Part shown: positions 1-64,000 of the stretch, in pieces | How the letters are laid out: every line of letters starts with the position of its first letter | Numbering within the stretch: position 1 is the stretch's first letter | Assembly (NCBI RefSeq): GCF_002584535.1 | Contig: NZ_NUOT01000034.1 | Coordinates: 22,981-86,980, forward strand | Direction of reading: 5' to 3' | Source of the DNA: Bacillus cereus | GTDB lineage: Bacteria > Bacillota > Bacilli > Bacillales > Bacillaceae_G | Length of the DNA: 64,000 nucleotides | Notes under the pieces: generated by a model | Seen by the model: only the letters and a program-made list of their open reading frames with translations | Told to the model about the DNA's origin: nothing | Database searches by the model: none | Position numbers and translations under genes: made by a program

Positions 1-13
1 GGCCTTTCATCTA

Positions 14-163
14 TTATTCTGCAATTTCTTCATATAAAAAGTACGTTACATTATAAATATGTTCAACTTCATCATCTGTCATAAATAAAAGTTCTTCACG
101 CTCCATTCCTTTTTTCTTTTCAATAAACTCGATCATATTCTTCCGTTCTTCTCTTTTCATCAT
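14..163 (-). CDS. BH0509-family small protein
   Basis: A 49-residue acidic/basic protein of unknown function. It begins MMKREERKNMIEFIEKK and contains the segment MTDDEVEHIYN, which I recognise from the small BH0509 family of bacilli; no role is known. It has no signal peptide or membrane segment. A strong ribosome site (GGAGGAGA on the minus strand, about 171-178) sits before two adjacent ATG codons (161-163 and 158-160). The first is used here, but the second is equally possible. It stands alone, with a 150-base gap to the next gene on the same strand. Confidence 0.75.
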   Translation of the reverse strand: MMKREERKNMIEFIEKKKGMEREELLFMTDDEVEHIYNVTYFLYEEIAE

Positions 164-280
164 TGTTATTTCTCCTCCCATTCTGTTTTAATACAGTTTA
201 TTTAAGTTGATACTATTATATAACAGAATCTTTAGAATGTTCCACCTTTTTTGTGTTTTTTTTGATGAGAACTTTTCGAC

Positions 281-311
281 AAAACAAGCCCTTTTGAAGG
301 GGCTTGTTTTT
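281..311 (-). terminator. Rho-independent terminator of the flavin-oxidase-like gene
   Basis: Inverted repeat AACAAGCCC/GGGGCTTGTT with a short loop lies directly after the stop of the 315-731 gene. T-runs exist on both strands, so it could also act in the other direction. Confidence 0.8.
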
Positions 312-314
312 GGA

Positions 315-731
315 TTACAGTCGTAAAAACTCTGGCTGAGTCGTACCAGCACTATCAATGTAGTAAATTGTATTGGGATTGATTTTTATAAGTATATAGT
401 TAGGATCTTCGGGACCGAGTAACCAGCGTTTTAAGTTGTTGCTCCAAAATTTATTTTTTAATGTTTGATCTTCTTCAATTGAAGCGATGCCTTCTACTTC
501 AATATAATCTTCATCCCATTTCTTTCCTTCTCTTCCAAGTAGTACGTGCACGTTTGAATTTTGTTCAATATCTGCTACCTTTTTTGAATTACGATCTGTT
601 GGTGCGTATAATACAAAATCTTCATGAAAAAACATCATAAAACAGCTATGTGGCTTATTCTCACGAACGGTAGCTAATACACCTGTTCTTTGTCCTTGAA
701 TAATAGTTGCAATTTTTTCTTTTAAATGCAT
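315..731 (-). CDS. Pyridoxamine 5'-phosphate oxidase-like general stress protein
   Basis: A 138-residue protein of the split-barrel flavin-binding fold (pyridoxamine phosphate oxidase-like, similar to general stress protein 26 / YdaG of B. subtilis). The barrel start shows as GVLATVRENKPHS followed by YAPTDRNSKKVADIEQN, the usual strand-helix pattern of the family. It probably binds FMN or a related flavin; the substrate is unknown. It is cytoplasmic, with no signal peptide. The start has AAGGAG ten bases upstream. It is monocistronic, closed by the hairpin at 281-311. A sigma-B promoter would be expected from the family but none is clearly readable. Confidence 0.8.
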   Translation of the reverse strand: MHLKEKIATIIQGQRTGVLATVRENKPHSCFMMFFHEDFVLYAPTDRNSKKVADIEQNSNVHVLLGREGKKWDEDYIEVEGIASIEEDQTLKNKFWSNNLKRWLLGPEDPNYILIKINPNTIYYIDSAGTTQPEFLRL

Positions 732-918
732 TTTTGATGCTCCTTTCAGTTATCCGTAATTTCACCTTGTAAAAACTTGCCCTTAAAATTTTTTACGATC
801 TTTTATACTTTTTTCTTCAATCCCACTTTTTAAACGTATTTGTGATGAAATGGGACAAGTTAGGAGAAGAATAATAATAGTAGTGGAGAGAAATACATAC
901 GATGGAAGGATGGAAAAT

Positions 919-1974
919 ATGTTTAATAAAATTTTCTTAATACTTGCACTGGTTGGAGTGCCGCTTTCGATTCTTGGAAATACGCTACATTGGCCACAAA
1001 CAATCATGTTTGCTGTATATTGCATTACAATTATTGCTCTCGCTGCTTTTATGGGAAGAGCGACAGAAAGTTTAGCTATTGTTTCTGGGCCAAGAATTGG
1101 TGGGTTATTAAATGCAACCTTCGGGAATGCGGTTGAACTTATTATTTCAATTTTTGCATTGCAAGCAGGGTTAACTGAAGTTGTACTTGCTTCATTAACT
1201 GGTTCTGTTCTTGGAAACTTATTATTAGTTGGAGGTCTTTCCTTTTTTGTAGGAGGGCTTAAGTATAAAAGACAAAGTTTCAATGTGTACGATGCAAGAC
1301 ATAACTCTGCTCTTCTAATATTTGCAGTTGTTGTAGCATTTGTTATTCCAGAAGTTTTTTCAATGAAGATGGGTATAGAGAAGACATATCAATTAAGCAT
1401 TGGGGTTTCAATCATCATGATTGTCATGTATTTAGCGGCACTATTTTTCAAACTGGTTACACATCGCGGTGTATATCAGCATAAAAGTGATGAAGTAGAA
1501 CATGAGGAGGAACCTGAATGGTCAAAGAGAAAAGCGCTACTTATTTTAGCGATTGCAACAGCGGCTGTTGCTTACGTATCTGAGGCGCTTGTTCATACAT
1601 TTGAAACGGTAGCGAAATCATTTGGATGGTCGGAACTATTTATCGGGGTTATCATTGTTGCGATCGTTGGTAATGCCGCAGAGCATGCCTCTGCAATTAT
1701 TATGGCTTATAAAAATAAAGTGAATATTGCAGTTGAAATTGCAGTCGGCTCAACATTGCAGGTTGCTATGTTTGTTGCCCCTGTTCTCATCATACTTTCG
1801 ATGTTTTTTACAGTGAAGATGCCCCTTGTATTTACAATGCCGGAACTTGTGTCCATGATTACGGCGGTATTTTTAACAATTGCAATTTCAAATGACGGAG
1901 ATACGAACTGGTTTGAGGGAGGAACATTATTAGCTGCCTATTTCATTATGGGAATTGGCTTTTACTTGTTATAA
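919..1974 (+). CDS. cax: Ca2+/H+ antiporter (CaCA superfamily)
   Basis: A 351-residue multi-pass membrane protein that exports Ca2+ in exchange for protons. The two CaCA alpha repeats are plain: GNAVELIISIFAL in the first half and GNAAEHASAIIMA in the second, each with the essential acidic residue. The halves are joined by an acidic loop (DEVEHEEEPEW) typical of the family. About ten to eleven membrane segments can be read. An open frame runs upstream to 850, but ATG 919 has a GGAAGG site nine bases before it and gives the usual family length. Its B. subtilis counterpart is ChaA (YfkE), also beside yfkD, so the gene order supports the call. Confidence 0.9.
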   Translation: MFNKIFLILALVGVPLSILGNTLHWPQTIMFAVYCITIIALAAFMGRATESLAIVSGPRIGGLLNATFGNAVELIISIFALQAGLTEVVLASLTGSVLGNLLLVGGLSFFVGGLKYKRQSFNVYDARHNSALLIFAVVVAFVIPEVFSMKMGIEKTYQLSIGVSIIMIVMYLAALFFKLVTHRGVYQHKSDEVEHEEEPEWSKRKALLILAIATAAVAYVSEALVHTFETVAKSFGWSELFIGVIIVAIVGNAAEHASAIIMAYKNKVNIAVEIAVGSTLQVAMFVAPVLIILSMFFTVKMPLVFTMPELVSMITAVFLTIAISNDGDTNWFEGGTLLAAYFIMGIGFYLL

Positions 1975-2071
1975 AAAATGGGATAACAATGTCATGGAGG
2001 GAAAACAATAGGGATAGTTAATTGCTATTTAAATGGTTTATACACTTTTAAATTAGGAAGGGGTAAAGCAG

Positions 2072-2869
2072 ATGAAACGAGTGTGCAGCATATGTTTTTC
2101 AACTATGGTCTCGTTTATTTTATTATTTCCTTATAGTAGTTTTGCAAAGACAACAATCAACGTAAAGATGCCGTCATCTGTTTTGAACATTTCAAAAGAC
2201 AATACGTATCCGAATGCAACGCAAGATTTACCGCGTTTGCAGCCAAGTGAATTTGCGAAAGAACTACTGAAAACGTCAACGACTCGAATAGAAAACCCAG
2301 ATTTAATTCGGATGTTTAACGAAACTTCGATTTCAAATGCGCCTCTTGCAGTCGGATATAGGGCGAAAATTTATTTAGGTCAATGGCCGTTGAATTATGA
2401 ATCAACAGATACAACGATAAATTGGGAATATAAGCAAGTAAATCGTAATGTGTATGATAACCGCGGTGTGGAGAGGTTGTATCCGCTTCGGTACAAACAA
2501 GAATCACAAAAAACGATAGAAGGTGGTTTAACAGCTTATATTAAAGATGCAGATGATGTGAAAAAGATGATTCTTTTAAAGGCGATGGAGAAAGTACAGC
2601 TACCCCTGTCTTTTAAAACAACAATTGGTTATGGTACTGGGAATGAACGTATATATAATATCAGCCCGAAACAACTTGGGTATTTATATGCATATACACC
2701 AGCGGTAAATGAAAAAGGAAAAGTTACATTTGGAGAAGTATATCTTGTTTTAAAAGGGAATCAAAAGAGGCTTGTAATTAAAAATATTACTTCCCAAGGA
2801 ATTGGAGCATCTATTCCTGTACAAGATTATGTATCCTTTAAATTTATTTCATCACCTTATCCGCGATAA
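2072..2869 (+). CDS. yfkD: YfkD-family secreted protein
   Basis: A 265-residue protein with an N-terminal signal peptide (positive start, hydrophobic core to about residue 25, ending SSFAK). The rest is soluble and probably extracytoplasmic, with no lipobox cysteine. It is the YfkD family by length, composition and position between the calcium exchanger and the yfkAB radical SAM gene. Its biochemical function is unknown. AGGAAGGGG precedes the ATG. It converges on yfkAB and shares a bidirectional terminator with it. Confidence 0.85.
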   Translation: MKRVCSICFSTMVSFILLFPYSSFAKTTINVKMPSSVLNISKDNTYPNATQDLPRLQPSEFAKELLKTSTTRIENPDLIRMFNETSISNAPLAVGYRAKIYLGQWPLNYESTDTTINWEYKQVNRNVYDNRGVERLYPLRYKQESQKTIEGGLTAYIKDADDVKKMILLKAMEKVQLPLSFKTTIGYGTGNERIYNISPKQLGYLYAYTPAVNEKGKVTFGEVYLVLKGNQKRLVIKNITSQGIGASIPVQDYVSFKFISSPYPR

Positions 2870-2872
2870 CAT

Positions 2873-2905
2873 AAAAAACGTCAGCTAAATATGCTGACGT
2901 TTTTT
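2873..2905. terminator. Bidirectional terminator between yfkD and yfkAB
   Basis: Hairpin AACGTCAGC/GCTGACGTT with A-run before and T-run after, serving the two converging genes. Confidence 0.85.
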
Positions 2906-2906
2906 G

Positions 2907-4034
2907 TTACAGTGTGATATTCGATTCTTTTGTTAAGAAGTCCTCAGTTGGATAATAGCTGTTTTTTACAAGAATATTTGGTCCAAGGCATTTTACAGCA
3001 GGACAGTGACAGCTTAATGATTTCGCTGTTTTCGAGTTGCACCATTTGTCATATGCTTCTTGCAATGTATTTGTTTGAATGTTGCCAAGCAGTGGAATAT
3101 CACCAAAGTCTGTTACGATAATGTTACCATCAAAAATATTTACATTTAGGCGAGAACGTCCATCTGGATCATTACGTACAGTTACGTTTTTACTTTCGTG
3201 TAGTTTTTTTAATGTAACTAAATCACGTTCATCATTACTGCATGCGTAAAATGGTAACGTACCAAATAACATCCACACATTTTCATCACGAATCTCTAAT
3301 AAGTGCTCAATTGCACTGCGAATTTCATCTTTTGTTAAAATTTCAAGGTTGCTAGCAAAATCACTTGGGTACATCGGATGTACCTCATGACGCTTACAAC
3401 CCATTTCTTCTACAATTTGGCGGTGAATGTGTTCAATATGTGGTAATGTACGTTTGTTTAGCATGGTTTCTGCTGATACGAGAACACCAGCTTCTGATAA
3501 AGCTTTACTATTTGTAATCATCCGTTCAAATAGTTTTGCGCGCTGTTCATAAGTAGGTTTGCGCTCCATCATTGCAAAGCCACCCTCAACGAAATCATCA
3601 ATTGTTCCCCAGTTATGTGAAATATGTAGCACGTCTAGATACGGAACAATTTGTTCATAGCGGGCTAAATCTATAGTTAGGTTTGAATTAATTTGAGTGC
3701 GAATGCCTCGTTCATGGGCATATTTTAAGAGTGGTGTTACATAGTTGTCGACGGATTTTTTTGAGAGCATTGGTTCTCCGCCAGTAATACTTAAAGAACG
3801 TAAATGAGGAATCTCATCTAATCGTTTTAATAAAAGTTCCATCGGAAGCGGATTTGGATCTTTCGGCTGTAATGTATAACCAACAGCACAATGCTCGCAG
3901 CGCATATTGCATAACGTTGTCGTTGTAAACTCAACGTTTGTTAATAGTAATTTGCCGTACTCTTCAAGGTCCATATACGCTTCCCATGGATCGTAAGAAG
4001 GAGTAATCGGCTTCATTGTTTGTGATATACTCAT
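2907..4034 (-). CDS. yfkAB: Radical SAM protein YfkAB
   Basis: A 375-residue radical S-adenosylmethionine enzyme. The cluster-binding motif is CNMRCEHC near residue 43, followed by the SAM-contact segment SITGGEPML. The C-terminal part carries extra cysteines (SCHCPAVKCLG), which may bind an auxiliary iron-sulfur cluster. The family (YfkA plus YfkB as one chain) has no assigned substrate. The start has AAGGAG nine bases before the ATG. It stands alone on the minus strand. Confidence 0.88.
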   Translation of the reverse strand: MSISQTMKPITPSYDPWEAYMDLEEYGKLLLTNVEFTTTTLCNMRCEHCAVGYTLQPKDPNPLPMELLLKRLDEIPHLRSLSITGGEPMLSKKSVDNYVTPLLKYAHERGIRTQINSNLTIDLARYEQIVPYLDVLHISHNWGTIDDFVEGGFAMMERKPTYEQRAKLFERMITNSKALSEAGVLVSAETMLNKRTLPHIEHIHRQIVEEMGCKRHEVHPMYPSDFASNLEILTKDEIRSAIEHLLEIRDENVWMLFGTLPFYACSNDERDLVTLKKLHESKNVTVRNDPDGRSRLNVNIFDGNIIVTDFGDIPLLGNIQTNTLQEAYDKWCNSKTAKSLSCHCPAVKCLGPNILVKNSYYPTEDFLTKESNITL

Positions 4035-4271
4035 ATGAAATACTCCTTTGACTATTGAAATAACAATTTGTCCATTCTCTATAATAGAAGAATATAGGCT
4101 ATTTATAAAGTGAAACTTTTTGTAACAAAGATTTCTCTATCTATAAAATGTGGTAGGGAGTAGTAATTGCTTCAAGATAAAAGGTATGATAAATTTGCTA
4201 AAAATTCATGTTCGTGATGCTCATTTTTGCGGTATAATAAAAGTAACTCGAATAAAAAGGAGAGTGCCTTC

Positions 4272-4454
4272 GTGGGAAAAGCAATTCAAGATAAAGATTC
4301 ACAACTAGTATATTTAAAAGAACGTTTAAATATGTTCATCGAAGTGATTGATACAATTGAACCGGAAGAAGTGGAATTAGAAGATGTAGATCGTCTTCTT
4401 TCAATGCTAGATGAGTTAGAATTAAAATGTGAGCAATTTAAAAAAGATCAATAA
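4272..4454 (+). CDS. SE1561-family small protein
   Basis: A 60-residue, strongly acidic helical protein of unknown function. The core LKERLNMFIEVIDTIEPEEVELEDVDRL (given here in part: EPEEVELEDVDRL) matches the SE1561 family of bacilli and staphylococci. GTG at 4272 is taken as the start because AAGGAGA lies nine bases upstream. The frame is open further upstream to an ATG at 4227, but that one has no ribosome site. It is closed by a strong terminator and is monocistronic. Confidence 0.75.
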   Translation: MGKAIQDKDSQLVYLKERLNMFIEVIDTIEPEEVELEDVDRLLSMLDELELKCEQFKKDQ

Positions 4455-4463
4455 TATATTTTT

Positions 4464-4501
4464 AAAGCGGCTGCCAATCCTGTCTTGGTAGCCGCTTTTT
4501 A
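4464..4501 (+). terminator. Terminator after the SE1561-family gene
   Basis: Stem AAAGCGGCTGCCAA/TTGGTAGCCGCTTT with a T tail. Confidence 0.85.
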
Positions 4502-4641
4502 TATGGCCAAACTATCCTAAAAGAGCGCTACAAACAATCTTTTGGGATAATCTTCAAGAAAGCCTGTTTCAGTTTGCTACTTTACAGTGTGAATAGACAG
4601 AAAATATAGTTTATAATATGAAGGTAGGGAGGAGGAATTAT

Positions 4642-5094
4642 ATGGAATATCATTTGGTGAAGCCTGTATTACAAGGAAAAAAAGCAAGAGAAACAAAAAC
4701 GTACAATATTTATAATTTTTTCATAATCGGACTTATTTTTGGGATTATTCCGATTATGATTTTAGGAACTTGCAATGCGATTTGGTTAAAAGAGCCCAAA
4801 AAGAAAATATACATACTTCTTATGATAGGAATAATGACTTTATTAGCAATGTTCATCTGTGCCGCTCTAATTGGTGATATATATGTGCTAAAGATTGCTT
4901 CTCGAATAGCTGCTGCAGTTGTAACAGGTGTGTATATATATGCGCTGCGGGAACGGTTTCGAATTCATAATTTAGTAAATGAAAGTACGGAGTCATTACG
5001 GTGGATAGGTTTAATCATTGGAATAGTTGGGATCATGGCCCAAACGGCATTGTTGGTAGGAGGGGAGATGCTGTATGTCAACTTCACAGAGTGA
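4642..5094 (+). CDS. Small integral membrane protein of unknown function
   Basis: A 150-residue protein with four likely membrane segments (about residues 25-45, 52-75, 80-98 and 120-142) and a short cytoplasmic N-terminus. No family was recognised. ATG 4642 follows a GGGAGGAGG site, so it is preferred over an upstream in-frame ATG at 4618. It overlaps the next gene by 20 bases, and a third gene follows closely. It is therefore probably translated with the TPR protein and AAA+ ATPase downstream and may be a membrane part of the same machine (inference). Confidence 0.7.
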   Translation: MEYHLVKPVLQGKKARETKTYNIYNFFIIGLIFGIIPIMILGTCNAIWLKEPKKKIYILLMIGIMTLLAMFICAALIGDIYVLKIASRIAAAVVTGVYIYALRERFRIHNLVNESTESLRWIGLIIGIVGIMAQTALLVGGEMLYVNFTE

Positions 5095-5956
5095 AACGAT
5101 GTTGTTACAAGAGGCACTGCATTATTACGGGATTGGTCATATTGAAACAGCACAGCAGAAATTAGAAACACTGCTTTCTTATAATCCACAGCATGCTGAA
5201 GCATTGTACAGTTTAGGATGCTGCTATGCAGATTCAGAACAATATGATGAAGCAAAAGAGCTTTGCATATCAGCGTTGCAGCATGGTTTTGAGCCAGAAG
5301 AAGTGTATTATACACTTGGACATATATATACATATACGAATGAACTTGAAAAAGCGGAGCAAAGCTTTTTGAGCGTTCTGTATTCAGATCCTTCCCATGC
5401 GCAAGCAATGGCGAAATATGCATTTATTTTATTAAAAACAGGTTATATTGAAAAAGCTAAGCAACTCATGCAAAAGGCAGTAGAAATTAACCCCAATCAT
5501 CCTACCGTTCTTCATTATCAATTTGTTTTATTACTTGCAACAGGAACGAAACAAGAAATAGAGGAATCCTTAAAAGATAATTATTATGGATCAACTAACG
5601 AAGTTCACTTTTTAGTACAGTTAGGAATCCATGCAGCAACAAGGAAGAGGTATAGGGAAGCATACAAATATTACCGACAAGCGTTTTTGTTGGCACCTAA
5701 TAATAAAGAATTACTTGAAATCTTAGAAGAAGCAGAAGAACTGATTCATCCGATTTTCTTTCCGAATGTTCTTGTGAATAAAGTGGGTGGTCCGCTTATC
5801 TTTTGGGCAATATCTTTTGGAACATTAGGTTTATTCTCTGCATTAGACTGGGGAAATATGGCTAGTTTTGCTATTTTATTTTATCTCATCATTTGTATAT
5901 GGAGCTGGCTATCTACACCGATGTACAAATTGTATAAAAAAATAAAAAAATCATGA
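5075..5956 (+). CDS. TPR-repeat protein with C-terminal membrane anchor
   Basis: A 293-residue protein. Residues about 8-220 are tetratricopeptide repeats (for example ALYSLGCCYADSEQYDEAKE and VYYTLGHIYTYTNELEKAEQ). Residues about 235-285 form two hydrophobic segments, followed by a lysine-rich end. This suggests a cytoplasmic TPR scaffold tied to the membrane by its C-terminus. It overlaps the preceding membrane-protein gene and is followed after 14 bases by an AAA+ ATPase that itself starts with a TPR-like region. The family is not named; a protein-protein scaffold is the likely role. Confidence 0.78.
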   Translation: MSTSQSETMLLQEALHYYGIGHIETAQQKLETLLSYNPQHAEALYSLGCCYADSEQYDEAKELCISALQHGFEPEEVYYTLGHIYTYTNELEKAEQSFLSVLYSDPSHAQAMAKYAFILLKTGYIEKAKQLMQKAVEINPNHPTVLHYQFVLLLATGTKQEIEESLKDNYYGSTNEVHFLVQLGIHAATRKRYREAYKYYRQAFLLAPNNKELLEILEEAEELIHPIFFPNVLVNKVGGPLIFWAISFGTLGLFSALDWGNMASFAILFYLIICIWSWLSTPMYKLYKKIKKS

Positions 5957-5970
5957 AGGGAGAGAATACG

Positions 5971-7227
5971 GTGAATAAAATAGATGTATTAAAGCAAGTG
6001 CTAGCACAAGATGAAGAAAATGGATCAATTTGGTATTTAATTGGAGTCGAGTACAAAGAACAGGGAGATATAGCAAATGCGCTGCAAGCTTTATCGAAAG
6101 CTCTTCAGTATGGTAATCAAGAATGGAAGAATAAAGTCGCGGCTGAACTGGAAGCTTTATCACAAGTGCTTACAAGTCCGAAAGAAACAATATATGTAAC
6201 AGAAGAGGAAAGCCAGTGTGAAAACAATGAGGATCACGTAATAGAGCAAGATCCAGAAAAGGAAAAACAGCTACATGCAGTCTATGCAAATGAAAATATG
6301 GAAGAAAATGTGGTTTCGATGAACGTGCTTCAAGGCGGAAGAAGCAAGCAAAACCGGGAACAAGAGCAGATTACATTTGAGGATGTCGGCGGTTTGCATG
6401 ATGTGAAAAAAGCGATTCAAATGAAAATTATCAAACCGTTTACTTCACCAGGATTATTTGAGCGTTTTAAGAAAAAAGTTGGCGGCGGCATTTTATTATA
6501 CGGTCCTCCTGGCTGCGGAAAAACATATATTGCCAAGGCAACTGCAGGGGAGTGCAGAGCACATTTTGCAACGATGAGCATTACCGATATTCTTGATCCG
6601 TATATTGGAGTGAGTGAACAAAATGTACGGGAAATTTTTCGATATGCTCGTTCCCAAAAGCCATGTATTTTATTTTTAGATGAAATGGATGCACTTGGAT
6701 TTAATCGGAGCAAAGCGTCGGGAAATCCGACACTAAGAACAGTTATAGATCAATTGTTAACAGAGATTGAAGGTATTGATACGAATACAGACAAACTATT
6801 GTTAATTGGTGCGACTAATATGCCTTGGGACATTGATCCTGCATTTAAAAGACCGGGGCGCTTTGATAAAATGATTTTCGTTTCCCCACCTGATTTAGAA
6901 GCACGGAGCAGTATTTTTCAAATTAAGTTGGCAGGAAAACCGATTTCAACAATAGATTACGATATGTTAGCTAAAGAAACAGAACTGTATTCGGGTGCTG
7001 ACATTGAAAATGTAGTAGAGCTGGCCGTAGAAAATGTTTTAGGAGAAATTATGACAACGGGTGTGGAGCGAGCGGTTACAATGAAGGACATAACCGATGC
7101 TATAGCAGAAACGAAGCCGTCTACGTTGGAGTGGTTTCGTACGATTAAAAATTATATTAAATATGCAAATGAGAGCGGCGCATACGATGATGTACAAGCA
7201 TATTTAAAAAGATATAAAAAAATATAA
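5971..7227 (+). CDS. AAA+ ATPase with N-terminal TPR-like region
   Basis: A 418-residue ATPase. Residues 1-60 look like a TPR pair, about 60-130 are an acidic linker, and the AAA+ domain follows: Walker A GPPGCGKT (178-185), Walker B ILFLDEMD (233-240), sensor ATN near 281 and arginine-finger segment RPGRFD near 294. The domain resembles the Cdc48/FtsH class, but there is no protease domain, so a remodelling or unfolding role is inferred. GTG 5971 is chosen because GAAGGGAG lies about ten bases before it; an ATG at 5953 overlaps the upstream stop and lacks a ribosome site. It is last in the three-gene operon; the substrate is unknown. Confidence 0.82.
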   Translation: MNKIDVLKQVLAQDEENGSIWYLIGVEYKEQGDIANALQALSKALQYGNQEWKNKVAAELEALSQVLTSPKETIYVTEEESQCENNEDHVIEQDPEKEKQLHAVYANENMEENVVSMNVLQGGRSKQNREQEQITFEDVGGLHDVKKAIQMKIIKPFTSPGLFERFKKKVGGGILLYGPPGCGKTYIAKATAGECRAHFATMSITDILDPYIGVSEQNVREIFRYARSQKPCILFLDEMDALGFNRSKASGNPTLRTVIDQLLTEIEGIDTNTDKLLLIGATNMPWDIDPAFKRPGRFDKMIFVSPPDLEARSSIFQIKLAGKPISTIDYDMLAKETELYSGADIENVVELAVENVLGEIMTTGVERAVTMKDITDAIAETKPSTLEWFRTIKNYIKYANESGAYDDVQAYLKRYKKI

Positions 7228-7337
7228 TCCCGTTCAGACGCTATTGAAATAGAAGGAATAAGAAAAAAAGAGTATAATCAATTGATGAAAGATTTTAAAG
7301 CGTTTTGGTAGCGTTCACAATTGAGGGGGAAGTAACA

Positions 7338-8861
7338 ATGGAAAAGCTTCAAGAAAGTATGTATCAACTGATTGTTGAAACATCGACGAATTTACCGAAA
7401 GATGTTCGTCGTGCTATTCAACAAGCAAAGGAACGAGAAAATGCAGGGACTCGTTCTGCAATGGCACTTGGCACGATTACAAATAACATTAAAATGGCAG
7501 ATGAAAACATCTCGCCAATTTGCCAAGATACAGGAATGCCAACTTTCAAAATCTATACACCAGTTGGCGTAAATCAATTACAAATGAAAGAAGCAATTTA
7601 CAGTGCACTTGAGCGGGCGACAAAGGACGGAAAACTTCGTCCAAACTCTGTTGATTCTCTTTTCGGGGACAATAGTGGTAACAACTTAGGACCAGGTACG
7701 CCTGTCATTAAGTTTGAGCAGTGGGAGAAAGATTATATTGATGCTCGTTTAATTTTAAAAGGAGGTGGCTGTGAGAATAAAAATATTCAGTACAGCTTAC
7801 CTTGTGAATTAGAAGGACTTGGACGAGCTGGCCGTGATTTAGAAGGGATTCGTAAATGTCTTCTTCATGCGGTATATCAAGCACAAGGACAAGGGTGTAG
7901 TGCAGGAGTAATCGGCGTTGGTATCGGGGGAGACCGTACGTCAGGTTATGAATTGGCAAAAAATCAACTATTTCGTACATTAGATGATGTGAATCCAATT
8001 CCAGAATTACAAAAGCTTGAAGAATACGTATTAGAGAATGCGAACAAGCTTGGTATTGGTACGATGGGATTTGGCGGTGAAACAACTTTACTTGGTTGTA
8101 AAGTTGGTGTATACAATCGTCTGCCGGCGAGTTTCTATGTATCTGTTGCATATAATTGCTGGGCATATCGTCGTCTTGGTATAACAATTCATCCTGAAAC
8201 GGGTGAGATTATCGATTGGTTATATCAAGAAGGTGAAAATACGCTTCAGCAAGAAGAGGAACAAGACAAAAGTGAACAACGCGAAATTGTACTGCAGGCG
8301 CCAATTACAGAAGAGCAAATTCGTGAACTTCGCGTTGGTGATGTTGTAACAATTAATGGCATGATGTACACAGGTCGTGATGCAATCCACAAGCATTTAA
8401 TGGATAACGATTGTCCAGTAGACTTAAATGGACAAATCATTTATCATTGCGGACCAGTTGTAGTGAAGGATGAAAATGAAAATTGGGAAATTAAAGCGGC
8501 AGGCCCCACAACAAGTATTCGTGAAGAACCATATCAAGGGGACATTATGAAGAAATTTGGTATTCGGGCTGTCATCGGTAAAGGCGGTATGGGAGCGAAA
8601 ACATTAGCAGCACTAGCTGAACATGGCGGCGTATATTTAAATGCAATCGGTGGTGCTGCGCAGTATTATGCAGAATGTATTAAAGAAGTGAAAGATGTTG
8701 ACTTCTTACAATTTGGTATTCCAGAAGCGATGTGGCATTTACGTATTGATGGTTTTAAAGCTGTTGTAACAATGGATTCTCATGGAAACAGTCTACATGC
8801 AGATGTAGATAAAACATCACTTGAAAAATTAGCAAGCTTTAAAGAACCGGTATTTAAATAA
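7338..8861 (+). CDS. fumA: Class I fumarate hydratase
   Basis: A 507-residue iron-sulfur fumarase of the TCA cycle, converting fumarate to malate. The two domains are fused in one chain. The N-terminal alpha domain carries the cluster cysteines (SPICQDTGMPTF and GGGCENKN, plus the segment QGQGCSAGVIG). The C-terminal beta domain begins near residue 330 (LRVGDVVTINGMMYTGRDA). The length is normal for the family. ATG 7338 is preceded by GAGGGGGAA. It is monocistronic with its own terminator. This class is oxygen-sensitive, unlike class II FumC. Confidence 0.92.
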   Translation: MEKLQESMYQLIVETSTNLPKDVRRAIQQAKERENAGTRSAMALGTITNNIKMADENISPICQDTGMPTFKIYTPVGVNQLQMKEAIYSALERATKDGKLRPNSVDSLFGDNSGNNLGPGTPVIKFEQWEKDYIDARLILKGGGCENKNIQYSLPCELEGLGRAGRDLEGIRKCLLHAVYQAQGQGCSAGVIGVGIGGDRTSGYELAKNQLFRTLDDVNPIPELQKLEEYVLENANKLGIGTMGFGGETTLLGCKVGVYNRLPASFYVSVAYNCWAYRRLGITIHPETGEIIDWLYQEGENTLQQEEEQDKSEQREIVLQAPITEEQIRELRVGDVVTINGMMYTGRDAIHKHLMDNDCPVDLNGQIIYHCGPVVVKDENENWEIKAAGPTTSIREEPYQGDIMKKFGIRAVIGKGGMGAKTLAALAEHGGVYLNAIGGAAQYYAECIKEVKDVDFLQFGIPEAMWHLRIDGFKAVVTMDSHGNSLHADVDKTSLEKLASFKEPVFK

Positions 8862-8865
8862 TAGG

Positions 8866-8901
8866 AAAAATGCATCTCAAATAATTTGAGATGCATTTTT
8901 T
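8866..8901 (+). terminator. Terminator after fumA
   Basis: Stem AAATGCATCTCAAAT/ATTTGAGATGCATTT followed by T residues. Confidence 0.88.
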
Positions 8902-8991
8902 GTTGGTATATATGGAAAAACATGTTCAGCATGAAACAAGTATTGAGCACAGAAACTACAGGTACGATTATATATGGAAAGGAGACTATTT

Positions 8992-9774
8992 ATGAAATAT
9001 AAATGGTTATATATAGGTCTCATTTTTTCACTTATGATGGCACTTGTTCCGGTTTCAGCATTTGCTTATACAAATACACCACATAACTGGGGAATTCCGC
9101 GACCTAAAAATGAAACGGCGCCAGATGCAGGGAAATTATATACAGAATTACTACAAAAAAATGGTGGTTTTTACTTAGGCGATACGAAGAAGAAAGATAT
9201 TTATTTAACATTTGATAATGGATATGAAAATGGGTATACAGGGAAAATCTTAGATGTACTGAAAGAGAAGAAAGTACCAGCGACCTTTTTTGTGACAGGG
9301 CATTATATAAAAACGCAAAAAGATTTATTATTAAGGATGAAAAATGAAGGGCATATTATTGGAAATCATTCTTGGAGTCATCCAGATTTTACAGCGGTAA
9401 ATGATGCAAAACTTCGTGAAGAATTGACGAGTGTAACGGAAGAAATTAAAAAAGTAACTGGACAAAAAGAAGTAAAATATGTACGTCCTCCGCGAGGGGT
9501 GTTTAGTGAAAGAACGTTAGCACTTGCGAAAGAAATGGGATATTATAACGTATTTTGGTCCCTTGCATTTCTTGATTGGAAAGTAGATCAGCAAAGAGGA
9601 TGGCAATACGCTCATAATAATGTCATGACGATGATTCATCCAGGATCTATTTTATTACTTCATGCGATATCAAAAGATAATGCAGAGGCGCTTGCAAAAA
9701 TCATTGATGATTTGCGCGAGAAAGGGTATCATTTTAAAAGCCTAGATGATTTAGTAAAAAGCAATCAGCCGTAA
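8992..9774 (+). CDS. pdaA: Delta-lactam-biosynthetic de-N-acetylase PdaA
   Basis: A 260-residue exported polysaccharide deacetylase. It has a signal peptide (about residues 1-25, ending VSAFA). The NodB-fold motifs are: TFDNGYENGY (motif 1, with the DN form typical of PdaA), GNHSWSHPDF (metal-binding H-x3-H) and VRPPRG. PdaA removes the acetyl group from N-acetylmuramic acid after peptide loss, allowing muramic delta-lactam to form in the spore cortex. Length agrees with B. subtilis PdaA, and the neighbours yfjP and an rlmCD-like gene keep the same order. ATG 8992 has AAGGAG eight bases before it; an in-frame ATG at 8974 is less likely. Confidence 0.92.
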   Translation: MKYKWLYIGLIFSLMMALVPVSAFAYTNTPHNWGIPRPKNETAPDAGKLYTELLQKNGGFYLGDTKKKDIYLTFDNGYENGYTGKILDVLKEKKVPATFFVTGHYIKTQKDLLLRMKNEGHIIGNHSWSHPDFTAVNDAKLREELTSVTEEIKKVTGQKEVKYVRPPRGVFSERTLALAKEMGYYNVFWSLAFLDWKVDQQRGWQYAHNNVMTMIHPGSILLLHAISKDNAEALAKIIDDLREKGYHFKSLDDLVKSNQP

Positions 9775-9796
9775 GCATGTATGCTTACGGTTTTCT
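9769..9796 (+). terminator. Terminator after pdaA
   Basis: Perfect stem CCGTAAGCAT/ATGCTTACGG overlapping the stop codon, with a short T tail. Confidence 0.75.
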
Positions 9797-9833
9797 CATG
9801 CTATAATGATGTGTAAAAAGGATGGGGAAACGT

Positions 9834-10697
9834 ATGTGGAGCGAACATGTTACGTTAAAGTATCCGTATCATTTTCAAGAAGTATTAAGGCGTTTATCTT
9901 TTGATCCGCTAAATGTTGTTCAGTTAGAAGAAAAGATTGTTTATGTTCCACTTTCCATAGATGAAGAACAGATTGTTGTTCGGGTACAAGGGATTGGTAC
10001 GCTTCAAAATCCACAATTTTGGGTTTCAAGCCAGACTGGTGAACAAGAGAAAGTTATGAAACGCGTCTATTCGATTTTTCAATGGAATGAATCTTTTCAA
10101 GATATACAAACTCATTTTAGAAACACATCATTACGTCCACTTTTTGAAACATATGCCTATACACCACTTATTTTAGAGTTCGATTATTTTGCGTGTCTTC
10201 TTCGTTGTATTATTCATCAACAAGTACATTTGAAATTTGCTACTGCACTTACAGAACAATTTGTAAAACAGTATGGAACAGAGAAGAATAGCGTTTTCTT
10301 TTTTCCAACACCAGAAAGAGTGGTAAATATTTCAATAGAAGAGCTCAGAAATCAGAAGTTTAGTCAAAGAAAGGCCGAATATATGATAGGACTAGCAAAA
10401 CGTATCGTGGAAGGAAAGCTGGATTTAGTGGAACTAGAAAAACAAACAGATGAAGAAGTTTCAGCACAATTGTTACCAGTGCGAGGTATTGGTGCATGGA
10501 CAGTACAAAACTTTTTATTATTTGGACTTGGTCGGAAAAATATGTTTCCGAAAGCAGATATCGGGATTCAGCGTGCACTTCAAGGGTTATTTCAACTAGA
10601 GAATAAACCGGATGATGCGCTGTTAGAAAAAGTAAAACAAGAATGTGATCCATACTGCAGTTATGCAGCGTTATATTTATGGAAAAGTATAGAGTAG
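9834..10697 (+). CDS. yfjP: DNA-3-methyladenine glycosylase, AlkA-like (YfjP)
   Basis: A 287-residue base-excision repair enzyme of the HhH-GPD superfamily that removes alkylated purines. The helix-hairpin-helix is [17 protein letters not shown] near residue 218, and the catalytic aspartate follows in FPKADIG. The N-terminal third is the AlkA_N-type beta domain. ATG 9834 follows AAAAGGATGGGG. An ATG at 9822 lies against the AAAAGG and is too close to use it. Length equals B. subtilis YfjP. The gene is followed 13 bases later by an rRNA methyltransferase gene, so the two probably share a transcript. Confidence 0.88.
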
Positions 10698-10710
10698 AGG
10701 TGTAACAATA

Positions 10711-12093
10711 ATGCAAAAGCAACATGAGAGTAAGTTGGAAGTTGGTCAAACGTTTCCTGTGACAATTAAGCGTCTTGGGATTAACGGAGAAGGCGTTGGT
10801 TATTTTAAGAGACAAGTTGTTTTCATTCCAGGGGCATTACCAGGAGAGGAAGTTGTTGCGGAAGCAACGAAAATTAAGCGTGGCTTCGCTGAAGCAAAAG
10901 TGAAAAAAATTCGTAAAGCATCGCAGCATCGCGTAAAGCCACCATGCCCGGTATATGATGAATGCGGCGGCTGTCAACTGCAGCATTTAGATTATCAAGA
11001 ACAGTTAAATCAAAAACGTGATATTGTTGTACAAGCGTTTGAAAAGTATATGAACGGAAGCTTGGAAGTTGATATTCGTCCAACACTTGGTATGGGAAAT
11101 CCATGGCATTATCGTAATAAAAGCCAATTACAAGTAGGGCGTAAAGACGAAAAAGTTATTACAGGATTATATAAGCAAAATTCACATCAATTAATTGATA
11201 TTTCCCATTGTATGATTCAACATAAGGCAACAAATGAAGCGACAAAGGTTGTAAAACGTATATTAGAAAAACTAAATGTTTCTATTTACAATGAGAAAAA
11301 ACAAAAAGGTTTAGTACGTACAATTGTGACACGTACTGCGGTCCAAACAGGAGAAGTACAGGTTACACTCATTACAACAAAAGAAGAGTTACCAAATAAA
11401 GAGCAATTTATCGCAGAAGTACAAAAACAGATGCCAACTGTTAAATCGATTATGCAAAACGTGAACTGGCGTAAAACATCAGTTATCTTTGGTGATAAAA
11501 CATTCCGCTTAGCTGGGAAAGAAGTTATTCAAGAGACACTTGGTGATTTATCATTTGAATTATCAGCACGTGCATTCTTCCAGCTGAACCCAGAACAGAC
11601 GGTTGTTCTTTACAATGAAGCAAAAAAAGCAGCTGCGTTAACAGGTACAGAAAAAATCGTTGATGCCTATTGCGGTGTTGGTACTATTGGACTATGGCTT
11701 GCAAATGATGCCGATGAAGTTCGCGGTATGGATGTGATTCCAGAAGCGATTGCAGATGCAAGAAAAAATGCGAAGCGCCACGGATTTATAAATACGAAGT
11801 ACGAAGCTGGTAAAGCAGAAGAATGGCTGCCAAAATGGGTGAAAGAAGGCTGGCGTCCAGATGTAATCGTTGTTGATCCGCCTCGTACAGGTTGTGACGA
11901 TAAGTTACTCGAAACAATTTTAAAAGTACAACCAAAGCAAGTTGTTTATGTTTCTTGCAACCCTTCATCATTAGCGCGTGATGTGAAAGCATTAATGAAG
12001 AGTTATGAAGTGGAATATGTACAACCGGTTGATATGTTCCCGCATACAGCGCATGTAGAGAATGTAGTGAAGCTTGTTAGAAAAGTAAAGTAA
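10711..12093 (+). CDS. 23S rRNA (uracil-5-)-methyltransferase, RlmD/RumA family
   Basis: A 460-residue enzyme that makes 5-methyluridine in 23S rRNA with SAM. It has an N-terminal TRAM domain (residues about 8-68), four cluster cysteines ([10 protein letters not shown] plus a later HCMIQ), a SAM pocket ([10 protein letters not shown]), the DPPRTG motif and the catalytic cysteine in [12 protein letters not shown]. Gene order (after pdaA and yfjP) matches B. subtilis YfjO. The paralogue YefA is the proven RlmCD in B. subtilis, so the exact target uridine of this copy is uncertain. Confidence 0.88.
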
Positions 12094-12107
12094 AGATGTG
12101 ACAGTGA

Positions 12108-12143
12108 TAGGCCTTATCGAAAAATCGATAAGGCCTAATTTTT
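12108..12143 (+). terminator. Terminator of the yfjP-rRNA methyltransferase unit
   Basis: Long stem TAGGCCTTATCG/CGATAAGGCCTA with loop AAAAAT and T tail. Confidence 0.9.
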
Positions 12144-12415
12144 ATGATGAATTACCCTAAACCGCTTCATAAGTAAACCGATAGTGATTTGATTTTAAAA
12201 ATGAATTGTTTATTTTAGGTTTATCAAAATAATTTTAAATAAAAATTGGAATTAAGAGATTAGCACTAATCTTTGTATGATGGAGTGCTTGTTTATTGCT
12301 ATATCAATTCCGATCACTTTTAATTCGCATGTAAGTAAATAGTGGGATAATTATACAAATATTGGGTGAAACGAAGTATACTCAATAAAGATGAATATAA
12401 TTAATTTAATTAGGA

Positions 12416-13897
12416 GTGATTTTTATATTTAGGCAAAATGCAAAAAGGATACTTATATTATTATTAACAAACCCAATATTAATAATCGGATACTGGATTT
12501 TTTGCTATGAGTTAGCTTTGTACTGTAAGTATGGAAGAATGAATTATAATATTTATATTTTATTATTATGTGTAGTGTTTTTTGTAGCTATAACTACATT
12601 TACTACAATGAGAGTGATAAAAGATAGAGAATATGAATCTAAAAAATTAATTAATTCAACTGCATGGAAATACATTTCTATTATCATTATTGTTGTAATC
12701 ACATCATTTTATGGTGTGAAGATTTATAAAAGTGCAATAAATTATGATGGCAAACTGGCATGGTTTATAGAAAAGTTAAAACATGAAAGATCAGTTAAAT
12801 TTAAACATAATAATATATATGAATATGGAGTAGAAGGTATTTTTGAAGATATAAATAAAAAATATACTTTGCCAAAGAAATTATATATGGCAACTGATTT
12901 TGATCTTACATTTCGTTCAGATGGAACAATCACAGCGTTTGATACATTTGTTTATGGGAAAAATGCTGATGGGAAAGAGGAAACTTATTTAATATCTTAT
13001 AATAAGAAGAAATCAGAAGATATTACTGTAATACGAGATGGGTATGCAAATCCCGATTATGATGAGGATAAACTAGTAGAACCTCTAATTAAAACGGTTA
13101 AGGCTATTCCAGTTAAGCGAACGGTTAGTAAGTGGAATGAAAGTAAGTATGGGTTGATCTATTATGGGAAAAGGAATTGGGGATACAATACAGAGGGAAT
13201 TATTAATATTACTGAGGATGGTAAGGAGCAAAATCTTAAAGAAGCAGCTTCTGAAATCATTGGATATACTGTATCTATATTTGTTCCTGGAAAAGAGAAA
13301 GAGCTAGTACCTGCTAGATATAATTTAATATGTGACGCAAGTTGGAGTAAATCAAAGACTCCTCCAAATAAAGATAAGTTTAAAGAGAAGAGACAAGATT
13401 CAACGAATGAAAAGGAGCAGTTTTTCCTATCAAAAGAAGTTGGTTATAAACTAAATATGACAGAAAAAGCATTAGGGAGTGCTTTTTATTCACTAAGCAA
13501 GACTAGTGATGGAGGTAAAACATGGGAGGTTATCAATACGGACCCATTTAATAGAGGGATTGGTAGTGTATCAGGAGTAACCTTTCTAAATGATAAACTT
13601 GGGTTTTTAGGAGCAATTAGACCTTCTGGTAATGAGGGAGAGTTATATCGTACAGATGATGGGGGCTTATCTTTCAAACAGGTAAATTATCCCCCGCATG
13701 AAGTGAAATTGGAACATACACAGTCTATCATAAGTCCTTTTGATTCTCCTGGTATGCCTTATGAGAAAGATGGAGTCTTTAATATGTTAGTTGGACAAGG
13801 GGCAGATGGAGACTACAATGGCGATAGTAGTGCACTTTATCAGTCAAAAGATCAAGGAGAGACGTGGGAATTTATAGAGGAGGTTAAAAAAAGTTAG
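12416..13897 (+). CDS. Membrane protein with BNR/Asp-box repeat ectodomain
   Basis: A protein of about 493 residues, family not recognised. Three hydrophobic segments lie at about residues 10-37, 42-66 and 83-103. The rest is probably outside the cell. Near the C-terminus, three Asp-box-like motifs suggest a beta-propeller: TSDGGKTWEV, RTDDGGLSFKQ and SKDQGETWEF. No sialidase catalytic residues could be identified, so an enzymatic role is not claimed. The start is uncertain: GTG 12416 overlaps the AGGAG site, and no ATG exists in frame nearby, so a rare codon downstream may be used. The gene is very AT-rich and stands between syntenic blocks, suggesting it is accessory. Confidence 0.65.
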   Translation: MIFIFRQNAKRILILLLTNPILIIGYWIFCYELALYCKYGRMNYNIYILLLCVVFFVAITTFTTMRVIKDREYESKKLINSTAWKYISIIIIVVITSFYGVKIYKSAINYDGKLAWFIEKLKHERSVKFKHNNIYEYGVEGIFEDINKKYTLPKKLYMATDFDLTFRSDGTITAFDTFVYGKNADGKEETYLISYNKKKSEDITVIRDGYANPDYDEDKLVEPLIKTVKAIPVKRTVSKWNESKYGLIYYGKRNWGYNTEGIINITEDGKEQNLKEAASEIIGYTVSIFVPGKEKELVPARYNLICDASWSKSKTPPNKDKFKEKRQDSTNEKEQFFLSKEVGYKLNMTEKALGSAFYSLSKTSDGGKTWEVINTDPFNRGIGSVSGVTFLNDKLGFLGAIRPSGNEGELYRTDDGGLSFKQVNYPPHEVKLEHTQSIISPFDSPGMPYEKDGVFNMLVGQGADGDYNGDSSALYQSKDQGETWEFIEEVKKS

Positions 13898-13924
13898 AGT
13901 TAGTACTAAAGTTAAATAAATAAT

Positions 13925-13975
13925 AAAAACAAAGAAGCAGAAAATCACTTGGGATTTCCTGCTTCTTTGTTTTTA
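13925..13975. terminator. Bidirectional terminator
   Basis: Stem AAAAACAAAGAAGCAG/CTGCTTCTTTGTTTTT lies between two converging genes. Confidence 0.85.
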
Positions 13976-13995
13976 TAAAGAAAATACTTGATATG

Positions 13996-15444
13996 CTAGT
14001 ACACGATAACCGGTTCATAAGTGCTGAGATTATCATACACAGTTTTCGCAACACTAGGATGAAGGTTAACACATCCGCCTGAACCTCCAGTTAAATAGGC
14101 ATTATTGGCCCAGTTTGTCCGCCAGCCGGCATCATGGAACCCTTGTCCGCTATTTGTGAACGGAGCCCAGTAATCTACCTTAACGGAATAATCAGGTTTA
14201 CCTACTGCGCTACCTTTGAGTGTGTACGGTGATCGTTTATAGAGGATATACCACACACCTGGTGATGTATCTTCACTCGTGCTATGTTTACCTGTTACTA
14301 CATTCGTTGAAACTGCCAATTTTCCATCTTTGTAAATCCAAATTTGTTGTTCCGCAATCGACACTTCCGCATACGTGTCTCCAATGCCATTATTCGCTGT
14401 TGTTTCATAACCGATGCCTTCGTTATTCCAACCATTTCCGTAAATGTTAGAAACAGAAAGCGATTTTTCCCCTTTTTCGAAGGCTTCTTGGATTCGTTTT
14501 GTTTCTTTTTCAACATTTATTGCCCAGCCATAGCCTTGTCCTTTTACTGATATAACTGAACCAGAATGGGTTTTAAATGTGAAGTCTTTATTTAATGTCG
14601 ATTGAGAATTGTTAATTTCAGTAATCTTGTTCTTAATGTCGCTCGAGTCGATTGTAGCCTTCATATCTTTTGACATAGAGGCATTTTTAATTAGATCTTT
14701 AGCTTTTAAAGAGTAAACTTCATTCTGTACCTTATAATCAATGGTTTGTTGGAGAAGATTCTGTAGTGCTTTCTCTTCCTTTTTTATAATCGGATTGTTT
14801 TCTTTAATAGGCTGTATGTATACAGGTTTCAGATGGATTTCACTTTTATACTTCTGCTTGTCGTAATCCTTTAATAGATTAGCAACATCATACTGTTTTC
14901 CATCAATGCTTTTTGAGATAACAACTTTTCCCTGTTCGAGCTTCGCCATAGCATCTTGAGGCGCTTTTAAACCTTTATTCATAGAGATGAGCTTTTCTTC
15001 TACAAGTTTTTTCATTGTTTCACTTCGGTACTGATCCGCCTTTTCTGGTAGCAATGAATAATTTTTTTCCTTTGAGGAAGGGAAAAACGTCCACTGGCTT
15101 TTTAATAGTTTTTTAACTTGAGGCAAATCTTTTTCCGTAAGTTCAGTTTGTGTATCTTCTTCATCTAAAATTTGTTGTTGGCCGACATAGACTTTATTTT
15201 CTAATCCAGATGTTTTTAATTTCTGCATTGCCTGATCAGCAGTCAGACCGCCGACCTTTGTATCATTAATCGTAACCTGTGAATTGAAACGAGTTGCCTG
15301 ATAATAACTCATTCCCCCAATTAGAAGTGCAATTATAACGCCGCCACCCGCTGTGATAAGCTTCCAATTTTTAAAACGTTTGCTTGAGTGTGCTCGTTTT
15401 CTATCAACTTCTTCAACTGATTCATTTATTGTGTTGTTATTCAT
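13996..15444 (-). CDS. L,D-transpeptidase with peptidoglycan-binding domain
   Basis: A 482-residue membrane-anchored cell-wall enzyme. A cytoplasmic N-terminus of about 30 residues is followed by one membrane segment (about 31-50). The next 280 residues resemble the putative peptidoglycan-binding (YoaR/VanW-type) region. The C-terminal YkuD domain holds the catalytic motif GGSGGCVNLHPS with the upstream histidine in GFHDAGWR. Such enzymes form 3-3 cross-links or attach to stem peptides. ATG 15444 sits behind GGAGGAAAT; a GTG 15 bases upstream would include the ribosome site and is rejected. It is monocistronic. Confidence 0.85.
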   Translation of the reverse strand: MNNNTINESVEEVDRKRAHSSKRFKNWKLITAGGGVIIALLIGGMSYYQATRFNSQVTINDTKVGGLTADQAMQKLKTSGLENKVYVGQQQILDEEDTQTELTEKDLPQVKKLLKSQWTFFPSSKEKNYSLLPEKADQYRSETMKKLVEEKLISMNKGLKAPQDAMAKLEQGKVVISKSIDGKQYDVANLLKDYDKQKYKSEIHLKPVYIQPIKENNPIIKKEEKALQNLLQQTIDYKVQNEVYSLKAKDLIKNASMSKDMKATIDSSDIKNKITEINNSQSTLNKDFTFKTHSGSVISVKGQGYGWAINVEKETKRIQEAFEKGEKSLSVSNIYGNGWNNEGIGYETTANNGIGDTYAEVSIAEQQIWIYKDGKLAVSTNVVTGKHSTSEDTSPGVWYILYKRSPYTLKGSAVGKPDYSVKVDYWAPFTNSGQGFHDAGWRTNWANNAYLTGGSGGCVNLHPSVAKTVYDNLSTYEPVIVY

Positions 15445-15639
15445 AAATATTTCCTCCACATACCTAATATAGCCCCAGTATCAACGACAACGGACTTTAA
15501 ACTAATGTTTTTGTATCTAAAACCATTGATTAGTTTACCTTATTATTCTTAAATTTTCACTATTTTTTTACCAAATTTTACAGTGTTGAGTCAGTTAAAT
15601 TTGGATTTGTGTCAATAGAATGAACGTGTTAATAACCAG

Positions 15640-15900
15640 TAGATAGAGAAGTTTCTAAAGGAGTGCGAAGAGTGGAAGAAAAATATACAGCCTGAAGAAG
15701 AGTTGCAGAATTTCCTGCAGGAACATGGATGGCGTACGTGAACTGGATTGTAAATGATTGGTTTAACATGTATAGTCTATTGGCAGAAGTAGACACTAAA
15801 TGGGCTCTCTTGTGTTACTATGGGAAGAAGATTACGAAAAATATCATAGAATGCTTACAATTTTTGTTTTATGTAACGGAAAAAGAAAGGTGGTGAGTCT
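15640..15900 (+). pseudogene. Possible decayed gene remnant
   Basis: The 508-base gap before truA2 has no intact gene. One frame, read from about 15703 to 15895, gives VAEFPAGTWMAYVNW then DWFNMYSLLAEVDTKWALL and ends at a TGA; another frame gives a short acidic stretch EEELQNFLQEHGW. The first resembles a fragment of a small effector-binding (GyrI-like) domain. No start codon or continuous frame links them. This is either a broken gene or chance coding; the call is tentative. Confidence 0.3.
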
Positions 15901-15952
15901 GTTAATAAAAACATGAATAGGCAAATGTCTATGTTTTTAATAGCAGAAAACA

Positions 15953-16690
15953 ATGAACAACTATAAATTAACAATTCAATATGACGGCGGCCGCTATAAA
16001 GGCTGGCAACGTCTTGGAAATAATGATAATACGATTCAAGGGAAAATCGAAAGTGTATTATCAGAAATGGTCGGACATGAAATAGAAATCATCGGATGTA
16101 GCAGGACAGATGCCGGTGTACACGCTTTGAATCAAATAGCGAATTTCAAGGTCGATGAAAAATTAGCAGAACCGAAAATTAAAAAGTATTTAAATCAATA
16201 CTTATCAAATGATATTAGTATTAAGGATGTGGAGTTAGTCTCTGAACGTTTCCATGCTCGTTACAATTCGAAAGCAAAGACTTATGTATATAAGATTTGG
16301 AATGAAGAACATACGAATCCCTTTATGCGTAAATACAGCATGCACGTTCAGAAAAAGTTAAATATTGAAAGTATGAAAAAGGCAGCTCAATACTTAATTG
16401 GTTCACATGATTTTACAGCTTTTTCAAACGCTAAATCTAAGAAAAAGTCTATGGTACGAGAAGTATATATGCTTGATATTGTGGAAAGTGAAGGTTTTAT
16501 TCAAATTAGAGTGAGCGGAAATGGATTTCTTCATAATATGGTAAGAAAGATTGTTGGGGCGTTAATCGAAGTGGGATTAGGGCAGTTAGACTCTGAAGTA
16601 ATACCACAAATTTTAAAAGAAAAACAACGAAACCAAATTAATTGTCTCGCGGATGCAAGTGGATTGTATTTGGAGAAGGTAGATTTTTAG
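15953..16690 (+). CDS. truA: tRNA pseudouridine synthase A (second copy type)
   Basis: A 245-residue TruA enzyme that converts uridines 38-40 of the tRNA anticodon arm to pseudouridine. The catalytic aspartate is in GCSRTDAGVHALNQ, followed by the family motifs FHARYNSKAKTYVYKI and GNGFLHNMVRKIVG. Length is normal. It is not beside the ribosomal protein/ecf genes where the main truA lies in bacilli, so this is likely the additional copy often called truA2; the main copy is outside the window. The ribosome site is weak, as no clear AGGAGG lies at the proper distance. Confidence 0.88.
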   Translation: MNNYKLTIQYDGGRYKGWQRLGNNDNTIQGKIESVLSEMVGHEIEIIGCSRTDAGVHALNQIANFKVDEKLAEPKIKKYLNQYLSNDISIKDVELVSERFHARYNSKAKTYVYKIWNEEHTNPFMRKYSMHVQKKLNIESMKKAAQYLIGSHDFTAFSNAKSKKKSMVREVYMLDIVESEGFIQIRVSGNGFLHNMVRKIVGALIEVGLGQLDSEVIPQILKEKQRNQINCLADASGLYLEKVDF

Positions 16691-16766
16691 GCAACTGGAT
16701 GTGTAAATTCACTAGTTCCTATACACTTGAGATATGTGGGGATTATTGTGTAGTTGATATAACTAT

Positions 16767-16809
16767 CAATCAAAAGGGGAAGAGTTGATAATTCTTCCTC
16801 TTTTGATTG
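16767..16809. terminator. Bidirectional terminator between truA and the sigma-54 activator
   Basis: Inverted repeat CAATCAAAAGGGGAAGA/TCTTCCTCTTTTGATTG between converging genes. The T-run is interrupted, so strength is uncertain. Confidence 0.65.
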
Positions 16810-16853
16810 TACTAATAGAAATGAAAAAGAAATCAAGATAATGTATAGATTTT

Positions 16854-18260
16854 TCAACGGTTTAAATTAAATTTTTTAAGTCGATATTGCAAGTTTTGTC
16901 TACTCATCCCTAAAAATTTTGCGGTTTGTGAGATATTACCTTTATTTTCTTTAAGAATTTGATTGATGTATTCTTTTTCCATTTCTTTTATTGTGTGCTT
17001 TAAAGGTTTCGGGATATCATCTGTATTCCGAATAGTTAACGGTAGTTGGAAGTCATATTCTCTTTTAGTTAGTTCATAAAAGCGTGTAGGTATATGGAAC
17101 GTTGTAATGATTTCTTCATCTTCTATTAAGTTCATAGAGCCTTCAATCATATGTTCTAACTCCCTTACATTACCAGGCCATTCGTAGTTATAAAAACATT
17201 CTTTTACACTAGAATCGATCCCTTTTACTTTTAAGTCAAATTGGATATTATACTTTTCAATAAAGTGATGAACAAGAATGGAGATATCTTCTTTTCGCTC
17301 TCTTAAAGGTGGTAAAAATAAAGTCACAACGCCTAACCGATAATATAGGTCTTTCCTTAATCGATTATGTGTTATGGCTTCAATAGGGTCTTCATTAATG
17401 GTTGCTATGATTCGGACATCCACTTCTTTTTCTTGTGCGCCTCCAACTCTTCGTATTGTTTTATCTTGGATAGCACGCAATAATTTTGCTTGAAGAGCTG
17501 GATTTAATGAGTTGATTTCGTCTAATAACAAAGTCCCACCATTCGCTTCTTCAAATAAACCAGGTTTATCTATTGCACCTGTAAAAGCCCCTTTGTTCGT
17601 TCCAAATAATAGGCTTTCCATTAGGGTTTCTGGTATAGCAGCGCAGTTTTGTGAAATAAAAGGCTTTGCGGAACGGTGACTTTCATTATGAATGCTTTGT
17701 GCAAACAATTCTTTACCAGTTCCCGTTTCTCCCACGATAAGTATGGAGGACGATGTACGTGTTACTTTTTTTGCTTCTGTAATAATAGATTGGGTCGCCC
17801 TAGAATTACCTATTATATGATTAAAGGTAAATTTAGTATTTTGTTTTCGAGGAAGACTTGTTTTAATCGTTTGCTTTAATTGAGTAATGTCTTTTGAAAT
17901 TTCAATCGCACCTTTGATTTTTCCATTTTCTATTATAGGGAAGGTATCATTAATTGTTGTAATCTCTTTTCCTTTATTATTAAAATAAGTTTGTTTTATG
18001 TTTCTTTTTGTTTTTCCTAGTTTTAGTGCCTCTATGAGTGTACTACTTCGGTTTTCCTCAAATACAAATACCTCTAAAGGATTTTTATGTAATATATCTT
18101 TAGGATCCATGGATTCAATTTCCATCATTTTACGATTGTAGATTATTGTTTTACTTTCTTCATTAATAATATGAATTCCAATATCAAGTTCATTTAGCAA
18201 AGTTTCATATAGCATATTCATTTCAATTAATTTTTTGAAATTGATTTCTTCTGTATGCAT
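16854..18260 (-). CDS. Sigma-54-dependent transcriptional activator (PAS-AAA+-Fis)
   Basis: A 468-residue enhancer-binding protein of the RocR type. Domains: PAS sensor (about 12-120, with the usual ending GAIEISKDITQLKQ), central AAA+ domain (about 145-375) with Walker A GETGTGKE (177-184) and the sigma-54 contact loop GAFTGA (224-229), and a Fis-type helix-turn-helix at the end (NISQTAKFLGMSRQNLQYRL). It transcribes away from a lipoyl-like gene whose upstream region has a -24/-12 promoter and GCGC-type palindromes, the obvious targets. The ligand sensed by PAS is unknown; an amino-acid permease two genes away hints at an amino acid (inference). Confidence 0.9.
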   Translation of the reverse strand: MHTEEINFKKLIEMNMLYETLLNELDIGIHIINEESKTIIYNRKMMEIESMDPKDILHKNPLEVFVFEENRSSTLIEALKLGKTKRNIKQTYFNNKGKEITTINDTFPIIENGKIKGAIEISKDITQLKQTIKTSLPRKQNTKFTFNHIIGNSRATQSIITEAKKVTRTSSSILIVGETGTGKELFAQSIHNESHRSAKPFISQNCAAIPETLMESLLFGTNKGAFTGAIDKPGLFEEANGGTLLLDEINSLNPALQAKLLRAIQDKTIRRVGGAQEKEVDVRIIATINEDPIEAITHNRLRKDLYYRLGVVTLFLPPLRERKEDISILVHHFIEKYNIQFDLKVKGIDSSVKECFYNYEWPGNVRELEHMIEGSMNLIEDEEIITTFHIPTRFYELTKREYDFQLPLTIRNTDDIPKPLKHTIKEMEKEYINQILKENKGNISQTAKFLGMSRQNLQYRLKKFNLNR

Positions 18261-18325
18261 GTATCATCTTCTCCTTGTTATACCCTATGAAGACTGACTT
18301 TTTTTAATTTTATTAAAATTCACTT

Positions 18326-18390
18326 AAAAGCGCAAAACTTTTTGCGCTTTTTTGATTAAAAATGATAGAAAAAATTTTGCGCTTATTAAG
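18326..18390. promoter_or_regulatory. Putative enhancer (UAS) sites for the sigma-54 activator
   Basis: Site 1 (18326-18351) is a near-perfect palindrome AAAAGCGCAAAA/TTTTGCGCTTTT. Site 2 (about 18368-18390) repeats one good half, TTTTGCGCTT, with a degenerate partner. They lie about 40-105 bases upstream of the -24/-12 promoter, the usual range for a Fis-type activator. Confidence 0.6.
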
Positions 18391-18431
18391 TTTTTTTGCA
18401 AGCATTTCTAATTTTACAGGGGGAATTGAAG

Positions 18432-18448
18432 TTGGTATGCATTTTGCA
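18432..18448 (+). promoter_or_regulatory. Sigma-54 (-24/-12) promoter
   Basis: TTGGTATGCATTTTGCA compares with the consensus YTGGCACGNNNNTTGCW. The invariant GG and GC are ten bases apart. It directs transcription toward the lipoyl-like gene, with a start expected near 18460. Confidence 0.8.
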
Positions 18449-18546
18449 TTCATAGTAAGTGAAAGCTCTAAATTTAAAGACTAGAGGTGAGTTGAAAACT
18501 TTATAGGGTGTATAACTTTTCTTAATAAAAAAGAGGAGGTTACAAA

Positions 18547-18801
18547 ATGAAGGCAGTTATAGAAGACGTGTACAGTCCTTGCTATGGGAAAGTAGAAAAA
18601 TTATTTATTACTGAAAGCTCTTATGTATATGAGTGGGAGAAATTAGCATTAATTGAAACGATAGATAAACAGAAAGTAGAAATTAAAGTGGGAATTAGTG
18701 GATATATTGAATTGCTAGAAGTGGAAGAGGGACAAGTTATCACTGATAAAACACGATTAATAACAGTAAGGGATGACCTGTTAATAACAGGTAGTGATTA
18801 A
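18547..18801 (+). CDS. Small stand-alone biotin/lipoyl-like carrier domain
   Basis: An 84-residue protein that is a single hammerhead barrel domain. The turn LALIETIDKQKVEIKVGISGYI resembles the lipoyl site (E-T-D-K-A followed by the GxI/GxV half), here with one inserted isoleucine; in part: LIETIDKQ and VGISGYI. The matching half-barrel is VYSPCYGKVEKLFI. A lysine sits at the modification turn, but whether it is biotinylated, lipoylated or unused cannot be told. GAGGAGG precedes the ATG. It is driven by a sigma-54 promoter and has no enzyme partner nearby, which is unusual for this fold. Confidence 0.65.
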   Translation: MKAVIEDVYSPCYGKVEKLFITESSYVYEWEKLALIETIDKQKVEIKVGISGYIELLEVEEGQVITDKTRLITVRDDLLITGSD

Positions 18802-18916
18802 TATAAACTGTATGGAGTATGTACCGTTTTCTAGCGTGCTTTTAAATAATCATGTTTATTTATGCTAATGCCAATTAAGTCATAGGAAAGGTTAAGGGTG
18901 GGTTATCGTGTTATGG

Positions 18917-19073
18917 TTTATCCCACATTAACGGGCAGTAAGACCACCACCTCAAGATTTAGAGAGCAACAGGGAAGATAGGTGGGGACAACTGCCCATA
19001 AAAGCCCGATTCATTCAACTAACCATCAGTGAGAATGGAGACAAAAGCCACACTGATGGAAGTTTCACCTTAT
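18917..19073 (+). repeat. bcr1-like repeat, copy A
   Basis: A 157-base element beginning TTTATCCCAC and ending TTTCACCTTAT. Inside are GGGCAGTAAGACC, CCACCTCAAGATTTAGAGAG, AGGTGGGGACAACTGCCC and a CATCAGTG/CACTGATG pair. The same framework recurs at 20675-20822, 35044-35200 and in part at 21572-21640. Length, ends and hairpin design fit the B. cereus-group bcr1 repeat. It fills most of the 430-base gap between the lipoyl-like gene and the permease. Confidence 0.75.
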
Positions 19074-19184
19074 TTTCTTGGATTGGGAGATTGACTTTCG
19101 AAAGATCTCCCTCCTATTGTGAATCTTTAATAAAAATACAAGCTATTATCTTTTTATAGTTTAACTTTCTTTTTTAACTTATTT

Positions 19185-19198
19185 TTAAAGCGTTTACA
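19185..19198 (+). promoter_or_regulatory. Possible CcpA (cre) site before the permease
   Basis: TTAAAGCGTTTACA differs from the cre consensus TGNAANCGNTNNCA at one position. It lies 36 bases before the permease start, so binding would probably repress. Confidence 0.45.
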
Positions 19199-19233
19199 TT
19201 TATGAGGATTTGCAAACAAAAAGGGGGATTTAT

Positions 19234-20655
19234 ATGGCAAGTCAAAACCAGGAGTTAAAACGAGAGCTGAAAAGTCGACACATATTTATGATTGCACTTG
19301 GGGGAGTTATTGGTACCGGACTTTTCTTAGGATCAGGTTATACAATTCATGAGGCGGGACCTGGAGGAGCGATTGTAGCTTATCTTGTTGGAGGATTTGT
19401 TATGTATTTAACGATGCTCTGTCTTGGAGAGCTAGCAGTTGCCATGCCTGATGCAGGGTCTTATCAAACATATGCTACAAAGCAGATTTCACCTGCAGTA
19501 GGTTACGTAGTGGGATGGATGTCATGGTTAAACTGGTCGGCTACGATAGGGATTGAGTTGATTGCAGTTAGTATCTTAATGAAACGTTGGTTTCCAGATG
19601 TATCTTCTTGGATTTGGTGCATAGTTTTTGCTGTTCTACTTTTTGCTATTAATGCATTATCTTCAAGAAGTTTTGCAGAGGTCGAGTTTTGGTTTGCGAG
19701 CATTAAAGTTATTACGATTATTGCATTTATTATTTTAGGCGGGGCAGCTATGTTTGGTTTCCTTGATATGAAAGGGAATGAGCCAGCACCAATGTTTTCT
19801 AGTTTTACTGATTACGGAGGACTATTTCCAAATGGGCTGACAGCTATTTTAGTTACAATGATTGCAGTTAATTTTTCCTTTCAGGGAACAGAACTAGTTG
19901 GTATTGCGGCTGGAGAGAGCGAAAATCCAGAGAAAACCATTCCGAAAGCTATTAATAATACAGTTTGGCGTATCCTTGTTTTCTTTGTACTTTCCATTTT
20001 TATACTTGCTGGGCTATTCCCTTGGCAACAAGCTGGAGTGATAGAAAGTCCATTCGTAGTTGTATTTGATAAAATTGGTATCCCTTATGCGGCAGATATT
20101 ATAAATTTCGTTATTATTACAGCGGTACTATCAGTGGCGAATTCTGGATTATATGCAACTTCTCGTATGTTATGGTCTATGTCTAATCAAGGGATGATTA
20201 GTCCGATTTTTGGTAAGTTATCTAAAAATGGTGTTCCAATTTATGCATTGATTGCAAGTACTATTGTTGGTTGTCTCTCTTTATTATGTGGTATATATGC
20301 AGAGGATACAGTTTATTTATGGCTTCTTTCCATTGCAGGATTCGGTGCAATATTGGTTTGGGCATCTATCGCTTTATCTAATTTCTTGTTTAGAAGAACA
20401 TACTTAAAGCAAGGTGGGGATATTAAGGATCTGAAATTTAAAACTCCATTGTATCCGCTTGTCCCTCTTCTTGCTTTGGTATTAAATATAACGGTAATTG
20501 TTGGTATGGCGTTTATTCCGGAACAACGCATGGCATTGTATTGCGGGATTCCATTTATGTTTGTTTGTTTACTGTTTTACCGTGTTACAAAAAATAAGAA
20601 GAGTAAAATGGAACATATCGAAAAGGCCAACACAACAGGGGCACAAAGTTTATGA
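19234..20655 (+). CDS. Amino-acid permease (APC superfamily)
   Basis: A 473-residue, twelve-segment transporter of the amino acid-polyamine-cation superfamily, AAT subfamily (LysP/GabP/RocE-like). It shows the first-helix motif GGVIGTGLFLGSGYTIHEAGPGG (in part GVIGTGLFLGSG), the segment GIELIAVS, and GTELVGIAAGESENPEKTIPKA. The substrate cannot be fixed from sequence; lysine, arginine or GABA types are closest by pattern. ATG 19234 follows AAAAGGGGG. It lies downstream of the sigma-54 lipoyl-like gene but is separated by a bcr1-like repeat, so it may have its own promoter with a cre-like site. Confidence 0.85.
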   Translation: MASQNQELKRELKSRHIFMIALGGVIGTGLFLGSGYTIHEAGPGGAIVAYLVGGFVMYLTMLCLGELAVAMPDAGSYQTYATKQISPAVGYVVGWMSWLNWSATIGIELIAVSILMKRWFPDVSSWIWCIVFAVLLFAINALSSRSFAEVEFWFASIKVITIIAFIILGGAAMFGFLDMKGNEPAPMFSSFTDYGGLFPNGLTAILVTMIAVNFSFQGTELVGIAAGESENPEKTIPKAINNTVWRILVFFVLSIFILAGLFPWQQAGVIESPFVVVFDKIGIPYAADIINFVIITAVLSVANSGLYATSRMLWSMSNQGMISPIFGKLSKNGVPIYALIASTIVGCLSLLCGIYAEDTVYLWLLSIAGFGAILVWASIALSNFLFRRTYLKQGGDIKDLKFKTPLYPLVPLLALVLNITVIVGMAFIPEQRMALYCGIPFMFVCLLFYRVTKNKKSKMEHIEKANTTGAQSL

Positions 20656-20674
20656 TGAATATTTAGGTATGATT

Positions 20675-20822
20675 TTTATCCTGCTATTCGCTGGCAGTAA
20701 CACGCCCACCTCCAAATTCAGCGAAGGAAAAGTAGGTAGGCGGAGGATGAACTACCGGTAAAAGCTTGATTAGTGAGGGCTCATAATCAGTAAAGTCCTC
20801 ACTAATTAACGTTTTACTTTAC
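20675..20822 (+). repeat. bcr1-like repeat, copy B (diverged)
   Basis: About 148 bases beginning TTTATCCTGC, with GGCAGTAACACGCCCACCTCC, AGGTAGGCGGAGGATGAACT and GTGAGGGCTCATAATCAGT (each shared in pattern with copies A and C). The right end reads GTTTTACTTTAC instead of GTTTCACNTTAT. It sits just after the permease stop. Changes on both sides of the stems suggest folding is kept. Confidence 0.65.
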
Positions 20823-20885
20823 GTATGCGAGTAATTGCGTTATACGAGGTCATATATGTAGAGAATGGTAGGATAAAATCAAAAG

Positions 20886-20925
20886 AAAAAACGAGCCCTA
20901 ATCTAATAGATAGCTCGTTTTTTTC
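20886..20925. terminator. Bidirectional terminator
   Basis: A-run, short stem ACGAGC/GCTCGT, T-run, between the permease/repeat and a converging small gene. The loop is long, so the call is moderate. Confidence 0.6.
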
Positions 20926-20942
20926 TGAAAAATACATCTTGG

Positions 20943-21146
20943 CTAAGAGGATTGCTCTCTTTTTATTTTTAGTTTCACCGTCCAAAAAGCAGCAAGCATA
21001 ATCGCTGCGATACAGCCGCTAATTGTACCTATTAATTTAGCGTACGGAAGGCTATTCATGTCGCTATTGAGAAAAAACATTATGCATAGGATTGCAGGGA
21101 AAAGATATAGATAATATAGGCGCTTTAGTCGTTTATCTTTCATCAT
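20943..21146 (-). CDS. Small membrane protein of unknown function
   Basis: A 67-residue protein with two hydrophobic segments (about residues 10-26 and 36-56) and lysine-rich ends, so probably a two-pass membrane protein. No family was recognised. GAGAGGG lies before the tandem ATG codons; the second may be used. It is monocistronic and closed by the hairpin at 20886-20925. Confidence 0.6.
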   Translation of the reverse strand: MMKDKRLKRLYYLYLFPAILCIMFFLNSDMNSLPYAKLIGTISGCIAAIMLAAFWTVKLKIKREQSS

Positions 21147-21365
21147 GTACTCAGCCCTCTCTATTATTTAATATCCTTATTATAACACAAAAATTACCAT
21201 TTTTTTGCAATATCCTAATTTAAAAATTAGCCAGTTAGTTGAGTTTACGAAAGTTATTACTGTTTTTAAATACGAATGGCGTCATACACAAAAATAAGAA
21301 AAATTAAGGTTTTCATCAGAAAAAGATAAGATTCATCGTGTAATATAAAAAGTACCTGTCGTGGA

Positions 21366-21400
21366 ATCGTACAAACTTTGATGTTTGTACGATTTTTTTT
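21366..21400 (+). terminator. Orphan terminator
   Basis: Strong stem ATCGTACAAAC/GTTTGTACGAT followed by eight T. No intact gene precedes it on the plus strand within 200 bases, so it may end a lost gene or a small RNA. Confidence 0.75.
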
Positions 21401-21424
21401 AGAAAAGAACTATTTCAAATACTA

Positions 21425-21560
21425 GTGAAACTAGAAATTTTGGAATAGCCCTTTTGTCTTCAATAAAGCCATCTAAGTTTTCTTCTTTATATCAGCTAAT
21501 TTTTCTTTTGCTAAATTCAATGCAATTGCATCGTCTAAATAGCCAATTGGATTGCATTAT
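21425..21560 (-). pseudogene. Short coding remnant (minus strand)
   Basis: Read on the minus strand, one frame gives NPIGYLDDAIALNLAKEK and then LADIKK before a frameshift and stop; the shifted frame continues ENLDGFIEDKRAIPKFL. PIGYLDD is reminiscent of the DUF1232 motif. No start or full domain is present, so this is at most a fragment. Confidence 0.3.
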
Positions 21561-21571
21561 TCATTTCAGAT

Positions 21572-21640
21572 TTTATCATATTTAGCGAGAAGACCCTTAC
21601 CTCAAGCGTGTAACGGTAGGTGGGGGTAGTTCAATGCAAA
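21572..21640 (+). repeat. Partial bcr1-like repeat, copy D
   Basis: It starts TTTATCATATTTAGCGAG and keeps the core AAGACCCTTACCTCAAG and GGTAGGTGGGGGTAGTTCAA, then runs directly into the ytaF remnant. The right part of the element is missing. Confidence 0.5.
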
Positions 21641-22042
21641 TCTAATTGGAGCAATTGTACTTAGTGTAATTGGAGTATTTGCCTTATGTCAGCCAGTATT
21701 AAATAAACAAGATGATACGCATAAGAAGAAAGGGAATATGTTTATGAGGGTACTGGGTAATCCGGAGAATGCTGATTTCGATGGTTCTAAAACAATTAGC
21801 CTTTCCGAAGCACTTGTATTAGGGACGCATTATCAATTAATAATATTGCAGGAGGATTTGATGCAGGAATAACAAATTTGAATCTTTGGTGGACTGCAAT
21901 TGTTTCTGGAGTTTTTAGCTTCGCTTGTATTAGTGGTTTTTCATATGTAGGAAAGAGGTTTTTAGCGGAATACTTAGGAAAATGGGGAACGATTATTGCT
22001 GGCATTTTACTCATTCTTATCGGAATTGATCAATTGATGTGA
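21634..22042 (+). pseudogene. ytaF: Broken sporulation membrane protein gene (ytaF remnant)
   Basis: Only the 3' part of a YtaF/MntP-like membrane protein gene remains. The first frame reads NLIGAIVLSVIGVFALCQP and later SLSEALVLG. The frame breaks near 21820, and the next frame resumes with SINNIAGGFDAGITNLNLWW and continues to KWGTIIAGILLILIGIDQ and a stop. NNIAGGFDAG is the conserved YtaF signature. The 5' part has been replaced by a partial bcr1-like repeat, and a base loss breaks the middle, so the copy cannot be functional. Confidence 0.75.
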
Positions 22043-22159
22043 GAGGAGATTGGAAAACAATATTCGCATATTTCCTCGGAAATACAACAAAATACTGCAT
22101 ATATCGATATGTTTTTCTTCATACTAACATTGATTTCTTTTAAAGAAAGGGGGATAAGT

Positions 22160-22318
22160 ATGGGACGTGGTAAAGCATTTGATCATAAGAAAAAAGGTCA
22201 TGATCATCAGCCGCCTAAAGGGGCATTTATTCATAAGGATGTAAATGAGCATACGTTAGAAGAGGAAGAATTACCAGTTAATATTGAAACGTACAAAAAT
22301 AGTTTGAAAAAACATTAA
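22160..22318 (+). CDS. Small hydrophilic protein of unknown function
   Basis: A 52-residue protein, very hydrophilic, with lysine and histidine in the first half (GRGKAFDHKKKGHDHQPPKG) and acidic residues in the second (EHTLEEEELPVN). No family was recognised. ATG 22160 has AAAGGGGGG at good distance. It is closed by a terminator shared with the converging DUF3969 gene. Confidence 0.65.
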   Translation: MGRGKAFDHKKKGHDHQPPKGAFIHKDVNEHTLEEEELPVNIETYKNSLKKH

Positions 22319-22340
22319 AGCACCTATATAGGTGCTTTTT
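22317..22340. terminator. Terminator between converging genes
   Basis: AAAGCACCTATATAGGTGCTTTTT, a compact stem with T tail overlapping both gene ends. Confidence 0.8.
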
Positions 22341-22680
22341 AGCGTATGTCCTCAATTAATTGCTTTGATTCTTCATACATGCCATATTCCCCTAGAACTT
22401 GGATACAACGCCATTTTAATTCCTCAATACTTGGTTCAAGTTCTTCCGGGAGGACATGATGAATGTCTTCAAGCCCCATTCCAAAATGAATAAGCTCTAG
22501 CACTTGATCATCAATATTTCGATCCATTAGTAATTCTAATACTTCTAAATTGAATATGTATCGATAAGCTTCATCGGGGGAAACAACTTTTAATTTTAAG
22601 CTTTCTACAATACTGAGTATAAAAAGAAGAATGGTTTTTTCTAGGACAGGCTGGTCCTCCATTTGAAAAATAAGTTTCAT
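22339..22680 (-). CDS. DUF3969-family protein
   Basis: A 113-residue soluble, acidic, helical protein. The segments SPDEAYRYIFNLEVLELL and MGLEDIHHVLPEEL match my recollection of the DUF3969 family; function unknown. ATG 22680 has GGAGGTG eight bases upstream on the minus strand. The frame is open far upstream but without ribosome sites. It lies downstream of glsA on the same strand, but a strong terminator separates them. Confidence 0.7.
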   Translation of the reverse strand: MKLIFQMEDQPVLEKTILLFILSIVESLKLKVVSPDEAYRYIFNLEVLELLMDRNIDDQVLELIHFGMGLEDIHHVLPEELEPSIEELKWRCIQVLGEYGMYEESKQLIEDIR

Positions 22681-22752
22681 TTTTTTACACCTCCACCGAA
22701 TAGCGTTAGGTTGTACTATATTATTCGGGAGGGGGGAAGAAATATGCATAAT

Positions 22753-22790
22753 AAAAAAAGTTATCCTGCCAAAAGCGAACAGGATAACTT
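22753..22790 (-). terminator. Terminator after glsA
   Basis: On the minus strand: stem AAGTTATCCTG/CAGGATAACTT followed by seven T, six bases after the glsA stop. Confidence 0.88.
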
Positions 22791-22795
22791 CGTAT

Positions 22796-23725
22796 TTAAA
22801 AAATACTCCAGCCTTCTTGAGCGGAAAGAAGCTCAAGAATTTTAAAACCAGCGATACTATTTCCATTTGCATCTAAAGCCGGTCCAAAAATACCGATTCC
22901 CATTTCGCCTTTTACGCAGCCGAAAATACCACCAGCTACACCACTTTTTGCAGGAATGCCAACGCGAATTGCAAATTCACCAGATTCGTTATACATGCCA
23001 CATGTTACCATAAATGTTTTGCAAATCTTTGTTATATGTTTTGGAATAATTTGTTTTTTCTTATATGGATCGTAGCCATCCATTGCGAAGATTAAACCAA
23101 TACGTGCTAAATCAATACAGTTTACCTGGATAGCACATTGACGTGTATATAAATCCATTAATTCTTCGATATTACCATCAATGATGCCGTTTTGCTTCAT
23201 GTAGTAGCAAAGAGAACGATTTAAGTAAGCTGTTTCTAGTTCAGAGATGGCTACTTTTGAAGAGTAATTAATTGTAGGATTATCTGTAATATCACGTACA
23301 AAGCGGAGAATCCGTTCCATCTTTTCTTCGTTACTATCTCCTGTAAGCATACTTGTAATAGCTAATGCACCCGCGTTAATCATTGGATTAAGGGGTTTAG
23401 AAGGGCTAGTTGTTTCTAGCTTAATAATAGAATTAAATGGGTCCCCAGTGGGTTCCATCCCAACTTTAGAGAATACATATTCTTCACCACGATCTAGAAG
23501 AGCAAGTGCAAGTGTGATTACTTTTGAAATACTTTGAAGGGTGAAGAGTGTTTGTGAGTTACCAGCATGGATATATTCTGTCTCTCTATGGTAGATAGCA
23601 ATCCCTAAATCATCTGGATTTGCATTTCCTAGTTCGGGGATATAAGTAGCAAGTTTACCTTTTTTTGTATATGGTTTTACTTGATCTAACAGTTGTTGTA
23701 AGTTATTTGTCTCGATACACTGCAT
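22796..23725 (-). CDS. glsA: Glutaminase
   Basis: A 309-residue serine-dependent glutaminase of the beta-lactamase-like fold, hydrolysing glutamine to glutamate and ammonia. The catalytic S-x-x-K is FTLQSISKV, and the family motifs NPMINAGAL and [10 protein letters not shown] are present. Length matches the family (about 308-310). AGGAGCG lies before the ATG. It is transcribed divergently from the PTS gene across a 470-base control region. The window also holds an orphan glutamate synthase subunit, but there is no sign of co-regulation. Confidence 0.92.
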
Positions 23726-24129
23726 AATACCAACGCTCCTGTTCCTTTTTCACTAAGTTTACTGTTCCCTATAGACTTGGAAATAAATAATAACATGAAA
23801 AAGTGGAATGATAAAATGAAACTTCCATTTTAAATAAAAATTGCAAAACAGGAATAAAATCTTTCTTTTTAGGTGGTAGAGAAGCAGTTAGAGCCTCTGA
23901 GAACGAGTGCAGGTCATCATTTGTTCTACATAGCAACGGCTTATATATTAAACAATCAAAATAGATACAGATACATAGGTTCCGGCTACCTAGTTTTTAA
24001 TCATATTCGTTATTAGAACGGAGAAGTTTCCTTTTATATAACAGTTTGGAAATAGAAAAGATATCTATAAAAAGCTCAAAAATAAAAACTACACATCTAT
24101 ACAACTATATGTTATCATGATTATGTAAT
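23726..24129. other. Divergent control region between glsA and the PTS gene
   Basis: This 400-base stretch has no gene. At about 23890-23965 nested complementary arms occur (AGCC/GGCT outside AGAAC/GTTCT), and at 23971-24000 a weak hairpin TAGGT/ACCTA is followed by TTTTTAA. Together they could be a folded leader with a weak terminator for the PTS gene. No T-box or antiterminator (RAT) consensus was found. The promoter positions are not certain. Confidence 0.35.
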
Positions 24130-24143
24130 AGAAAGCGTTTTCT
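24130..24143 (+). promoter_or_regulatory. CcpA catabolite-response (cre) site
   Basis: AGAAAGCGTTTTCT is a fully palindromic cre sequence, 54 bases before the PTS start. It lies near or downstream of the likely promoter, so CcpA would probably repress in the presence of a preferred sugar. Confidence 0.75.
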
Positions 24144-24196
24144 AAATCATACTTATTAATGATAACGATTTCATAAATTGAATAGGGGGAATTACA

Positions 24197-25690
24197 ATGT
24201 TGCAGTTTTTACAACGTATTGGTAAAGCGTTAATGCTTCCAATCGCAGTACTGCCAGCAGCAGGACTGTTGCTTCGTTTAGGTCAACCAGACGTATTTGA
24301 TATTCCTGTTATGGCACAGGCCGGTGCAGCAATCTTTGATAACTTAGCACTTATTTTTGCAATTGGTGTTGCAATCGGTTTGTCTGTTGATGGTAGTGGT
24401 GCCGCAGGTCTTGCAGGTGCGATTGGTTATCTAGTTATGAAGAATACAACGAATACTTTAAGTATTGGTTATTCAACAGCAGAATTAAATGATAAATTAA
24501 AAAGTGTTCAAGATTTATTAGGAACAGTTGATCCAAGTAAGTTAGCGGATACAATGACAAAAGTTTCAAAAGCAGCGACTTTAACGCCGAAGATAAATAT
24601 GGCTATACTTGGCGGTATTATTGCTGGGGTTGTTGCCGGGTTATTATATAACAAATTCCATAAAATTAAATTGCCAGAATGGTTAGGGTTCTTTGCGGGA
24701 AAACGTTTTGTACCAATTATTACTTCTGTTGTCATGCTTCTTTTAGGATTAGTATTCGGTCAAATTTGGCCAACAATTCAAAGTGGTATTGATGCGGTAG
24801 CACACGGTATTGTAAACTTAGGTGCGATTGGCGCTGGACTATTCGGTTTATTAAACCGTCTATTGATTCCAATTGGTTTACACCACGTAATGAACACATA
24901 TTTCTGGTTTGTACTTGGTGACTTTACAAATGCAGCAGGTGATGTTGTTCATGGTGATATTGCACGTTTCTTTGCGCAAGATCCATCAGCAGGTATGTTT
25001 ATGACTGGTTTCTTCCCAATCATGATGTTTGGTTTACCAGCAGCATGTTTTGCAATGATTGCAGCTGCGAAACCGGAAAAACGTAAAATGGTTACAGGTA
25101 TGTTAGGTGGACTTGCATTAACTTCATTCTTAACTGGTATTACAGAACCAATTGAATTTTCATTCATGTTCTTATCACCAGTATTATATGGTATCCATGC
25201 TATATTAACGGGCATTTCTTTATTTGTTACAACAACACTTGGCATTCATGATGGTTTCTCATTTAGCGCCGGTGCGATTGATTATTTCTTAAACTTAGGT
25301 ATTGCAACAAAACCGTTATTATTAGCGGGAATTGGTTTAATTTATGCAGTAATTTACTTCGTGGTATTCTATTTCCTAATCAAGAAATTTAATTTGAAAA
25401 CTCCAGGTCGTGAAGACGATGAAGAGTTAGTGGCAGAAGATGATGCACCAGTTGCAGGATCGATTGGTGAAACTTACGTAGCAGCTTTAGGTGGAAAAGA
25501 CAATTTAACAGTCATTGATAACTGTGCGACTCGTTTACGCCTACAAGTAAAAGATGCAAACTTAGTAAATGAACCAGCATTAAAACGTGCCGGTGCAAAA
25601 GGTGTTATGAAGTTAAGTAATACAAGCGTACAGGTTATCGTAGGTACAAACGTTGAGTCTGTAGCTGATGATATGAAAAAACACGTATAA
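24197..25690 (+). CDS. nagP: PTS transporter EIICB, N-acetylglucosamine type
   Basis: A 497-residue phosphotransferase permease with EIIC followed by EIIB; no EIIA domain, which must come from another protein. EIIC (residues about 5-390) shows MLPIAVLPAAGLLLRLG and the substrate loop GITEPIEFSF. EIIB (about 420-497) carries the phosphorylated cysteine in VIDNCATRLRLQV. The N-terminus is closer to NagP/NagE than to PtsG by pattern, so N-acetylglucosamine is the likely substrate; glucose is not excluded. GGGGG precedes the ATG. It is controlled by a cre site and ends with a terminator. Confidence 0.85.
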   Translation: MLQFLQRIGKALMLPIAVLPAAGLLLRLGQPDVFDIPVMAQAGAAIFDNLALIFAIGVAIGLSVDGSGAAGLAGAIGYLVMKNTTNTLSIGYSTAELNDKLKSVQDLLGTVDPSKLADTMTKVSKAATLTPKINMAILGGIIAGVVAGLLYNKFHKIKLPEWLGFFAGKRFVPIITSVVMLLLGLVFGQIWPTIQSGIDAVAHGIVNLGAIGAGLFGLLNRLLIPIGLHHVMNTYFWFVLGDFTNAAGDVVHGDIARFFAQDPSAGMFMTGFFPIMMFGLPAACFAMIAAAKPEKRKMVTGMLGGLALTSFLTGITEPIEFSFMFLSPVLYGIHAILTGISLFVTTTLGIHDGFSFSAGAIDYFLNLGIATKPLLLAGIGLIYAVIYFVVFYFLIKKFNLKTPGREDDEELVAEDDAPVAGSIGETYVAALGGKDNLTVIDNCATRLRLQVKDANLVNEPALKRAGAKGVMKLSNTSVQVIVGTNVESVADDMKKHV

Positions 25691-25699
25691 ATGATTGTG

Positions 25700-25758
25700 A
25701 AAGAGGATGTTCAAAAAGATCGGTAAAATTGATTTTTTTGAGGACATCCTCTTTTTTT
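25700..25758 (+). terminator. Terminator after the PTS gene
   Basis: Stem AAAGAGGATGTTC/GAGGACATCCTCTTT with a long loop and seven T. Confidence 0.82.
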
Positions 25759-25947
25759 ATGAGAAGTTTATCCGGAATCTTACCTTTGAAAATATTCTTT
25801 TTCTTTTTTGTACATATTGGTTGGTAATACGTTCGGCACATGATAAAGTAAGGATGATATAAAATGAAATTTCCATTAGTTAGAGAAAACTAGGGAGCAT
25901 ATTTTTATAAATTGATTAAATTATTGGTAAATAAGGGGAAAGCAACC

Positions 25948-27177
25948 ATGAATGAAGAAAAGGATAGTGTCAGTATGGTGGCTCGTCGTAGACGTAGACG
26001 TGGACGTGGACCGATTACATATATAAAAAGAACAGCCATTTTCTTTGTATTGTTTTCACTTGTATATTTAGGGTATACAAAAATCACTTCACATAGTAAG
26101 AAAGAGAATGCCTCAAAAGCAACTACAGAAGTAAAGAAAGAAACGGTACAAAAACAGCCAGAACAGCTTCCAAAAGTGCCGGAGCAAGCTAAGGCGGCGG
26201 AACAATCAGCCGAAGGCCCCCCACAAGAAATTAATGAGAATGCTGAGTTAGATGAGTATTTAAAGAGCAAAGGTTTTAGTGGAACAGCAGTTGTTGTAAA
26301 AAATGGAAAAGTACTCCTGAATAAAGGGTATGGGCTGGCAAATCGAGAGAAAAATATACCAAATAATGCAGAAACAACATTTTACATCGGTTCGATTTCA
26401 AAAGCATTTGTAGCAACAGCAATTATGCAGCTGAAAGATCAAAAGAAAATTCAACCAGAGGATACGGTAGCGAAATATATTCCTGATTTTCCAAGAGGTG
26501 GAGAAATCAAGCTGGTTCATCTATTGACACACACATCTGGAATTCCTGAATATGAGACAGGGACAGATGATATTTCTCATGAGGAATTGTTGAAGCGAAT
26601 TGGACAGCAAAAACGTTTGTTTAACCCAGGTGAAAAATGGAAGTATTCGGATTCAAACTATTCAATACTTGGTTACATCGTTGAGAAAGTTAGTGGGCAG
26701 CCGTTAGAAGAATACATTAAACAACATATTTTTGATGTTGTGGGCATGAAAAATTCAGGCTTTGGTACTGAATTAGAGAAAACAAAGTATCCTTCTACGG
26801 GTTATAAGGTTGTAAATAATAATATGACAGTACCTCCTATTCCTAGCATGTCACAATTATATGGGAATGGCGATATATATACGAGTGCAAATGATTTATA
26901 TTTATTTAATGAAGCACTATTTTCTGGTAAGCTAATATCCAAAGAGAGCTATGATCAAATGTTTACAACATTTAAAAAAGATTATGGATTTGGATGGTAT
27001 GTAAACCCTGGAAGCTACTCTAATCACGGTGTAATGCCAGGGTGGAATTGTTTAAATGGATTTAGTAGAAGTGGCAATGTATATGTTATTTTATTATCTA
27101 ATATTCAAAATAACATTAAATCATTTGGCTCTTTGAATAATGATATTTATACGATGTTACAGCATATTGAAGTGTAA
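25948..27177 (+). CDS. Serine beta-lactamase-like hydrolase / penicillin-binding protein
   Basis: A 409-residue class C beta-lactamase-family protein. It starts with an arginine-rich cytoplasmic tail (RRRRRRGRG), one membrane anchor (about 28-46), then a lysine/proline-rich linker to about residue 100. Motifs: SISK (active serine and lysine, in YIGSISKAF), the tyrosine motif YSDSNYS and the third box HGVMPG. The family includes D-Ala-D-Ala peptidases and esterases; the true substrate is not known. ATG 25948 follows AAGGGGAAA. It is monocistronic. Confidence 0.82.
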   Translation: MNEEKDSVSMVARRRRRRGRGPITYIKRTAIFFVLFSLVYLGYTKITSHSKKENASKATTEVKKETVQKQPEQLPKVPEQAKAAEQSAEGPPQEINENAELDEYLKSKGFSGTAVVVKNGKVLLNKGYGLANREKNIPNNAETTFYIGSISKAFVATAIMQLKDQKKIQPEDTVAKYIPDFPRGGEIKLVHLLTHTSGIPEYETGTDDISHEELLKRIGQQKRLFNPGEKWKYSDSNYSILGYIVEKVSGQPLEEYIKQHIFDVVGMKNSGFGTELEKTKYPSTGYKVVNNNMTVPPIPSMSQLYGNGDIYTSANDLYLFNEALFSGKLISKESYDQMFTTFKKDYGFGWYVNPGSYSNHGVMPGWNCLNGFSRSGNVYVILLSNIQNNIKSFGSLNNDIYTMLQHIEV

Positions 27178-27207
27178 AAGACTATCTTTTGAGATGGTCT
27201 TTTTTTC
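27177..27207 (+). terminator. Terminator after the serine hydrolase
   Basis: Stem AAAAGACTATCTT/GAGATGGTCTTTT with T tail. One G-T pair is present. Confidence 0.78.
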
Positions 27208-27234
27208 ATGTAAATTGAGAAAGAAGGTGAATTT

Positions 27235-28200
27235 ATGAGTAAGCGTTGTTTAATTACAGGTGGAGCAGGGTTTATTGGATCTCATTTAGCAGAAGAACTT
27301 CTTAAAAGAGGGCATCAAGTAACAATAGTTGATAATTTTTATAAAGGAAAAAATAAATATCATATAGAGCTAATGAAGTCTATTCCAATTATTCCAATTA
27401 GCATTTTAGCTAAAAGTGAAATTTATGAATTGGTAGGTCAACATGATGTTGTATTTCATTTAGCAGCCATTTTAGGTGTGAAAGCGACAATGGAAAAAAG
27501 TATAGAATTGATTGAAACGAATTTTGATGGAACGCGTAATATTTTACAAGCTGCATTAAAAGGAAAAAAGAAAGTTATTTTTGCATCTACTTCTGAAGTA
27601 TACGGAAAAGGACAACCACCTTTTTTAGAAGAAGGTGATCGCTTATATGGTTCAACATCAAAAATACGTTGGAGTTATGCACTTTGTAAAACATTAGAAG
27701 AAACGCTGTGTTTAGGGTATGCGTTACAAGGGCTCCCTGTCACAATCGTTCGCTATTTTAATATTTATGGTCCAAGAGCAAAGGATGGCCCATATGCTGG
27801 AGTAATTCCACGATTTGTTCGTGCGGCATTGCAAGGTGAGGATATTCTTGTTTATGGGGACGGAAAGCAGACACGCTGTTTTACGTATGTAAGTGATGCG
27901 GTAGAAGCAACAATTTGTGCAATGGATGAGAAAGTAAATGGAGAAATCATTAATATCGGATCCGAAAATGAAAAAAGTATACAGGAAGTAGCACAAGATG
28001 TTCAAAGATTCACGAATTCTTCTTCAAAAATCTTGCATGTTCCATTTGAAAAAGTATATCCACATGGCTTTGAGGAGATCCCGAATAGAAAACCGGATGT
28101 AACAAAATTAAAAGAAGTATTACAATTCCAACCTAGTGTGTCATGGGAACAAGGATTGGAGAAAACCATTGAGTGGTTTCGTGAGGGATATCATGGCTAA
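27235..28200 (+). CDS. NAD-dependent sugar epimerase/dehydratase
   Basis: A 321-residue extended short-chain dehydrogenase acting on nucleotide sugars, resembling UDP-glucose 4-epimerase and UDP-glucuronate decarboxylase. The NAD-binding motif is GGAGFIGSHL, the serine motif ASTSEVYG, and the catalytic YxxxK is YALCK, followed by VRYFNIYGPRA. The exact sugar is unknown. AGAAGG lies before the ATG. It overlaps the next gene (double glycosyltransferase) by eight bases, so the two form a translationally coupled unit likely making or using one glycan precursor. Confidence 0.85.
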   Translation: MSKRCLITGGAGFIGSHLAEELLKRGHQVTIVDNFYKGKNKYHIELMKSIPIIPISILAKSEIYELVGQHDVVFHLAAILGVKATMEKSIELIETNFDGTRNILQAALKGKKKVIFASTSEVYGKGQPPFLEEGDRLYGSTSKIRWSYALCKTLEETLCLGYALQGLPVTIVRYFNIYGPRAKDGPYAGVIPRFVRAALQGEDILVYGDGKQTRCFTYVSDAVEATICAMDEKVNGEIINIGSENEKSIQEVAQDVQRFTNSSSKILHVPFEKVYPHGFEEIPNRKPDVTKLKEVLQFQPSVSWEQGLEKTIEWFREGYHG

Positions 28201-29737
28201 ATCACTATCTGTTATTATTCCGGTTCATAATGAAATTGATAGTATTACTGATGTTATTCATTCTGTCCAACTTTTACAACCATTAGAAATTATTGTAGTA
28301 GCGAATGGGTGTACAGATGGTACGGATAAAATAGCTGAAAACCTAGGGTGTACAGTTCTTGTATATAAAGAAGCGCTTGGAAATGATGTTGGACGTGCGA
28401 TTGGTGCGAAATGTGCAAAGGGCGATGTCTTATTATTTTTAGATGGGGATTTTGTGATAAAAACTTCCCAATTACAATTATTTCTCAATCCAATTTTGTA
28501 TGATCAAGCAGATGTGGTGTTAAATAATTTTGATGCATTATTTTCAAAAAAACAAAGGCCACACTCTATTACTGTATGGCGTCAAATCTTGAATGCAATG
28601 TTGGAGAGGGAAGATTTAAAAATTGATTCCATTTTATCGGTTCCTCATGCATTTACAAGAGAGGTAGCACAGAGCATAGGGTATGATGCTTTTGTAAATC
28701 CGATTGTAGCCCATGTTCGTTTATTGCAGAACAAATGGAGGATTAGCCGTCATCATCAAATAGATGTAATTACCCCAAATAAGTTTCGGCCAGTTGAGCA
28801 TGATGCGTACGGAACAAATCTTTCTCATTCAGAACAAAGAATGATAGGTGATCATATAGAGGCAATAGCAGAGTGGATGGAAACACGAGATAAACGTGGT
28901 GGGTATTGTGATGGGAAAAGACGAAGAGAGAGCATTTATCATACTTTAGAGTTTGCAAAGTTTTATCAGGGATGGGGAGTACAATCGAAATTATATAAAG
29001 GAAAACAGTTATCTATTGTTATTCCTGTACAAAATGAGGAAAGTACGATAGGTAAGGTTATAGAGGAAGTGCGTAAAATTGAGCCATTAGAGATTATTGT
29101 TGTTGTCAATGGATCTTCAGATGAGACGGCAAACATTGCTAGAAAAAATGGTGCAAAGACAATTGTGTATGAAGAGGCGCTTGGGAATGATGTAGGTCGT
29201 TCGATGGGAGCATATTTTGCTAAGGGCGATATTGTTCTATTTATAGATGGAGATTTTATTATCCCGGCACGTGATTTATATCCCTTTGCTAAAGCAATTG
29301 CAGATGGAAAAGATGTTACATTAAATGATTTAAATCATTATTTAGATTTACGAATTCCACTTCATCTTGTAACAGCATTTAAATATGCAATAAATCTTGC
29401 ATGTAATCGAAAGGATTTAGGTGTGGGTTCTCTTATTGCTGTTCCGAATGCATTTAGTCGTAAGTGTTTAGAAGGTATTGGATATGATTCTTTATTATCC
29501 CCATGTGTAGCACAAATAAAAGTAATTCTCTCTGGTTTTGAGATTTCATGTGTAAGCCGCATAGATGTAGATGGAATGAATCGTATTCGTCCCAATCAAC
29601 ATTTCTCATCAATAGGACATCCTCCAGCTGTATTACGAATCATAGGTGATCATATAGAAGGGATAGATCAATTGGTGGAGGTAAAAGGTATTAGAGGAGG
29701 ATTTCATGATGGAGGAAGAAACAGAAAGGTACTATAA
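28193..29737 (+). CDS. Tandem (double) family 2 glycosyltransferase
   Basis: A 514-residue protein made of two successive GT-A domains of about 255 residues that are clear copies of each other. Domain 1 has LSVIIPVHNE, EALGNDVGRAIGA and LFLDGDF; domain 2 has LSIVIPVQNE, EALGNDVGRSMGA and LFIDGDF. Each also ends with a matching segment (RMIGDHIEAI and RIIGDHIEGI). Both keep the DGD metal site, so both may be active. ATG 28193 lies within the end of the epimerase gene, with GAGGGA upstream. No membrane segment was seen. Acceptor and donor are unknown. Confidence 0.85.
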   Translation: MAKSLSVIIPVHNEIDSITDVIHSVQLLQPLEIIVVANGCTDGTDKIAENLGCTVLVYKEALGNDVGRAIGAKCAKGDVLLFLDGDFVIKTSQLQLFLNPILYDQADVVLNNFDALFSKKQRPHSITVWRQILNAMLEREDLKIDSILSVPHAFTREVAQSIGYDAFVNPIVAHVRLLQNKWRISRHHQIDVITPNKFRPVEHDAYGTNLSHSEQRMIGDHIEAIAEWMETRDKRGGYCDGKRRRESIYHTLEFAKFYQGWGVQSKLYKGKQLSIVIPVQNEESTIGKVIEEVRKIEPLEIIVVVNGSSDETANIARKNGAKTIVYEEALGNDVGRSMGAYFAKGDIVLFIDGDFIIPARDLYPFAKAIADGKDVTLNDLNHYLDLRIPLHLVTAFKYAINLACNRKDLGVGSLIAVPNAFSRKCLEGIGYDSLLSPCVAQIKVILSGFEISCVSRIDVDGMNRIRPNQHFSSIGHPPAVLRIIGDHIEGIDQLVEVKGIRGGFHDGGRNRKVL

Positions 29738-29844
29738 TTTGGGGACATCTTTTTCGGGTAGAAAAATTGTAGGAGAGAGTCTTTTCCATCTTGATGTTGT
29801 TATTATTGTAAATTAGGCATTAAAAGTAATGCATATTTATTACG

Positions 29845-29877
29845 AAAAAAAGTGTACCAAACAGGTACACTTTTTTC
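29845..29877 (+). terminator. Terminator after the epimerase-glycosyltransferase unit
   Basis: Perfect stem AAAAAAGTGTACC/GGTACACTTTTTT. It lies about 110 bases after the stop. Confidence 0.85.
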
Positions 29878-30066
29878 TATTCTGTTTTAAAAAAACTATA
29901 ACAGAATAGGAGGTAAGGATATTACAGTTTAAAACGGGTATGATTCTTTATACTACAGAATAGGATTCGTTTATAAGAGTACCAAAAAAATACAGTTAAG
30001 GAAAGACTTAATTTAAAAGAGTTTAAATCGTACTTAACACTGTGTACATAGTAATATGCTCAATGT

Positions 30067-30084
30067 TTCACAAATGTGTCACAA
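30067..30084 (+). promoter_or_regulatory. Possible regulator half-sites upstream of pflB
   Basis: TTCACAA (30067-30073) and GTCACAA (30078-30084) are direct half-sites one helical turn apart, about 100 bases before pflB. They resemble halves of Fnr or Rex boxes, but no full palindrome is formed. The rest of the 29878-30184 gap holds an inverted repeat TATTCTGTTT/AACAGAATA (29878-29909) and nothing else recognised. Confidence 0.35.
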
Positions 30085-30184
30085 GTATTCCGTTCGCTTT
30101 TTAAAAAAAGTAGTATTCTAAATGTGTAAGCTGTTATATAAAAAATCTTAGTCCTGTACTAATCAAAAAATGGAGGAGATTAGG

Positions 30185-32434
30185 ATGACTGAAGTATTAG
30201 AAAATGTAAAAAATGCATGGGAAAACTTTAAAGGTGAAAAGTGGAGAGCAGAGATTGATGTTCGCGACTTCATTTTAAATAACATAAACGTTTATGAAGG
30301 TGATGATTCCTTCTTAACTGAAGCAACAGAAGCGACGAAACAACTTTGGGATCAAGTAATGGAGTTAACGAAACAAGAACGTGACAATGGCGGCGTCCTT
30401 GACATGGATACAGAAATTGTTTCTACTATTACATCACATGGTCCAGGATATTTAAATAAAGATATTGAAAAAGTAGTTGGTTTCCAAACTGACAAACCAT
30501 TCAAACGTTCATTACAACCATTCGGTGGTGTTCGTATGGCAGAACTATCTTGTGAAGCTTACGGATATGAAATGGACAAAGAACTAAGCCGTATTTTCAG
30601 AGACTATCGTAAAACGCATAACCAAGGTGTATTCGATGCTTATACTCCAGAAATGAGAGCAGCTCGTAAATCAGGCGTTATTACAGGTCTTCCAGATGCA
30701 TATGGCCGTGGTCGTATTATTGGTGACTATCGCCGTGTTGCATTATACGGTATTGATCGTTTAATCGAAATGAAAAAAGCAGATTTAAACTTAACAAGCA
30801 GTGTAATGAGCGAAGAGACAATTCGTTTACGCGAGGAGTTATCTGAGCAAATTCGTGCCCTTCAAGAATTAAAACAAATGGCAGCTTCTCATGGTTTTGA
30901 TATTTCTAAACCAGCAACAAATACACAAGAAGCATTCCAATGGTTATATTTTGGTTACCTTGCAGCAATTAAAGAGCAAAACGGTGCAGCAATGAGTCTT
31001 GGCCGTACATCTACTTTCTTAGATATCTATGTTGAAAGAGATTTAGCAAACGGTACATTAACAGAAGAAGAAGTACAAGAAATTGTTGACCACTTCATTA
31101 TGAAATTACGTCTTGTGAAATTCGCAAGAACACCTGATTATAATGAATTATTCTCTGGTGATCCAACTTGGGTAACAGAATCTATCGGTGGTATTTCACT
31201 TGATGGTCGTCCATTAGTAACGAAAAACTCATTCCGCTTCTTGCATACATTAGACAACTTAGGACCAGCTCCAGAACCAAACTTAACAGTTCTTTGGTCT
31301 AAACAATTACCAGAGGGCTTTAAAAACTACTGTGCGAAAATGTCTATCAAAACATCTGCAATTCAATATGAAAATGATGACATTATGCGTCCAGAATATG
31401 GTGATGACTACGGTATTGCTTGCTGTGTATCTGCAATGAGAATTGGTAAACAAATGCAATTCTTCGGAGCACGTGCAAACTTAGCGAAAGCATTATTATA
31501 TGCGATCAACGGTGGTAAAGACGAAAAAACAAAAGCACAAGTTGGACCTGAATATGCACCAATTACTTCTGAAGTATTAGATTATGAAGAAGTTATGCGT
31601 AAATTCGATGTGACAATGGAATGGTTAGCAGGGCTTTACTTAAATACTTTAAATGTAATTCATTACATGCATGATAAATACAGCTATGAGCGTATCGAAA
31701 TGGCACTTCATGATACAGAAGTTCTTCGTACAATGGCAACAGGTATCGCAGGATTATCTGTAGTAGCTGACTCTTTAAGTGCAATTAAATATGCGAAAGT
31801 AAAACCAATTCGTGATGAAAATGGTATTGCTGTTGATTTTGAAATCGAAGGCGATTTCCCTAAATACGGTAATAACGATGACCTTGTAGATGAAATGGCA
31901 GTAAGCCTTGTAAAAATATTTATGAACAAGCTTCGTAAACATAAAACATATCGTAACTCTGTTCATACAATGTCAATCTTAACAATCACATCTAACGTTG
32001 TATACGGTAAGAAAACTGGTAACACACCAGATGGCCGCCGCGCTGGCGAACCATTCGCACCAGGTGCAAACCCAATGCACGGACGTGATACAAAAGGTGC
32101 ACTAGCATCATTATTATCTGTTGCGAAATTACCATATGAAGATGCACAAGATGGTATTTCTAATACATTCTCAATTATTCCAAAAGCACTTGGTAAAGAA
32201 GAAGATGTACAAGTTCGCAACTTAGTATCTATGTTAGATGGATATGCAGTAAAAGAAGGACATCACTTAAATATTAACGTATTTAACCGTGAAACATTAA
32301 TGGATGCAATGGAACATCCTGAAAAATATCCACAATTAACAATTCGTGTATCTGGTTACGCTGTTAACTTCATTAAATTAACTCGTGAACAACAAATTGA
32401 TGTAATTAACCGTACAATGCATGAAAGCATGTAA
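30185..32434 (+). CDS. pflB: Formate C-acetyltransferase (pyruvate formate-lyase)
   Basis: A 749-residue glycyl-radical enzyme of anaerobic metabolism that splits pyruvate with CoA into acetyl-CoA and formate. The adjacent catalytic cysteines are in [13 protein letters not shown], and the radical glycine is in the C-terminal RVSGYAVNF. Length is typical. ATG 30185 has GGAGGAGATT upstream. It is followed after 66 bases by its activase, forming the classic pair, expected to be induced without oxygen. The codon choice is highly regular, as in a strongly expressed gene. Confidence 0.96.
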
Positions 32435-32500
32435 GTAAAAAAGTTTCCCTCTGTTTTTCGTAGGGCGGAGGGGAGCTGTTTTAATAGAGGAGGAAGTAAC

Positions 32501-33232
32501 ATGGTAAAAGGAAGAATTCATTCTGTTGAGTCTTGTGGAACTGTTGACGGCCCAGGGATTCGTTATATCATCTTTACGCAAGGGTGTTTACTACGTTGTC
32601 AATATTGTCATAATGCGGACACGTGGGAAATTGGTAAAGGGAAAGAAATAACAGTCGAAGAAGTGATGCAGGATGTTACATGTTACATTCCTTTTATGGA
32701 AGCTTCCGGCGGTGGTATTACTGTAAGTGGCGGTGAGCCGCTATTACAGTTAGACTTTTTGATTGAACTGTTTAAGAAATGTAAAGAGATCGGCATTCAT
32801 ACGACAATTGATTCTTCGGGTGGTTGCTACTCTGAAGAGCCAGAATTCCAAAGGAAATTAGATATTTTAATGGACTATACAGATTTAGTATTATTAGATT
32901 TAAAACATATCGATCCTAAAAAGCACCGTAAATTAACTGGTAAAACGAATGAACACATTATACAATTTGCTCGTTATTTATCTGATAAACAAAAACCAAT
33001 TTGGGTAAGACACGTATTAGTTCCAGGTGTTACTGATAGTGAAGAAGATTTGCAGAGATTATCTAATTTCATTCAAAGCCTTTCTAACGTAAAGAAAGTA
33101 GAAGTCTTACCATATCACAAACTTGGTGTATATAAATGGGAAGCGCTTGGACATAAGTATCCTCTTGAAGGGGTAGAACCTCCAACAGAAAAAAGTGTTC
33201 AAAATGCAAAAAATATTTTACAAGCAGTCTAA
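32501..33232 (+). CDS. pflA: Pyruvate formate-lyase activating enzyme
   Basis: A 243-residue radical SAM enzyme that puts the glycyl radical on PflB. The cluster motif is CLLRCQYC, preceded by [14 protein letters not shown]; the SAM segment is [13 protein letters not shown]. Length agrees with the family. AGAGGAGG lies before the ATG. It is transcribed with pflB and closed by a terminator right after the stop. Confidence 0.95.
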
Positions 33233-33254
33233 TCCATTTGGATTAGACTTTTTG
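33226..33254 (+). terminator. Terminator after pflA
   Basis: AGTCTAATCC/GGATTAGACT with loop ATTT and T tail, overlapping the stop codon. Confidence 0.88.
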
Positions 33255-33512
33255 CTTTCTTTTAATAAAATCTAGAGTATATCTGAAGAAAAGAGTATAC
33301 TGAAAGTAGAATATCCATATTTTTGTAAAGAAATAAGAGGATAAATTTACATAATTGTAAAGGGAAAACCAAATAGTACCAAGAATTAAGAAGTAGCAGG
33401 GCGAGTATCATGAAATATGATCATTTGTAAGTTATTGCGAAAGCACTTATAGGAAAGTATAATATAAAGATATGAGCACAGATAGGATTAAGGGGTCAAT
33501 CTTATATGCTTT

Positions 33513-33607
33513 GCATATCCACGACAGGTACATAGCTAACATGAAAGTGTTGGAATCCAAACATGTAATTTTTTTTAGGAAAATGTTTTTCCTATTGTCG
33601 TATATGC
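33513..33607 (+). ncRNA. Candidate structured leader RNA upstream of ugtP
   Basis: An outer long-range stem pairs GCATAT (33513) with ATATGC (33602) and ACGACA (33521) with TGTCGT (33596). Inside are a hairpin ACATG/CATGT (33539-33566), itself containing TTGG/CCAA, and a second hairpin AGGAAAA/TTTTCCT (33577-33593). This multi-stem junction ends 37 bases before the ugtP start. It fits no riboswitch class I know. The rest of the 33255-33643 gap holds nothing recognised. Confidence 0.45.
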
Positions 33608-33643
33608 AATATGGGAAAGCGAAAAAGCTAGGAGTGGATTTGT

Positions 33644-34810
33644 TTGATAAAAAACCCCAAGGTTTTAATATTAACTGCACATTACGGTAATGGTCATGTG
33701 CAAGTAGCAAAAACATTAGCACAAACATTTCGTCAAAAAGGAATTGAAGATGTGATTGTGTGTGATCTATTCGGAGAGTCACATCCGGTCATAACAGATA
33801 TTACAAAATATTTATACTTAAAAAGCTATACAATAGGAAAAGAGCTATATCGCTTATTTTATTATGGTGTAGAAAAGATTTATGATAAGAAGATTGCATC
33901 GTGGTATGCAAATTTTGGAAGAAAACGTTTAAAAGTATTATTACATGCAGAAAAACCAGACATCGTTATTAATACATTTCCAATTATTGCAGTGCCAGAA
34001 TTGAAAAAACAAACAGGTTTTTCAATTCCTGTTTATAATGTGTTAACGGATTTTTGTTTACACAAAATATGGATTCATCGTGAAGTAGATCGTTATTTTG
34101 TAGCGACAGATCAGGTGAAAAAAGTAATGGTTGAAATTGGTGTACCTTCAGAGCAAATCGTAGAAACTGGGATTCCAATTCGTAAAAACTTTGAGTTAAC
34201 CATTAACCCAGAAATCCTATATAGTAAATATCAGTTATCTCGTGAGAAAAAGATTTTACTTATTGTAGCAGGTGCTCACGGTGTATTAGGAAATGTAAAA
34301 GAATTATGTCAATCATTTATGACAGTCCCTAATCTTCAAGTAGCTGTTGTTTGTGGGAAAAATGAAACTTTAAAACAAGAGTTACTAGGAATTAAGGAAC
34401 AAAATCCTGAGGCATTAAAAGTATTTGGCTATGTAGAGAATATAGATGAGCTATTCCGTATTACCTCTTGTATGATTACAAAACCAGGAGGCATTACGTT
34501 AAGTGAAGCAGCAGCTTTACAAGTACCTGTCATTTTATATAAACCAGTACCAGGACAAGAAAATGAAAATGCAATGTATTTTGAAAAAAAAGGAGCTGCA
34601 CTTGTCATTCGCGAAGATGAGGATGTTTTTGCGAAAACAAAGGCACTATTAGAAGATGATATGAAGCTCCTGCAAATGAAAGAAGCGATGAAAAGTATCT
34701 ACCATCCAGAACCGGCTTGTCACATTGTAGATACAATTTTAGAAGAAAATCATGTGCAGCCTAATCATATACCAATTAAGTCACCGGCTCTTGCTCAATC
34801 TTTTACGTAG
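33644..34810 (+). CDS. ugtP: Processive diacylglycerol beta-glucosyltransferase UgtP
   Basis: A 388-residue GT-B enzyme of family 28 that adds glucose from UDP-glucose to diacylglycerol, giving the glycolipid anchor of lipoteichoic acid. In B. subtilis it also links nutrient status to cell size. Motifs: [16 protein letters not shown] at the N-terminus, [22 protein letters not shown], and the donor site [13 protein letters not shown] then [10 protein letters not shown]. It is close to B. subtilis UgtP along its whole length. The start is TTG 33644 with AGGAGTGG upstream; no ATG or GTG fits. It is monocistronic with a possible structured leader. Confidence 0.95.
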
Positions 34811-34814
34811 AATG

Positions 34815-34846
34815 AAACCCTCTTTTTATTTTGGAAGGGGGTTTTT
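34815..34846 (+). terminator. Terminator after ugtP
   Basis: Stem AAACCCTCTT/AAGGGGGTTT with T tail. Confidence 0.78.
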
Positions 34847-34922
34847 GTTTTGTGTGAATTCCGTATAGTAAATAGAGTTAGTAAGAATGTATCCATCCAT
34901 TGATGGTTAATAAAGTTGTATG

Positions 34923-35316
34923 TTATCCACAAAAGAAAAAGATTTTAATAGCCGGTAAAGTCTGAATATTAACAATGATATCCACATTATCCACAATTTT
35001 CAGAAAAAATATCCACAAATTAAACATCATATATGTGATTACTTTTATCCCGTCTTAACAGGCAGTAAGACCCTACGTCTCAAGATTCAGAGAGAAATAA
35101 AAAAGATAGAGGGAGATCAACTGCCCGTAAAGGCCTAATTGGTGAGGGCTAATAATCAGTGGGGGATGAAGAACCCCCACTGATTAAAGTTTCACGTTAT
35201 AGTAATCCAAAAGAATTACTTAATTTATGCACAATTCCATTAATTCTGTGGATAAAGTTTTCCACAAAAAATACTCCTTATAGTATAAGGAGTAAATCTT
35301 TACTTTGTTATCCATA
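34923..35316. other. Cluster of DnaA boxes
   Basis: Three perfect boxes TTATCCACA are at 34923-34931, 34987-34995 (plus) and 35247-35255 (minus). One-mismatch boxes are ATATCCACA at 34978 and 35009, TTATGCACA at 35225, TTTTCCACA at 35258 and TTATCCATA at 35308. The cluster is divided in two by a bcr1-like repeat. No gene in this stretch is credible. There is no dnaA gene or obvious AT-rich unwinding module, so a DnaA-titrating site is more likely than an origin. Confidence 0.7.
35044..35200 (+). repeat. bcr1-like repeat, copy C
   Basis: A 157-base element from TTTATCCCGTC to TTTCACGTTAT. It contains GGCAGTAAGACC, TCTCAAGATTCAGAGAG, ATCAACTGCCCGTAAAGGCC, GGTGAGGGCTAATAATCAGT and the stem GTGGGGGA/TCCCCCAC-like pair near its right end. 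It has the same length and ends as copy A. It interrupts the DnaA-box cluster. Confidence 0.75.
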
Positions 35317-35376
35317 AAGTAAATGGTATGGATTGGTAGGGGAGAGTTGGAGATCTCCTCAATTTTCACTTTATGA

Positions 35377-35496
35377 TTATACACCTTTAGGACGGTACCC
35401 AGCTGCACGATCTGCTCTTCGAAACTCTCGCTGATAAAGGACCTCTTGTGTACTATTTAATGTATTTCTTGCTTTCTCACGTTTCTTTCTATCCAT
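35377..35496 (-). CDS. yfhE: YfhE-like small protein
   Basis: A 39-residue, very basic protein: it starts MDRKKREKARNTL and continues with QEVLYQREFRRADRAAGYRP, the pattern of the YfhE family. Function unknown; possibly a minor sporulation or nucleic-acid-associated protein. GAGGTGATC lies before the ATG. Its place at the left end of the yfhF-recX-yfhH block supports the name. Confidence 0.72.
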   Translation of the reverse strand: MDRKKREKARNTLNSTQEVLYQREFRRADRAAGYRPKGV

Positions 35497-35597
35497 TACA
35501 GATCACCTCGTGTCATAAAGTTATTACCTATCGTTTCCAATGACACAAGGAGATATACATAATAAACAAGTATATTCATTTTATAATTCGTTATATA

Positions 35598-36155
35598 TTA
35601 CGCTTCTTTTAAATGATGTGTATCTTGAAATGCAGTATCACGCATTGTAGTAAGTGTATATTGATCTTTAACAATTTCATATAAATTATACACTTCTTCA
35701 TTTGCATTAATTTGATCATAAATAGCTTTTCTAGTTTCATTCGCTAGGTTTATATATGGTAGTTTTTCAGCTGCTTTAATCGAACGAATATTCACCTTAC
35801 GAATGCGCATAAAAATTGTTTCAACATCCAATTCATAGAACAGCTCGCTGAAAAACGCATCTTTTGCTAATTTATTATAACCCTGTCCGTGATAAGGTTT
35901 CCCAAGCCATGTGCCAAGAAAACCAGCTTTTTCTTGCACATCAAATAAAGTAATCGTGCCAATAGGGTTTCCCCATTCATCTAAAATTGTGCGTGAAATT
36001 AATTCACCACGCTCTTCAGCTTCTATTGTTTGCTTTGTTAAAAATAAAAATTCTTCGTATGAATAAGCTTTTTGACGCACAAAAGGGAAGACAGCAGGAT
36101 CCACCATCAAATCGTATAGAACGTGGCTGTCGTGTAAGTCGCGTTTTTTTAACAT
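35598..36155 (-). CDS. GNAT-family N-acetyltransferase (RimJ/RimL-like)
   Basis: A 185-residue acetyltransferase of the RimJ/RimL branch, using acetyl-CoA on an unknown amine. The acetyl-CoA loop is seen as LGKPYHGQGYNKLAKDAF, preceded by IGTITLFDV and followed by RKVNIRSIKAAEKL. GAGGAGG precedes the ATG at 36155. The gene has an unusual leader: a promoter, a tRNA-like RNA and a strong terminator lie in order just upstream on the same strand, so its expression may depend on read-through (inference). Confidence 0.85.
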   Translation of the reverse strand: MLKKRDLHDSHVLYDLMVDPAVFPFVRQKAYSYEEFLFLTKQTIEAEERGELISRTILDEWGNPIGTITLFDVQEKAGFLGTWLGKPYHGQGYNKLAKDAFFSELFYELDVETIFMRIRKVNIRSIKAAEKLPYINLANETRKAIYDQINANEEVYNLYEIVKDQYTLTTMRDTAFQDTHHLKEA

Positions 36156-36197
36156 ACTAACTCCTCCTCACATGAGGGTAGCATGACGAAAAAACAC

Positions 36198-36245
36198 CCC
36201 ACCCTCGAAATTTTTATATCAAACTTTAAAAAATTTCGGGGTGGG
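36198..36245 (-). terminator. Terminator formed with the 3' half of the tRNA-like RNA
   Basis: On the minus strand, CCCACCCCGAAATTTTT pairs with AAAAATTTCGAGGGTGGG (17 pairs, one bulged A), followed by GTG and six T (to 36187). The 5' arm is the T-arm and acceptor 3' strand of the tRNA-like fold, so the two structures exclude each other. Confidence 0.85.
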
Positions 36246-36304
36246 AATCGAACCCACTAGAACCAGTCTATAACGCTGGTGGCGCACCATTTGCCTTCCC
36301 CATT
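36234..36304 (-). ncRNA. tRNA-like (pseudo-tRNA) RNA
   Basis: A 71-base cloverleaf-like RNA. The T arm is perfect (GTGGG-TTCGATT-CCCAC, 36257-36241). The D arm is GGC-AAATGGTGC-GCC with the GG pair. The anticodon arm is CCAGC-GTTATAG-ACTGG, with TAT at the anticodon position and one mismatch. The acceptor is poor: AATGGGG against CCCGAAA gives only four pairs, and no CCA follows. A nine-base perfect hairpin ATCAATTTG/CAAATTGAT (36306-36340) lies just before it. It is not a normal translating tRNA. B. cereus strains are known to have a pseudo-tRNA (tRNA-Other); I cannot confirm that this is the same one. Confidence 0.65.
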
Positions 36305-36356
36305 CATCAATTTGAAATGAATATCACGACACAAATTGATTATGGTTTCATTCAGT

Positions 36357-36386
36357 TTATAATCGTATAATACTTTATCTAGTCAA
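36357..36386 (-). promoter_or_regulatory. Sigma-A promoter for the tRNA-like leader
   Basis: On the minus strand, TTGACT (36386-36381), an 18-base spacer and TTATAA (36362-36357); ATTATA with a 17-base spacer is an equal reading. A start near 36350 would place the hairpin, the tRNA-like fold and the terminator in the leader of the acetyltransferase gene. Confidence 0.7.
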
Positions 36387-36395
36387 AAAAATAAA

Positions 36396-37526
36396 CTAGT
36401 TTTTTTTATTTTTTCTATAAATTATTTTTCCATCAATCATAGTTAATACGGGCTTGGCTAAATAATGAAATGGATGATGTGTCCATAACACAAGATCAGC
36501 ATCTTTTCCAGTTTCGATACTTCCAATTCTTTCCTCTAAACGTAGGTTTCGAGCAGGGAGGATTGTAATGCCTTCTAATGCAATTTTTTCATCTAACCCT
36601 TCCCTGACAGCGATGGCTGCACAAACATTTAAATATTGAATGGGAGTATAGGGATGGTCTGTTGTAATGGAAACTTCTATCCCATATTTTGATAAAGTAT
36701 GGTACGTATCCCATGATTTATTTTTTAGTTCAATTTTTGAGCGGCGTGTTAATGTCGGACCAACAGAGATTTTTAAGTTTTGGTTGGCAAGCTCATTTAC
36801 AATGAAGTGTCCTTCCGTACAATGTTCAATGCGTAAATCAAGATTGAATTCTTTTGCAAAGCGAAGAGCGGAAAGAATGTCGTCCGCCCGATGAGCGTGC
36901 ATACGTACTGGGATTTCTCGGCGCAGTGCTTTTAGAATAGGAAGCATTCGAAAATCGGCTTCGTTTCCATAATGTTGTGCTTCGTAGAAAGATTCTCGAA
37001 GCAAGCCCATAATCCCCATACGAGTAATCGATTCTTTTGTGCCATTACTATGAACTCGTTTTGGATTTTCTCCAAATGCAATTTTTAACCCTGCAGGTTC
37101 TTGAATGATCATATGATCGATACAGGTTCCGGCAGTTTTAATTACACATGTTGTCCCGCCAATAATATTTTGGCTTCCAGGCATAACGTGGGCAGTTGTA
37201 ACACCATTTTGAACCGCATCTTGAAAAGCAATATCAAAAGGGTGGATGCCATCTAAAGAACGGATATGTGGTGTTAATACTTCGGATGTTTCATTAGCAT
37301 CATTTCCAGCCCATCCAGTCCCTTCATCGTATAGGCCAAGATGAGTATGCACATCGATAAATCCTGGTAAGAGGTGAAGGGCTCTTGCATCGATAACGGT
37401 CATATCTTGAGTTGGTTCAATATGTGGCTTTATCGCAGCGATTTTATTGTGTTTAACCAATACATCTCCTTGAAATTTAGAAGAAGTAATGGGATATACA
37501 ATGGCTTGCTTAAATAGGGTTTTCAT
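36396..37526 (-). CDS. Amidohydrolase-superfamily metal hydrolase
   Basis: A 376-residue enzyme related to imidazolonepropionase and dihydroorotase-type amidohydrolases. The metal motifs are DVHTHLG (H-x-H near residue 60), MHAHRADD, IEHCTEG and the catalytic aspartate in TTDHPYTP. The end has the family signature DADLVLWTHHPF. The substrate is not known. GAGGT lies before the ATG. It is on the same strand as the tRNA-like leader that begins just after it, but that RNA has its own promoter. Confidence 0.8.
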   Translation of the reverse strand: MKTLFKQAIVYPITSSKFQGDVLVKHNKIAAIKPHIEPTQDMTVIDARALHLLPGFIDVHTHLGLYDEGTGWAGNDANETSEVLTPHIRSLDGIHPFDIAFQDAVQNGVTTAHVMPGSQNIIGGTTCVIKTAGTCIDHMIIQEPAGLKIAFGENPKRVHSNGTKESITRMGIMGLLRESFYEAQHYGNEADFRMLPILKALRREIPVRMHAHRADDILSALRFAKEFNLDLRIEHCTEGHFIVNELANQNLKISVGPTLTRRSKIELKNKSWDTYHTLSKYGIEVSITTDHPYTPIQYLNVCAAIAVREGLDEKIALEGITILPARNLRLEERIGSIETGKDADLVLWTHHPFHYLAKPVLTMIDGKIIYRKNKKN

Positions 37527-37605
37527 AGATACCTCTTTTCCATTGGCTAATAACCTTTAAATAATTAGTAAATAGAACAATTTTAATGGACGTATTTTAG
37601 AAGTA

Positions 37606-38517
37606 CTACAGTGTATGCGATAGTATATTTTGTAATGCATGGTTTAATGTAGGAAAAGAATACTGATATCCATACTGTATTGCTTTGTTAGGCAATACAT
37701 GTTGTCCTTGCAAAACAAGCATACTCATTTCTCCAAGTAAAGCGTGTAGTGCAAATGCTGGGACGGGAAGCCAGTGTGGGCGATGCATGACAATTGAAAG
37801 TGCCTTTCCAAACTCTTTCATTGTTGTAGGATTTGGAGACGTAATATTAAGAGGTCCTTCTATTTCTTTTGTATTTATTGCAAAATCAATCATGCGGATG
37901 GCATCATCTAGATGAATCCAAGATAGCCATTGATCGCCCGAGCCGATTGTTCCACCAATAAATAATTGATAGGGAAGCAACATTTTTGGAAGGGCACCAC
38001 CATCTTTTCCTAAAACAATTCCAAAGCGTGTATAGACGGTTCGAATCCCGAGAGAGGTTGCGTGAGCGGCTGCTTCTTCCCATAATTTTACTGTGGCTGC
38101 TAAAAAATCACTGCCATTTTCTTTGTTCTGTTCTGTGAAAATTTTTGTTTCAGAAGTCCCGTAATAACCAATTGCGCTAGCGTTAATAAAAGTATGGGGT
38201 TTCTTCTGTAATGTTTGTAATTGTTTAATGAGACTATTTGTTGTATGAAGACGACTCGCTATAATGCTTTCTTTCTGCTTTTTTGTCCATCGACCGTTAT
38301 TAATGGATTCTCCAGCTAGATTCACAAGCACATCAATAGAAGAAAGAGGGAATTTATGTGAATGTGCATTCCATTGGATGTATTGAATGTTAGAATTGAG
38401 AGGATTCTCTCTTTTTTTTCGGGTAAGAATGTAAATTGTGTATCCTTCTTTTAGGCTTAAAAAATTAGCTAATGCTTTACCGATAAAACCAGTTCCCCCA
38501 GAAATTGCGATTTTCAA
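37606..38517 (-). CDS. yfhF: TIGR01777-family NAD-dependent epimerase-like protein YfhF
   Basis: A 303-residue atypical short-chain dehydrogenase (SDR39U1 type). It opens with LKIAISGGTGFIGKALA (NADP-binding loop) and has LVNLAGESINNGRWT and the SAIGYYG motif, all typical of TIGR01777. The reaction is unknown. The start is TTG 38517, placed seven bases after GAGGAGGAAG; upstream ATG codons would put the ribosome site inside the protein. Length equals B. subtilis YfhF. It is divergent from recX, as in B. subtilis. Confidence 0.85.
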   Translation of the reverse strand: MKIAISGGTGFIGKALANFLSLKEGYTIYILTRKKRENPLNSNIQYIQWNAHSHKFPLSSIDVLVNLAGESINNGRWTKKQKESIIASRLHTTNSLIKQLQTLQKKPHTFINASAIGYYGTSETKIFTEQNKENGSDFLAATVKLWEEAAAHATSLGIRTVYTRFGIVLGKDGGALPKMLLPYQLFIGGTIGSGDQWLSWIHLDDAIRMIDFAINTKEIEGPLNITSPNPTTMKEFGKALSIVMHRPHWLPVPAFALHALLGEMSMLVLQGQHVLPNKAIQYGYQYSFPTLNHALQNILSHTL

Positions 38518-38599
38518 CTGAACTTCCTCCTCATTATATATATTCATGAAAAGCAAAATTGTTCCACAACTATGTTAAAATAGTAGCGAGGTGAAGAAT

Positions 38600-39412
38600 A
38601 TGGCTGTCATTACAAAAATAGAAGTACAAAAACGAATGAAAGAACGATTTAATATTTATATTGATAAAGGTCAAGGTGAAGAATACGGATTTAGTGTGAA
38701 TCAAGTCACCTTAATCAAGCATGGTTTGCAAAAGGGGTTAGAAATTGATGAAGTAGAGTTAGCAAATATTTTGTACAATGAAGAAGTGCAAAAAGCATAT
38801 TTACAAGCAATTTCTTATTTATCCTATCAAATGCGGACGAAACAGGAAGTAGAAGAATACTTACGAAAAAAAGAAATTGGACAAGCCATCATCTCTGAAG
38901 TTATTTCGAAGTTATTACATGATCGCTATATTAACGATAAAGAGTATGCCATTTCATATGTACGAACTCATAGCAATGTGAATCAAAAAGGACCGACTAC
39001 TATTAGACGGGAACTTCTTGGTAAAGGTATTCAAGATATAATTATTACTCATAGTTTACAAGAATATCCGAAAGAGAAGCAAATTGAAAATGCCTTTGAG
39101 CTTGTAGAGAAAAAGAAAAAATCCTATCAAAAGCATTCTTTTTTACAAATGAAACTGAAGCTAGAAGAAATGTTAGTCCGTAAAGGATATAATCGTGATG
39201 TGATTCAAATTTGTCTAGAAGAATTAAAAGAGGAAAAGGATAGCGCACAGCAACAAGAGGCGTTGTTATATCATGGGAATAAGTATCATGAGAAGCATAA
39301 AAAACATGATGGATGGACATATGAAAATAAGATGAAACAAGCATTATATCGAAAAGGTTTTTCCATTGATGAGATAGACACATTTTTACAAATGAAACGT
39401 GAAGAGGGATGA
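38600..39412 (+). CDS. recX: RecA regulator RecX
   Basis: A 270-residue RecX, which controls RecA filament growth in recombination and DNA repair. Three-helix repeats are seen: QAISYLSYQMRTKQEVEEYL, then LLHDRYINDKEYAISYVRTH and RRELLGKGI; the longer C-terminus is normal for bacilli. ATG 38600 follows GAGGTGAAG. YfhH follows after six bases, so the two are one transcript. Confidence 0.9.
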   Translation: MAVITKIEVQKRMKERFNIYIDKGQGEEYGFSVNQVTLIKHGLQKGLEIDEVELANILYNEEVQKAYLQAISYLSYQMRTKQEVEEYLRKKEIGQAIISEVISKLLHDRYINDKEYAISYVRTHSNVNQKGPTTIRRELLGKGIQDIIITHSLQEYPKEKQIENAFELVEKKKKSYQKHSFLQMKLKLEEMLVRKGYNRDVIQICLEELKEEKDSAQQQEALLYHGNKYHEKHKKHDGWTYENKMKQALYRKGFSIDEIDTFLQMKREEG

Positions 39413-39418
39413 GAGAAT

Positions 39419-39739
39419 ATGATGAATGTGCCAAAACGCTATAGTGAAATGACAAAACATGAGCTAAGAGAGGAAATTGGCATTTTAAAAGAAAAGGCTG
39501 TGAAGGCAGAACAACTGGGTATAGTAAATGAGTTTGATGTATTAATGAGAAAAATAGCAATGGCTCGTGCTTACATGCTAGATATAAACGCATTTCAGAT
39601 TGGCGAAACGTATGAACTGATAGAGGAACCGGGGGTATTATTTACGATTACGTATTTCAATGGAGTATTTGCTTGGGGGCGTAAACAAAATGACACAGAG
39701 GAGATTGGTATTCCTATTTCGCTATTACAAGAGAGATAA
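39419..39739 (+). CDS. yfhH: YfhH-family protein (DUF1811)
   Basis: A 106-residue soluble protein. The first half is helical (RYSEMTKHELREEIGILKEKA, in part), and the second half forms a small beta barrel (ETYELIEEPGVLFTITYFNG and FAWGRKQN), matching the DUF1811 family with an SH3-like C-terminus. Function unknown. It has tandem start codons (39419 and 39422); either could be used. It forms an operon with recX. Confidence 0.85.
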   Translation: MMNVPKRYSEMTKHELREEIGILKEKAVKAEQLGIVNEFDVLMRKIAMARAYMLDINAFQIGETYELIEEPGVLFTITYFNGVFAWGRKQNDTEEIGIPISLLQER

Positions 39740-39770
39740 AAAACCAGAGAGCCTTGGCTGCTCTGGTTTT
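39738..39770 (+). terminator. Terminator after recX-yfhH
   Basis: Stem AAAACCAGAG/CTCTGGTTTT with an inner AGCC/GGCT pairing and T residues after. Confidence 0.85.
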
Positions 39771-39802
39771 CATTTTTGGTAGTTGTTAAAGGAGATAGGC
39801 AT

Positions 39803-39955
39803 TTAAATTTGGCGTTTTCTCATTTCATTCGCTAAAATAATGAGAGACTGGGTTTGTTGCGTTTGTCCGTTTACTTGCGCTTTTGCATGTTTCGGACGCG
39901 CCCAGGTAGGGTTGAATAATTCAGAACGACGATCTAAATGATTACGGTAGCTCAT
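39803..39955 (-). CDS. YpzG-like small protein
   Basis: A 50-residue basic protein: MSYRNHLDRRSELFNPTW then ARPKHAKAQVNGQTQQTQSL, the recognisable NPxWxxPKHAxxQVNGxTQ pattern of the YpzG family. Function unknown, probably spore-related. GAGGTGATAAAG lies before the ATG. It is next to sspK on the same strand, 58 bases apart, so they may be cotranscribed. Confidence 0.72.
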   Translation of the reverse strand: MSYRNHLDRRSELFNPTWARPKHAKAQVNGQTQQTQSLIILANEMRKRQI

Positions 39956-40013
39956 CTTTATCACCTCATATAGGAAGTTAATTGCAATAACTCTTTAGAA
40001 ATTACTATTGTTT

Positions 40014-40172
40014 TTACTCTTCCTGATGATTTGCGGCACGCATACGCTCTTGTGGGTGCGTGTTAATTGTGCCATTAGGCCTTTTCGAAGCAAAACGAGC
40101 TTTTGCTTTCGTTGGACCATCGATTTTGCTGTTGTTTTTTGATTCAGACCAAAATTCAGCTTGTCTACCCAA
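40014..40172 (-). CDS. sspK: Small acid-soluble spore protein K
   Basis: A 52-residue spore-core protein; it begins [18 protein letters not shown] after the start and contains [20 protein letters not shown], as in SspK of bacilli. The start codon is TTG (40172-40170), eight bases behind GAGGGGG. Made in the forespore; a full sigma-G promoter is present upstream. The same position in the yfh block of B. subtilis supports the call. Confidence 0.88.
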
Positions 40173-40190
40173 GAAGAACGCCCCCTCATT

Positions 40191-40222
40191 ATTAATGATA
40201 CTTGTTAAGAAGTATCGTTAAT
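40191..40222 (-). promoter_or_regulatory. Stem-loop at the 5' end of the sspK transcript
   Basis: A 13-base inverted repeat (one mismatch) ATTAA-GATACTT/AAGTATC-TTAAT with a six-base loop. It begins just after the -10 element and ends about ten bases before the ribosome site, so it may protect the mRNA or bind a protein. Confidence 0.55.
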
Positions 40223-40250
40223 AGAATGTGCAAAATAGAGAAAATTATGC
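40222..40250 (-). promoter_or_regulatory. Sigma-G promoter of sspK
   Basis: On the minus strand, GCATA (40250-40246), a 17-base spacer and CATTCTA (40228-40222), a full match to the sigma-G consensus GHATR-N17/18-CATNHTA. Confidence 0.8.
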
Positions 40251-40381
40251 TTGAACATAAAATGAAACTTCTGTTGGCGATGGGAGAAGTTCATGAATGA
40301 GTGTATGCTTTTATTTATAATTTTGCTGTGGCAGTGAGGCTGCAGGGGAAAGTAGGAAATTAATTAAAGGAGAAATAAATA

Positions 40382-40648
40382 ATGAATGATAAATATGAAG
40401 TATTAACAAAAGAATTACTTGAAAAAAATAGCTTTCTGTCTTATTCTCAGGCACGCGCATGGATTGAGCTATTGTGGGAGGACTTCCAAGTCACGTATGC
40501 AAAGTCTGGTCGTTATCAAGGTGAAGAAATGACGGAACAAATTGTAAGAGCATGGATTAATAATCATGGCGAACGTCTTCATGAAATTCGTACTAATAAT
40601 CCGAAATACAGTCATTTGATTAATCAAGATGATCATTTAAAGCATTAA
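40382..40648 (+). CDS. yfhJ: YfhJ (WVELL-family) protein
   Basis: An 88-residue acidic helical protein. ARAWIELLWEDFQVTYAKSG matches the WVELL motif region, and VRAWINNHGERLHE follows. Function unknown. AAAGGAG lies before the ATG. It keeps the yfh block order, between sspK and yfhP. A terminator follows directly. Confidence 0.85.
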   Translation: MNDKYEVLTKELLEKNSFLSYSQARAWIELLWEDFQVTYAKSGRYQGEEMTEQIVRAWINNHGERLHEIRTNNPKYSHLINQDDHLKH

Positions 40649-40649
40649 G

Positions 40650-40678
40650 AAAAGCGACCGAAGTTGGTCGCTTTTTTT
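40650..40678. terminator. Terminator between yfhJ and yfhP
   Basis: AAAAGCGACC/GGTCGCTTTT with seven T; it also lies at the end of the converging yfhP gene. Confidence 0.88.
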
Positions 40679-41657
40679 AATGTGGAATCAATTCTAATTT
40701 TTTACGAAGTTTTTCTTCACTAAAAATCCAGCCAGTGTAGGAATTAATGATGTTTAAATTTTGATCCAGTTGGACGATTGCAACGAATGGGTAATAGTCT
40801 TTACTACGGTACCGTAAATCGATAAAACGCACTTCATAATAGTTGTCGTAATCAAAAATATCCCAGCGATATACAGGTGAAAAAGATAAAAAAGCAGAAA
40901 TGTTTTCATCTTTTTGTGCAGCCTGCATAATTTTATTATCTGGAAGTGGAATACGATTAAATTTATCATGTACCATAATATGGCCGCGGTGCCAACGCGC
41001 GACATAGTATTTGTCTCTTGTAGTAATTGCCAAATGATAATGATAAAAACGATAGGAAGGAGAAATGATGACTTCCTCTACATTTTCAAATCGTTTGTAA
41101 ACGACACTTTTGATATTTTGTCTCATTACAATCCGACCAATATAGTAGACAAACATTAAAACATATGCAGCTAAAGCAGTATATCCTTTATGTGAGCCGA
41201 CGAGCATGCAGGCGATAGCGAGTATGTGGATAAAGAAGATTACGGCATCGAATGTATTAATTACACCTAATGCAACCCACTTTTTTGTGAAAGGCCGTAA
41301 TGCTTGTGTACCATAAGCATTAAAAATATCAACAAACACATGAAGAAAGACGGCAATAAATGACCAAAGTAGTAGATGGATATATGGAGCTTCTGTAAAG
41401 AAGGCAAAGGCAATTCCACTTATAAGGAAAGACCAAATAATAACAGCAGGAATGGAATGAGTAATTCCACGATGGTTTCGTATATATTTTGCATTATTAC
41501 GTAATTTTAAGACGGTATCAATATCAGGAATATTGGAACCGGCAATCGTTGCAAGCATAACAGCTTGTGGTCCGAAATCACTCTGGCTAATGGCCGGATC
41601 TAACGTTGCTAAACCACCTAATGTGACGCCCATAACAAGGTGAGTGGCTGTGTCCAT
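40677..41657 (-). CDS. yfhP: Membrane-bound metal-dependent hydrolase YfhP
   Basis: A 326-residue protein of the YdjM/YfhP (DUF457) family. The N-terminal half has four to five membrane segments with conserved histidines and aspartates: MDTATHLVMG, NIPDIDTVLK, NHRGITHS and LLWSFIAVFLHVFVDIFNAYG (in part HVFVDIFNAYG). The C-terminal half is soluble. In B. subtilis it is linked to spore/membrane functions, but the reaction is not known. GGAGGTG lies before the ATG. It is divergent from mutY. Confidence 0.85.
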   Translation of the reverse strand: MDTATHLVMGVTLGGLATLDPAISQSDFGPQAVMLATIAGSNIPDIDTVLKLRNNAKYIRNHRGITHSIPAVIIWSFLISGIAFAFFTEAPYIHLLLWSFIAVFLHVFVDIFNAYGTQALRPFTKKWVALGVINTFDAVIFFIHILAIACMLVGSHKGYTALAAYVLMFVYYIGRIVMRQNIKSVVYKRFENVEEVIISPSYRFYHYHLAITTRDKYYVARWHRGHIMVHDKFNRIPLPDNKIMQAAQKDENISAFLSFSPVYRWDIFDYDNYYEVRFIDLRYRSKDYYPFVAIVQLDQNLNIINSYTGWIFSEEKLRKKLELIPH

Positions 41658-41806
41658 GAAAACACACCTCCGTTTTTTATTAATGTAACTCTTTTTATTC
41701 GATATCTCAAGGCATTTGCCTTCAATTTCCTATATCATCTTACTTAAATTTTTTCCTAAAATCTTTATAATAGTACGTATATGCAAAAAAATGAGGGGGA
41801 TCAAGT

Positions 41807-42901
41807 TTGACACTTGAAATATTAGATGATTTTAACATAGAGAAGTTTCAACATGATTTAATTAGTTGGTTTGAGAAAGAACAGCGTGACTTACCGTGGC
41901 GTAAAAATAAAGATCCGTATCGTGTTTGGGTTTCTGAGATTATGCTGCAACAAACAAGAGTAGAAGCTGTAAAACCATATTACGCAAATTTTATGAGAAA
42001 GTTCCCGACATTAGAAGCATTGGCATCGGCAGAGGATGAAAAGGTATTAAAAGCATGGGAAGGCCTCGGTTATTATTCTAGAGCTCGCAATTTACATGCA
42101 GCAGTTAAGGAAGTAAAGGAAGTATATGGCGGGAAAGTACCAAGTGATGTAAAGAAAATTGAAAAATTAAAAGGCGTTGGTCCATACACAAAAGGTGCGA
42201 TTTTAAGTATTGCATACGGTATACCAGAGCCAGCTGTAGATGGGAATGTAATGCGCGTTTTATCCCGTATATTATCGGTTTGGGATGATATTGCGAAACC
42301 TAAGACACGAAAAGTATTTGAAGAAATTGTACGTGAAATTATTTCAAAGGAAAATCCATCCTATTTTAATCAAGGATTAATGGAGTTAGGTGCGCTCATT
42401 TGTATTCCAAAAAATCCAGCTTGTTTACTTTGTCCAGTTCGGGAACACTGTTGTGGTTATGCAGAAGGTGTACAGAAAGAGTTGCCAGTCAAAAGTAAGG
42501 CGAAAGCTCCTAAAATGGTACCACTTGTTGCGGGGGTATTGCAAACAGAGGATGGAAATTATGTAATTAACAAAAGACCAAGTACGGGATTACTTGCGAA
42601 CATGTGGGAATTTCCGAATGTTGAAATCAATGGCGGGATTCGGAATCAAAAACAACAACTCATTGATTACATGAGGGAACAATTTTCCTTATCTATTTCC
42701 ATTGATGAATATGCAATGAATGTCCAACATACGTTCACACATCGTACATGGGATGTATTTGTATTTTATGGAAAAGTAACAAGTACTATTAAAGAAACAG
42801 ATACATTAAAAGTTGTATCTAAAGAAGAATTTGAGAAATTACCTTTTTCTAAATCGCATCGTACGATTTATGAAGAATGTGTGGAAAAACTTCAACCTTA
42901 A
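41807..42901 (+). CDS. mutY: A/G-specific adenine glycosylase MutY
   Basis: A 364-residue repair enzyme that removes adenine opposite 8-oxoguanine. It has the N-terminal [17 protein letters not shown], the helix-hairpin-helix [12 protein letters not shown] with catalytic aspartate in VDGNVMRVL, the iron-sulfur loop C-x6-C-x2-C-x5-C ([18 protein letters not shown]), and a C-terminal NUDIX-like domain for 8-oxoG recognition (from about residue 230). The start is TTG 41807 with GAGGGGG upstream. It is the usual end gene of the yfh block. Confidence 0.93.
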
Positions 42902-42917
42902 TGGTTGAAGTTTTTTC
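42885..42917 (+). terminator. Terminator after mutY
   Basis: AAAAACTTCAACC/GGTTGAAGTTTTT, overlapping the end of the gene. Confidence 0.85.
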
Positions 42918-43016
42918 GACATAAACATAACAATTACTTACAAATATTTCATATCCCCTTAACAAATGACAAATACAATGGAAGTTGTAATGAAAAAATT
43001 TAAAGGGGGATAGGAA

Positions 43017-46000
43017 ATGCTAAAAAAAGTAATCAGTTCAGCAGTTATAGCGACCTTTTTGCTTCAAACAGTAGCTGGGTCAGGCTATATCACTTTTGCT
43101 GAGGAGAAGGAACAAAATCAGCAAGTTCTCATTTCAGAAGTGCATTATACAGATGATCTACGCTATATCGAATTGTATAACTCATCAGAGAAAGTTATGG
43201 ACATGAGGAATGTTCAACTGAAGGTCAATGGAAAAGTGCTAAAATTTAAAGATGAAAATGAAAAGCAATCCGTACAACCAAAAGAAACGAAGTTAATCTT
43301 ATTTGGAAATAATACAGTTAATAAGATTAATGAGCGTTATAAGTCAGAAATAAAAGAAGATCAAGTTTTGTTTGCTACTGAGGATTTAAGTGATGAACAA
43401 ATTAGAATTGAAGTAACGAATGAGACAAATAAAACGGTAGATGTCATTGAGACAAGAAAAGAGAATAAGGATATATCCATTCATTCTTTTTGGAATGAAA
43501 CAAAGAATGAAATAAAAAATGAAATACCATCGCCAGGAACTTATACTACATTCCAATCGCAGGGAAAAGAACCAGCATCTACAGAATCTCCACAAAAAAA
43601 GGCAGTTCAGTCAGATCCAAAACAACTAGAGCCAGTACCACCGAAAGCTGCACCTACAGAACCTAACTCTAAAGAAACGATAGAAAAGCAACCCACACAA
43701 AAAGAAAAGCTGTTACAAGAAACAGCGCATGTACCTAAAACGAAAATTAATGCACATGAAGATTTACCGATTGAACTTCAGTTAGCAAGTGTATACGATG
43801 CGGCAAAAGTAAATCTAGTATATCGTAGTGCTAACGGTTTGTTAATGAAAAAACTGGAAATGAACAAAGGTGAGAATAATTTGTATTCTACTGTTGTTCC
43901 AAATCTAGATGTTTGGTCTGATACGTTTACATATTGGTTTGAGATTGAACAGGATGGGAAAATGATCACATTTCCAGAAAACGAACAATTTAAGAGTACT
44001 ATTGAACATCAAACTGAAGATTACACCAAAAATGGGACAGTTATGATTACTGAGCTCATGCCAGATACGATAAATGTGAATGGGAAAGATGGATATGAAT
44101 TTATAGAGATATACAATAATTCAAGTGAAGCAATGCAACTGAAAGACTATAAACTTATTTATAAGTACTCAGAAGCAGGAAGTGAAGATTGGCATTTTAC
44201 AGAAAATGCGACAATCCCATCAAAAGAAACGAAAGTGTTTTGGATTAAAAATGAAGGAAATGTAGAGTTATCAAAACAAGATTTTATTCAAGCATACGGT
44301 GGAAATATAACGGAAGAACAAGTGCTTCAAATTGAATCAGACGGAATGTCTAATAGCGCTGGAAGAACCATTCAATTGGCTGATCAGTATGGAACAGTTT
44401 TATCATCTGCAACATATGAGAAATCGGATGTAAAGGTTGGGCAGAGTGTTACTTATACATACAAGCCTGAAAGTGTTGGAATGCAAAAAGTAGGTTTGTT
44501 TGAAAAAGGAACACCCGGTGTGCAAATACCATTTCAAGTACCTTTAGAGCCAGTAAAACAAACAGATCAAGTTGGCGTTACGATTGAGCATACGGCATCA
44601 CCTACTCATACAGAGGCGGAAGATTTAACTATTACTGCAACGATTAAAGGTGGGGAAAATGTAGCTGTTTTGTATACTCAAGATGGCAAATTAACACACA
44701 AAAAATTGCAGATGAACAGAGAAGGAAATAGCGATATTTATAAGGTGACAATTCCTCAAAAAGAGCTATGGGGGAACTCATTATTCTATAAAATTGTCGT
44801 GCAAGGGAATCAAGAAACAATTGAAAAATCCTATGAAACAAAAGTAGAACATAAAAAAATAGATCCGCAAAGCGCATCGCCATTTTTGATTACCGAAGTG
44901 ACGCCAGACACGACGAATGTTGGGAAAGCAGATGGATATGAATTTATTGAAGTGTATAACAATAGCGAGCAGGATCTTAATTTTAAGGATTATACAATTC
45001 GATATCGTTATCCATCTGAAGGACCAGAGGGGGATCTCATTTGGGGATCCACTCCCGATGATGTTGTAATTCCATCGGGGCGGTCTCTCGTATTTTGGGT
45101 TATAAATGGTGAAAATAATGAGAAGAATGTAGCCGATTTTAATAAACAATTTGGAGCGAACTTAGTAGAAAATAAAAATATTGTTAGAGTATATTCAAAT
45201 GGAATGGCGAATGGAAGTGCCCGTGGCATTGTCGTTGCAACAAAGACGGGGAAAGAAATAGCAGCTGCTTATTACAATGATCAAGCAAACCAAGCTGATG
45301 TGAAAGCGAATAAGGGGATTTTATATCGTTATCCTCAAGATGGCTCACAAATTATGCAAAAGATTAGTAGTGCAGAGCATAATGCATCTCCTGGAACTGT
45401 ATTCGAAGGGCAAGTACCGACTGAGCGAGTTGCTTTGAAGGCAGATGCAATTCCGCCGACAATTTCACATAAACCGGCAGAAGGGATAATTTCTGAATTT
45501 CAAGATCATAAATTGAGTTTTTCTGTTCTTGATAACGAACAAGTGAAAAGTGTGAAACTATATTACAAAATGAATTCTAATGCAGAATATAAAGTAGAAA
45601 ATTTAGTAGAGAATCATGTAGATAAACAATATCATTATACCGTTTACTCACCTGAACTAATTGGAAAAGAGAAAATAACATATTACTTGGAAGCCTCTGA
45701 TGGCTTAAATGTGGTAAAAAGTGATATGTACTCAGTGCAAATAGATGGTGAGAAAGATAAAGGCCCTCTTCGTCTTAATGTAAAAGATGATGAGGTAGTT
45801 GCAAAGCAAGTCTTATTAAAAGGAACTTCATCGTCGGTTGGATCTGAACAACTTTCTCTTTTGGTGGATGGACAGAAAGTAGAGACGAATACATATCGCG
45901 CTTTAGAGAAGCCTGCCTATTTTGCTTTCGATGTAAAGCAAACTGATTTGTATTTTAAAAACGCGGTTACGATTGGGAAGGACGTATTGCGTATATTTGA

Positions 46001-48320
46001 CGATACGTATAGTGATTATGTCACATTAACTGTAAAAATTGATCAATCAAAAATTAAATATAATGAACCGTTCAAAATTGATATTCGCTCTGGCACAAAA
46101 ACGTCTCCATTTGATGATCGAGTTCAAGAGAACAAAGATGATTTTTATTTAAAAAATGTTCGCCTTGTATTAGCAGATGGAACGACTTTATATGATCCGA
46201 ACTTTGCAAATCCAACTCAGGAGTTATCAGTTGGTGATGGAGATACATCAACACCAGTATTTACGTTTGAATTCAAAGTTCCAGAAGAAAAATTTATTTC
46301 GAATGCGTACTTATGGGATACAAAGCAAGTGAAGGACGGGAAACATCGAATTGCAGTGCAAGATGGTGTGAATCAAGAAACTGTTGCGAATGTAAAAGTT
46401 GATAATACACCGCCACAGATTTCTACTACAATACAGAATAAGAAATATAAAGGGAAAATTCCAATTGATGTAACAGTTACAGATGATATAGCAGGAATAA
46501 AGAGTAAAAAAGTGATTTTAGATGGGAAAGAGATTGAAACTCCATATGAAACGTCCTCTGGGAAATTAGCGGCAGGAAAGCATGAGCTACATATGGAGGC
46601 GGAGGATCAAGTGGGAAATCGTCAAGAAAAAACAGTTATGTTTGAAACTTGGGCAGAAAATCCAACCGACCCTACTCCGATTGCACCTAAAGACGGAGAG
46701 GAAAATGTGAGTACGAGTCCGACACTTGAAGCAAAAGTAACCGATCCAACAAACGATGCAATGAAAGCAACATTTTATAAGGGATATGCGTATAAGCCGA
46801 ATGATACGGAACATATGAAAATTACCGAAAATTCGATAGAACAAGAACCACCACAAGCTTTTGCTGTAAATGGGGAGAAAAGTTTCGATCAAGAGAAGTT
46901 AAGTAAAGTTAGTAAAAAAGATGGGGAATATTATACAACGGAATCAACAGAGAAATTTCCATATCATCGCTTTGACGTAACTGTTGCAGATGATGTGAAA
47001 AATGATGATACGGTAGAAGTAAAATGGTATGGACATTCTCTAGAAGGAAGAAAAGTTACGATGTATGCTTGGAACTACATGACAAATAAGTGGACAGAAC
47101 TTACATCGAAAATTGCTGGGGATAAGGACTTTGAATTAAAAGGTGCTGTAATAGCGAAAGAATATGTAAAAGATCAAAAAGTAAGTGTAATTGTGCAAGA
47201 CCAAATCCCAAGTTCGCCAAACAAGTTTGATTACACATTTGTCTGGATGTCGGATACACAGTATTACTCTGAAAGTTATCCCTATATTTACAAAAGTCAG
47301 GTTGACTGGATTGCTGCACAAAGAGATCCATTAAATATTAAATATGTATTCCATACGGGAGACCTTGTTGATAAATCATATCAAGAATTTCAATGGCAGC
47401 GTGCAGATGAATATATGAAAGTGCTTGAGAATGCGAAAGTACCATATGGTGTGTTGGCTGGAAATCATGATGTAAATCATAAAGACGAAGACTATACAGC
47501 ATACTGGAAATATTTTGGAGACTGGCGTTTTAAAGATAAGTCATTTTACGGTGAAAGTTATAAGAATAACCGTGGACACTATGATTTGATTTCAGCAAAG
47601 GGAAACGACTTTATTATGCTGTATATGGGATGGGGCGTCACAGATGAAGATATTCAATGGATGAAGGAAGTGTTACAGAAATATCCGAATCGAAAAGCGA
47701 TTTTATCATTCCATGAATATTTACTTGTATCAGGTAATCGTAGTCCAATCGGCGATAAAATTTATAATGAGGTAGTTAAACCAAATAAAAATGTGTTAGC
47801 TGTGTTAAGTGGACATTATCATGATAGTGAGACACTAGTTGATGAAATTGATGATAATGGAGACGGCATCGCAGATCGTAAAGTATATCAAATGCTGGCG
47901 GATTATCAAGGAGGACCAGAGGGTGGACAAGGATATATGCGACTTTTACAATTTGATACAACTGCGAACAAAATGTATGTCAAAACGTATTCTCCATATT
48001 TAAATGAATATAATTTTTATAAACCAGAAGAGTATCCAGGAAAAGATGAATTTGAATTAGACGTTGATTTAAAACCTGCGATAAAACAAGTTGCAACAGA
48101 CTATGTAGAAGTAAACGTGTACACGAATGAAGTAATTGGTAAAGATGATTTTGTGGCAAATTGGCGCAACGCAAAAGTAAAATGGGAGAACTTAAAGGAA
48201 AATACGACGTATCACTGGTATATAAAAGCTGAAGATCGATATGGCGGTCGAGTAACTTCACCCGTTTGGTCTTTTACAACAGGTAAAAAGGGGTGGAGAT
48301 GGAGCGTGTTCCCGAGTTAG
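43017..48320 (+). CDS. Very large secreted lamin-tail/metallophosphoesterase protein
   Basis: A 1767-residue exported protein. A signal peptide spans about residues 1-28. Lamin-tail domains lie at about 35-165, 340-480 and 622-770; the last two start alike (VMITELMPDT and FLITEVTPDT, each followed by DGYEFIE-YNNS). A Pro/Lys/Gln-rich linker covers about 170-240, and Ig-like beta domains 815-1300. A calcineurin-like phosphoesterase domain at about 1405-1640 has WMSDTQYY, HTGDLVD, AGNHDVNH, SFHEYL and SGHYHDS, so the metal ligands look complete. A fibronectin-like domain ends the protein. No LPXTG or S-layer anchor was seen. It may act on phosphate esters, nucleotides or DNA outside the cell; the target is unknown. 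GGGGG precedes the ATG. It is inserted between mutY and yfhS relative to B. subtilis. Confidence 0.85.
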   Translation: MLKKVISSAVIATFLLQTVAGSGYITFAEEKEQNQQVLISEVHYTDDLRYIELYNSSEKVMDMRNVQLKVNGKVLKFKDENEKQSVQPKETKLILFGNNTVNKINERYKSEIKEDQVLFATEDLSDEQIRIEVTNETNKTVDVIETRKENKDISIHSFWNETKNEIKNEIPSPGTYTTFQSQGKEPASTESPQKKAVQSDPKQLEPVPPKAAPTEPNSKETIEKQPTQKEKLLQETAHVPKTKINAHEDLPIELQLASVYDAAKVNLVYRSANGLLMKKLEMNKGENNLYSTVVPNLDVWSDTFTYWFEIEQDGKMITFPENEQFKSTIEHQTEDYTKNGTVMITELMPDTINVNGKDGYEFIEIYNNSSEAMQLKDYKLIYKYSEAGSEDWHFTENATIPSKETKVFWIKNEGNVELSKQDFIQAYGGNITEEQVLQIESDGMSNSAGRTIQLADQYGTVLSSATYEKSDVKVGQSVTYTYKPESVGMQKVGLFEKGTPGVQIPFQVPLEPVKQTDQVGVTIEHTASPTHTEAEDLTITATIKGGENVAVLYTQDGKLTHKKLQMNREGNSDIYKVTIPQKELWGNSLFYKIVVQGNQETIEKSYETKVEHKKIDPQSASPFLITEVTPDTTNVGKADGYEFIEVYNNSEQDLNFKDYTIRYRYPSEGPEGDLIWGSTPDDVVIPSGRSLVFWVINGENNEKNVADFNKQFGANLVENKNIVRVYSNGMANGSARGIVVATKTGKEIAAAYYNDQANQADVKANKGILYRYPQDGSQIMQKISSAEHNASPGTVFEGQVPTERVALKADAIPPTISHKPAEGIISEFQDHKLSFSVLDNEQVKSVKLYYKMNSNAEYKVENLVENHVDKQYHYTVYSPELIGKEKITYYLEASDGLNVVKSDMYSVQIDGEKDKGPLRLNVKDDEVVAKQVLLKGTSSSVGSEQLSLLVDGQKVETNTYRALEKPAYFAFDVKQTDLYFKNAVTIGKDVLRIFDDTYSDYVTLTVKIDQSKIKYNEPFKIDIRSGTKTSPFDDRVQENKDDFYLKNVRLVLADGTTLYDPNFANPTQELSVGDGDTSTPVFTFEFKVPEEKFISNAYLWDTKQVKDGKHRIAVQDGVNQETVANVKVDNTPPQISTTIQNKKYKGKIPIDVTVTDDIAGIKSKKVILDGKEIETPYETSSGKLAAGKHELHMEAEDQVGNRQEKTVMFETWAENPTDPTPIAPKDGEENVSTSPTLEAKVTDPTNDAMKATFYKGYAYKPNDTEHMKITENSIEQEPPQAFAVNGEKSFDQEKLSKVSKKDGEYYTTESTEKFPYHRFDVTVADDVKNDDTVEVKWYGHSLEGRKVTMYAWNYMTNKWTELTSKIAGDKDFELKGAVIAKEYVKDQKVSVIVQDQIPSSPNKFDYTFVWMSDTQYYSESYPYIYKSQVDWIAAQRDPLNIKYVFHTGDLVDKSYQEFQWQRADEYMKVLENAKVPYGVLAGNHDVNHKDEDYTAYWKYFGDWRFKDKSFYGESYKNNRGHYDLISAKGNDFIMLYMGWGVTDEDIQWMKEVLQKYPNRKAILSFHEYLLVSGNRSPIGDKIYNEVVKPNKNVLAVLSGHYHDSETLVDEIDDNGDGIADRKVYQMLADYQGGPEGGQGYMRLLQFDTTANKMYVKTYSPYLNEYNFYKPEEYPGKDEFELDVDLKPAIKQVATDYVEVNVYTNEVIGKDDFVANWRNAKVKWENLKENTTYHWYIKAEDRYGGRVTSPVWSFTTGKKGWRWSVFPS

Positions 48321-48334
48321 GGAACACGTTTTTT
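48305..48334 (+). terminator. Terminator overlapping the end of the giant gene
   Basis: CGTGTTCCC/GGGAACACG with T6; the stop codon is in the loop. The last six codons are part of the stem. Confidence 0.88.
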
Positions 48335-48557
48335 AATCATAAGAAATTTTTGTACCGTGTGTCCAATCCGCCTCGTTTTTTTGAAGACCGCCTCGTGATT
48401 CAATTTCTTTTATGATTTCTTTATAAATCGTTTGGCCTTCTACATTTAAATAAGGCATGATTTGTTGCAAGGAATGGTGAAAATAAGCCAATTCATCTTG
48501 TTTCCATTCTTCTTTCGAAATCATAGATAGTTCCGTCATATCGCGTCCAACGTACAT
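48333..48557 (-). CDS. yfhS: YfhS-like small protein
   Basis: A 74-residue soluble protein. It starts MYVGRDMTELSMISKEEW and ends NEADWTHGTKISYD; position between mutY and sspE and length agree with B. subtilis YfhS. Function unknown, probably sporulation-related. GGAGGTG lies before the ATG. It converges on the giant gene. Confidence 0.7.
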   Translation of the reverse strand: MYVGRDMTELSMISKEEWKQDELAYFHHSLQQIMPYLNVEGQTIYKEIIKEIESRGGLQKNEADWTHGTKISYD

Positions 48558-48680
48558 GTGTACACCTCCATCATATGTAGTTTGAATGAGCCAAGGAAGA
48601 TATATGCGCCAATAAAAAAATAATTTTACGGATATCTTTTAGAAGGGTTGGTTACATTATTGATTGTGGAGGTGAGAAAG

Positions 48681-48968
48681 ATGAGTAAAAAACAACAAGG
48701 TTATAACAAAGCAACTTCTGGTGCTAGTATTCAAAGTACAAATGCTAGCTATGGTACAGAGTTTGCAACTGAGACAAACGTACAAGCAGTAAAGCAACAA
48801 AATGCGCAATCAGAAGCAAAAAAAGCACAGGCTTCTAGTGCTGGCGTTCAAAGTGCAAATGCTAGCTACGGTACAGAGTTTGCTACTGATACGGATGTAC
48901 AAGCAGTAAAACAACAAAATGCAAAATCAGCAGCGAAAAAAGCACAATCTTCTAGCACGAATCAATAA
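48681..48968 (+). CDS. sspE: Gamma-type small acid-soluble spore protein
   Basis: A 95-residue gamma SASP, an amino-acid store of the spore core that is not bound to DNA. It has two near-identical repeats, each with [10 protein letters not shown] and VQAVKQQNA; Gln, Asn, Ala, Ser and Lys dominate. In each repeat EFAT is the region normally cut by the germination protease. ATG 48681 follows GGAGGTGAG. A possible sigma-G -10 (CATTATT at 48655) exists, but the -35 is not well placed. Confidence 0.93.
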
Positions 48969-48969
48969 C

Positions 48970-49009
48970 AAAGAAAAACACTTCTCGATTCAAGAGAAGT
49001 GTTTTCTTT
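48970..49009 (+). terminator. Terminator after sspE
   Basis: AAGAAAAACACTTCTC/GAGAAGTGTTTTCTT with loop GATTCAA. Confidence 0.88.
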
Positions 49010-49230
49010 ATTTGCAGTGTAGTGACGAAAGACAAAGTTTTGTTACTAGTGAAGGTCTCATACTATTCAAATCGATTGCTTTGAGAATTTTGTTGAGAGA
49101 GGCGACATAACTTCTAATAAGTCAACAAATGTAGTCAAAGGAGAAGGAGTTGGGAAATTAGAAAATAGTTAATAGAGATGTATCCCGTATTAATAGATAG
49201 TGAGAATTTATTTGAAACAGGGGGGAAATA

Positions 49231-49485
49231 ATGAATTCATTTGATAAGTTAGTAGGAGAGCAGTTACAGACAATGGATGAGTTATTGAAATTACAAGCGC
49301 ATTTAGAGAAGTACCAACAGATCGAAACAAATGAGCAGGATACGTATGATAAAAAAGATTTACATTTTATTCGTCAAGAAATACACAAAACGGAAGAAGC
49401 TTTGAAGCTTTTGCATGAAAAATTTGAGCGACAAACAAATGAAGTGATTCATTCTTTTGAAGCTGAAAAAATAATTTCTAACTAA
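49231..49485 (+). CDS. ygaB: YgaB-family protein
   Basis: An 84-residue helical, probably coiled-coil protein (ELLKLQAHLEKYQQIE and EEALKLLHEKFERQ). It corresponds to YgaB by place between sspE and ygaC and by size; function unknown. AGGGGGG precedes the ATG. The 220 bases before it hold no other gene. Confidence 0.75.
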   Translation: MNSFDKLVGEQLQTMDELLKLQAHLEKYQQIETNEQDTYDKKDLHFIRQEIHKTEEALKLLHEKFERQTNEVIHSFEAEKIISN

Positions 49486-49516
49486 AGAAGTGACGTGTTC
49501 TAATATTTTAGATGGA

Positions 49517-49552
49517 GAAGTCCTTTTTAAATTCATGAAAAAGGGCTTTTTG
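49517..49552 (+). terminator. Terminator after ygaB
   Basis: AAGTCCTTTTT/AAAAAGGGCTT with T tail. Confidence 0.75.
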
Positions 49553-49746
49553 GTACATCCTGATTTGCCAATGAAGAGCAATTCATTGGCGCTTACGAAA
49601 GTTGGATTGTATCGGTTTAGTTTTAAAATTTTGACAAAAAAGTTATAATAGAAAAAAAGTGAATTCGGCTCAATACGTTTTTAATAGGAACGATACGAGT
49701 TAAGACAACTTTAGAAGAGCGTTCACAGTGAAAGAAGGGAGCACGT

Positions 49747-50277
49747 ATGGGATTTCCCAAAGAAGGAGAAAAAGTACAAATACATAGTTATAAACATAAT
49801 GGCTCCATTCATAGAATGTGGGAAGAGACTACAATTTTAAAAGGTACACAAAGTCTTGTAATTGGTGCAAATGATCGGACTGTAGTAACCGAATCAGATG
49901 GTCGGACATGGATTACGCGTGAACCTGCAATCTGTTATTTTCATTCAAATTATTGGTTTAATGTAATCGGTATGTTAAGAGAAGAGGGAGTATACTACTA
50001 TTGTAATTTAAGTTCTCCATTTGCATATGATTCTGAAGCATTAAAGTATATTGATTATGATTTGGATATTAAGGTGTATCCAGATATGACATATACACTT
50101 TTAGATGAAGATGAGTATGAAAAACATAGTCAGATTATGAACTATCCTCCAGTCATTGATACAATTCTAAAGAGAAACGTAGAGTATTTAACGCAGTGGA
50201 TTCATCAAAGAAAAGGACCTTTTGCGCCAGATTTTGTAGACATGTGGTATGAGCGGTATTTAATGTATAGAGATTAG
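49747..50277 (+). CDS. ygaC: DUF402 nucleoside tri-/diphosphate phosphatase (YgaC)
   Basis: A 176-residue protein of the DUF402 (YgaC/Ntdp) family, whose staphylococcal member hydrolyses nucleoside tri- and diphosphates. Family segments: [43 protein letters not shown] and LDEDEYEKH; the aspartates of the last two are the metal ligands of the family. GAAGGGAG precedes the ATG. It is followed by the ABC transporter ygaD in the conserved order. Confidence 0.87.
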
Positions 50278-50278
50278 A

Positions 50279-50313
50279 ACAAACCTGCAGGGATTTTCCC
50301 GGCAGGTTTGTCC
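50279..50313 (+). terminator. Hairpin between ygaC and ygaD
   Basis: ACAAACCTGC/GCAGGTTTGT, strong stem but poor T-run (CCTATT), so it may only weaken read-through. Confidence 0.6.
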
Positions 50314-50330
50314 TATTGAGGGGGGATTAC

Positions 50331-52091
50331 ATGCAGGGAATAAAAAGATATTTACAATTTGTAAAACCATATCGGTGGCTTATTACGATTACAATTATTA
50401 TTGGACTCATTAAGTTTGGTATTCCGCTTATTATGCCGTGGTTATTAAAGTATATTATTGATGATGTCATTCAAGGTGGTGGATCACTCAGTGAAAAAAC
50501 ATCCCAATTGATAATGGCAATCGGGATTGCCTTTTTCATTTTTGGTGTACTGAGACCACCTGTTGAATATTATCGTCAATACTTTGCGCAACGTATTGGT
50601 AATACGGTACTTTATGACTTACGAAAACATATTTTTGGGCATCTGCAAAAGTTGAGTTTACGTTACTATTCAAATACAAAAACAGGTGAAATTATTTCGC
50701 GTGTGATCCATGATGTAGAGCAAACGAAGGATTTTGTTATTACAGGGCTTATGAACGTCTGGCTTGATACAGCTACGATTTTTATTGCAATCGTAGTTAT
50801 GTTTTCTATGAATATAAAATTAACGCTCGTTGCATTGTTAATTTTGCCAATTTATGCAGTTGCGGTGAAATATTTTTTTGGGCGTCTTCGTAAATTGACG
50901 AGGGAGCGCTCACAAGCATTGGCAACGATGCAAGGTTACTTACATGAGCGTATTCAAGGGATGCAAGTGACGCGTAGTTTTGCGTTAGAAGAGTATGAAA
51001 AGGGACAGTTTGATAAGAAAAATAATGATTTTTTAACTAAAGCATTAACACATACAAGCTGGACAGCGCGAACATTTTCTGCGGTGAATACGTTAACGGA
51101 TTTGGGACCATTACTTGTTATTGCGTTTGCGGCGTATGAAGTGATTCAAGGTTCCTTAACACTTGGAACGATGGTTGCTTTTATTGGCTATATGGATAGC
51201 TTATATAGTCCGTTACGCCGCCTTGTTAACTCTTCTACAACACTCACACAATCATTTGCATCAATGGATCGGGTATTTGAACTTTTAGACGAAAAGTATG
51301 ATATTGTAAATACGCCAAATGCGCTTGAACAAAAAAAGCTTTTTGGTGAAATTGTATTTGATCAAGTTTCGTTTCGGTATAATACTGATGAAAAAGATGT
51401 ACTACACCATCTTTCTTTCTCAATTCGTCCTGGAGAAAAAATCGCTCTTGTTGGAGCAAGTGGAGGTGGAAAGTCATCCCTAGCTAGCTTAATTCCAAGA
51501 TTTTATGATGTTTCTAGTGGTGCAATTTATGTAGATGGTGTGAATGTGAAAGATTATAATGTAAGAAATTTACGTAGTCATATTGGTATTGTCTTACAAG
51601 ATAATTTGTTATTTAGTGATACGATTCAATCTAATATTTTATATGGAAATCCAAAAGCAACGAAAGAGGAAGTCATTGCGGCTGCAAAAGCAGCACAGAT
51701 TCACAATTTCATTATGAAATTACCAGACGGCTACGATACAGTTGTTGGAGAGAGAGGAGTAAAATTGTCTGGTGGGCAAAGGCAGCGTGTAGCGATAGCG
51801 CGTGTGTTTTTAAAGAATCCTTCTTTACTTATATTAGACGAAGCAACTTCGGCTTTAGACTTAGAGAATGAAAGGTATATTCAAGAGGCGCTTCAAATAT
51901 TAGCTGCGGATCGTACAACAATTATTATTGCTCATAGGTTAGCTACCATTACACATGTGGATACAATTATATATATCGAAGATGGTGAAATAAAAGAAAA
52001 AGGTTCTCATGAACAATTAATGCAAAAACGAGGATTTTATTATAATTTATATCAAATTCAACATATAGAAGAAACAGCCCATTCGAAATAA
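50331..52091 (+). CDS. ygaD: ABC transporter, fused permease-ATPase (YgaD)
   Basis: A 586-residue type IV (MsbA-like) exporter half-transporter working as a homodimer. Six membrane segments lie in residues about 15-300. The ATPase domain carries Walker A GASGGGKS, signature LSGGQRQR, Walker [13 protein letters not shown] and the H-loop IAHRLAT. The substrate is a lipid or drug-like compound, not known. ATG 50331 follows GAGGGGGG. B. subtilis YgaD is in the same place. Confidence 0.9.
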
Positions 52092-52108
52092 ATGGGCTGT
52101 TTCTTTAT
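52070..52108. terminator. Bidirectional terminator between ygaD and ygaE
   Basis: GAAACAGCCCATT/AATGGGCTGTTTC between converging genes. Confidence 0.82.
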
Positions 52109-53193
52109 TCATCATCTTTTTTTTCATCGATTTGTAGTTCATTCTCTGGTTTGTGATACGTATAAAAACTATCTACAAGTAAATCAAGATGCTCAACTTC
52201 TTCACTGTAATTGATAATGGAAGAAATAAGAGGGAAGAGATGTAACCATATTTTATACGATTCTTCATCATCCTTATTTTGATAGTCCATAAATATATCA
52301 ATTAATTCTTGCTTACCAGTTTCTACTTCATCAAGCATTTCAACAGACTGTTGTTTTTTTGCTTTACCGATAAATTTTAACAAAACTTGTTCATGATAGT
52401 GTGTTAATGAATCTAATTCATTTTGAATGGATTCCTGAAATGACTCAGGCATATACCTCAATTCATTTTCCGTGCGATGTAATGCTTTTAGTGTACTTAA
52501 TGCACGGCTGGTTGTTGCTAACATTTGTCTAAATAAAACGAGCTTACGAATTTTTGCAAATTGTACTTTTTTCGTATAGCTTCTTTCTTCTTTGTAAAGC
52601 AAGTAGTAATGATTTAATTTAATCATTTTTTCTTTCATACGATCAATATCTGTTTTTAGTGTTGTAAAATCAGAAGCTTGCCTGCTATTCATACGAATCC
52701 ATTTTACAATTTCTTCTGTATCATCAACGATGCGATGATATAGTTTTGTTTCGTATTTTGGTGGCATAAAGATTAAGTTTACAAGTGAAGCTGCAATAAT
52801 CCCGACCATAATAGTTGCAAAGCGAAGCAAGGCGAAATCAAAGAAGTTTGCTCCTTGATATTCCATAATAGCAATAACCGTTACTAAAGCAATGGATATT
52901 GTATTTTCTAAACGTAATTGTAGTGTAATCGCAATAACTAATATACAAGTTAATCCAATGATAAAAGGATTGTGTCCAAAAGCAAATGCAAATCCGATAG
53001 CGAATACTGCACCAATTACGTTTGCTTGAATTTGTTCCAGTGCTGTCAAATACGAACGGTATACAGATGGTTGGACAGCAAAAATTGCTGAAATTCCCGC
53101 GAATACGGGACTCGGTAGTTGGAGCAAAGTACAAGCAAATAAAGCTAATGTAATGGCAATACCCGTTTTTAAAATGCGAGCACCAAGTTTCAT
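52105..53193 (-). CDS. ygaE: FUSC/aromatic-acid-exporter-like membrane protein (YgaE)
   Basis: A 362-residue protein. About the first 145 residues have five to six membrane segments (GARILKTGIAITLALF at the start, then ISIALVTVIAIM). The rest is a long cytoplasmic helical domain with an acidic end (EKKDDE). It fits the aromatic acid exporter/FUSC (DUF939) family; substrate unknown. The minus-strand start has AAGGATATTAAGTAGGG upstream. It matches B. subtilis YgaE by order. Confidence 0.83.
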   Translation of the reverse strand: MKLGARILKTGIAITLALFACTLLQLPSPVFAGISAIFAVQPSVYRSYLTALEQIQANVIGAVFAIGFAFAFGHNPFIIGLTCILVIAITLQLRLENTISIALVTVIAIMEYQGANFFDFALLRFATIMVGIIAASLVNLIFMPPKYETKLYHRIVDDTEEIVKWIRMNSRQASDFTTLKTDIDRMKEKMIKLNHYYLLYKEERSYTKKVQFAKIRKLVLFRQMLATTSRALSTLKALHRTENELRYMPESFQESIQNELDSLTHYHEQVLLKFIGKAKKQQSVEMLDEVETGKQELIDIFMDYQNKDDEESYKIWLHLFPLISSIINYSEEVEHLDLLVDSFYTYHKPENELQIDEKKDDE

Positions 53194-53395
53194 ACCCTAC
53201 TTAATATCCTTTCTCTCTTGTCATAATGAATGTACAACATGATACTATACATTCATTACAATATGTTAGCAAGTGATATTTTAGTGATATTTTAGTCATA
53301 TTCAAAAATCTGAGTAAAAATAGCCTTCGCATTTCTTCGTTGCTTCGCTAGTAGGGTAAGTTATGTATCCTTCCTTTTGAATCTGCACTTTAGTG

Positions 53396-53427
53396 AAAAA
53401 AGCCCGCTGAAATTTAGCAGGCTTTTA
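53396..53427 (-). terminator. Terminator after gltA
   Basis: Minus strand: AAAAGCCTGC/GCGGGCTTTT with six T, 66 bases after the stop. The stretch 53194-53395 holds nothing recognised. Confidence 0.8.
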
Positions 53428-53492
53428 AATGATTATAGATTACTACGGAATACTCACCTCATCGGTTTTAAACGAATGTAATTGAAATTGTA

Positions 53493-56400
53493 TCATTCAG
53501 TTGAAATAGATGGATCTGCTTGTTCTTTTTTCGGAATGATTTCATAAAAGTGAAGCTGAATGTTATCTAATAACGGTGTTAAGAGAGCAACTTCTTCATA
53601 TTGTTCATGCTCATTTAATACGCGAATGTAGTCTAATAATAATTCTGTAATGTCTGTTTCTCCATTTTTGCTAAGTGGACGTAATGTTACGTTTGCTCCT
53701 TTTGCGATTCTTCTTCGCAAAGCAGATTCTGTTAAACCGAGTTTAGGCTGATGGCGTAAATAAACGACACCACCGGTCATGCCTGCACAAATCCATGGAC
53801 CAGGATCGCCAAGAACGAGAGCGCGACCATTTGTCATATATTCAAAAGCGAAGCCTTTAATATTTGCATGAACGCCAAGATTCCCATGTTCTTTTTCTCG
53901 AATTGGTTTTGTGATTCTCCCACCGATAATCATATCCGCTCCAGATAAGCGGATGCCAGCACGTGCATCGGCGTTACCTTGCACATATAAAGTGCCTTTT
54001 TGTGCACCGTATCCAAATCCTTTTCCGACAGAACCGTTATAATATGCTCCATCTTTTCCTTTTGCTTTTGTAATATAAATGCCGCCACCGAATGATGTTT
54101 TTCCGATGCCATCTTGCGCCCCGCCATTTACATGGATAAATAAGTTTTCACTATTGTAGGCACCTAACCCGTTTCCAGGAACAGAGCCATTTGTATATTT
54201 TAATGTAATTGGTTCAAGCGTATGATTGTCATATAATTTACTGCGAACGCGGTAGCATGATTCCAGACCACCCATTACGCGTTGATCTACCCCAACACCA
54301 ACTAGCTCTTTTGATTGGAAAGAGTCAGTTGTTACATAATCTTGTTGCTGTACTCTGTCTGTTATCGTGTGAGATGTACTTTCCAATGTTTGTAATAAAT
54401 GTTGTAAGTCTAATAGTTCTATTCCTCGCGTTTGTTCTAGTAAATCAGAACGACCAACAATTTCTTGTAAGTTCGTATAGCCGAGCTCACTTGTTAAACG
54501 TTTAAGTTCTGTTCCGAAAGTAGTAAATAGGTGTAATAAACCTTCTACAGCTTTTTCCAATTGACGTGGAACAAAACGGCGTAGTCCATGTTCTTTTGCT
54601 TGTGCTTCTGATTCAATTTGTGTTGCAATACCAACATGACAAGTATCTAAGTGACAGCCCCGGCACGTTGTACAGCCAATTGCAATCATGGATAAAGTAC
54701 CGAAGCCAATACGGTTTGCACCAAGAAGCATAACTTTTAGTGCATCGTTTACACTCCGAATACCACCATCTGCCCAAATTTCTACGTTCTGTCTCATATT
54801 TGCTTCTAATAGAGCGTTATGAGCAGCTTTTACTCCAATTTCAACTGGAAGGCCTACATGCTGAAGGGCATGAATACGTGCAGCGCCCGTGCCGCCATCA
54901 AATCCGCTAATATTAATAAAATCAGCACCAGCCTTTGCGATTCCTACAGCGATTGTTCCAATGTTAGGGACAACTGGAACTTTGACAGCGACTTTTGCAA
55001 GTTGATTGGCTGTCTTAATTTCCGTAATAATTTGCGCCAAGTCTTCAATTGAGTAAATATCATGATTATTGGACGGAGAAATTAAGTCTGAACCAATTGT
55101 TGCGTTACGTGCTTCTGCAATTTTGGAAGTTACTTTTGAACCCGGCAAATGTCCACCTTCACCAGGTTTTGCTCCTTGCCCAATCTTAATCTCAATTAAA
55201 TTTGATGAGTTTAACAGTTCGGCATTCACACCAAAACGTCCTGACGCAATTTGTTGACCACGTGTATGTGGATATTTACCAATCATATCTTTAATTTCGC
55301 CGCCTTCACCGTTTAAACTAATCATATTGAGACGGTCTGCTGCTTCTGCATAGGCGCGGAATGCAATTTCATTTTGAGAGCCAAATGACATGGAACTAAT
55401 AATAAATGGTAAGTCATGATTTTTTACGCTAATTGAAACGTGCTCAGTTGACACTGGTTGCTCTGCTGCTTTCATTTGGATAAGATGGCGAATTGCAATT
55501 GGGTTCTTATCTTCTACTTCCGCTAATTTCTCACGATAATTATCGTAAGCATTCCCTTTTGCGACATCACCAATTGCTTTCCAAATGCGAGGGAATACAT
55601 GAAATGTTTTTCGCATTCTAACTTTTGGATTGTTATAATCAAGTGCCCGGACTTTCGCATCTTCTGCTAAAGATTCAAGTGAAAACGCTACAGTACGTGA
55701 TCCTAAAAAGTTTGTAATCTGCAGTATGTTTGCAATTTCTTCGTGTAAACCAATTGAAGAGAAGAGACGGCCATAACCGCGCAGTTCATGAATGCCGATA
55801 GTTGAAATCACTTTTTCAAGTCCTTTGTTTAGCGCTTTATATAAATTAGAAATTGGTATCGTTGTCCCATCGTTTACGGTTGCAAACATTAAATATGGAT
55901 TAATAACATCAGCACCTAATCCATATAGTGTAACAATGTCATGTAAAGAACGAAGAGCACCGGATCTTACAACAATGGAGCATTTGCGTCGTAATTTATG
56001 TTCAGTAAGTTCTTGGTGTACTTTAGCTGTAACTAAATGTGGATCAATCCATAATTGTTCATTTTGATGAGCTTTTGCATCATCAAGTAATAGTAGTGAA
56101 GCTCCTTTTTTGATAGCAGCTGTAGCTTCGGCGCTAATTCGATTTAATGCATCATGTAAAGTTTCCGATGCTGGAAAGGTAACGGATAACTTGTAGACTG
56201 TGCTATGAGTTGCAAATAGATGTATCAGTTGTTCATATGAGGTGATTTCTAAATCTTCTGATACAGATTGCGCTAAAGCGCCTTCTATTATAATTGGTGA
56301 CAAAAGTTCAGTAACAAAGGTTTGTTGTCCACCGCTAAATAAGCTAGGCCGCTTCCCCAGTACTGTACGTGTAGAGAAGTGTTCAACCTCCCTGTCACGG

Positions 56401-57929
56401 TCGATCGCTGGGTTTGTAACAACAGCAACACTCTCTTTTATAAAATCAGCGATGTTTCGTCTGTCTGGATCAAGTGCAGCTAGAGGGGCATCATGTCCGA
56501 GTGAACGAATTGGTTCAACGCCTTTTGTTGCCATTTGCTCAAGAAGTTGGATATGTTCACGATCCCATCCGAAAGCTACATATTGCTCTGTTTCAACTTG
56601 AGAAAGGTTAGATAACCCTTCAATTTTTTCCACAGCTGGAGTAGATAAGTTGAAATGATAATCTGAAAAATGAATGTGTTGTTTCATTCGTTTATATACT
56701 TCTTCTTGATATGTTTCATATTCGTAGAGAACAAGGTCACCTTGGGGGTTCCACTTTAAACCTACTTTTTCTCCAGGGGCAAGTGACTTTGGTTCTGCTA
56801 CGTATTCAGATGGTGATACAACACCTGGTTCGGAAGAAAAGACATAGGAACTTTCTGTTTCAACTTTCCAAACAGGTCTTAAACCAAGTGAATCTACACT
56901 AAAAACGGCTTCATCTTTATAACGTGAAATAATGCCGGCTGGTCCTTGAGCGAAATGTCCCCATGCTTCACGAATATACGTATATAAATCTTGCATATGT
57001 GGCTCGTATAATTTAATCTCATTAATAATTGGTGGAAATAATATATCCATTGCTTCAAATAGACTGTAGTTGTAGCGAACGAGAAGAGTTTCTAAGGTGC
57101 GGTTTAAATCTTGAGAATCACTGCCTCCAGCAGTAAGTGGTACATCAATCATTTCGGCTTGATCACGTAACTTGGAAATTGTATTAATTTCACCATTATG
57201 CCCAAGGATGCTAAATGGTTGTACGCGAAAAAAATTAGATAATGTATTTGTAGAATAGCGATTATGTCCAAGGGTCATCGTTGATGCAATAAGTGGATGT
57301 TGCAAATCGTCATAATAGGCAACAAGTGTATCGCCAGCACCAAGAACTTTATACACAACATGGTCGTGACTTAACGATGCAACATGAATTGCTGTATTTT
57401 TCTCTATATCGATCGTTAAAGCGAATAGTACTTGATTGATGTTTTCAGTTGGTGTTTCTGAAAGAATGGCAATTTGCCAAAATAAAGGCTCTTCTTGTTT
57501 ACCAAGAGGACCAAGGGCATCAGAGTTTATCACATCATCACTTTCGAAAATAACAGTGAGATTTTTCTTGTTTAATTTATTATGAATACTGTTTTTTAAG
57601 AGTGTAGGATCTTCTTTTTTGTTTAGAAAAAAATGTCCAACGATAAAGTGGGGATGATCCACAATCGCTGGATTATATCCGCTATTTTTTAATTTTTCTT
57701 TCCAAAGGGCTTTCGGTAAGTCGATATGAACCCCAATACCATCGCCTTCACCATTAATAAAGCCAGCGCGATGATTCATTTTTACAAGTGATTGTATACA
57801 CAGATCGATGTTTTCTTTTGTTGGCACATTATGTTTTTCCATAACGGAAACGATTCCACACGCATCGTGTTCTGCATTTACGTAATCTCGAAATAAAGAC
57901 GGTGACCATTTATTTGTATTGTTAGGCAT
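53493..57929 (-). CDS. gltA: Glutamate synthase large subunit
   Basis: A 1478-residue iron-sulfur flavoenzyme that makes two glutamates from glutamine and 2-oxoglutarate. The N-terminal amidotransferase has its nucleophile at Cys24 (HDACGIVSV) after a 23-residue propeptide. The central and FMN-binding domains follow, with the 3Fe-4S motif CTTCRGCHLDTC. The C-terminal beta helix shows GYGAQKG and GDPGPWICAGMTGG. GAGGGGGG lies before the ATG. There is no small subunit (gltB) beside it, so the electron donor is either ferredoxin or a subunit coded elsewhere. B. subtilis has its gltAB in another place, so this is an inserted gene in the yga block. Confidence 0.93.
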   Translation of the reverse strand: MPNNTNKWSPSLFRDYVNAEHDACGIVSVMEKHNVPTKENIDLCIQSLVKMNHRAGFINGEGDGIGVHIDLPKALWKEKLKNSGYNPAIVDHPHFIVGHFFLNKKEDPTLLKNSIHNKLNKKNLTVIFESDDVINSDALGPLGKQEEPLFWQIAILSETPTENINQVLFALTIDIEKNTAIHVASLSHDHVVYKVLGAGDTLVAYYDDLQHPLIASTMTLGHNRYSTNTLSNFFRVQPFSILGHNGEINTISKLRDQAEMIDVPLTAGGSDSQDLNRTLETLLVRYNYSLFEAMDILFPPIINEIKLYEPHMQDLYTYIREAWGHFAQGPAGIISRYKDEAVFSVDSLGLRPVWKVETESSYVFSSEPGVVSPSEYVAEPKSLAPGEKVGLKWNPQGDLVLYEYETYQEEVYKRMKQHIHFSDYHFNLSTPAVEKIEGLSNLSQVETEQYVAFGWDREHIQLLEQMATKGVEPIRSLGHDAPLAALDPDRRNIADFIKESVAVVTNPAIDRDREVEHFSTRTVLGKRPSLFSGGQQTFVTELLSPIIIEGALAQSVSEDLEITSYEQLIHLFATHSTVYKLSVTFPASETLHDALNRISAEATAAIKKGASLLLLDDAKAHQNEQLWIDPHLVTAKVHQELTEHKLRRKCSIVVRSGALRSLHDIVTLYGLGADVINPYLMFATVNDGTTIPISNLYKALNKGLEKVISTIGIHELRGYGRLFSSIGLHEEIANILQITNFLGSRTVAFSLESLAEDAKVRALDYNNPKVRMRKTFHVFPRIWKAIGDVAKGNAYDNYREKLAEVEDKNPIAIRHLIQMKAAEQPVSTEHVSISVKNHDLPFIISSMSFGSQNEIAFRAYAEAADRLNMISLNGEGGEIKDMIGKYPHTRGQQIASGRFGVNAELLNSSNLIEIKIGQGAKPGEGGHLPGSKVTSKIAEARNATIGSDLISPSNNHDIYSIEDLAQIITEIKTANQLAKVAVKVPVVPNIGTIAVGIAKAGADFINISGFDGGTGAARIHALQHVGLPVEIGVKAAHNALLEANMRQNVEIWADGGIRSVNDALKVMLLGANRIGFGTLSMIAIGCTTCRGCHLDTCHVGIATQIESEAQAKEHGLRRFVPRQLEKAVEGLLHLFTTFGTELKRLTSELGYTNLQEIVGRSDLLEQTRGIELLDLQHLLQTLESTSHTITDRVQQQDYVTTDSFQSKELVGVGVDQRVMGGLESCYRVRSKLYDNHTLEPITLKYTNGSVPGNGLGAYNSENLFIHVNGGAQDGIGKTSFGGGIYITKAKGKDGAYYNGSVGKGFGYGAQKGTLYVQGNADARAGIRLSGADMIIGGRITKPIREKEHGNLGVHANIKGFAFEYMTNGRALVLGDPGPWICAGMTGGVVYLRHQPKLGLTESALRRRIAKGANVTLRPLSKNGETDITELLLDYIRVLNEHEQYEEVALLTPLLDNIQLHFYEIIPKKEQADPSISTE

Positions 57930-58084
57930 CCGTCAATCCCCCCTCTGTTGTGAAGTTGTGAATAATCTGATTTTTAAAAGGCATATATTGCCTTATAGAC
58001 AACAAATGAATATAAAATTCGAAATAAAACAGATAATTATGAATAATTATACTATTGATGTGCGATTTATGAAATAGAAAAAAG

Positions 58085-58114
58085 AAAAAAATAGAGGGCA
58101 TCCTCTATTTTTTC
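58085..58114 (-). terminator. Terminator after gsaB
   Basis: AAAAAATAGAGG/CCTCTATTTTTT; tails are present on both strands. Confidence 0.85.
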
Positions 58115-58131
58115 TTTTGAATGTGTATTTT

Positions 58132-59427
58132 TTATGCGTTTGCTAAGGCAGCAAATGCCTTGCCGACAGCTTCGACTGTATATTCGATATCTTCTTTTGT
58201 ATGTTCTGTTGTTAAGAACCATGCTTCATATTTAGATGGAGCTAAGTTAATTCCTTCATTAAGCATAAGTTTGAAGAATTTGCCGAACATTTCTCCATCC
58301 GTATTTTGAGCAGCGTCATAGTCTTCAATTGTATCTGTTGTGAAGTAAACAGTTAATGCGCCTTTTAGACGGTTTACTGTAATATCGATATTATGTTTTG
58401 TAGCTTGTTCTAAAATACCTTTTTCAAGCATTGCTCCAAGCTCATCTAGTTTTTCGTATACACCTTCTTGTTTTAGTACTTCTAGGCATGCGATACCAGC
58501 CGCCATAGAAGCTGGATTTCCAGCCATTGTACCAGCTTGGTAAGCAGGACCGAGCGGTGCAACTTGTTCCATAATTTCCTTCTTACCACCATATGCGCCA
58601 ATTGGAAGACCGCCGCCGATTACTTTACCAAGTGCTGTTAAATCCGGTGTTACGCCAAGTAAATCTTGGGCACCGCCGTACATAAAGCGGAAAGCTGTGA
58701 TTACTTCATCATAAATAACAAGTGCGCCAGCTTCGTGGACAAGCTCATTTACTTTTTCTAGGAAGCCAGGTTTAGGCTCTACAATTCCGAAATTCCCAAC
58801 GATTGGTTCTACAAGAATAGCTGCTACTTCATGTCCCCATTTATCTAGTGCCTCTTTTAATGTTTCCACGTTATTAAATGGAACGGTAATAACTTCCTGT
58901 GCAATGCTTTGTGGTACACCAGCAGAATCAGGAGTACCAAGAGTAGAAGGGCCAGAACCAGCTGCTACAAGAACTAAGTCTGAATGACCGTGGTAGCAAC
59001 CAGCAAATTTCATAATTTTTGTACGGCCTGTATAAGCACGAGCTACGCGAATTGTTGTCATAACAGATTCCGTACCAGAGTTTACGAAACGAACTTTATC
59101 TAAAGCTGGCATTGCTTCTTTTAACATTTTCGCAAATTTTACTTCTAGAGCTGTTGGTGTTCCGTATAATACACCATTTTCAGCTGCGATCTTGATTGCT
59201 TCTGTTACGTGAGGATGAGCGTGACCTGTAATGATCGGACCGTATGCTGCTAAATAATCGATATATTTGTTACCATCTACATCCCAAAAATAAGCACCCT
59301 TTCCGCGTTCCATTGCAACAGGTGCCCCACCACCAACTGCTTTAAAAGAACGAGAAGGACTGTTAACACCACCAACGATATGTTCTAACGCTTCTTTATG
59401 TAATGCTTCTGATTTTGTGAAATTCAC
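58132..59427 (-). CDS. gsaB: Glutamate-1-semialdehyde 2,1-aminomutase (second copy, GsaB/HemL2)
   Basis: A 431-residue PLP enzyme that converts glutamate-1-semialdehyde to 5-aminolevulinate for heme. The PLP lysine is in [18 protein letters not shown] (in part LGKVIGGG), and the phosphate-binding region [12 protein letters not shown] and YHGHSD are present. The start is GTG 59427 behind AAGGAGATG. Its place between ygaE and bcp-perR is that of B. subtilis gsaB, not of the hemAXCDBL operon, so this is the second copy. Being near perR, it may belong to peroxide/heme physiology (inference). Confidence 0.9.
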
Positions 59428-59554
59428 TACAATTCATCTCCTTACAAAAATCTATGTATTATTCTAACATGTTTTTCAAAAAGACGTATTGTTTGTGATA
59501 GGAATGGGAGTTGGGTAAACTATTCGTTGTGGTATCGAGGAAGGGGGGCCGATT

Positions 59555-60568
59555 ATGAAATCGGTAATTGAAGTACAAGGATTACGCAAAGAATTTACAG
59601 CGTATTCAAGTCGTTCTGGTTTAAAAGGTGCATTTCGCGATTTATTAAATCGTAATTATAAAATCGTACCAGCAGTTAATGATGTTTCCTTTACTGTAAA
59701 ACAAGGAGAAATGGTTGGTTATATCGGTGAGAATGGCGCGGGTAAATCTACCACTATTAAAATGTTAACTGGAATTTTAACACCGACGTCTGGTCAGATT
59801 ATAGTAAATGGTATGAACCCACATAAACAGCGAGAAGAATTTGTAAGAACAATTGGTGTTGTATTTGGTCAACGTTCGCAACTTTGGTGGGATATTGCAG
59901 TACAAGAATCATTTCGTTTATTAAAGAAAGTGTATGGTGTATCGGACGCGCAATATAATGAACATATGGAGCACGTTATTGAAACGTTGGATATTGGGCC
60001 TTTGTTAGATAAGCCAGTAAGAAAGTTATCGCTTGGTCAAAGAATGCGTTGTGAATTAGCAGCGGCATTAATTCATAATCCGCCGCTTTTATTTTTAGAC
60101 GAGCCAACCATTGGACTAGATGTTCTTGTAAAGTTAAAAATCCGTGAGTTTTTAAAGGAAATGAATGAACGTTATAAAACAACAATTTTATTAACGACGC
60201 ATGATATTACTGACATTGAAGCTTTATGTGAACGTGTGATTATGCTGGATGAAGGAAGCATTATGTATGATGGATCATTAGAAAAACTTCGTTCGCAGTG
60301 GGGAGCAGAAAAAGAGATACATTTTCAATTTACTGCACCTGTTTCATATCAACAATTATCAGCGCTAATGCCTGATGATCATATAGTTTGGTCGCAGGGG
60401 AAAGAAGAATATACATGGATTGCGAAAATACCGAATGAAGAAGTTGTAATTTCTATGCTCATTTCCAAAGTGGTCCAAGCTTTTCAAATTAAAGATTTGA
60501 AAATTAATGAAGTGTCGACAGAAGAAATTATCCGTAATATTTATGAAGAGGGTATGATTCATGGGTAA
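59555..60568 (+). CDS. ABC-2 exporter, ATP-binding protein
   Basis: A 337-residue ATPase (DrrA-like, COG4586 type). Walker A GENGAGKST, signature LSLGQRMRCELA, Walker B LLFLDEPTIGLD, H-loop TTHDITD; a C-terminal domain of about 90 residues follows. It is the first of three overlapping genes with two permeases, a layout typical of ABC-2 drug or lipid exporters. GGAAGGGGGG lies before the ATG. Substrate unknown. Confidence 0.88.
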   Translation: MKSVIEVQGLRKEFTAYSSRSGLKGAFRDLLNRNYKIVPAVNDVSFTVKQGEMVGYIGENGAGKSTTIKMLTGILTPTSGQIIVNGMNPHKQREEFVRTIGVVFGQRSQLWWDIAVQESFRLLKKVYGVSDAQYNEHMEHVIETLDIGPLLDKPVRKLSLGQRMRCELAAALIHNPPLLFLDEPTIGLDVLVKLKIREFLKEMNERYKTTILLTTHDITDIEALCERVIMLDEGSIMYDGSLEKLRSQWGAEKEIHFQFTAPVSYQQLSALMPDDHIVWSQGKEEYTWIAKIPNEEVVISMLISKVVQAFQIKDLKINEVSTEEIIRNIYEEGMIHG

Positions 60569-61352
60569 GTATATTGAAATGATTCGGATTCGTTTTTTAA
60601 TGATGCTTGCTTACCGAACGAATTACTATAGTGGAATTTTAATTTATACAATTAATATCGGAGCATATTATTTTTTATGGCAAGCCATCTACAGCGGGAA
60701 AGAGAATATTGAAAGCTTATCAATTTCTCAGATGACAACCTATATTGCTATTGCATGGATGGCTCGAGCTTTTTACTTTAATAACATTGACAGAGAAATT
60801 GCGATGGAAATTCAAGAGGGACGTGTAGCTGTTGAATTAATTCGTCCATACAATTATTTAGGAATGAAAGTTATGCAAGGTCTTGGAGAGGGAATCTTCC
60901 GTTTTGCCTTCTTTTCTATTCCCGGCATGATTATTGTTACACTGTTATTCTCATTGCAAATTACAACAAATTTTCAAACCTGGCTGTGGTTTTTCCTATC
61001 GTTAATATTCAGCTTTATTATTAATACGCAAATTAATTTAATGACAGGCATGCTTACTTTTTTCTTATTTAATAATAGTGGTATTATGTATGCAAAACGT
61101 GTGGTTATCGATTTATTTTCAGGTTTATTACTACCCATTAGCTTTTATCCTTTATGGGCACAAAAAGCAATGGTATTTTTACCATTTCAAGCAATCAGTT
61201 ATATTCCGAGTATGATTTTCTCTGAGGGAATACAGGGAAGTAAGTTGTATCAGGCTTTATTATTTCAAATGATTTGGGCAGTTGTACTTATTGTTCCAAT
61301 TGTGCTGATGTGGAAAACGGCGAGAAAACGCCTAATTGTACAAGGGGGATGA
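60561..61352 (+). CDS. ABC-2 exporter, permease subunit 1
   Basis: A 263-residue six-segment permease (COG4587 type), with the conserved REIAMEIQEGRVAVELIRPYNY stretch (in part EIQEGRVAVELIRP) after the second membrane segment. It overlaps the ATPase gene by eight bases. No domain other than the membrane part is present. Confidence 0.85.
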   Translation: MGKYIEMIRIRFLMMLAYRTNYYSGILIYTINIGAYYFLWQAIYSGKENIESLSISQMTTYIAIAWMARAFYFNNIDREIAMEIQEGRVAVELIRPYNYLGMKVMQGLGEGIFRFAFFSIPGMIIVTLLFSLQITTNFQTWLWFFLSLIFSFIINTQINLMTGMLTFFLFNNSGIMYAKRVVIDLFSGLLLPISFYPLWAQKAMVFLPFQAISYIPSMIFSEGIQGSKLYQALLFQMIWAVVLIVPIVLMWKTARKRLIVQGG

Positions 61353-61356
61353 TGGG

Positions 61357-62142
61357 ATGCTGTATATAAAACTGTTTTTGCAATATGCAAGCCAATATAT
61401 AAAAACGAAACTCGAGTATCGTGGTGATTTTATTGTTGGATTATTATCTGATTTACTATTACAAGCTGTTAATTTAATTTTTATTCTTGTTGTTTTCGGA
61501 CATACACAAGCGTTAAAAGGATGGAACCGAGAAGAAGTTATCTTTATTTATGGCTTTTTCTTAGTACCGTTTGCTATCTTTTCTGCTTTCTTTAATATAT
61601 GGGATTTTAATGATCGTTACATTATTAAGGGAGAAATGGATCGTGTTTTAACAAGACCGATTCATAGTTTATTCCAAATTATATTAGAGCGAATGGAACT
61701 GGAGTCTTTAATTGGTGCAGTTACTGGGATCATTGTAATGGGATATGCGGCAGTAGAGCTGCATTTATCCTTTTATTGGTATGATTACTTTTTGTTCTTG
61801 TTCATGGTAACAGGAGGTGCTCTTGTGTATGGTGGGATATTTGTAACGCTTGCAAGTATTGGCTTTTGGTCAGATGCGAAAAGCTCTATTATGCCGCTTA
61901 TGTATAACATTGGGAATTATGGGCGATATCCTGTAAATATTTATAATCGTGTGATTCGATTTGTGTTAACGTTTGTATTGCCATTTGCATTTGTGGGTGT
62001 GTATCCAGCGGCGTATTTTCTTAGAAAGACAGAATGGAACAGTTATGCGTTTGCGACACCATTTGTTGGTGTGATTTGTTTTGCGATTGCAATCACACTT
62101 TGGAATCAAGGTGTGAAAAGATACCGCGGTGCCGGGAACTAA
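61357..62142 (+). CDS. ABC-2 exporter, permease subunit 2
   Basis: A 261-residue six-segment permease (COG3694/DUF990 type) with KGEMDRVLTRPIHSLFQ, parallel to the same loop of its partner. ATG 61357 is chosen for its ribosome site (AAGGGGG at about 61342); in-frame GTG 61336 would overlap the previous gene. It presumably forms a heterodimer with subunit 1. Confidence 0.85.
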   Translation: MLYIKLFLQYASQYIKTKLEYRGDFIVGLLSDLLLQAVNLIFILVVFGHTQALKGWNREEVIFIYGFFLVPFAIFSAFFNIWDFNDRYIIKGEMDRVLTRPIHSLFQIILERMELESLIGAVTGIIVMGYAAVELHLSFYWYDYFLFLFMVTGGALVYGGIFVTLASIGFWSDAKSSIMPLMYNIGNYGRYPVNIYNRVIRFVLTFVLPFAFVGVYPAAYFLRKTEWNSYAFATPFVGVICFAIAITLWNQGVKRYRGAGN

Positions 62143-62212
62143 ATAGAGGATTATCGGTTTCCATGGGATAAATTATGTATTGTCCTCATACATATAAGAT
62201 GAGGTGGAGGAC

Positions 62213-62617
62213 ATGTTATGGGGACTTATTTTATTCATTGCAGCAATGGCTGTGTTAAGAAGTATTCAAATATTATGGAGCTCATACCCAGATTCGAAGC
62301 GTTTCTTTTCTTTGTATAATCTGACTGTATTATTTCTAATTTATACAACAGTACTTATCGCATTTGGATTAAGTTATGTTGTATTAGAGGAAAGTGGATT
62401 TTCCGTCTTAAGAGAAGACGGGAAAAGTTTAAATGTTCATTCTTTCCAGCTGGTAGAAGTATGCTTATATTTTAGTGCGGTTACTTTATTATCAGTTGGA
62501 TATGGTGATGTAACCCCTATTGGAATTGGGCGCTGGATTGCAATTGTTGAAGCGCTGATTGGATATACTTTGCCGTTTGCATTCGTAGTTCGAACCGTGA
62601 TCGACAATGAAAAATAA
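62213..62617 (+). CDS. Two-segment potassium-channel-like protein
   Basis: A 134-residue ion channel subunit. A first membrane segment (residues 2-20) and a second (about 37-58) precede a pore loop with the potassium filter TLLSVGYGDVTP (near 97) and a last segment. It lacks the RCK regulatory domain. ATG 62213 follows GAGGTGG. The gene lies between the exporter operon and bcp, without a clear terminator, so read-through into bcp is possible. Confidence 0.82.
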   Translation: MLWGLILFIAAMAVLRSIQILWSSYPDSKRFFSLYNLTVLFLIYTTVLIAFGLSYVVLEESGFSVLREDGKSLNVHSFQLVEVCLYFSAVTLLSVGYGDVTPIGIGRWIAIVEALIGYTLPFAFVVRTVIDNEK

Positions 62618-62662
62618 AATAACATTTGTTATAGTAGAAGGAAAAGACAAGGAGTGATAAAG

Positions 62663-63118
62663 ATGGTCGCAGTAGGAGAAATGGCACCGGATTTTACACT
62701 AGAAGGAAGTAATGGAGAACAGATTAAACTATCTGATTTTCACGGCAAAAATGTAGTATTATATTTTTATCCGAAAGATATGACACCAGGATGTACAACA
62801 GAGGCATGCGATTTCCGTGACGCATACGGGTTGTTTCAAGAAAAAGATACAATTATACTGGGGGTAAGTCCAGACCCAGCAAATAGACATTTGAAATTTA
62901 TTGAAAAACATGATTTGCCATTCTTACTTTTAGTGGATGAAGATCATAAAGTGGCAGAGTTATATGCTGTATGGAAGCTGAAAAAGAATTTTGGAAAAGA
63001 GTACATGGGAATCGAAAGATCTACGTTTCTTATCAATAAAAATGGTGAACTTGTAAAAGAGTGGCGCAAAGTAAAGGTGAAAGGGCATATTGAGGACATC
63101 CTTTCTTATTTAAATTAA
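62663..63118 (+). CDS. bcp: Thiol peroxidase Bcp (peroxiredoxin Q)
   Basis: A 151-residue peroxiredoxin that reduces hydroperoxides with thioredoxin. The peroxidatic cysteine is in [15 protein letters not shown], with the second cysteine five residues later, as in the Bcp/PrxQ class. AAGGAGTG lies before ATG 62663. It corresponds to ygaF in B. subtilis, just before perR. Confidence 0.92.
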
Positions 63119-63166
63119 GGTTTTGTATAAGAAGGAACTGAAAAAATTATTATGGTGTAAGTGCTG

Positions 63167-63272
63167 TGAGGCATGTGTCTATACACTTTTGCTAATGCCT
63201 CATACATTAAAAGAGTAGGGCATACCTCCTCAGAAGATAGTATTCCAAGTGCGATTATTTCGCACTTTTTTC
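63167..63272 (+). ncRNA. Candidate structured 3'UTR or small RNA with terminator
   Basis: A nested hairpin TGAGGCAT-GTGT/ACAC-ATGCCTCA (63167-63202) is followed by a linker and a terminator AAGTGCGA/TCGCACTT with T6 (63247-63272). It could be the bcp 3' end or a separate small RNA; no promoter of its own is certain. A minus-strand open frame across it is not credible. Confidence 0.45.
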
Positions 63273-63361
63273 TATGTGAATGTATAAAGGATGGACAAAC
63301 ATACATAAAAATAAGGTTAGGTGAAAAATAAACCACATAGTTACAGTTGAAATATTGACGA

Positions 63362-63400
63362 TTGACAAGAAAAGGAGTACACTCTTTATAAGAATTATAA
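63362..63400 (+). promoter_or_regulatory. perR promoter with PerR box
   Basis: TTGACA (63362), a 17-base spacer and TTTATA (63385) form a sigma-A promoter. TTATAAGAATTATAA (63386-63400) matches the PerR box TTATAATNATTATAA with one mismatch and overlaps the -10, implying autorepression. Confidence 0.85.
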
Positions 63401-63428
63401 AATAATAATCCGTATAGAATCGGGGTGC

Positions 63429-63863
63429 ATGACGGTGGTCAAAGAAGAATTAAAAGAAGCGCTAGAAATGCTGAAAAATACGGGTGTACGCATTACTCCA
63501 CAGCGTCATGCTATTTTAGAGTACCTTGTGGAATCTATGACGCACCCAACAGCGGATGAAATTTATAAAGCGCTAGAAGGTAAGTTTCCGAATATGAGTG
63601 TTGCAACTGTCTATAATAATTTACGTGTATTTAAAGAGGTAGGGCTTGTAAAGGAACTAACTTATGGAGACGCTTCAAGTAGATTTGATTATGTTACAAG
63701 TCAGCATTACCATGTGATTTGTGAAAAGTGTGGTAAGATTGTTGATTTTCCTTATGGAGGTTTGGAAAAACTTGAAGATGAAGCTGCACAAGCAACAGGC
63801 TTCGTTATTAATAGTCATCGTCTAGAGATTTATGGCGTATGTCCAGAGTGTCATAAGGCGTAA
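63429..63863 (+). CDS. perR: Peroxide-sensing repressor PerR
   Basis: A 144-residue Fur-family regulator that senses peroxide through metal-catalysed histidine oxidation and represses detoxification genes. Winged-helix DNA-binding region [15 protein letters not shown] and [15 protein letters not shown]; metal-binding [18 protein letters not shown]; zinc pairs CEKC and CPEC. The ATG at 63429 has GGGGTG upstream; GTG two codons on is possible. It is the conserved neighbour of bcp and ygzB. Confidence 0.95.
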
Positions 63864-63872
63864 TATATAATG

Positions 63873-63909
63873 AAAAAAGAGACTGACGGTTACGTCGGCC
63901 TCTTTTTTC
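63873..63909. terminator. Terminator after perR
   Basis: AAAAAAGAG/CTCTTTTTT around GACTGACG/CGTCGGC. It also faces the converging ygzB gene. Confidence 0.85.
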
Positions 63910-63925
63910 ATTATATGCACCCATT

Positions 63926-64000
63926 TTATGCCTTGTAGTTCTTTTTATTGTACTTCTCATCAAACTCTTTTCCTTCTAGAGTACGATCAAGCGTTAAGGG
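63926..64000 (-). CDS. ygzB: YgzB-family (UPF0295) protein, C-terminal part only
   Basis: Twenty-four C-terminal residues: PLTLDRTLEGKEFDEKY then NKKNYKA and a stop. PLTLDxTLEGKEFDEKYN is the recognisable end of YgzB, a small membrane protein with a zinc-ribbon-like segment; function unknown. The start lies beyond the right edge. In B. subtilis ygzB also follows perR. Confidence 0.85.
   Translation of the reverse strand, partial: PLTLDRTLEGKEFDEKYNKKNYKA

What the first reader, a model, noticed from the sequence alone, without database searches (positions are those of the whole stretch)
36187..36392. tRNA-like leader that can refold into a terminator in front of an acetyltransferase gene
Seen directly, in order on the minus strand: a sigma-A promoter, a nine-base perfect hairpin, a 71-base tRNA-like fold (perfect T arm, D arm with GG, anticodon arm), then a 17-pair terminator, then a GNAT gene with a strong ribosome site. 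The 5' arm of the terminator is the T-arm 3' strand plus acceptor 3' strand of the tRNA-like fold, so only one of the two can exist. This looks like an attenuator using a tRNA mimic, or a stand-alone pseudo-tRNA with its own terminator. A binding protein, a synthetase or a ribonuclease could favour the cloverleaf and allow read-through. B. cereus-group pseudo-tRNAs are known, but a switch of this kind is not known to me.
Basis: partly seen in the sequence, partly recalled or inferred. Interest (0 to 1): 0.82.

Follow-up and report, generated by a model that had tools for sequence, protein, structure and literature searches.

The report
tRNA-like switch before an acetyltransferase gene
In front of an uncharacterised acetyltransferase gene in many Bacillus-type bacteria lies a highly conserved RNA that folds like part of a tRNA and seems wired to open or close the gene's ribosome-binding site; no family in the RNA library searched describes it.

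Summary
The leader at 36153-36312 (-) has a tRNA-like core (GGGAAGGCAAAUGGUGCGCCACCAG-loop-CUGGUUCUAGUGGGUUCGAUUCCCACCCCGAA) that precedes the same GNAT gene in 80 of 80 best GNAT relatives, once per genome in 19 of 19 genomes of one family, and in 34 of 398 genomes of the class, each time beside the GNAT. Over 94 distinct sequences 99.1% of cells in the four helices pair, with compensatory changes in two arms. No Rfam family describes it; one relative barely reaches the tRNA cut-off.

But a T-run of six after it is found only in the window, of 64 leaders measured. In most relatives the design instead gates the Shine-Dalgarno site: forcing the tRNA-like fold raises its predicted accessibility from 0.26 to 0.57 over 94 leaders, against no mean change in shuffles. 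I read it as a 'folded = ON' cis switch, mainly translational, effector unknown. The yjdF riboswitch works similarly but is a separate family. In the window itself the translational effect is not predicted, so transcription attenuation stays open there.

The parts
36306..36340 (-). upstream hairpin, nine perfect pairs (ATCAATTTG / CAAATTGAT)
   Evidence: a hairpin just upstream is common but not universal: mean z -0.62 over 93 distinct upstream stretches, 35 of 93 below -1, against 13 of 93 in the control stretch further upstream
36235..36302 (-). tRNA-like domain: short acceptor-side helix, D arm with GG, variable-loop arm, T arm with canonical T-loop
   Evidence: model R1 scores 88.9 bits here (the window is among the sequences R1 was built from); pair counts over 94 distinct sequences
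36241..36257 (-). T arm GTGGG-TTCGATT-CCCAC; its 3' strand is the shared strand of the switch
   Evidence: invariant in the first 70 leaders; G-C to A-U in 10 of 94 and U-A to C-G in 2 of 94
36198..36245 (-). competing long hairpin (17 pairs, one bulge, 13-base loop); excludes the T arm and acceptor-side helix
   Evidence: its AU part differs on both sides in L050, L119 and L127 (by eye)
36189..36194 (-). run of six T after the long hairpin: makes it terminator-like in the window
   Evidence: sequence; longest of 64 leaders measured
36201..36206 (-). strand GAGGGT, inferred able to pair with ACCCTC 36179-36174 when the tRNA-like domain is folded
   Evidence: sequence; corresponding helices appear in the forced folds of L072, L092 and L137; the window's own forced fold does not use it
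36163..36178 (-). SD region: CCCTCA (36178-36173) facing the SD GAGGAGG (36169-36163), a local SD-masking hairpin
   Evidence: sequence; SD accessibility 0.20 free and 0.23 with the tRNA-like fold forced
35598..36155 (-). GNAT acetyltransferase gene (185 aa, Acetyltransf_3, PF13302)
   Evidence: AlphaFold2 model, mean pLDDT 91.3, nearest solved folds SpeG, FdhC and RimJ types; profile hit to the MccE acetyltransferase E 1.5e-6
36396..37526 (-). upstream amidohydrolase gene (neighbour, context only)
   Evidence: its cluster is found in 69 of 80 named loci, nearly always 1-2 ORFs upstream on the same strand

Best explanation
The leader is a cis-acting RNA switch whose sensing part is a tRNA-elbow mimic (T arm plus D arm on a short acceptor-side helix, with a free third arm). 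During transcription the tRNA-like domain can form first. If something holds it, its T-arm 3' strand stays locked, the downstream strand (GGGUGG region) is free to capture the anti-SD strand, and the Shine-Dalgarno site is open: ON. If not, the T-arm and acceptor 3' strands are invaded by the downstream arm to make the long hairpin, the anti-SD strand falls back on the SD, and translation is low: OFF. In lineages without the GGGUGG arm the T-arm 3' strand can mask the SD directly (computed for L140). In the window the long hairpin carries a T-run, so there the OFF state may also end transcription. Shown by comparison: conserved tRNA-like fold, link to one GNAT gene, compensatory changes. Shown by computation only: coupling of that fold to SD access. 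Inferred: that the switch operates in cells, and that an effector (small molecule, or a protein that binds tRNA elbows, or the GNAT itself) sets it.
For: Element upstream of the GNAT in 80 of 80 best named relatives; 60 invariant columns among 70 distinct leaders, 49 of them in the tRNA-like domain. 19 of 19 genomes of one family have exactly one copy. 34 strong hits (79-95 bits) in 398 genomes of the class, one per genome, all beside the GNAT; a start codon with the GNAT's opening residues, found by pattern, lies downstream in 94 of 94 distinct leaders. 94 sequences: 99.1% of cells paired, 4 pairs and 21 cells changed on both sides, against means of 1.3 and 1.8 in shuffles. T-arm G-C to A-U occurs in 10 of 30 leaders without the GGGUGG arm and 0 of 64 with it, as expected if that arm freezes the shared strand. 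Isolated domain: 79 of 94 have all four helices (at most one pair missing in each) in the minimum-energy fold. Forced tRNA-like fold: SD accessibility 0.258 to 0.575; up by more than 0.1 in 65 of 94, down in 2; 12 shuffles of the middle part: mean change 0.001, replicate means -0.048 to 0.028, 17% up and 18% down. The rise is there with the arm (64 leaders, 0.29) and without it (30, 0.37). L137 reaches 30.7 bits on the Rfam tRNA model, cut-off 29, with permissive filters.
Against: No expression, probing or ligand data. Computed energies favour the free (mostly OFF) ensemble by 8.6 kcal/mol on average, range 1.7 to 20.7, and ignore tertiary contacts, so ON needs help. In the window forcing the fold changes SD access only from 0.20 to 0.23. 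The three most divergent leaders (L170, L194, L195) average 0.05 and their acceptor-side pairs fail as modelled. The leaders are related: by downstream identity of 70% they form 7 groups, 82 in one; 6 of 7 rise. A4 was fitted to the structure, and in the first 54 sequences only 1 pair and 2 cells co-varied. 67 of 101 genomes of the class with the GNAT show no strong R1 match (filters lose weak ones), so the gene does not need this element.
Confidence: 0.72

Rival explanations
1. Transcription attenuator: the long hairpin plus U-run is an intrinsic terminator and the tRNA-like fold is the antiterminator; SD masking is secondary.
For: In the window the hairpin is followed directly by TGTTTTTT and outcompetes the cloverleaf; SD access in the window hardly depends on the tRNA-like fold.
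Against: Of 64 measured leaders only the window has 6 T after the arm, one has 5, nine have 4. The window's T-run can instead pair with the A-run of the first codons. Close relatives of the window's organism that could show whether the T-run is kept did not turn up (best GNAT identity 83%).
Confidence: 0.3
2. Protein control or autoregulation: a protein (the GNAT itself, or a tRNA-elbow enzyme such as a T-loop modifier, RNase P or RNase Z) binds the tRNA mimic and sets the switch; no small molecule is involved. This is a version of the best explanation, not an alternative to its switch.
For: Every copy examined lies before this one gene, as autoregulatory leaders do; the D-loop GG and the T-loop are all but invariant in 94 sequences (one T-loop G to A).
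Against: No binding data. The domain lacks the full acceptor stem and CCA end that several such enzymes need (recalled).
Confidence: 0.35
3. A pseudo-tRNA small RNA released by processing, with its own terminator, acting elsewhere; proximity to the GNAT is incidental.
For: tRNA-like shape; a published pseudo-tRNA, tRNA-Other, is part of a larger RNA in B. cereus (PMC3399842, passages); ARAGORN calls a tRNA at the element in 2 of 28 relatives' loci scanned.
Against: Every copy examined stands before the same gene, long U-runs are rare in the 64 leaders measured, the downstream sequence is tuned to the SD, and the anticodon-type loop varies in length and sequence.
Confidence: 0.07
4. Fossil tRNA 3' end, such as an integrase attachment site, without a present role in RNA.
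For: The T arm is the best preserved tRNA part.
Against: Conservation of all arms and compensatory changes; no match in the phage records, and none to an exact pattern in viral contigs; same upstream neighbour in 69 of 80 loci.
Confidence: 0.02

Closest known systems
yjdF (azaaromatic) riboswitch, Rfam RF01764
   Same: 5' leader of an orphan gene in Firmicutes; translational ON switch; tRNA-like fold reported by SAXS with D-loop and T-loop contact; OFF state pairs the T-arm-like strand with the ribosome-binding site (PMC9142559, text parts 1-3 of 5 read)
   Different: different sequence and layout: RF01764 does not hit this element and R1 does not hit yjdF loci; different gene; here the T-loop is the exact tRNA form. 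A yjdF crystal structure describes stems radiating from a core with a T-loop-like fold (PMC10987639, part 1 of 2 read)
tRNA-Other of B. cereus ATCC 14579
   Same: tRNA-like element inside a larger regulatory RNA in a Bacillus (PMC3399842, passages)
   Different: Trp anticodon, pathogenicity-island flank, thioesterase ORF upstream, terminator 523 nt downstream, reported only in the B. cereus group; here no anticodon, GNAT directly downstream, many genera. Sequences not compared
T-box leaders (recalled)
   Same: 5' leaders with alternative hairpins, tRNA elbow involved
   Different: T-boxes bind tRNA; this one imitates it. No Rfam T-box match in the window leader
E. coli thrS operator (recalled)
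   Same: tRNA mimic in an mRNA leader that controls translation
   Different: imitates an anticodon arm bound by the synthetase; here the elbow is kept and the anticodon-type loop is free to vary

Membership tests
yjdF / azaaromatic riboswitch (RF01764) | match to the RF01764 covariance model | tested here: not met
   not among matches to E 10 in the window leader nor to E 5 in 9 relatives' loci; reverse search with R1 over 12 RF01764 loci (11 over its cut-off) finds only one 8-bit piece away from the yjdF match
yjdF / azaaromatic riboswitch (RF01764) | binding of azaaromatic compounds | not testable with these tools
   needs in-line probing or binding assays
functional tRNA gene | seven-pair acceptor stem and seven-base anticodon loop | tested here: not met
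   three-pair acceptor-side helix and 9-base loop in the window; loop sequence and length vary; ARAGORN calls none in the window, but one at the element in 2 of 28 relatives' loci
functional tRNA gene | score over the Rfam tRNA cut-off | tested here: inconclusive
   not in the window nor at the element in 20 relatives with default filters; L137 30.7 bits over 29 with permissive filters but no match with default filters
intrinsic-terminator attenuator | GC-rich hairpin followed by a U-run, competing with an alternative fold | tested here: inconclusive
   present in the window's sequence, not listed by the scan (loop limit); T6 in 1 and T5 in 1 of 64 leaders; termination itself not testable
T-box riboswitch | match to the Rfam T-box model | tested here: not met
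   no match at gathering score in the window nor among matches to E 10 at the leader
riboswitch | conserved aptamer with alternative folds that gate expression | tested here: inconclusive
   conserved domain and alternative folds found by comparison and computation; gating of expression not shown
riboswitch | direct binding of a small molecule or ion | not testable with these tools
   no ligand known
B. cereus tRNA-Other | CCA anticodon and its published setting | tested here: not met
   loop of the window is CGTTATAGA; setting in the passages of PMC3399842 differs; the published sequence itself was not compared

The most novel reading that the evidence does not exclude
An undescribed class of ligand- or protein-gated mRNA switch whose sensor is a genuine tRNA elbow, closer to tRNA than yjdF, so that a tRNA-derived fold directly reports some state of translation or tRNA metabolism to a GNAT enzyme across Bacillaceae and neighbouring families.
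Probability: 0.5. Interest if true: 0.9.

Novelty: new variant of a known kind. Interest (0 to 1): 0.8.

Why it matters
It would be a second, independent case of a tRNA-like fold used as an mRNA switch, with a textbook T-loop and compensatory changes, in easily handled bacteria. It gives a concrete sequence set for finding what such a switch senses and what the GNAT does, and it warns that some copies may be annotated as tRNA genes.

Tried and rejected
Transcription attenuation as the general mechanism: the T-run is not kept in the 64 leaders measured. Pseudo-tRNA, tRNA gene, T-box and yjdF membership: see the membership tests. Mobile or phage origin: no hit to an exact pattern in viral contigs, none in phage records, one plasmid-labelled record (a 690-kb Cytobacillus replicon). 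Other genes under the element: none found. All 34 strong matches stand beside the GNAT; of its 21 weak matches (31-36 bits) 14 were checked and all 14 overlap tRNA genes. Phylum sample: 4 strong matches in 299 genomes, all in genomes already seen; the two other matches (42 bits, one genome) overlap tRNA-Asn genes. GNAT leaders without a strong R1 match: 20 of 67 were fetched; no match with default filters, weak ones with filters off. A paper search for a B. subtilis gene name (ykwB, my guess for an orthologue) listed only unrelated plant and fungal papers. Literature: searches listed no paper that I could recognise as describing this element; only open-licence PubMed Central papers are searchable and most listed papers were not opened. 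GNAT substrate: not resolved by fold or profile.

Full report
What was checked. The minus strand around 36153-36412 was read. The cloverleaf is only partly tRNA: three acceptor-side pairs, a three-pair D arm, and an arm with a nine-base loop in place of the anticodon arm. It is the minimum-energy fold of the isolated stretch, though not unusually stable (z -0.67). With the downstream sequence the 17-pair long hairpin wins. ARAGORN and Rfam at gathering score find nothing in the window. Permissive Rfam matches at the leader are all far below their cut-offs: miRNA-like hits to the long hairpin, and a 12.8-bit match of the T arm to the 3' end of tmRNA (E 0.0024).

Conservation. A search for the GNAT in genome contigs found 301 relatives, of which the best 80 are kept. 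All 80 carry the tRNA-like element upstream, in 69 distinct leader sequences. By record title they include Bacillus, Ectobacillus, Neobacillus, Cytobacillus, Mesobacillus, Anoxybacillus, Thermolongibacillus, Rossellomorea, Sutcliffiella, Metabacillus, Evansella and Pseudalkalibacillus. With the window they align with 60 invariant columns, 49 of them in the tRNA-like domain, while the loop of the third arm varies in sequence and length.

Distribution. A covariance model of the domain, R1, was built from 54 sequences including the window. It finds 34 strong matches (79-95 bits, one per genome) in 398 genomes of the class of G004, the genome of the Cytobacillus locus L021. There are 21 further matches at 31-36 bits; 14 were checked and all overlap tRNA genes. 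All 34 strong matches precede the GNAT (30 by score, four read), and all 34 genomes are among those with the GNAT. A GNAT profile (A3) finds the gene (E up to 1e-40) in 101 of the 398 genomes, so 67 have the gene without a strong element; the first look over many genomes loses weak matches. Twenty of those 67 leaders were fetched; R1 finds nothing with default filters. With filters off the best match on the gene's strand is in L233 (11.6 bits, E 0.036), and L232, L234 and L235 give 6.4-6.7 bits (E about 1) at a T-arm-like piece: perhaps decayed copies, not shown. Order-level searches gave 20 of 120 and 45 of 250 genomes at E up to 1e-8 (the two samples overlap). In the phylum sample of 299, four strong matches, all in genomes already seen, plus two tRNA-Asn genes.

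Structure by comparison. I picked 94 distinct domains from the loci then held; 99.1% of cells pair, and four pairs and 21 cells change on both sides, against 1.3 and 1.8 in shuffles; the number of further pair types is less striking, 11 against 9.3, reached by 27 of 500 shuffles. Ten sequences have A-U for G-C in the T arm, two have C-G for U-A, and the third arm has nine such cells. The first 54 sequences (A2) showed only 1 pair and 2 cells, so the support comes from the more distant leaders. The A-U change is found in 10 of 30 leaders that lack the GGGUGG arm and in 0 of 64 that have it, which fits the view that elsewhere the T-arm strand is frozen because it must serve two helices. In the three most divergent domains (L170, L194, L195) the acceptor-side helix does not pair as modelled; by eye it can pair in a longer form with the GAAAUUU strand (my reading, not counted). 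A4 was fitted to the model, and the sequences are related, so these are not independent events.

Coupling to the SD. For each of the 94 leaders I computed SD accessibility free and with the tRNA-like helices enforced. It rises from 0.258 to 0.575; by rounded values the rise exceeds 0.1 in 65 of 94 and the fall exceeds 0.1 in 2. Shuffling the stretch between the domain and the SD, 12 times per leader, gives 0.320 and 0.321; replicate means of the change lie between -0.048 and 0.028, with 17% of cases up and 18% down by more than 0.1. The rise is present with the GGGUGG arm (64 leaders, 0.29) and without it (30 leaders, 0.37). Grouped by downstream identity of 70% there are 7 groups, one of 82; 6 of 7 rise. 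The strands behind this differ by lineage: in the forced folds GAGGGUGG/CUGCCCUC pairs in L072, GGGUGGC/GCUACCC in L092 and GAGGGUG/CACCCUC in L137; by eye L108 can use GGUGGGU/ACCCGCC. In L140, which lacks the arm, the free fold pairs the T-loop and T-arm 3' strand directly with the SD. The window is an exception: 0.20 to 0.23, because in its forced fold the SD stays paired and the T-run pairs with the A-run of the first codons. Its T-run of six is the longest of the 64 leaders measured. So transcription termination may matter in the window while SD control fits most relatives.

The gene. GNAT of the Acetyltransf_3 type, no NCBIfam match, no solved structure by single-sequence search at E 0.001. 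The profile's best solved match is the MccE acetyltransferase (E 1.5e-6), then GCN5-, RimJ/RimL- and SpeG-type entries; the AlphaFold2 model (pLDDT 91.3) resembles SpeG, FdhC and RimJ. The substrate is unknown. A relative of the upstream amidohydrolase is found in 69 of 80 named loci.

Against what is known. The yjdF riboswitch is also a translational ON switch with a reported tRNA-like fold (PMC9142559, parts 1-3 of 5 read). It is not the same family: no cross-match in either direction, and one genome, G058, has both. That paper mentions acetyltransferases among genes under yjdF control; which ones I did not trace. A crystal structure of yjdF (PMC10987639, part 1 of 2 read) shows a T-loop-like fold in a core with radiating stems. 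The 2016 yjdF paper (PMC4793209) was only searched for four terms, without matches. tRNA-Other (PMC3399842, passages) differs in anticodon, setting and spread. Literature searches.

Verdict. A real, widespread tRNA-like cis element, without a family of its own in Rfam 15 and not recognised in the searches above, best read as a folded-is-ON switch for GNAT expression. The fold and its link to the gene are well supported; the switching is supported by computation only; the effector is unknown.

Noticed in passing
L232 275-337, L234 175-248 (-), L235 173-246 (-), L233 119-180 (-): Leaders of the same GNAT in genomes without a strong R1 match give weak R1 alignments (6.4-11.6 bits); L232, L234 and L235 keep a T-arm-like piece (TTGGGTTT[TG]AATTCC) and a GAATTTTAG strand. 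Perhaps a decayed or diverged form of the element.
   Followed up: partly
L237, L238, L239, L246, upstream of the GNAT: Another group of GNAT leaders shares its own conserved stretch (GAAGGCATACCATGCGCGGTTC in L238, L239 and L246; L237 has GGCGGTTCGAAC), so the gene may have lineage-specific leaders.
   Followed up: no
L122 1498-1571, L109 1498-1568: ARAGORN calls the element tRNA-Lys(ctt) and an unnamed tRNA here: an annotation hazard for genome pipelines.
   Followed up: partly
window 36396-37526 and relatives: A relative of this amidohydrolase gene lies near the GNAT in 69 of 80 named loci, nearly always upstream on the same strand; acetylation and deacylation of one metabolite is a possible link.
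   Followed up: partly
L092-L104, between the two arms of the long hairpin: In these 13 loci with the GTGA variant the loop of the long hairpin is expanded while the arms stay recognisable.
   Followed up: no
L194 1466-1639, L196 1458-1630, L163 2694-2868: Rfam S414 (Staphylococcus sRNA 414) matches over its cut-off downstream of the GNAT.
   Followed up: no
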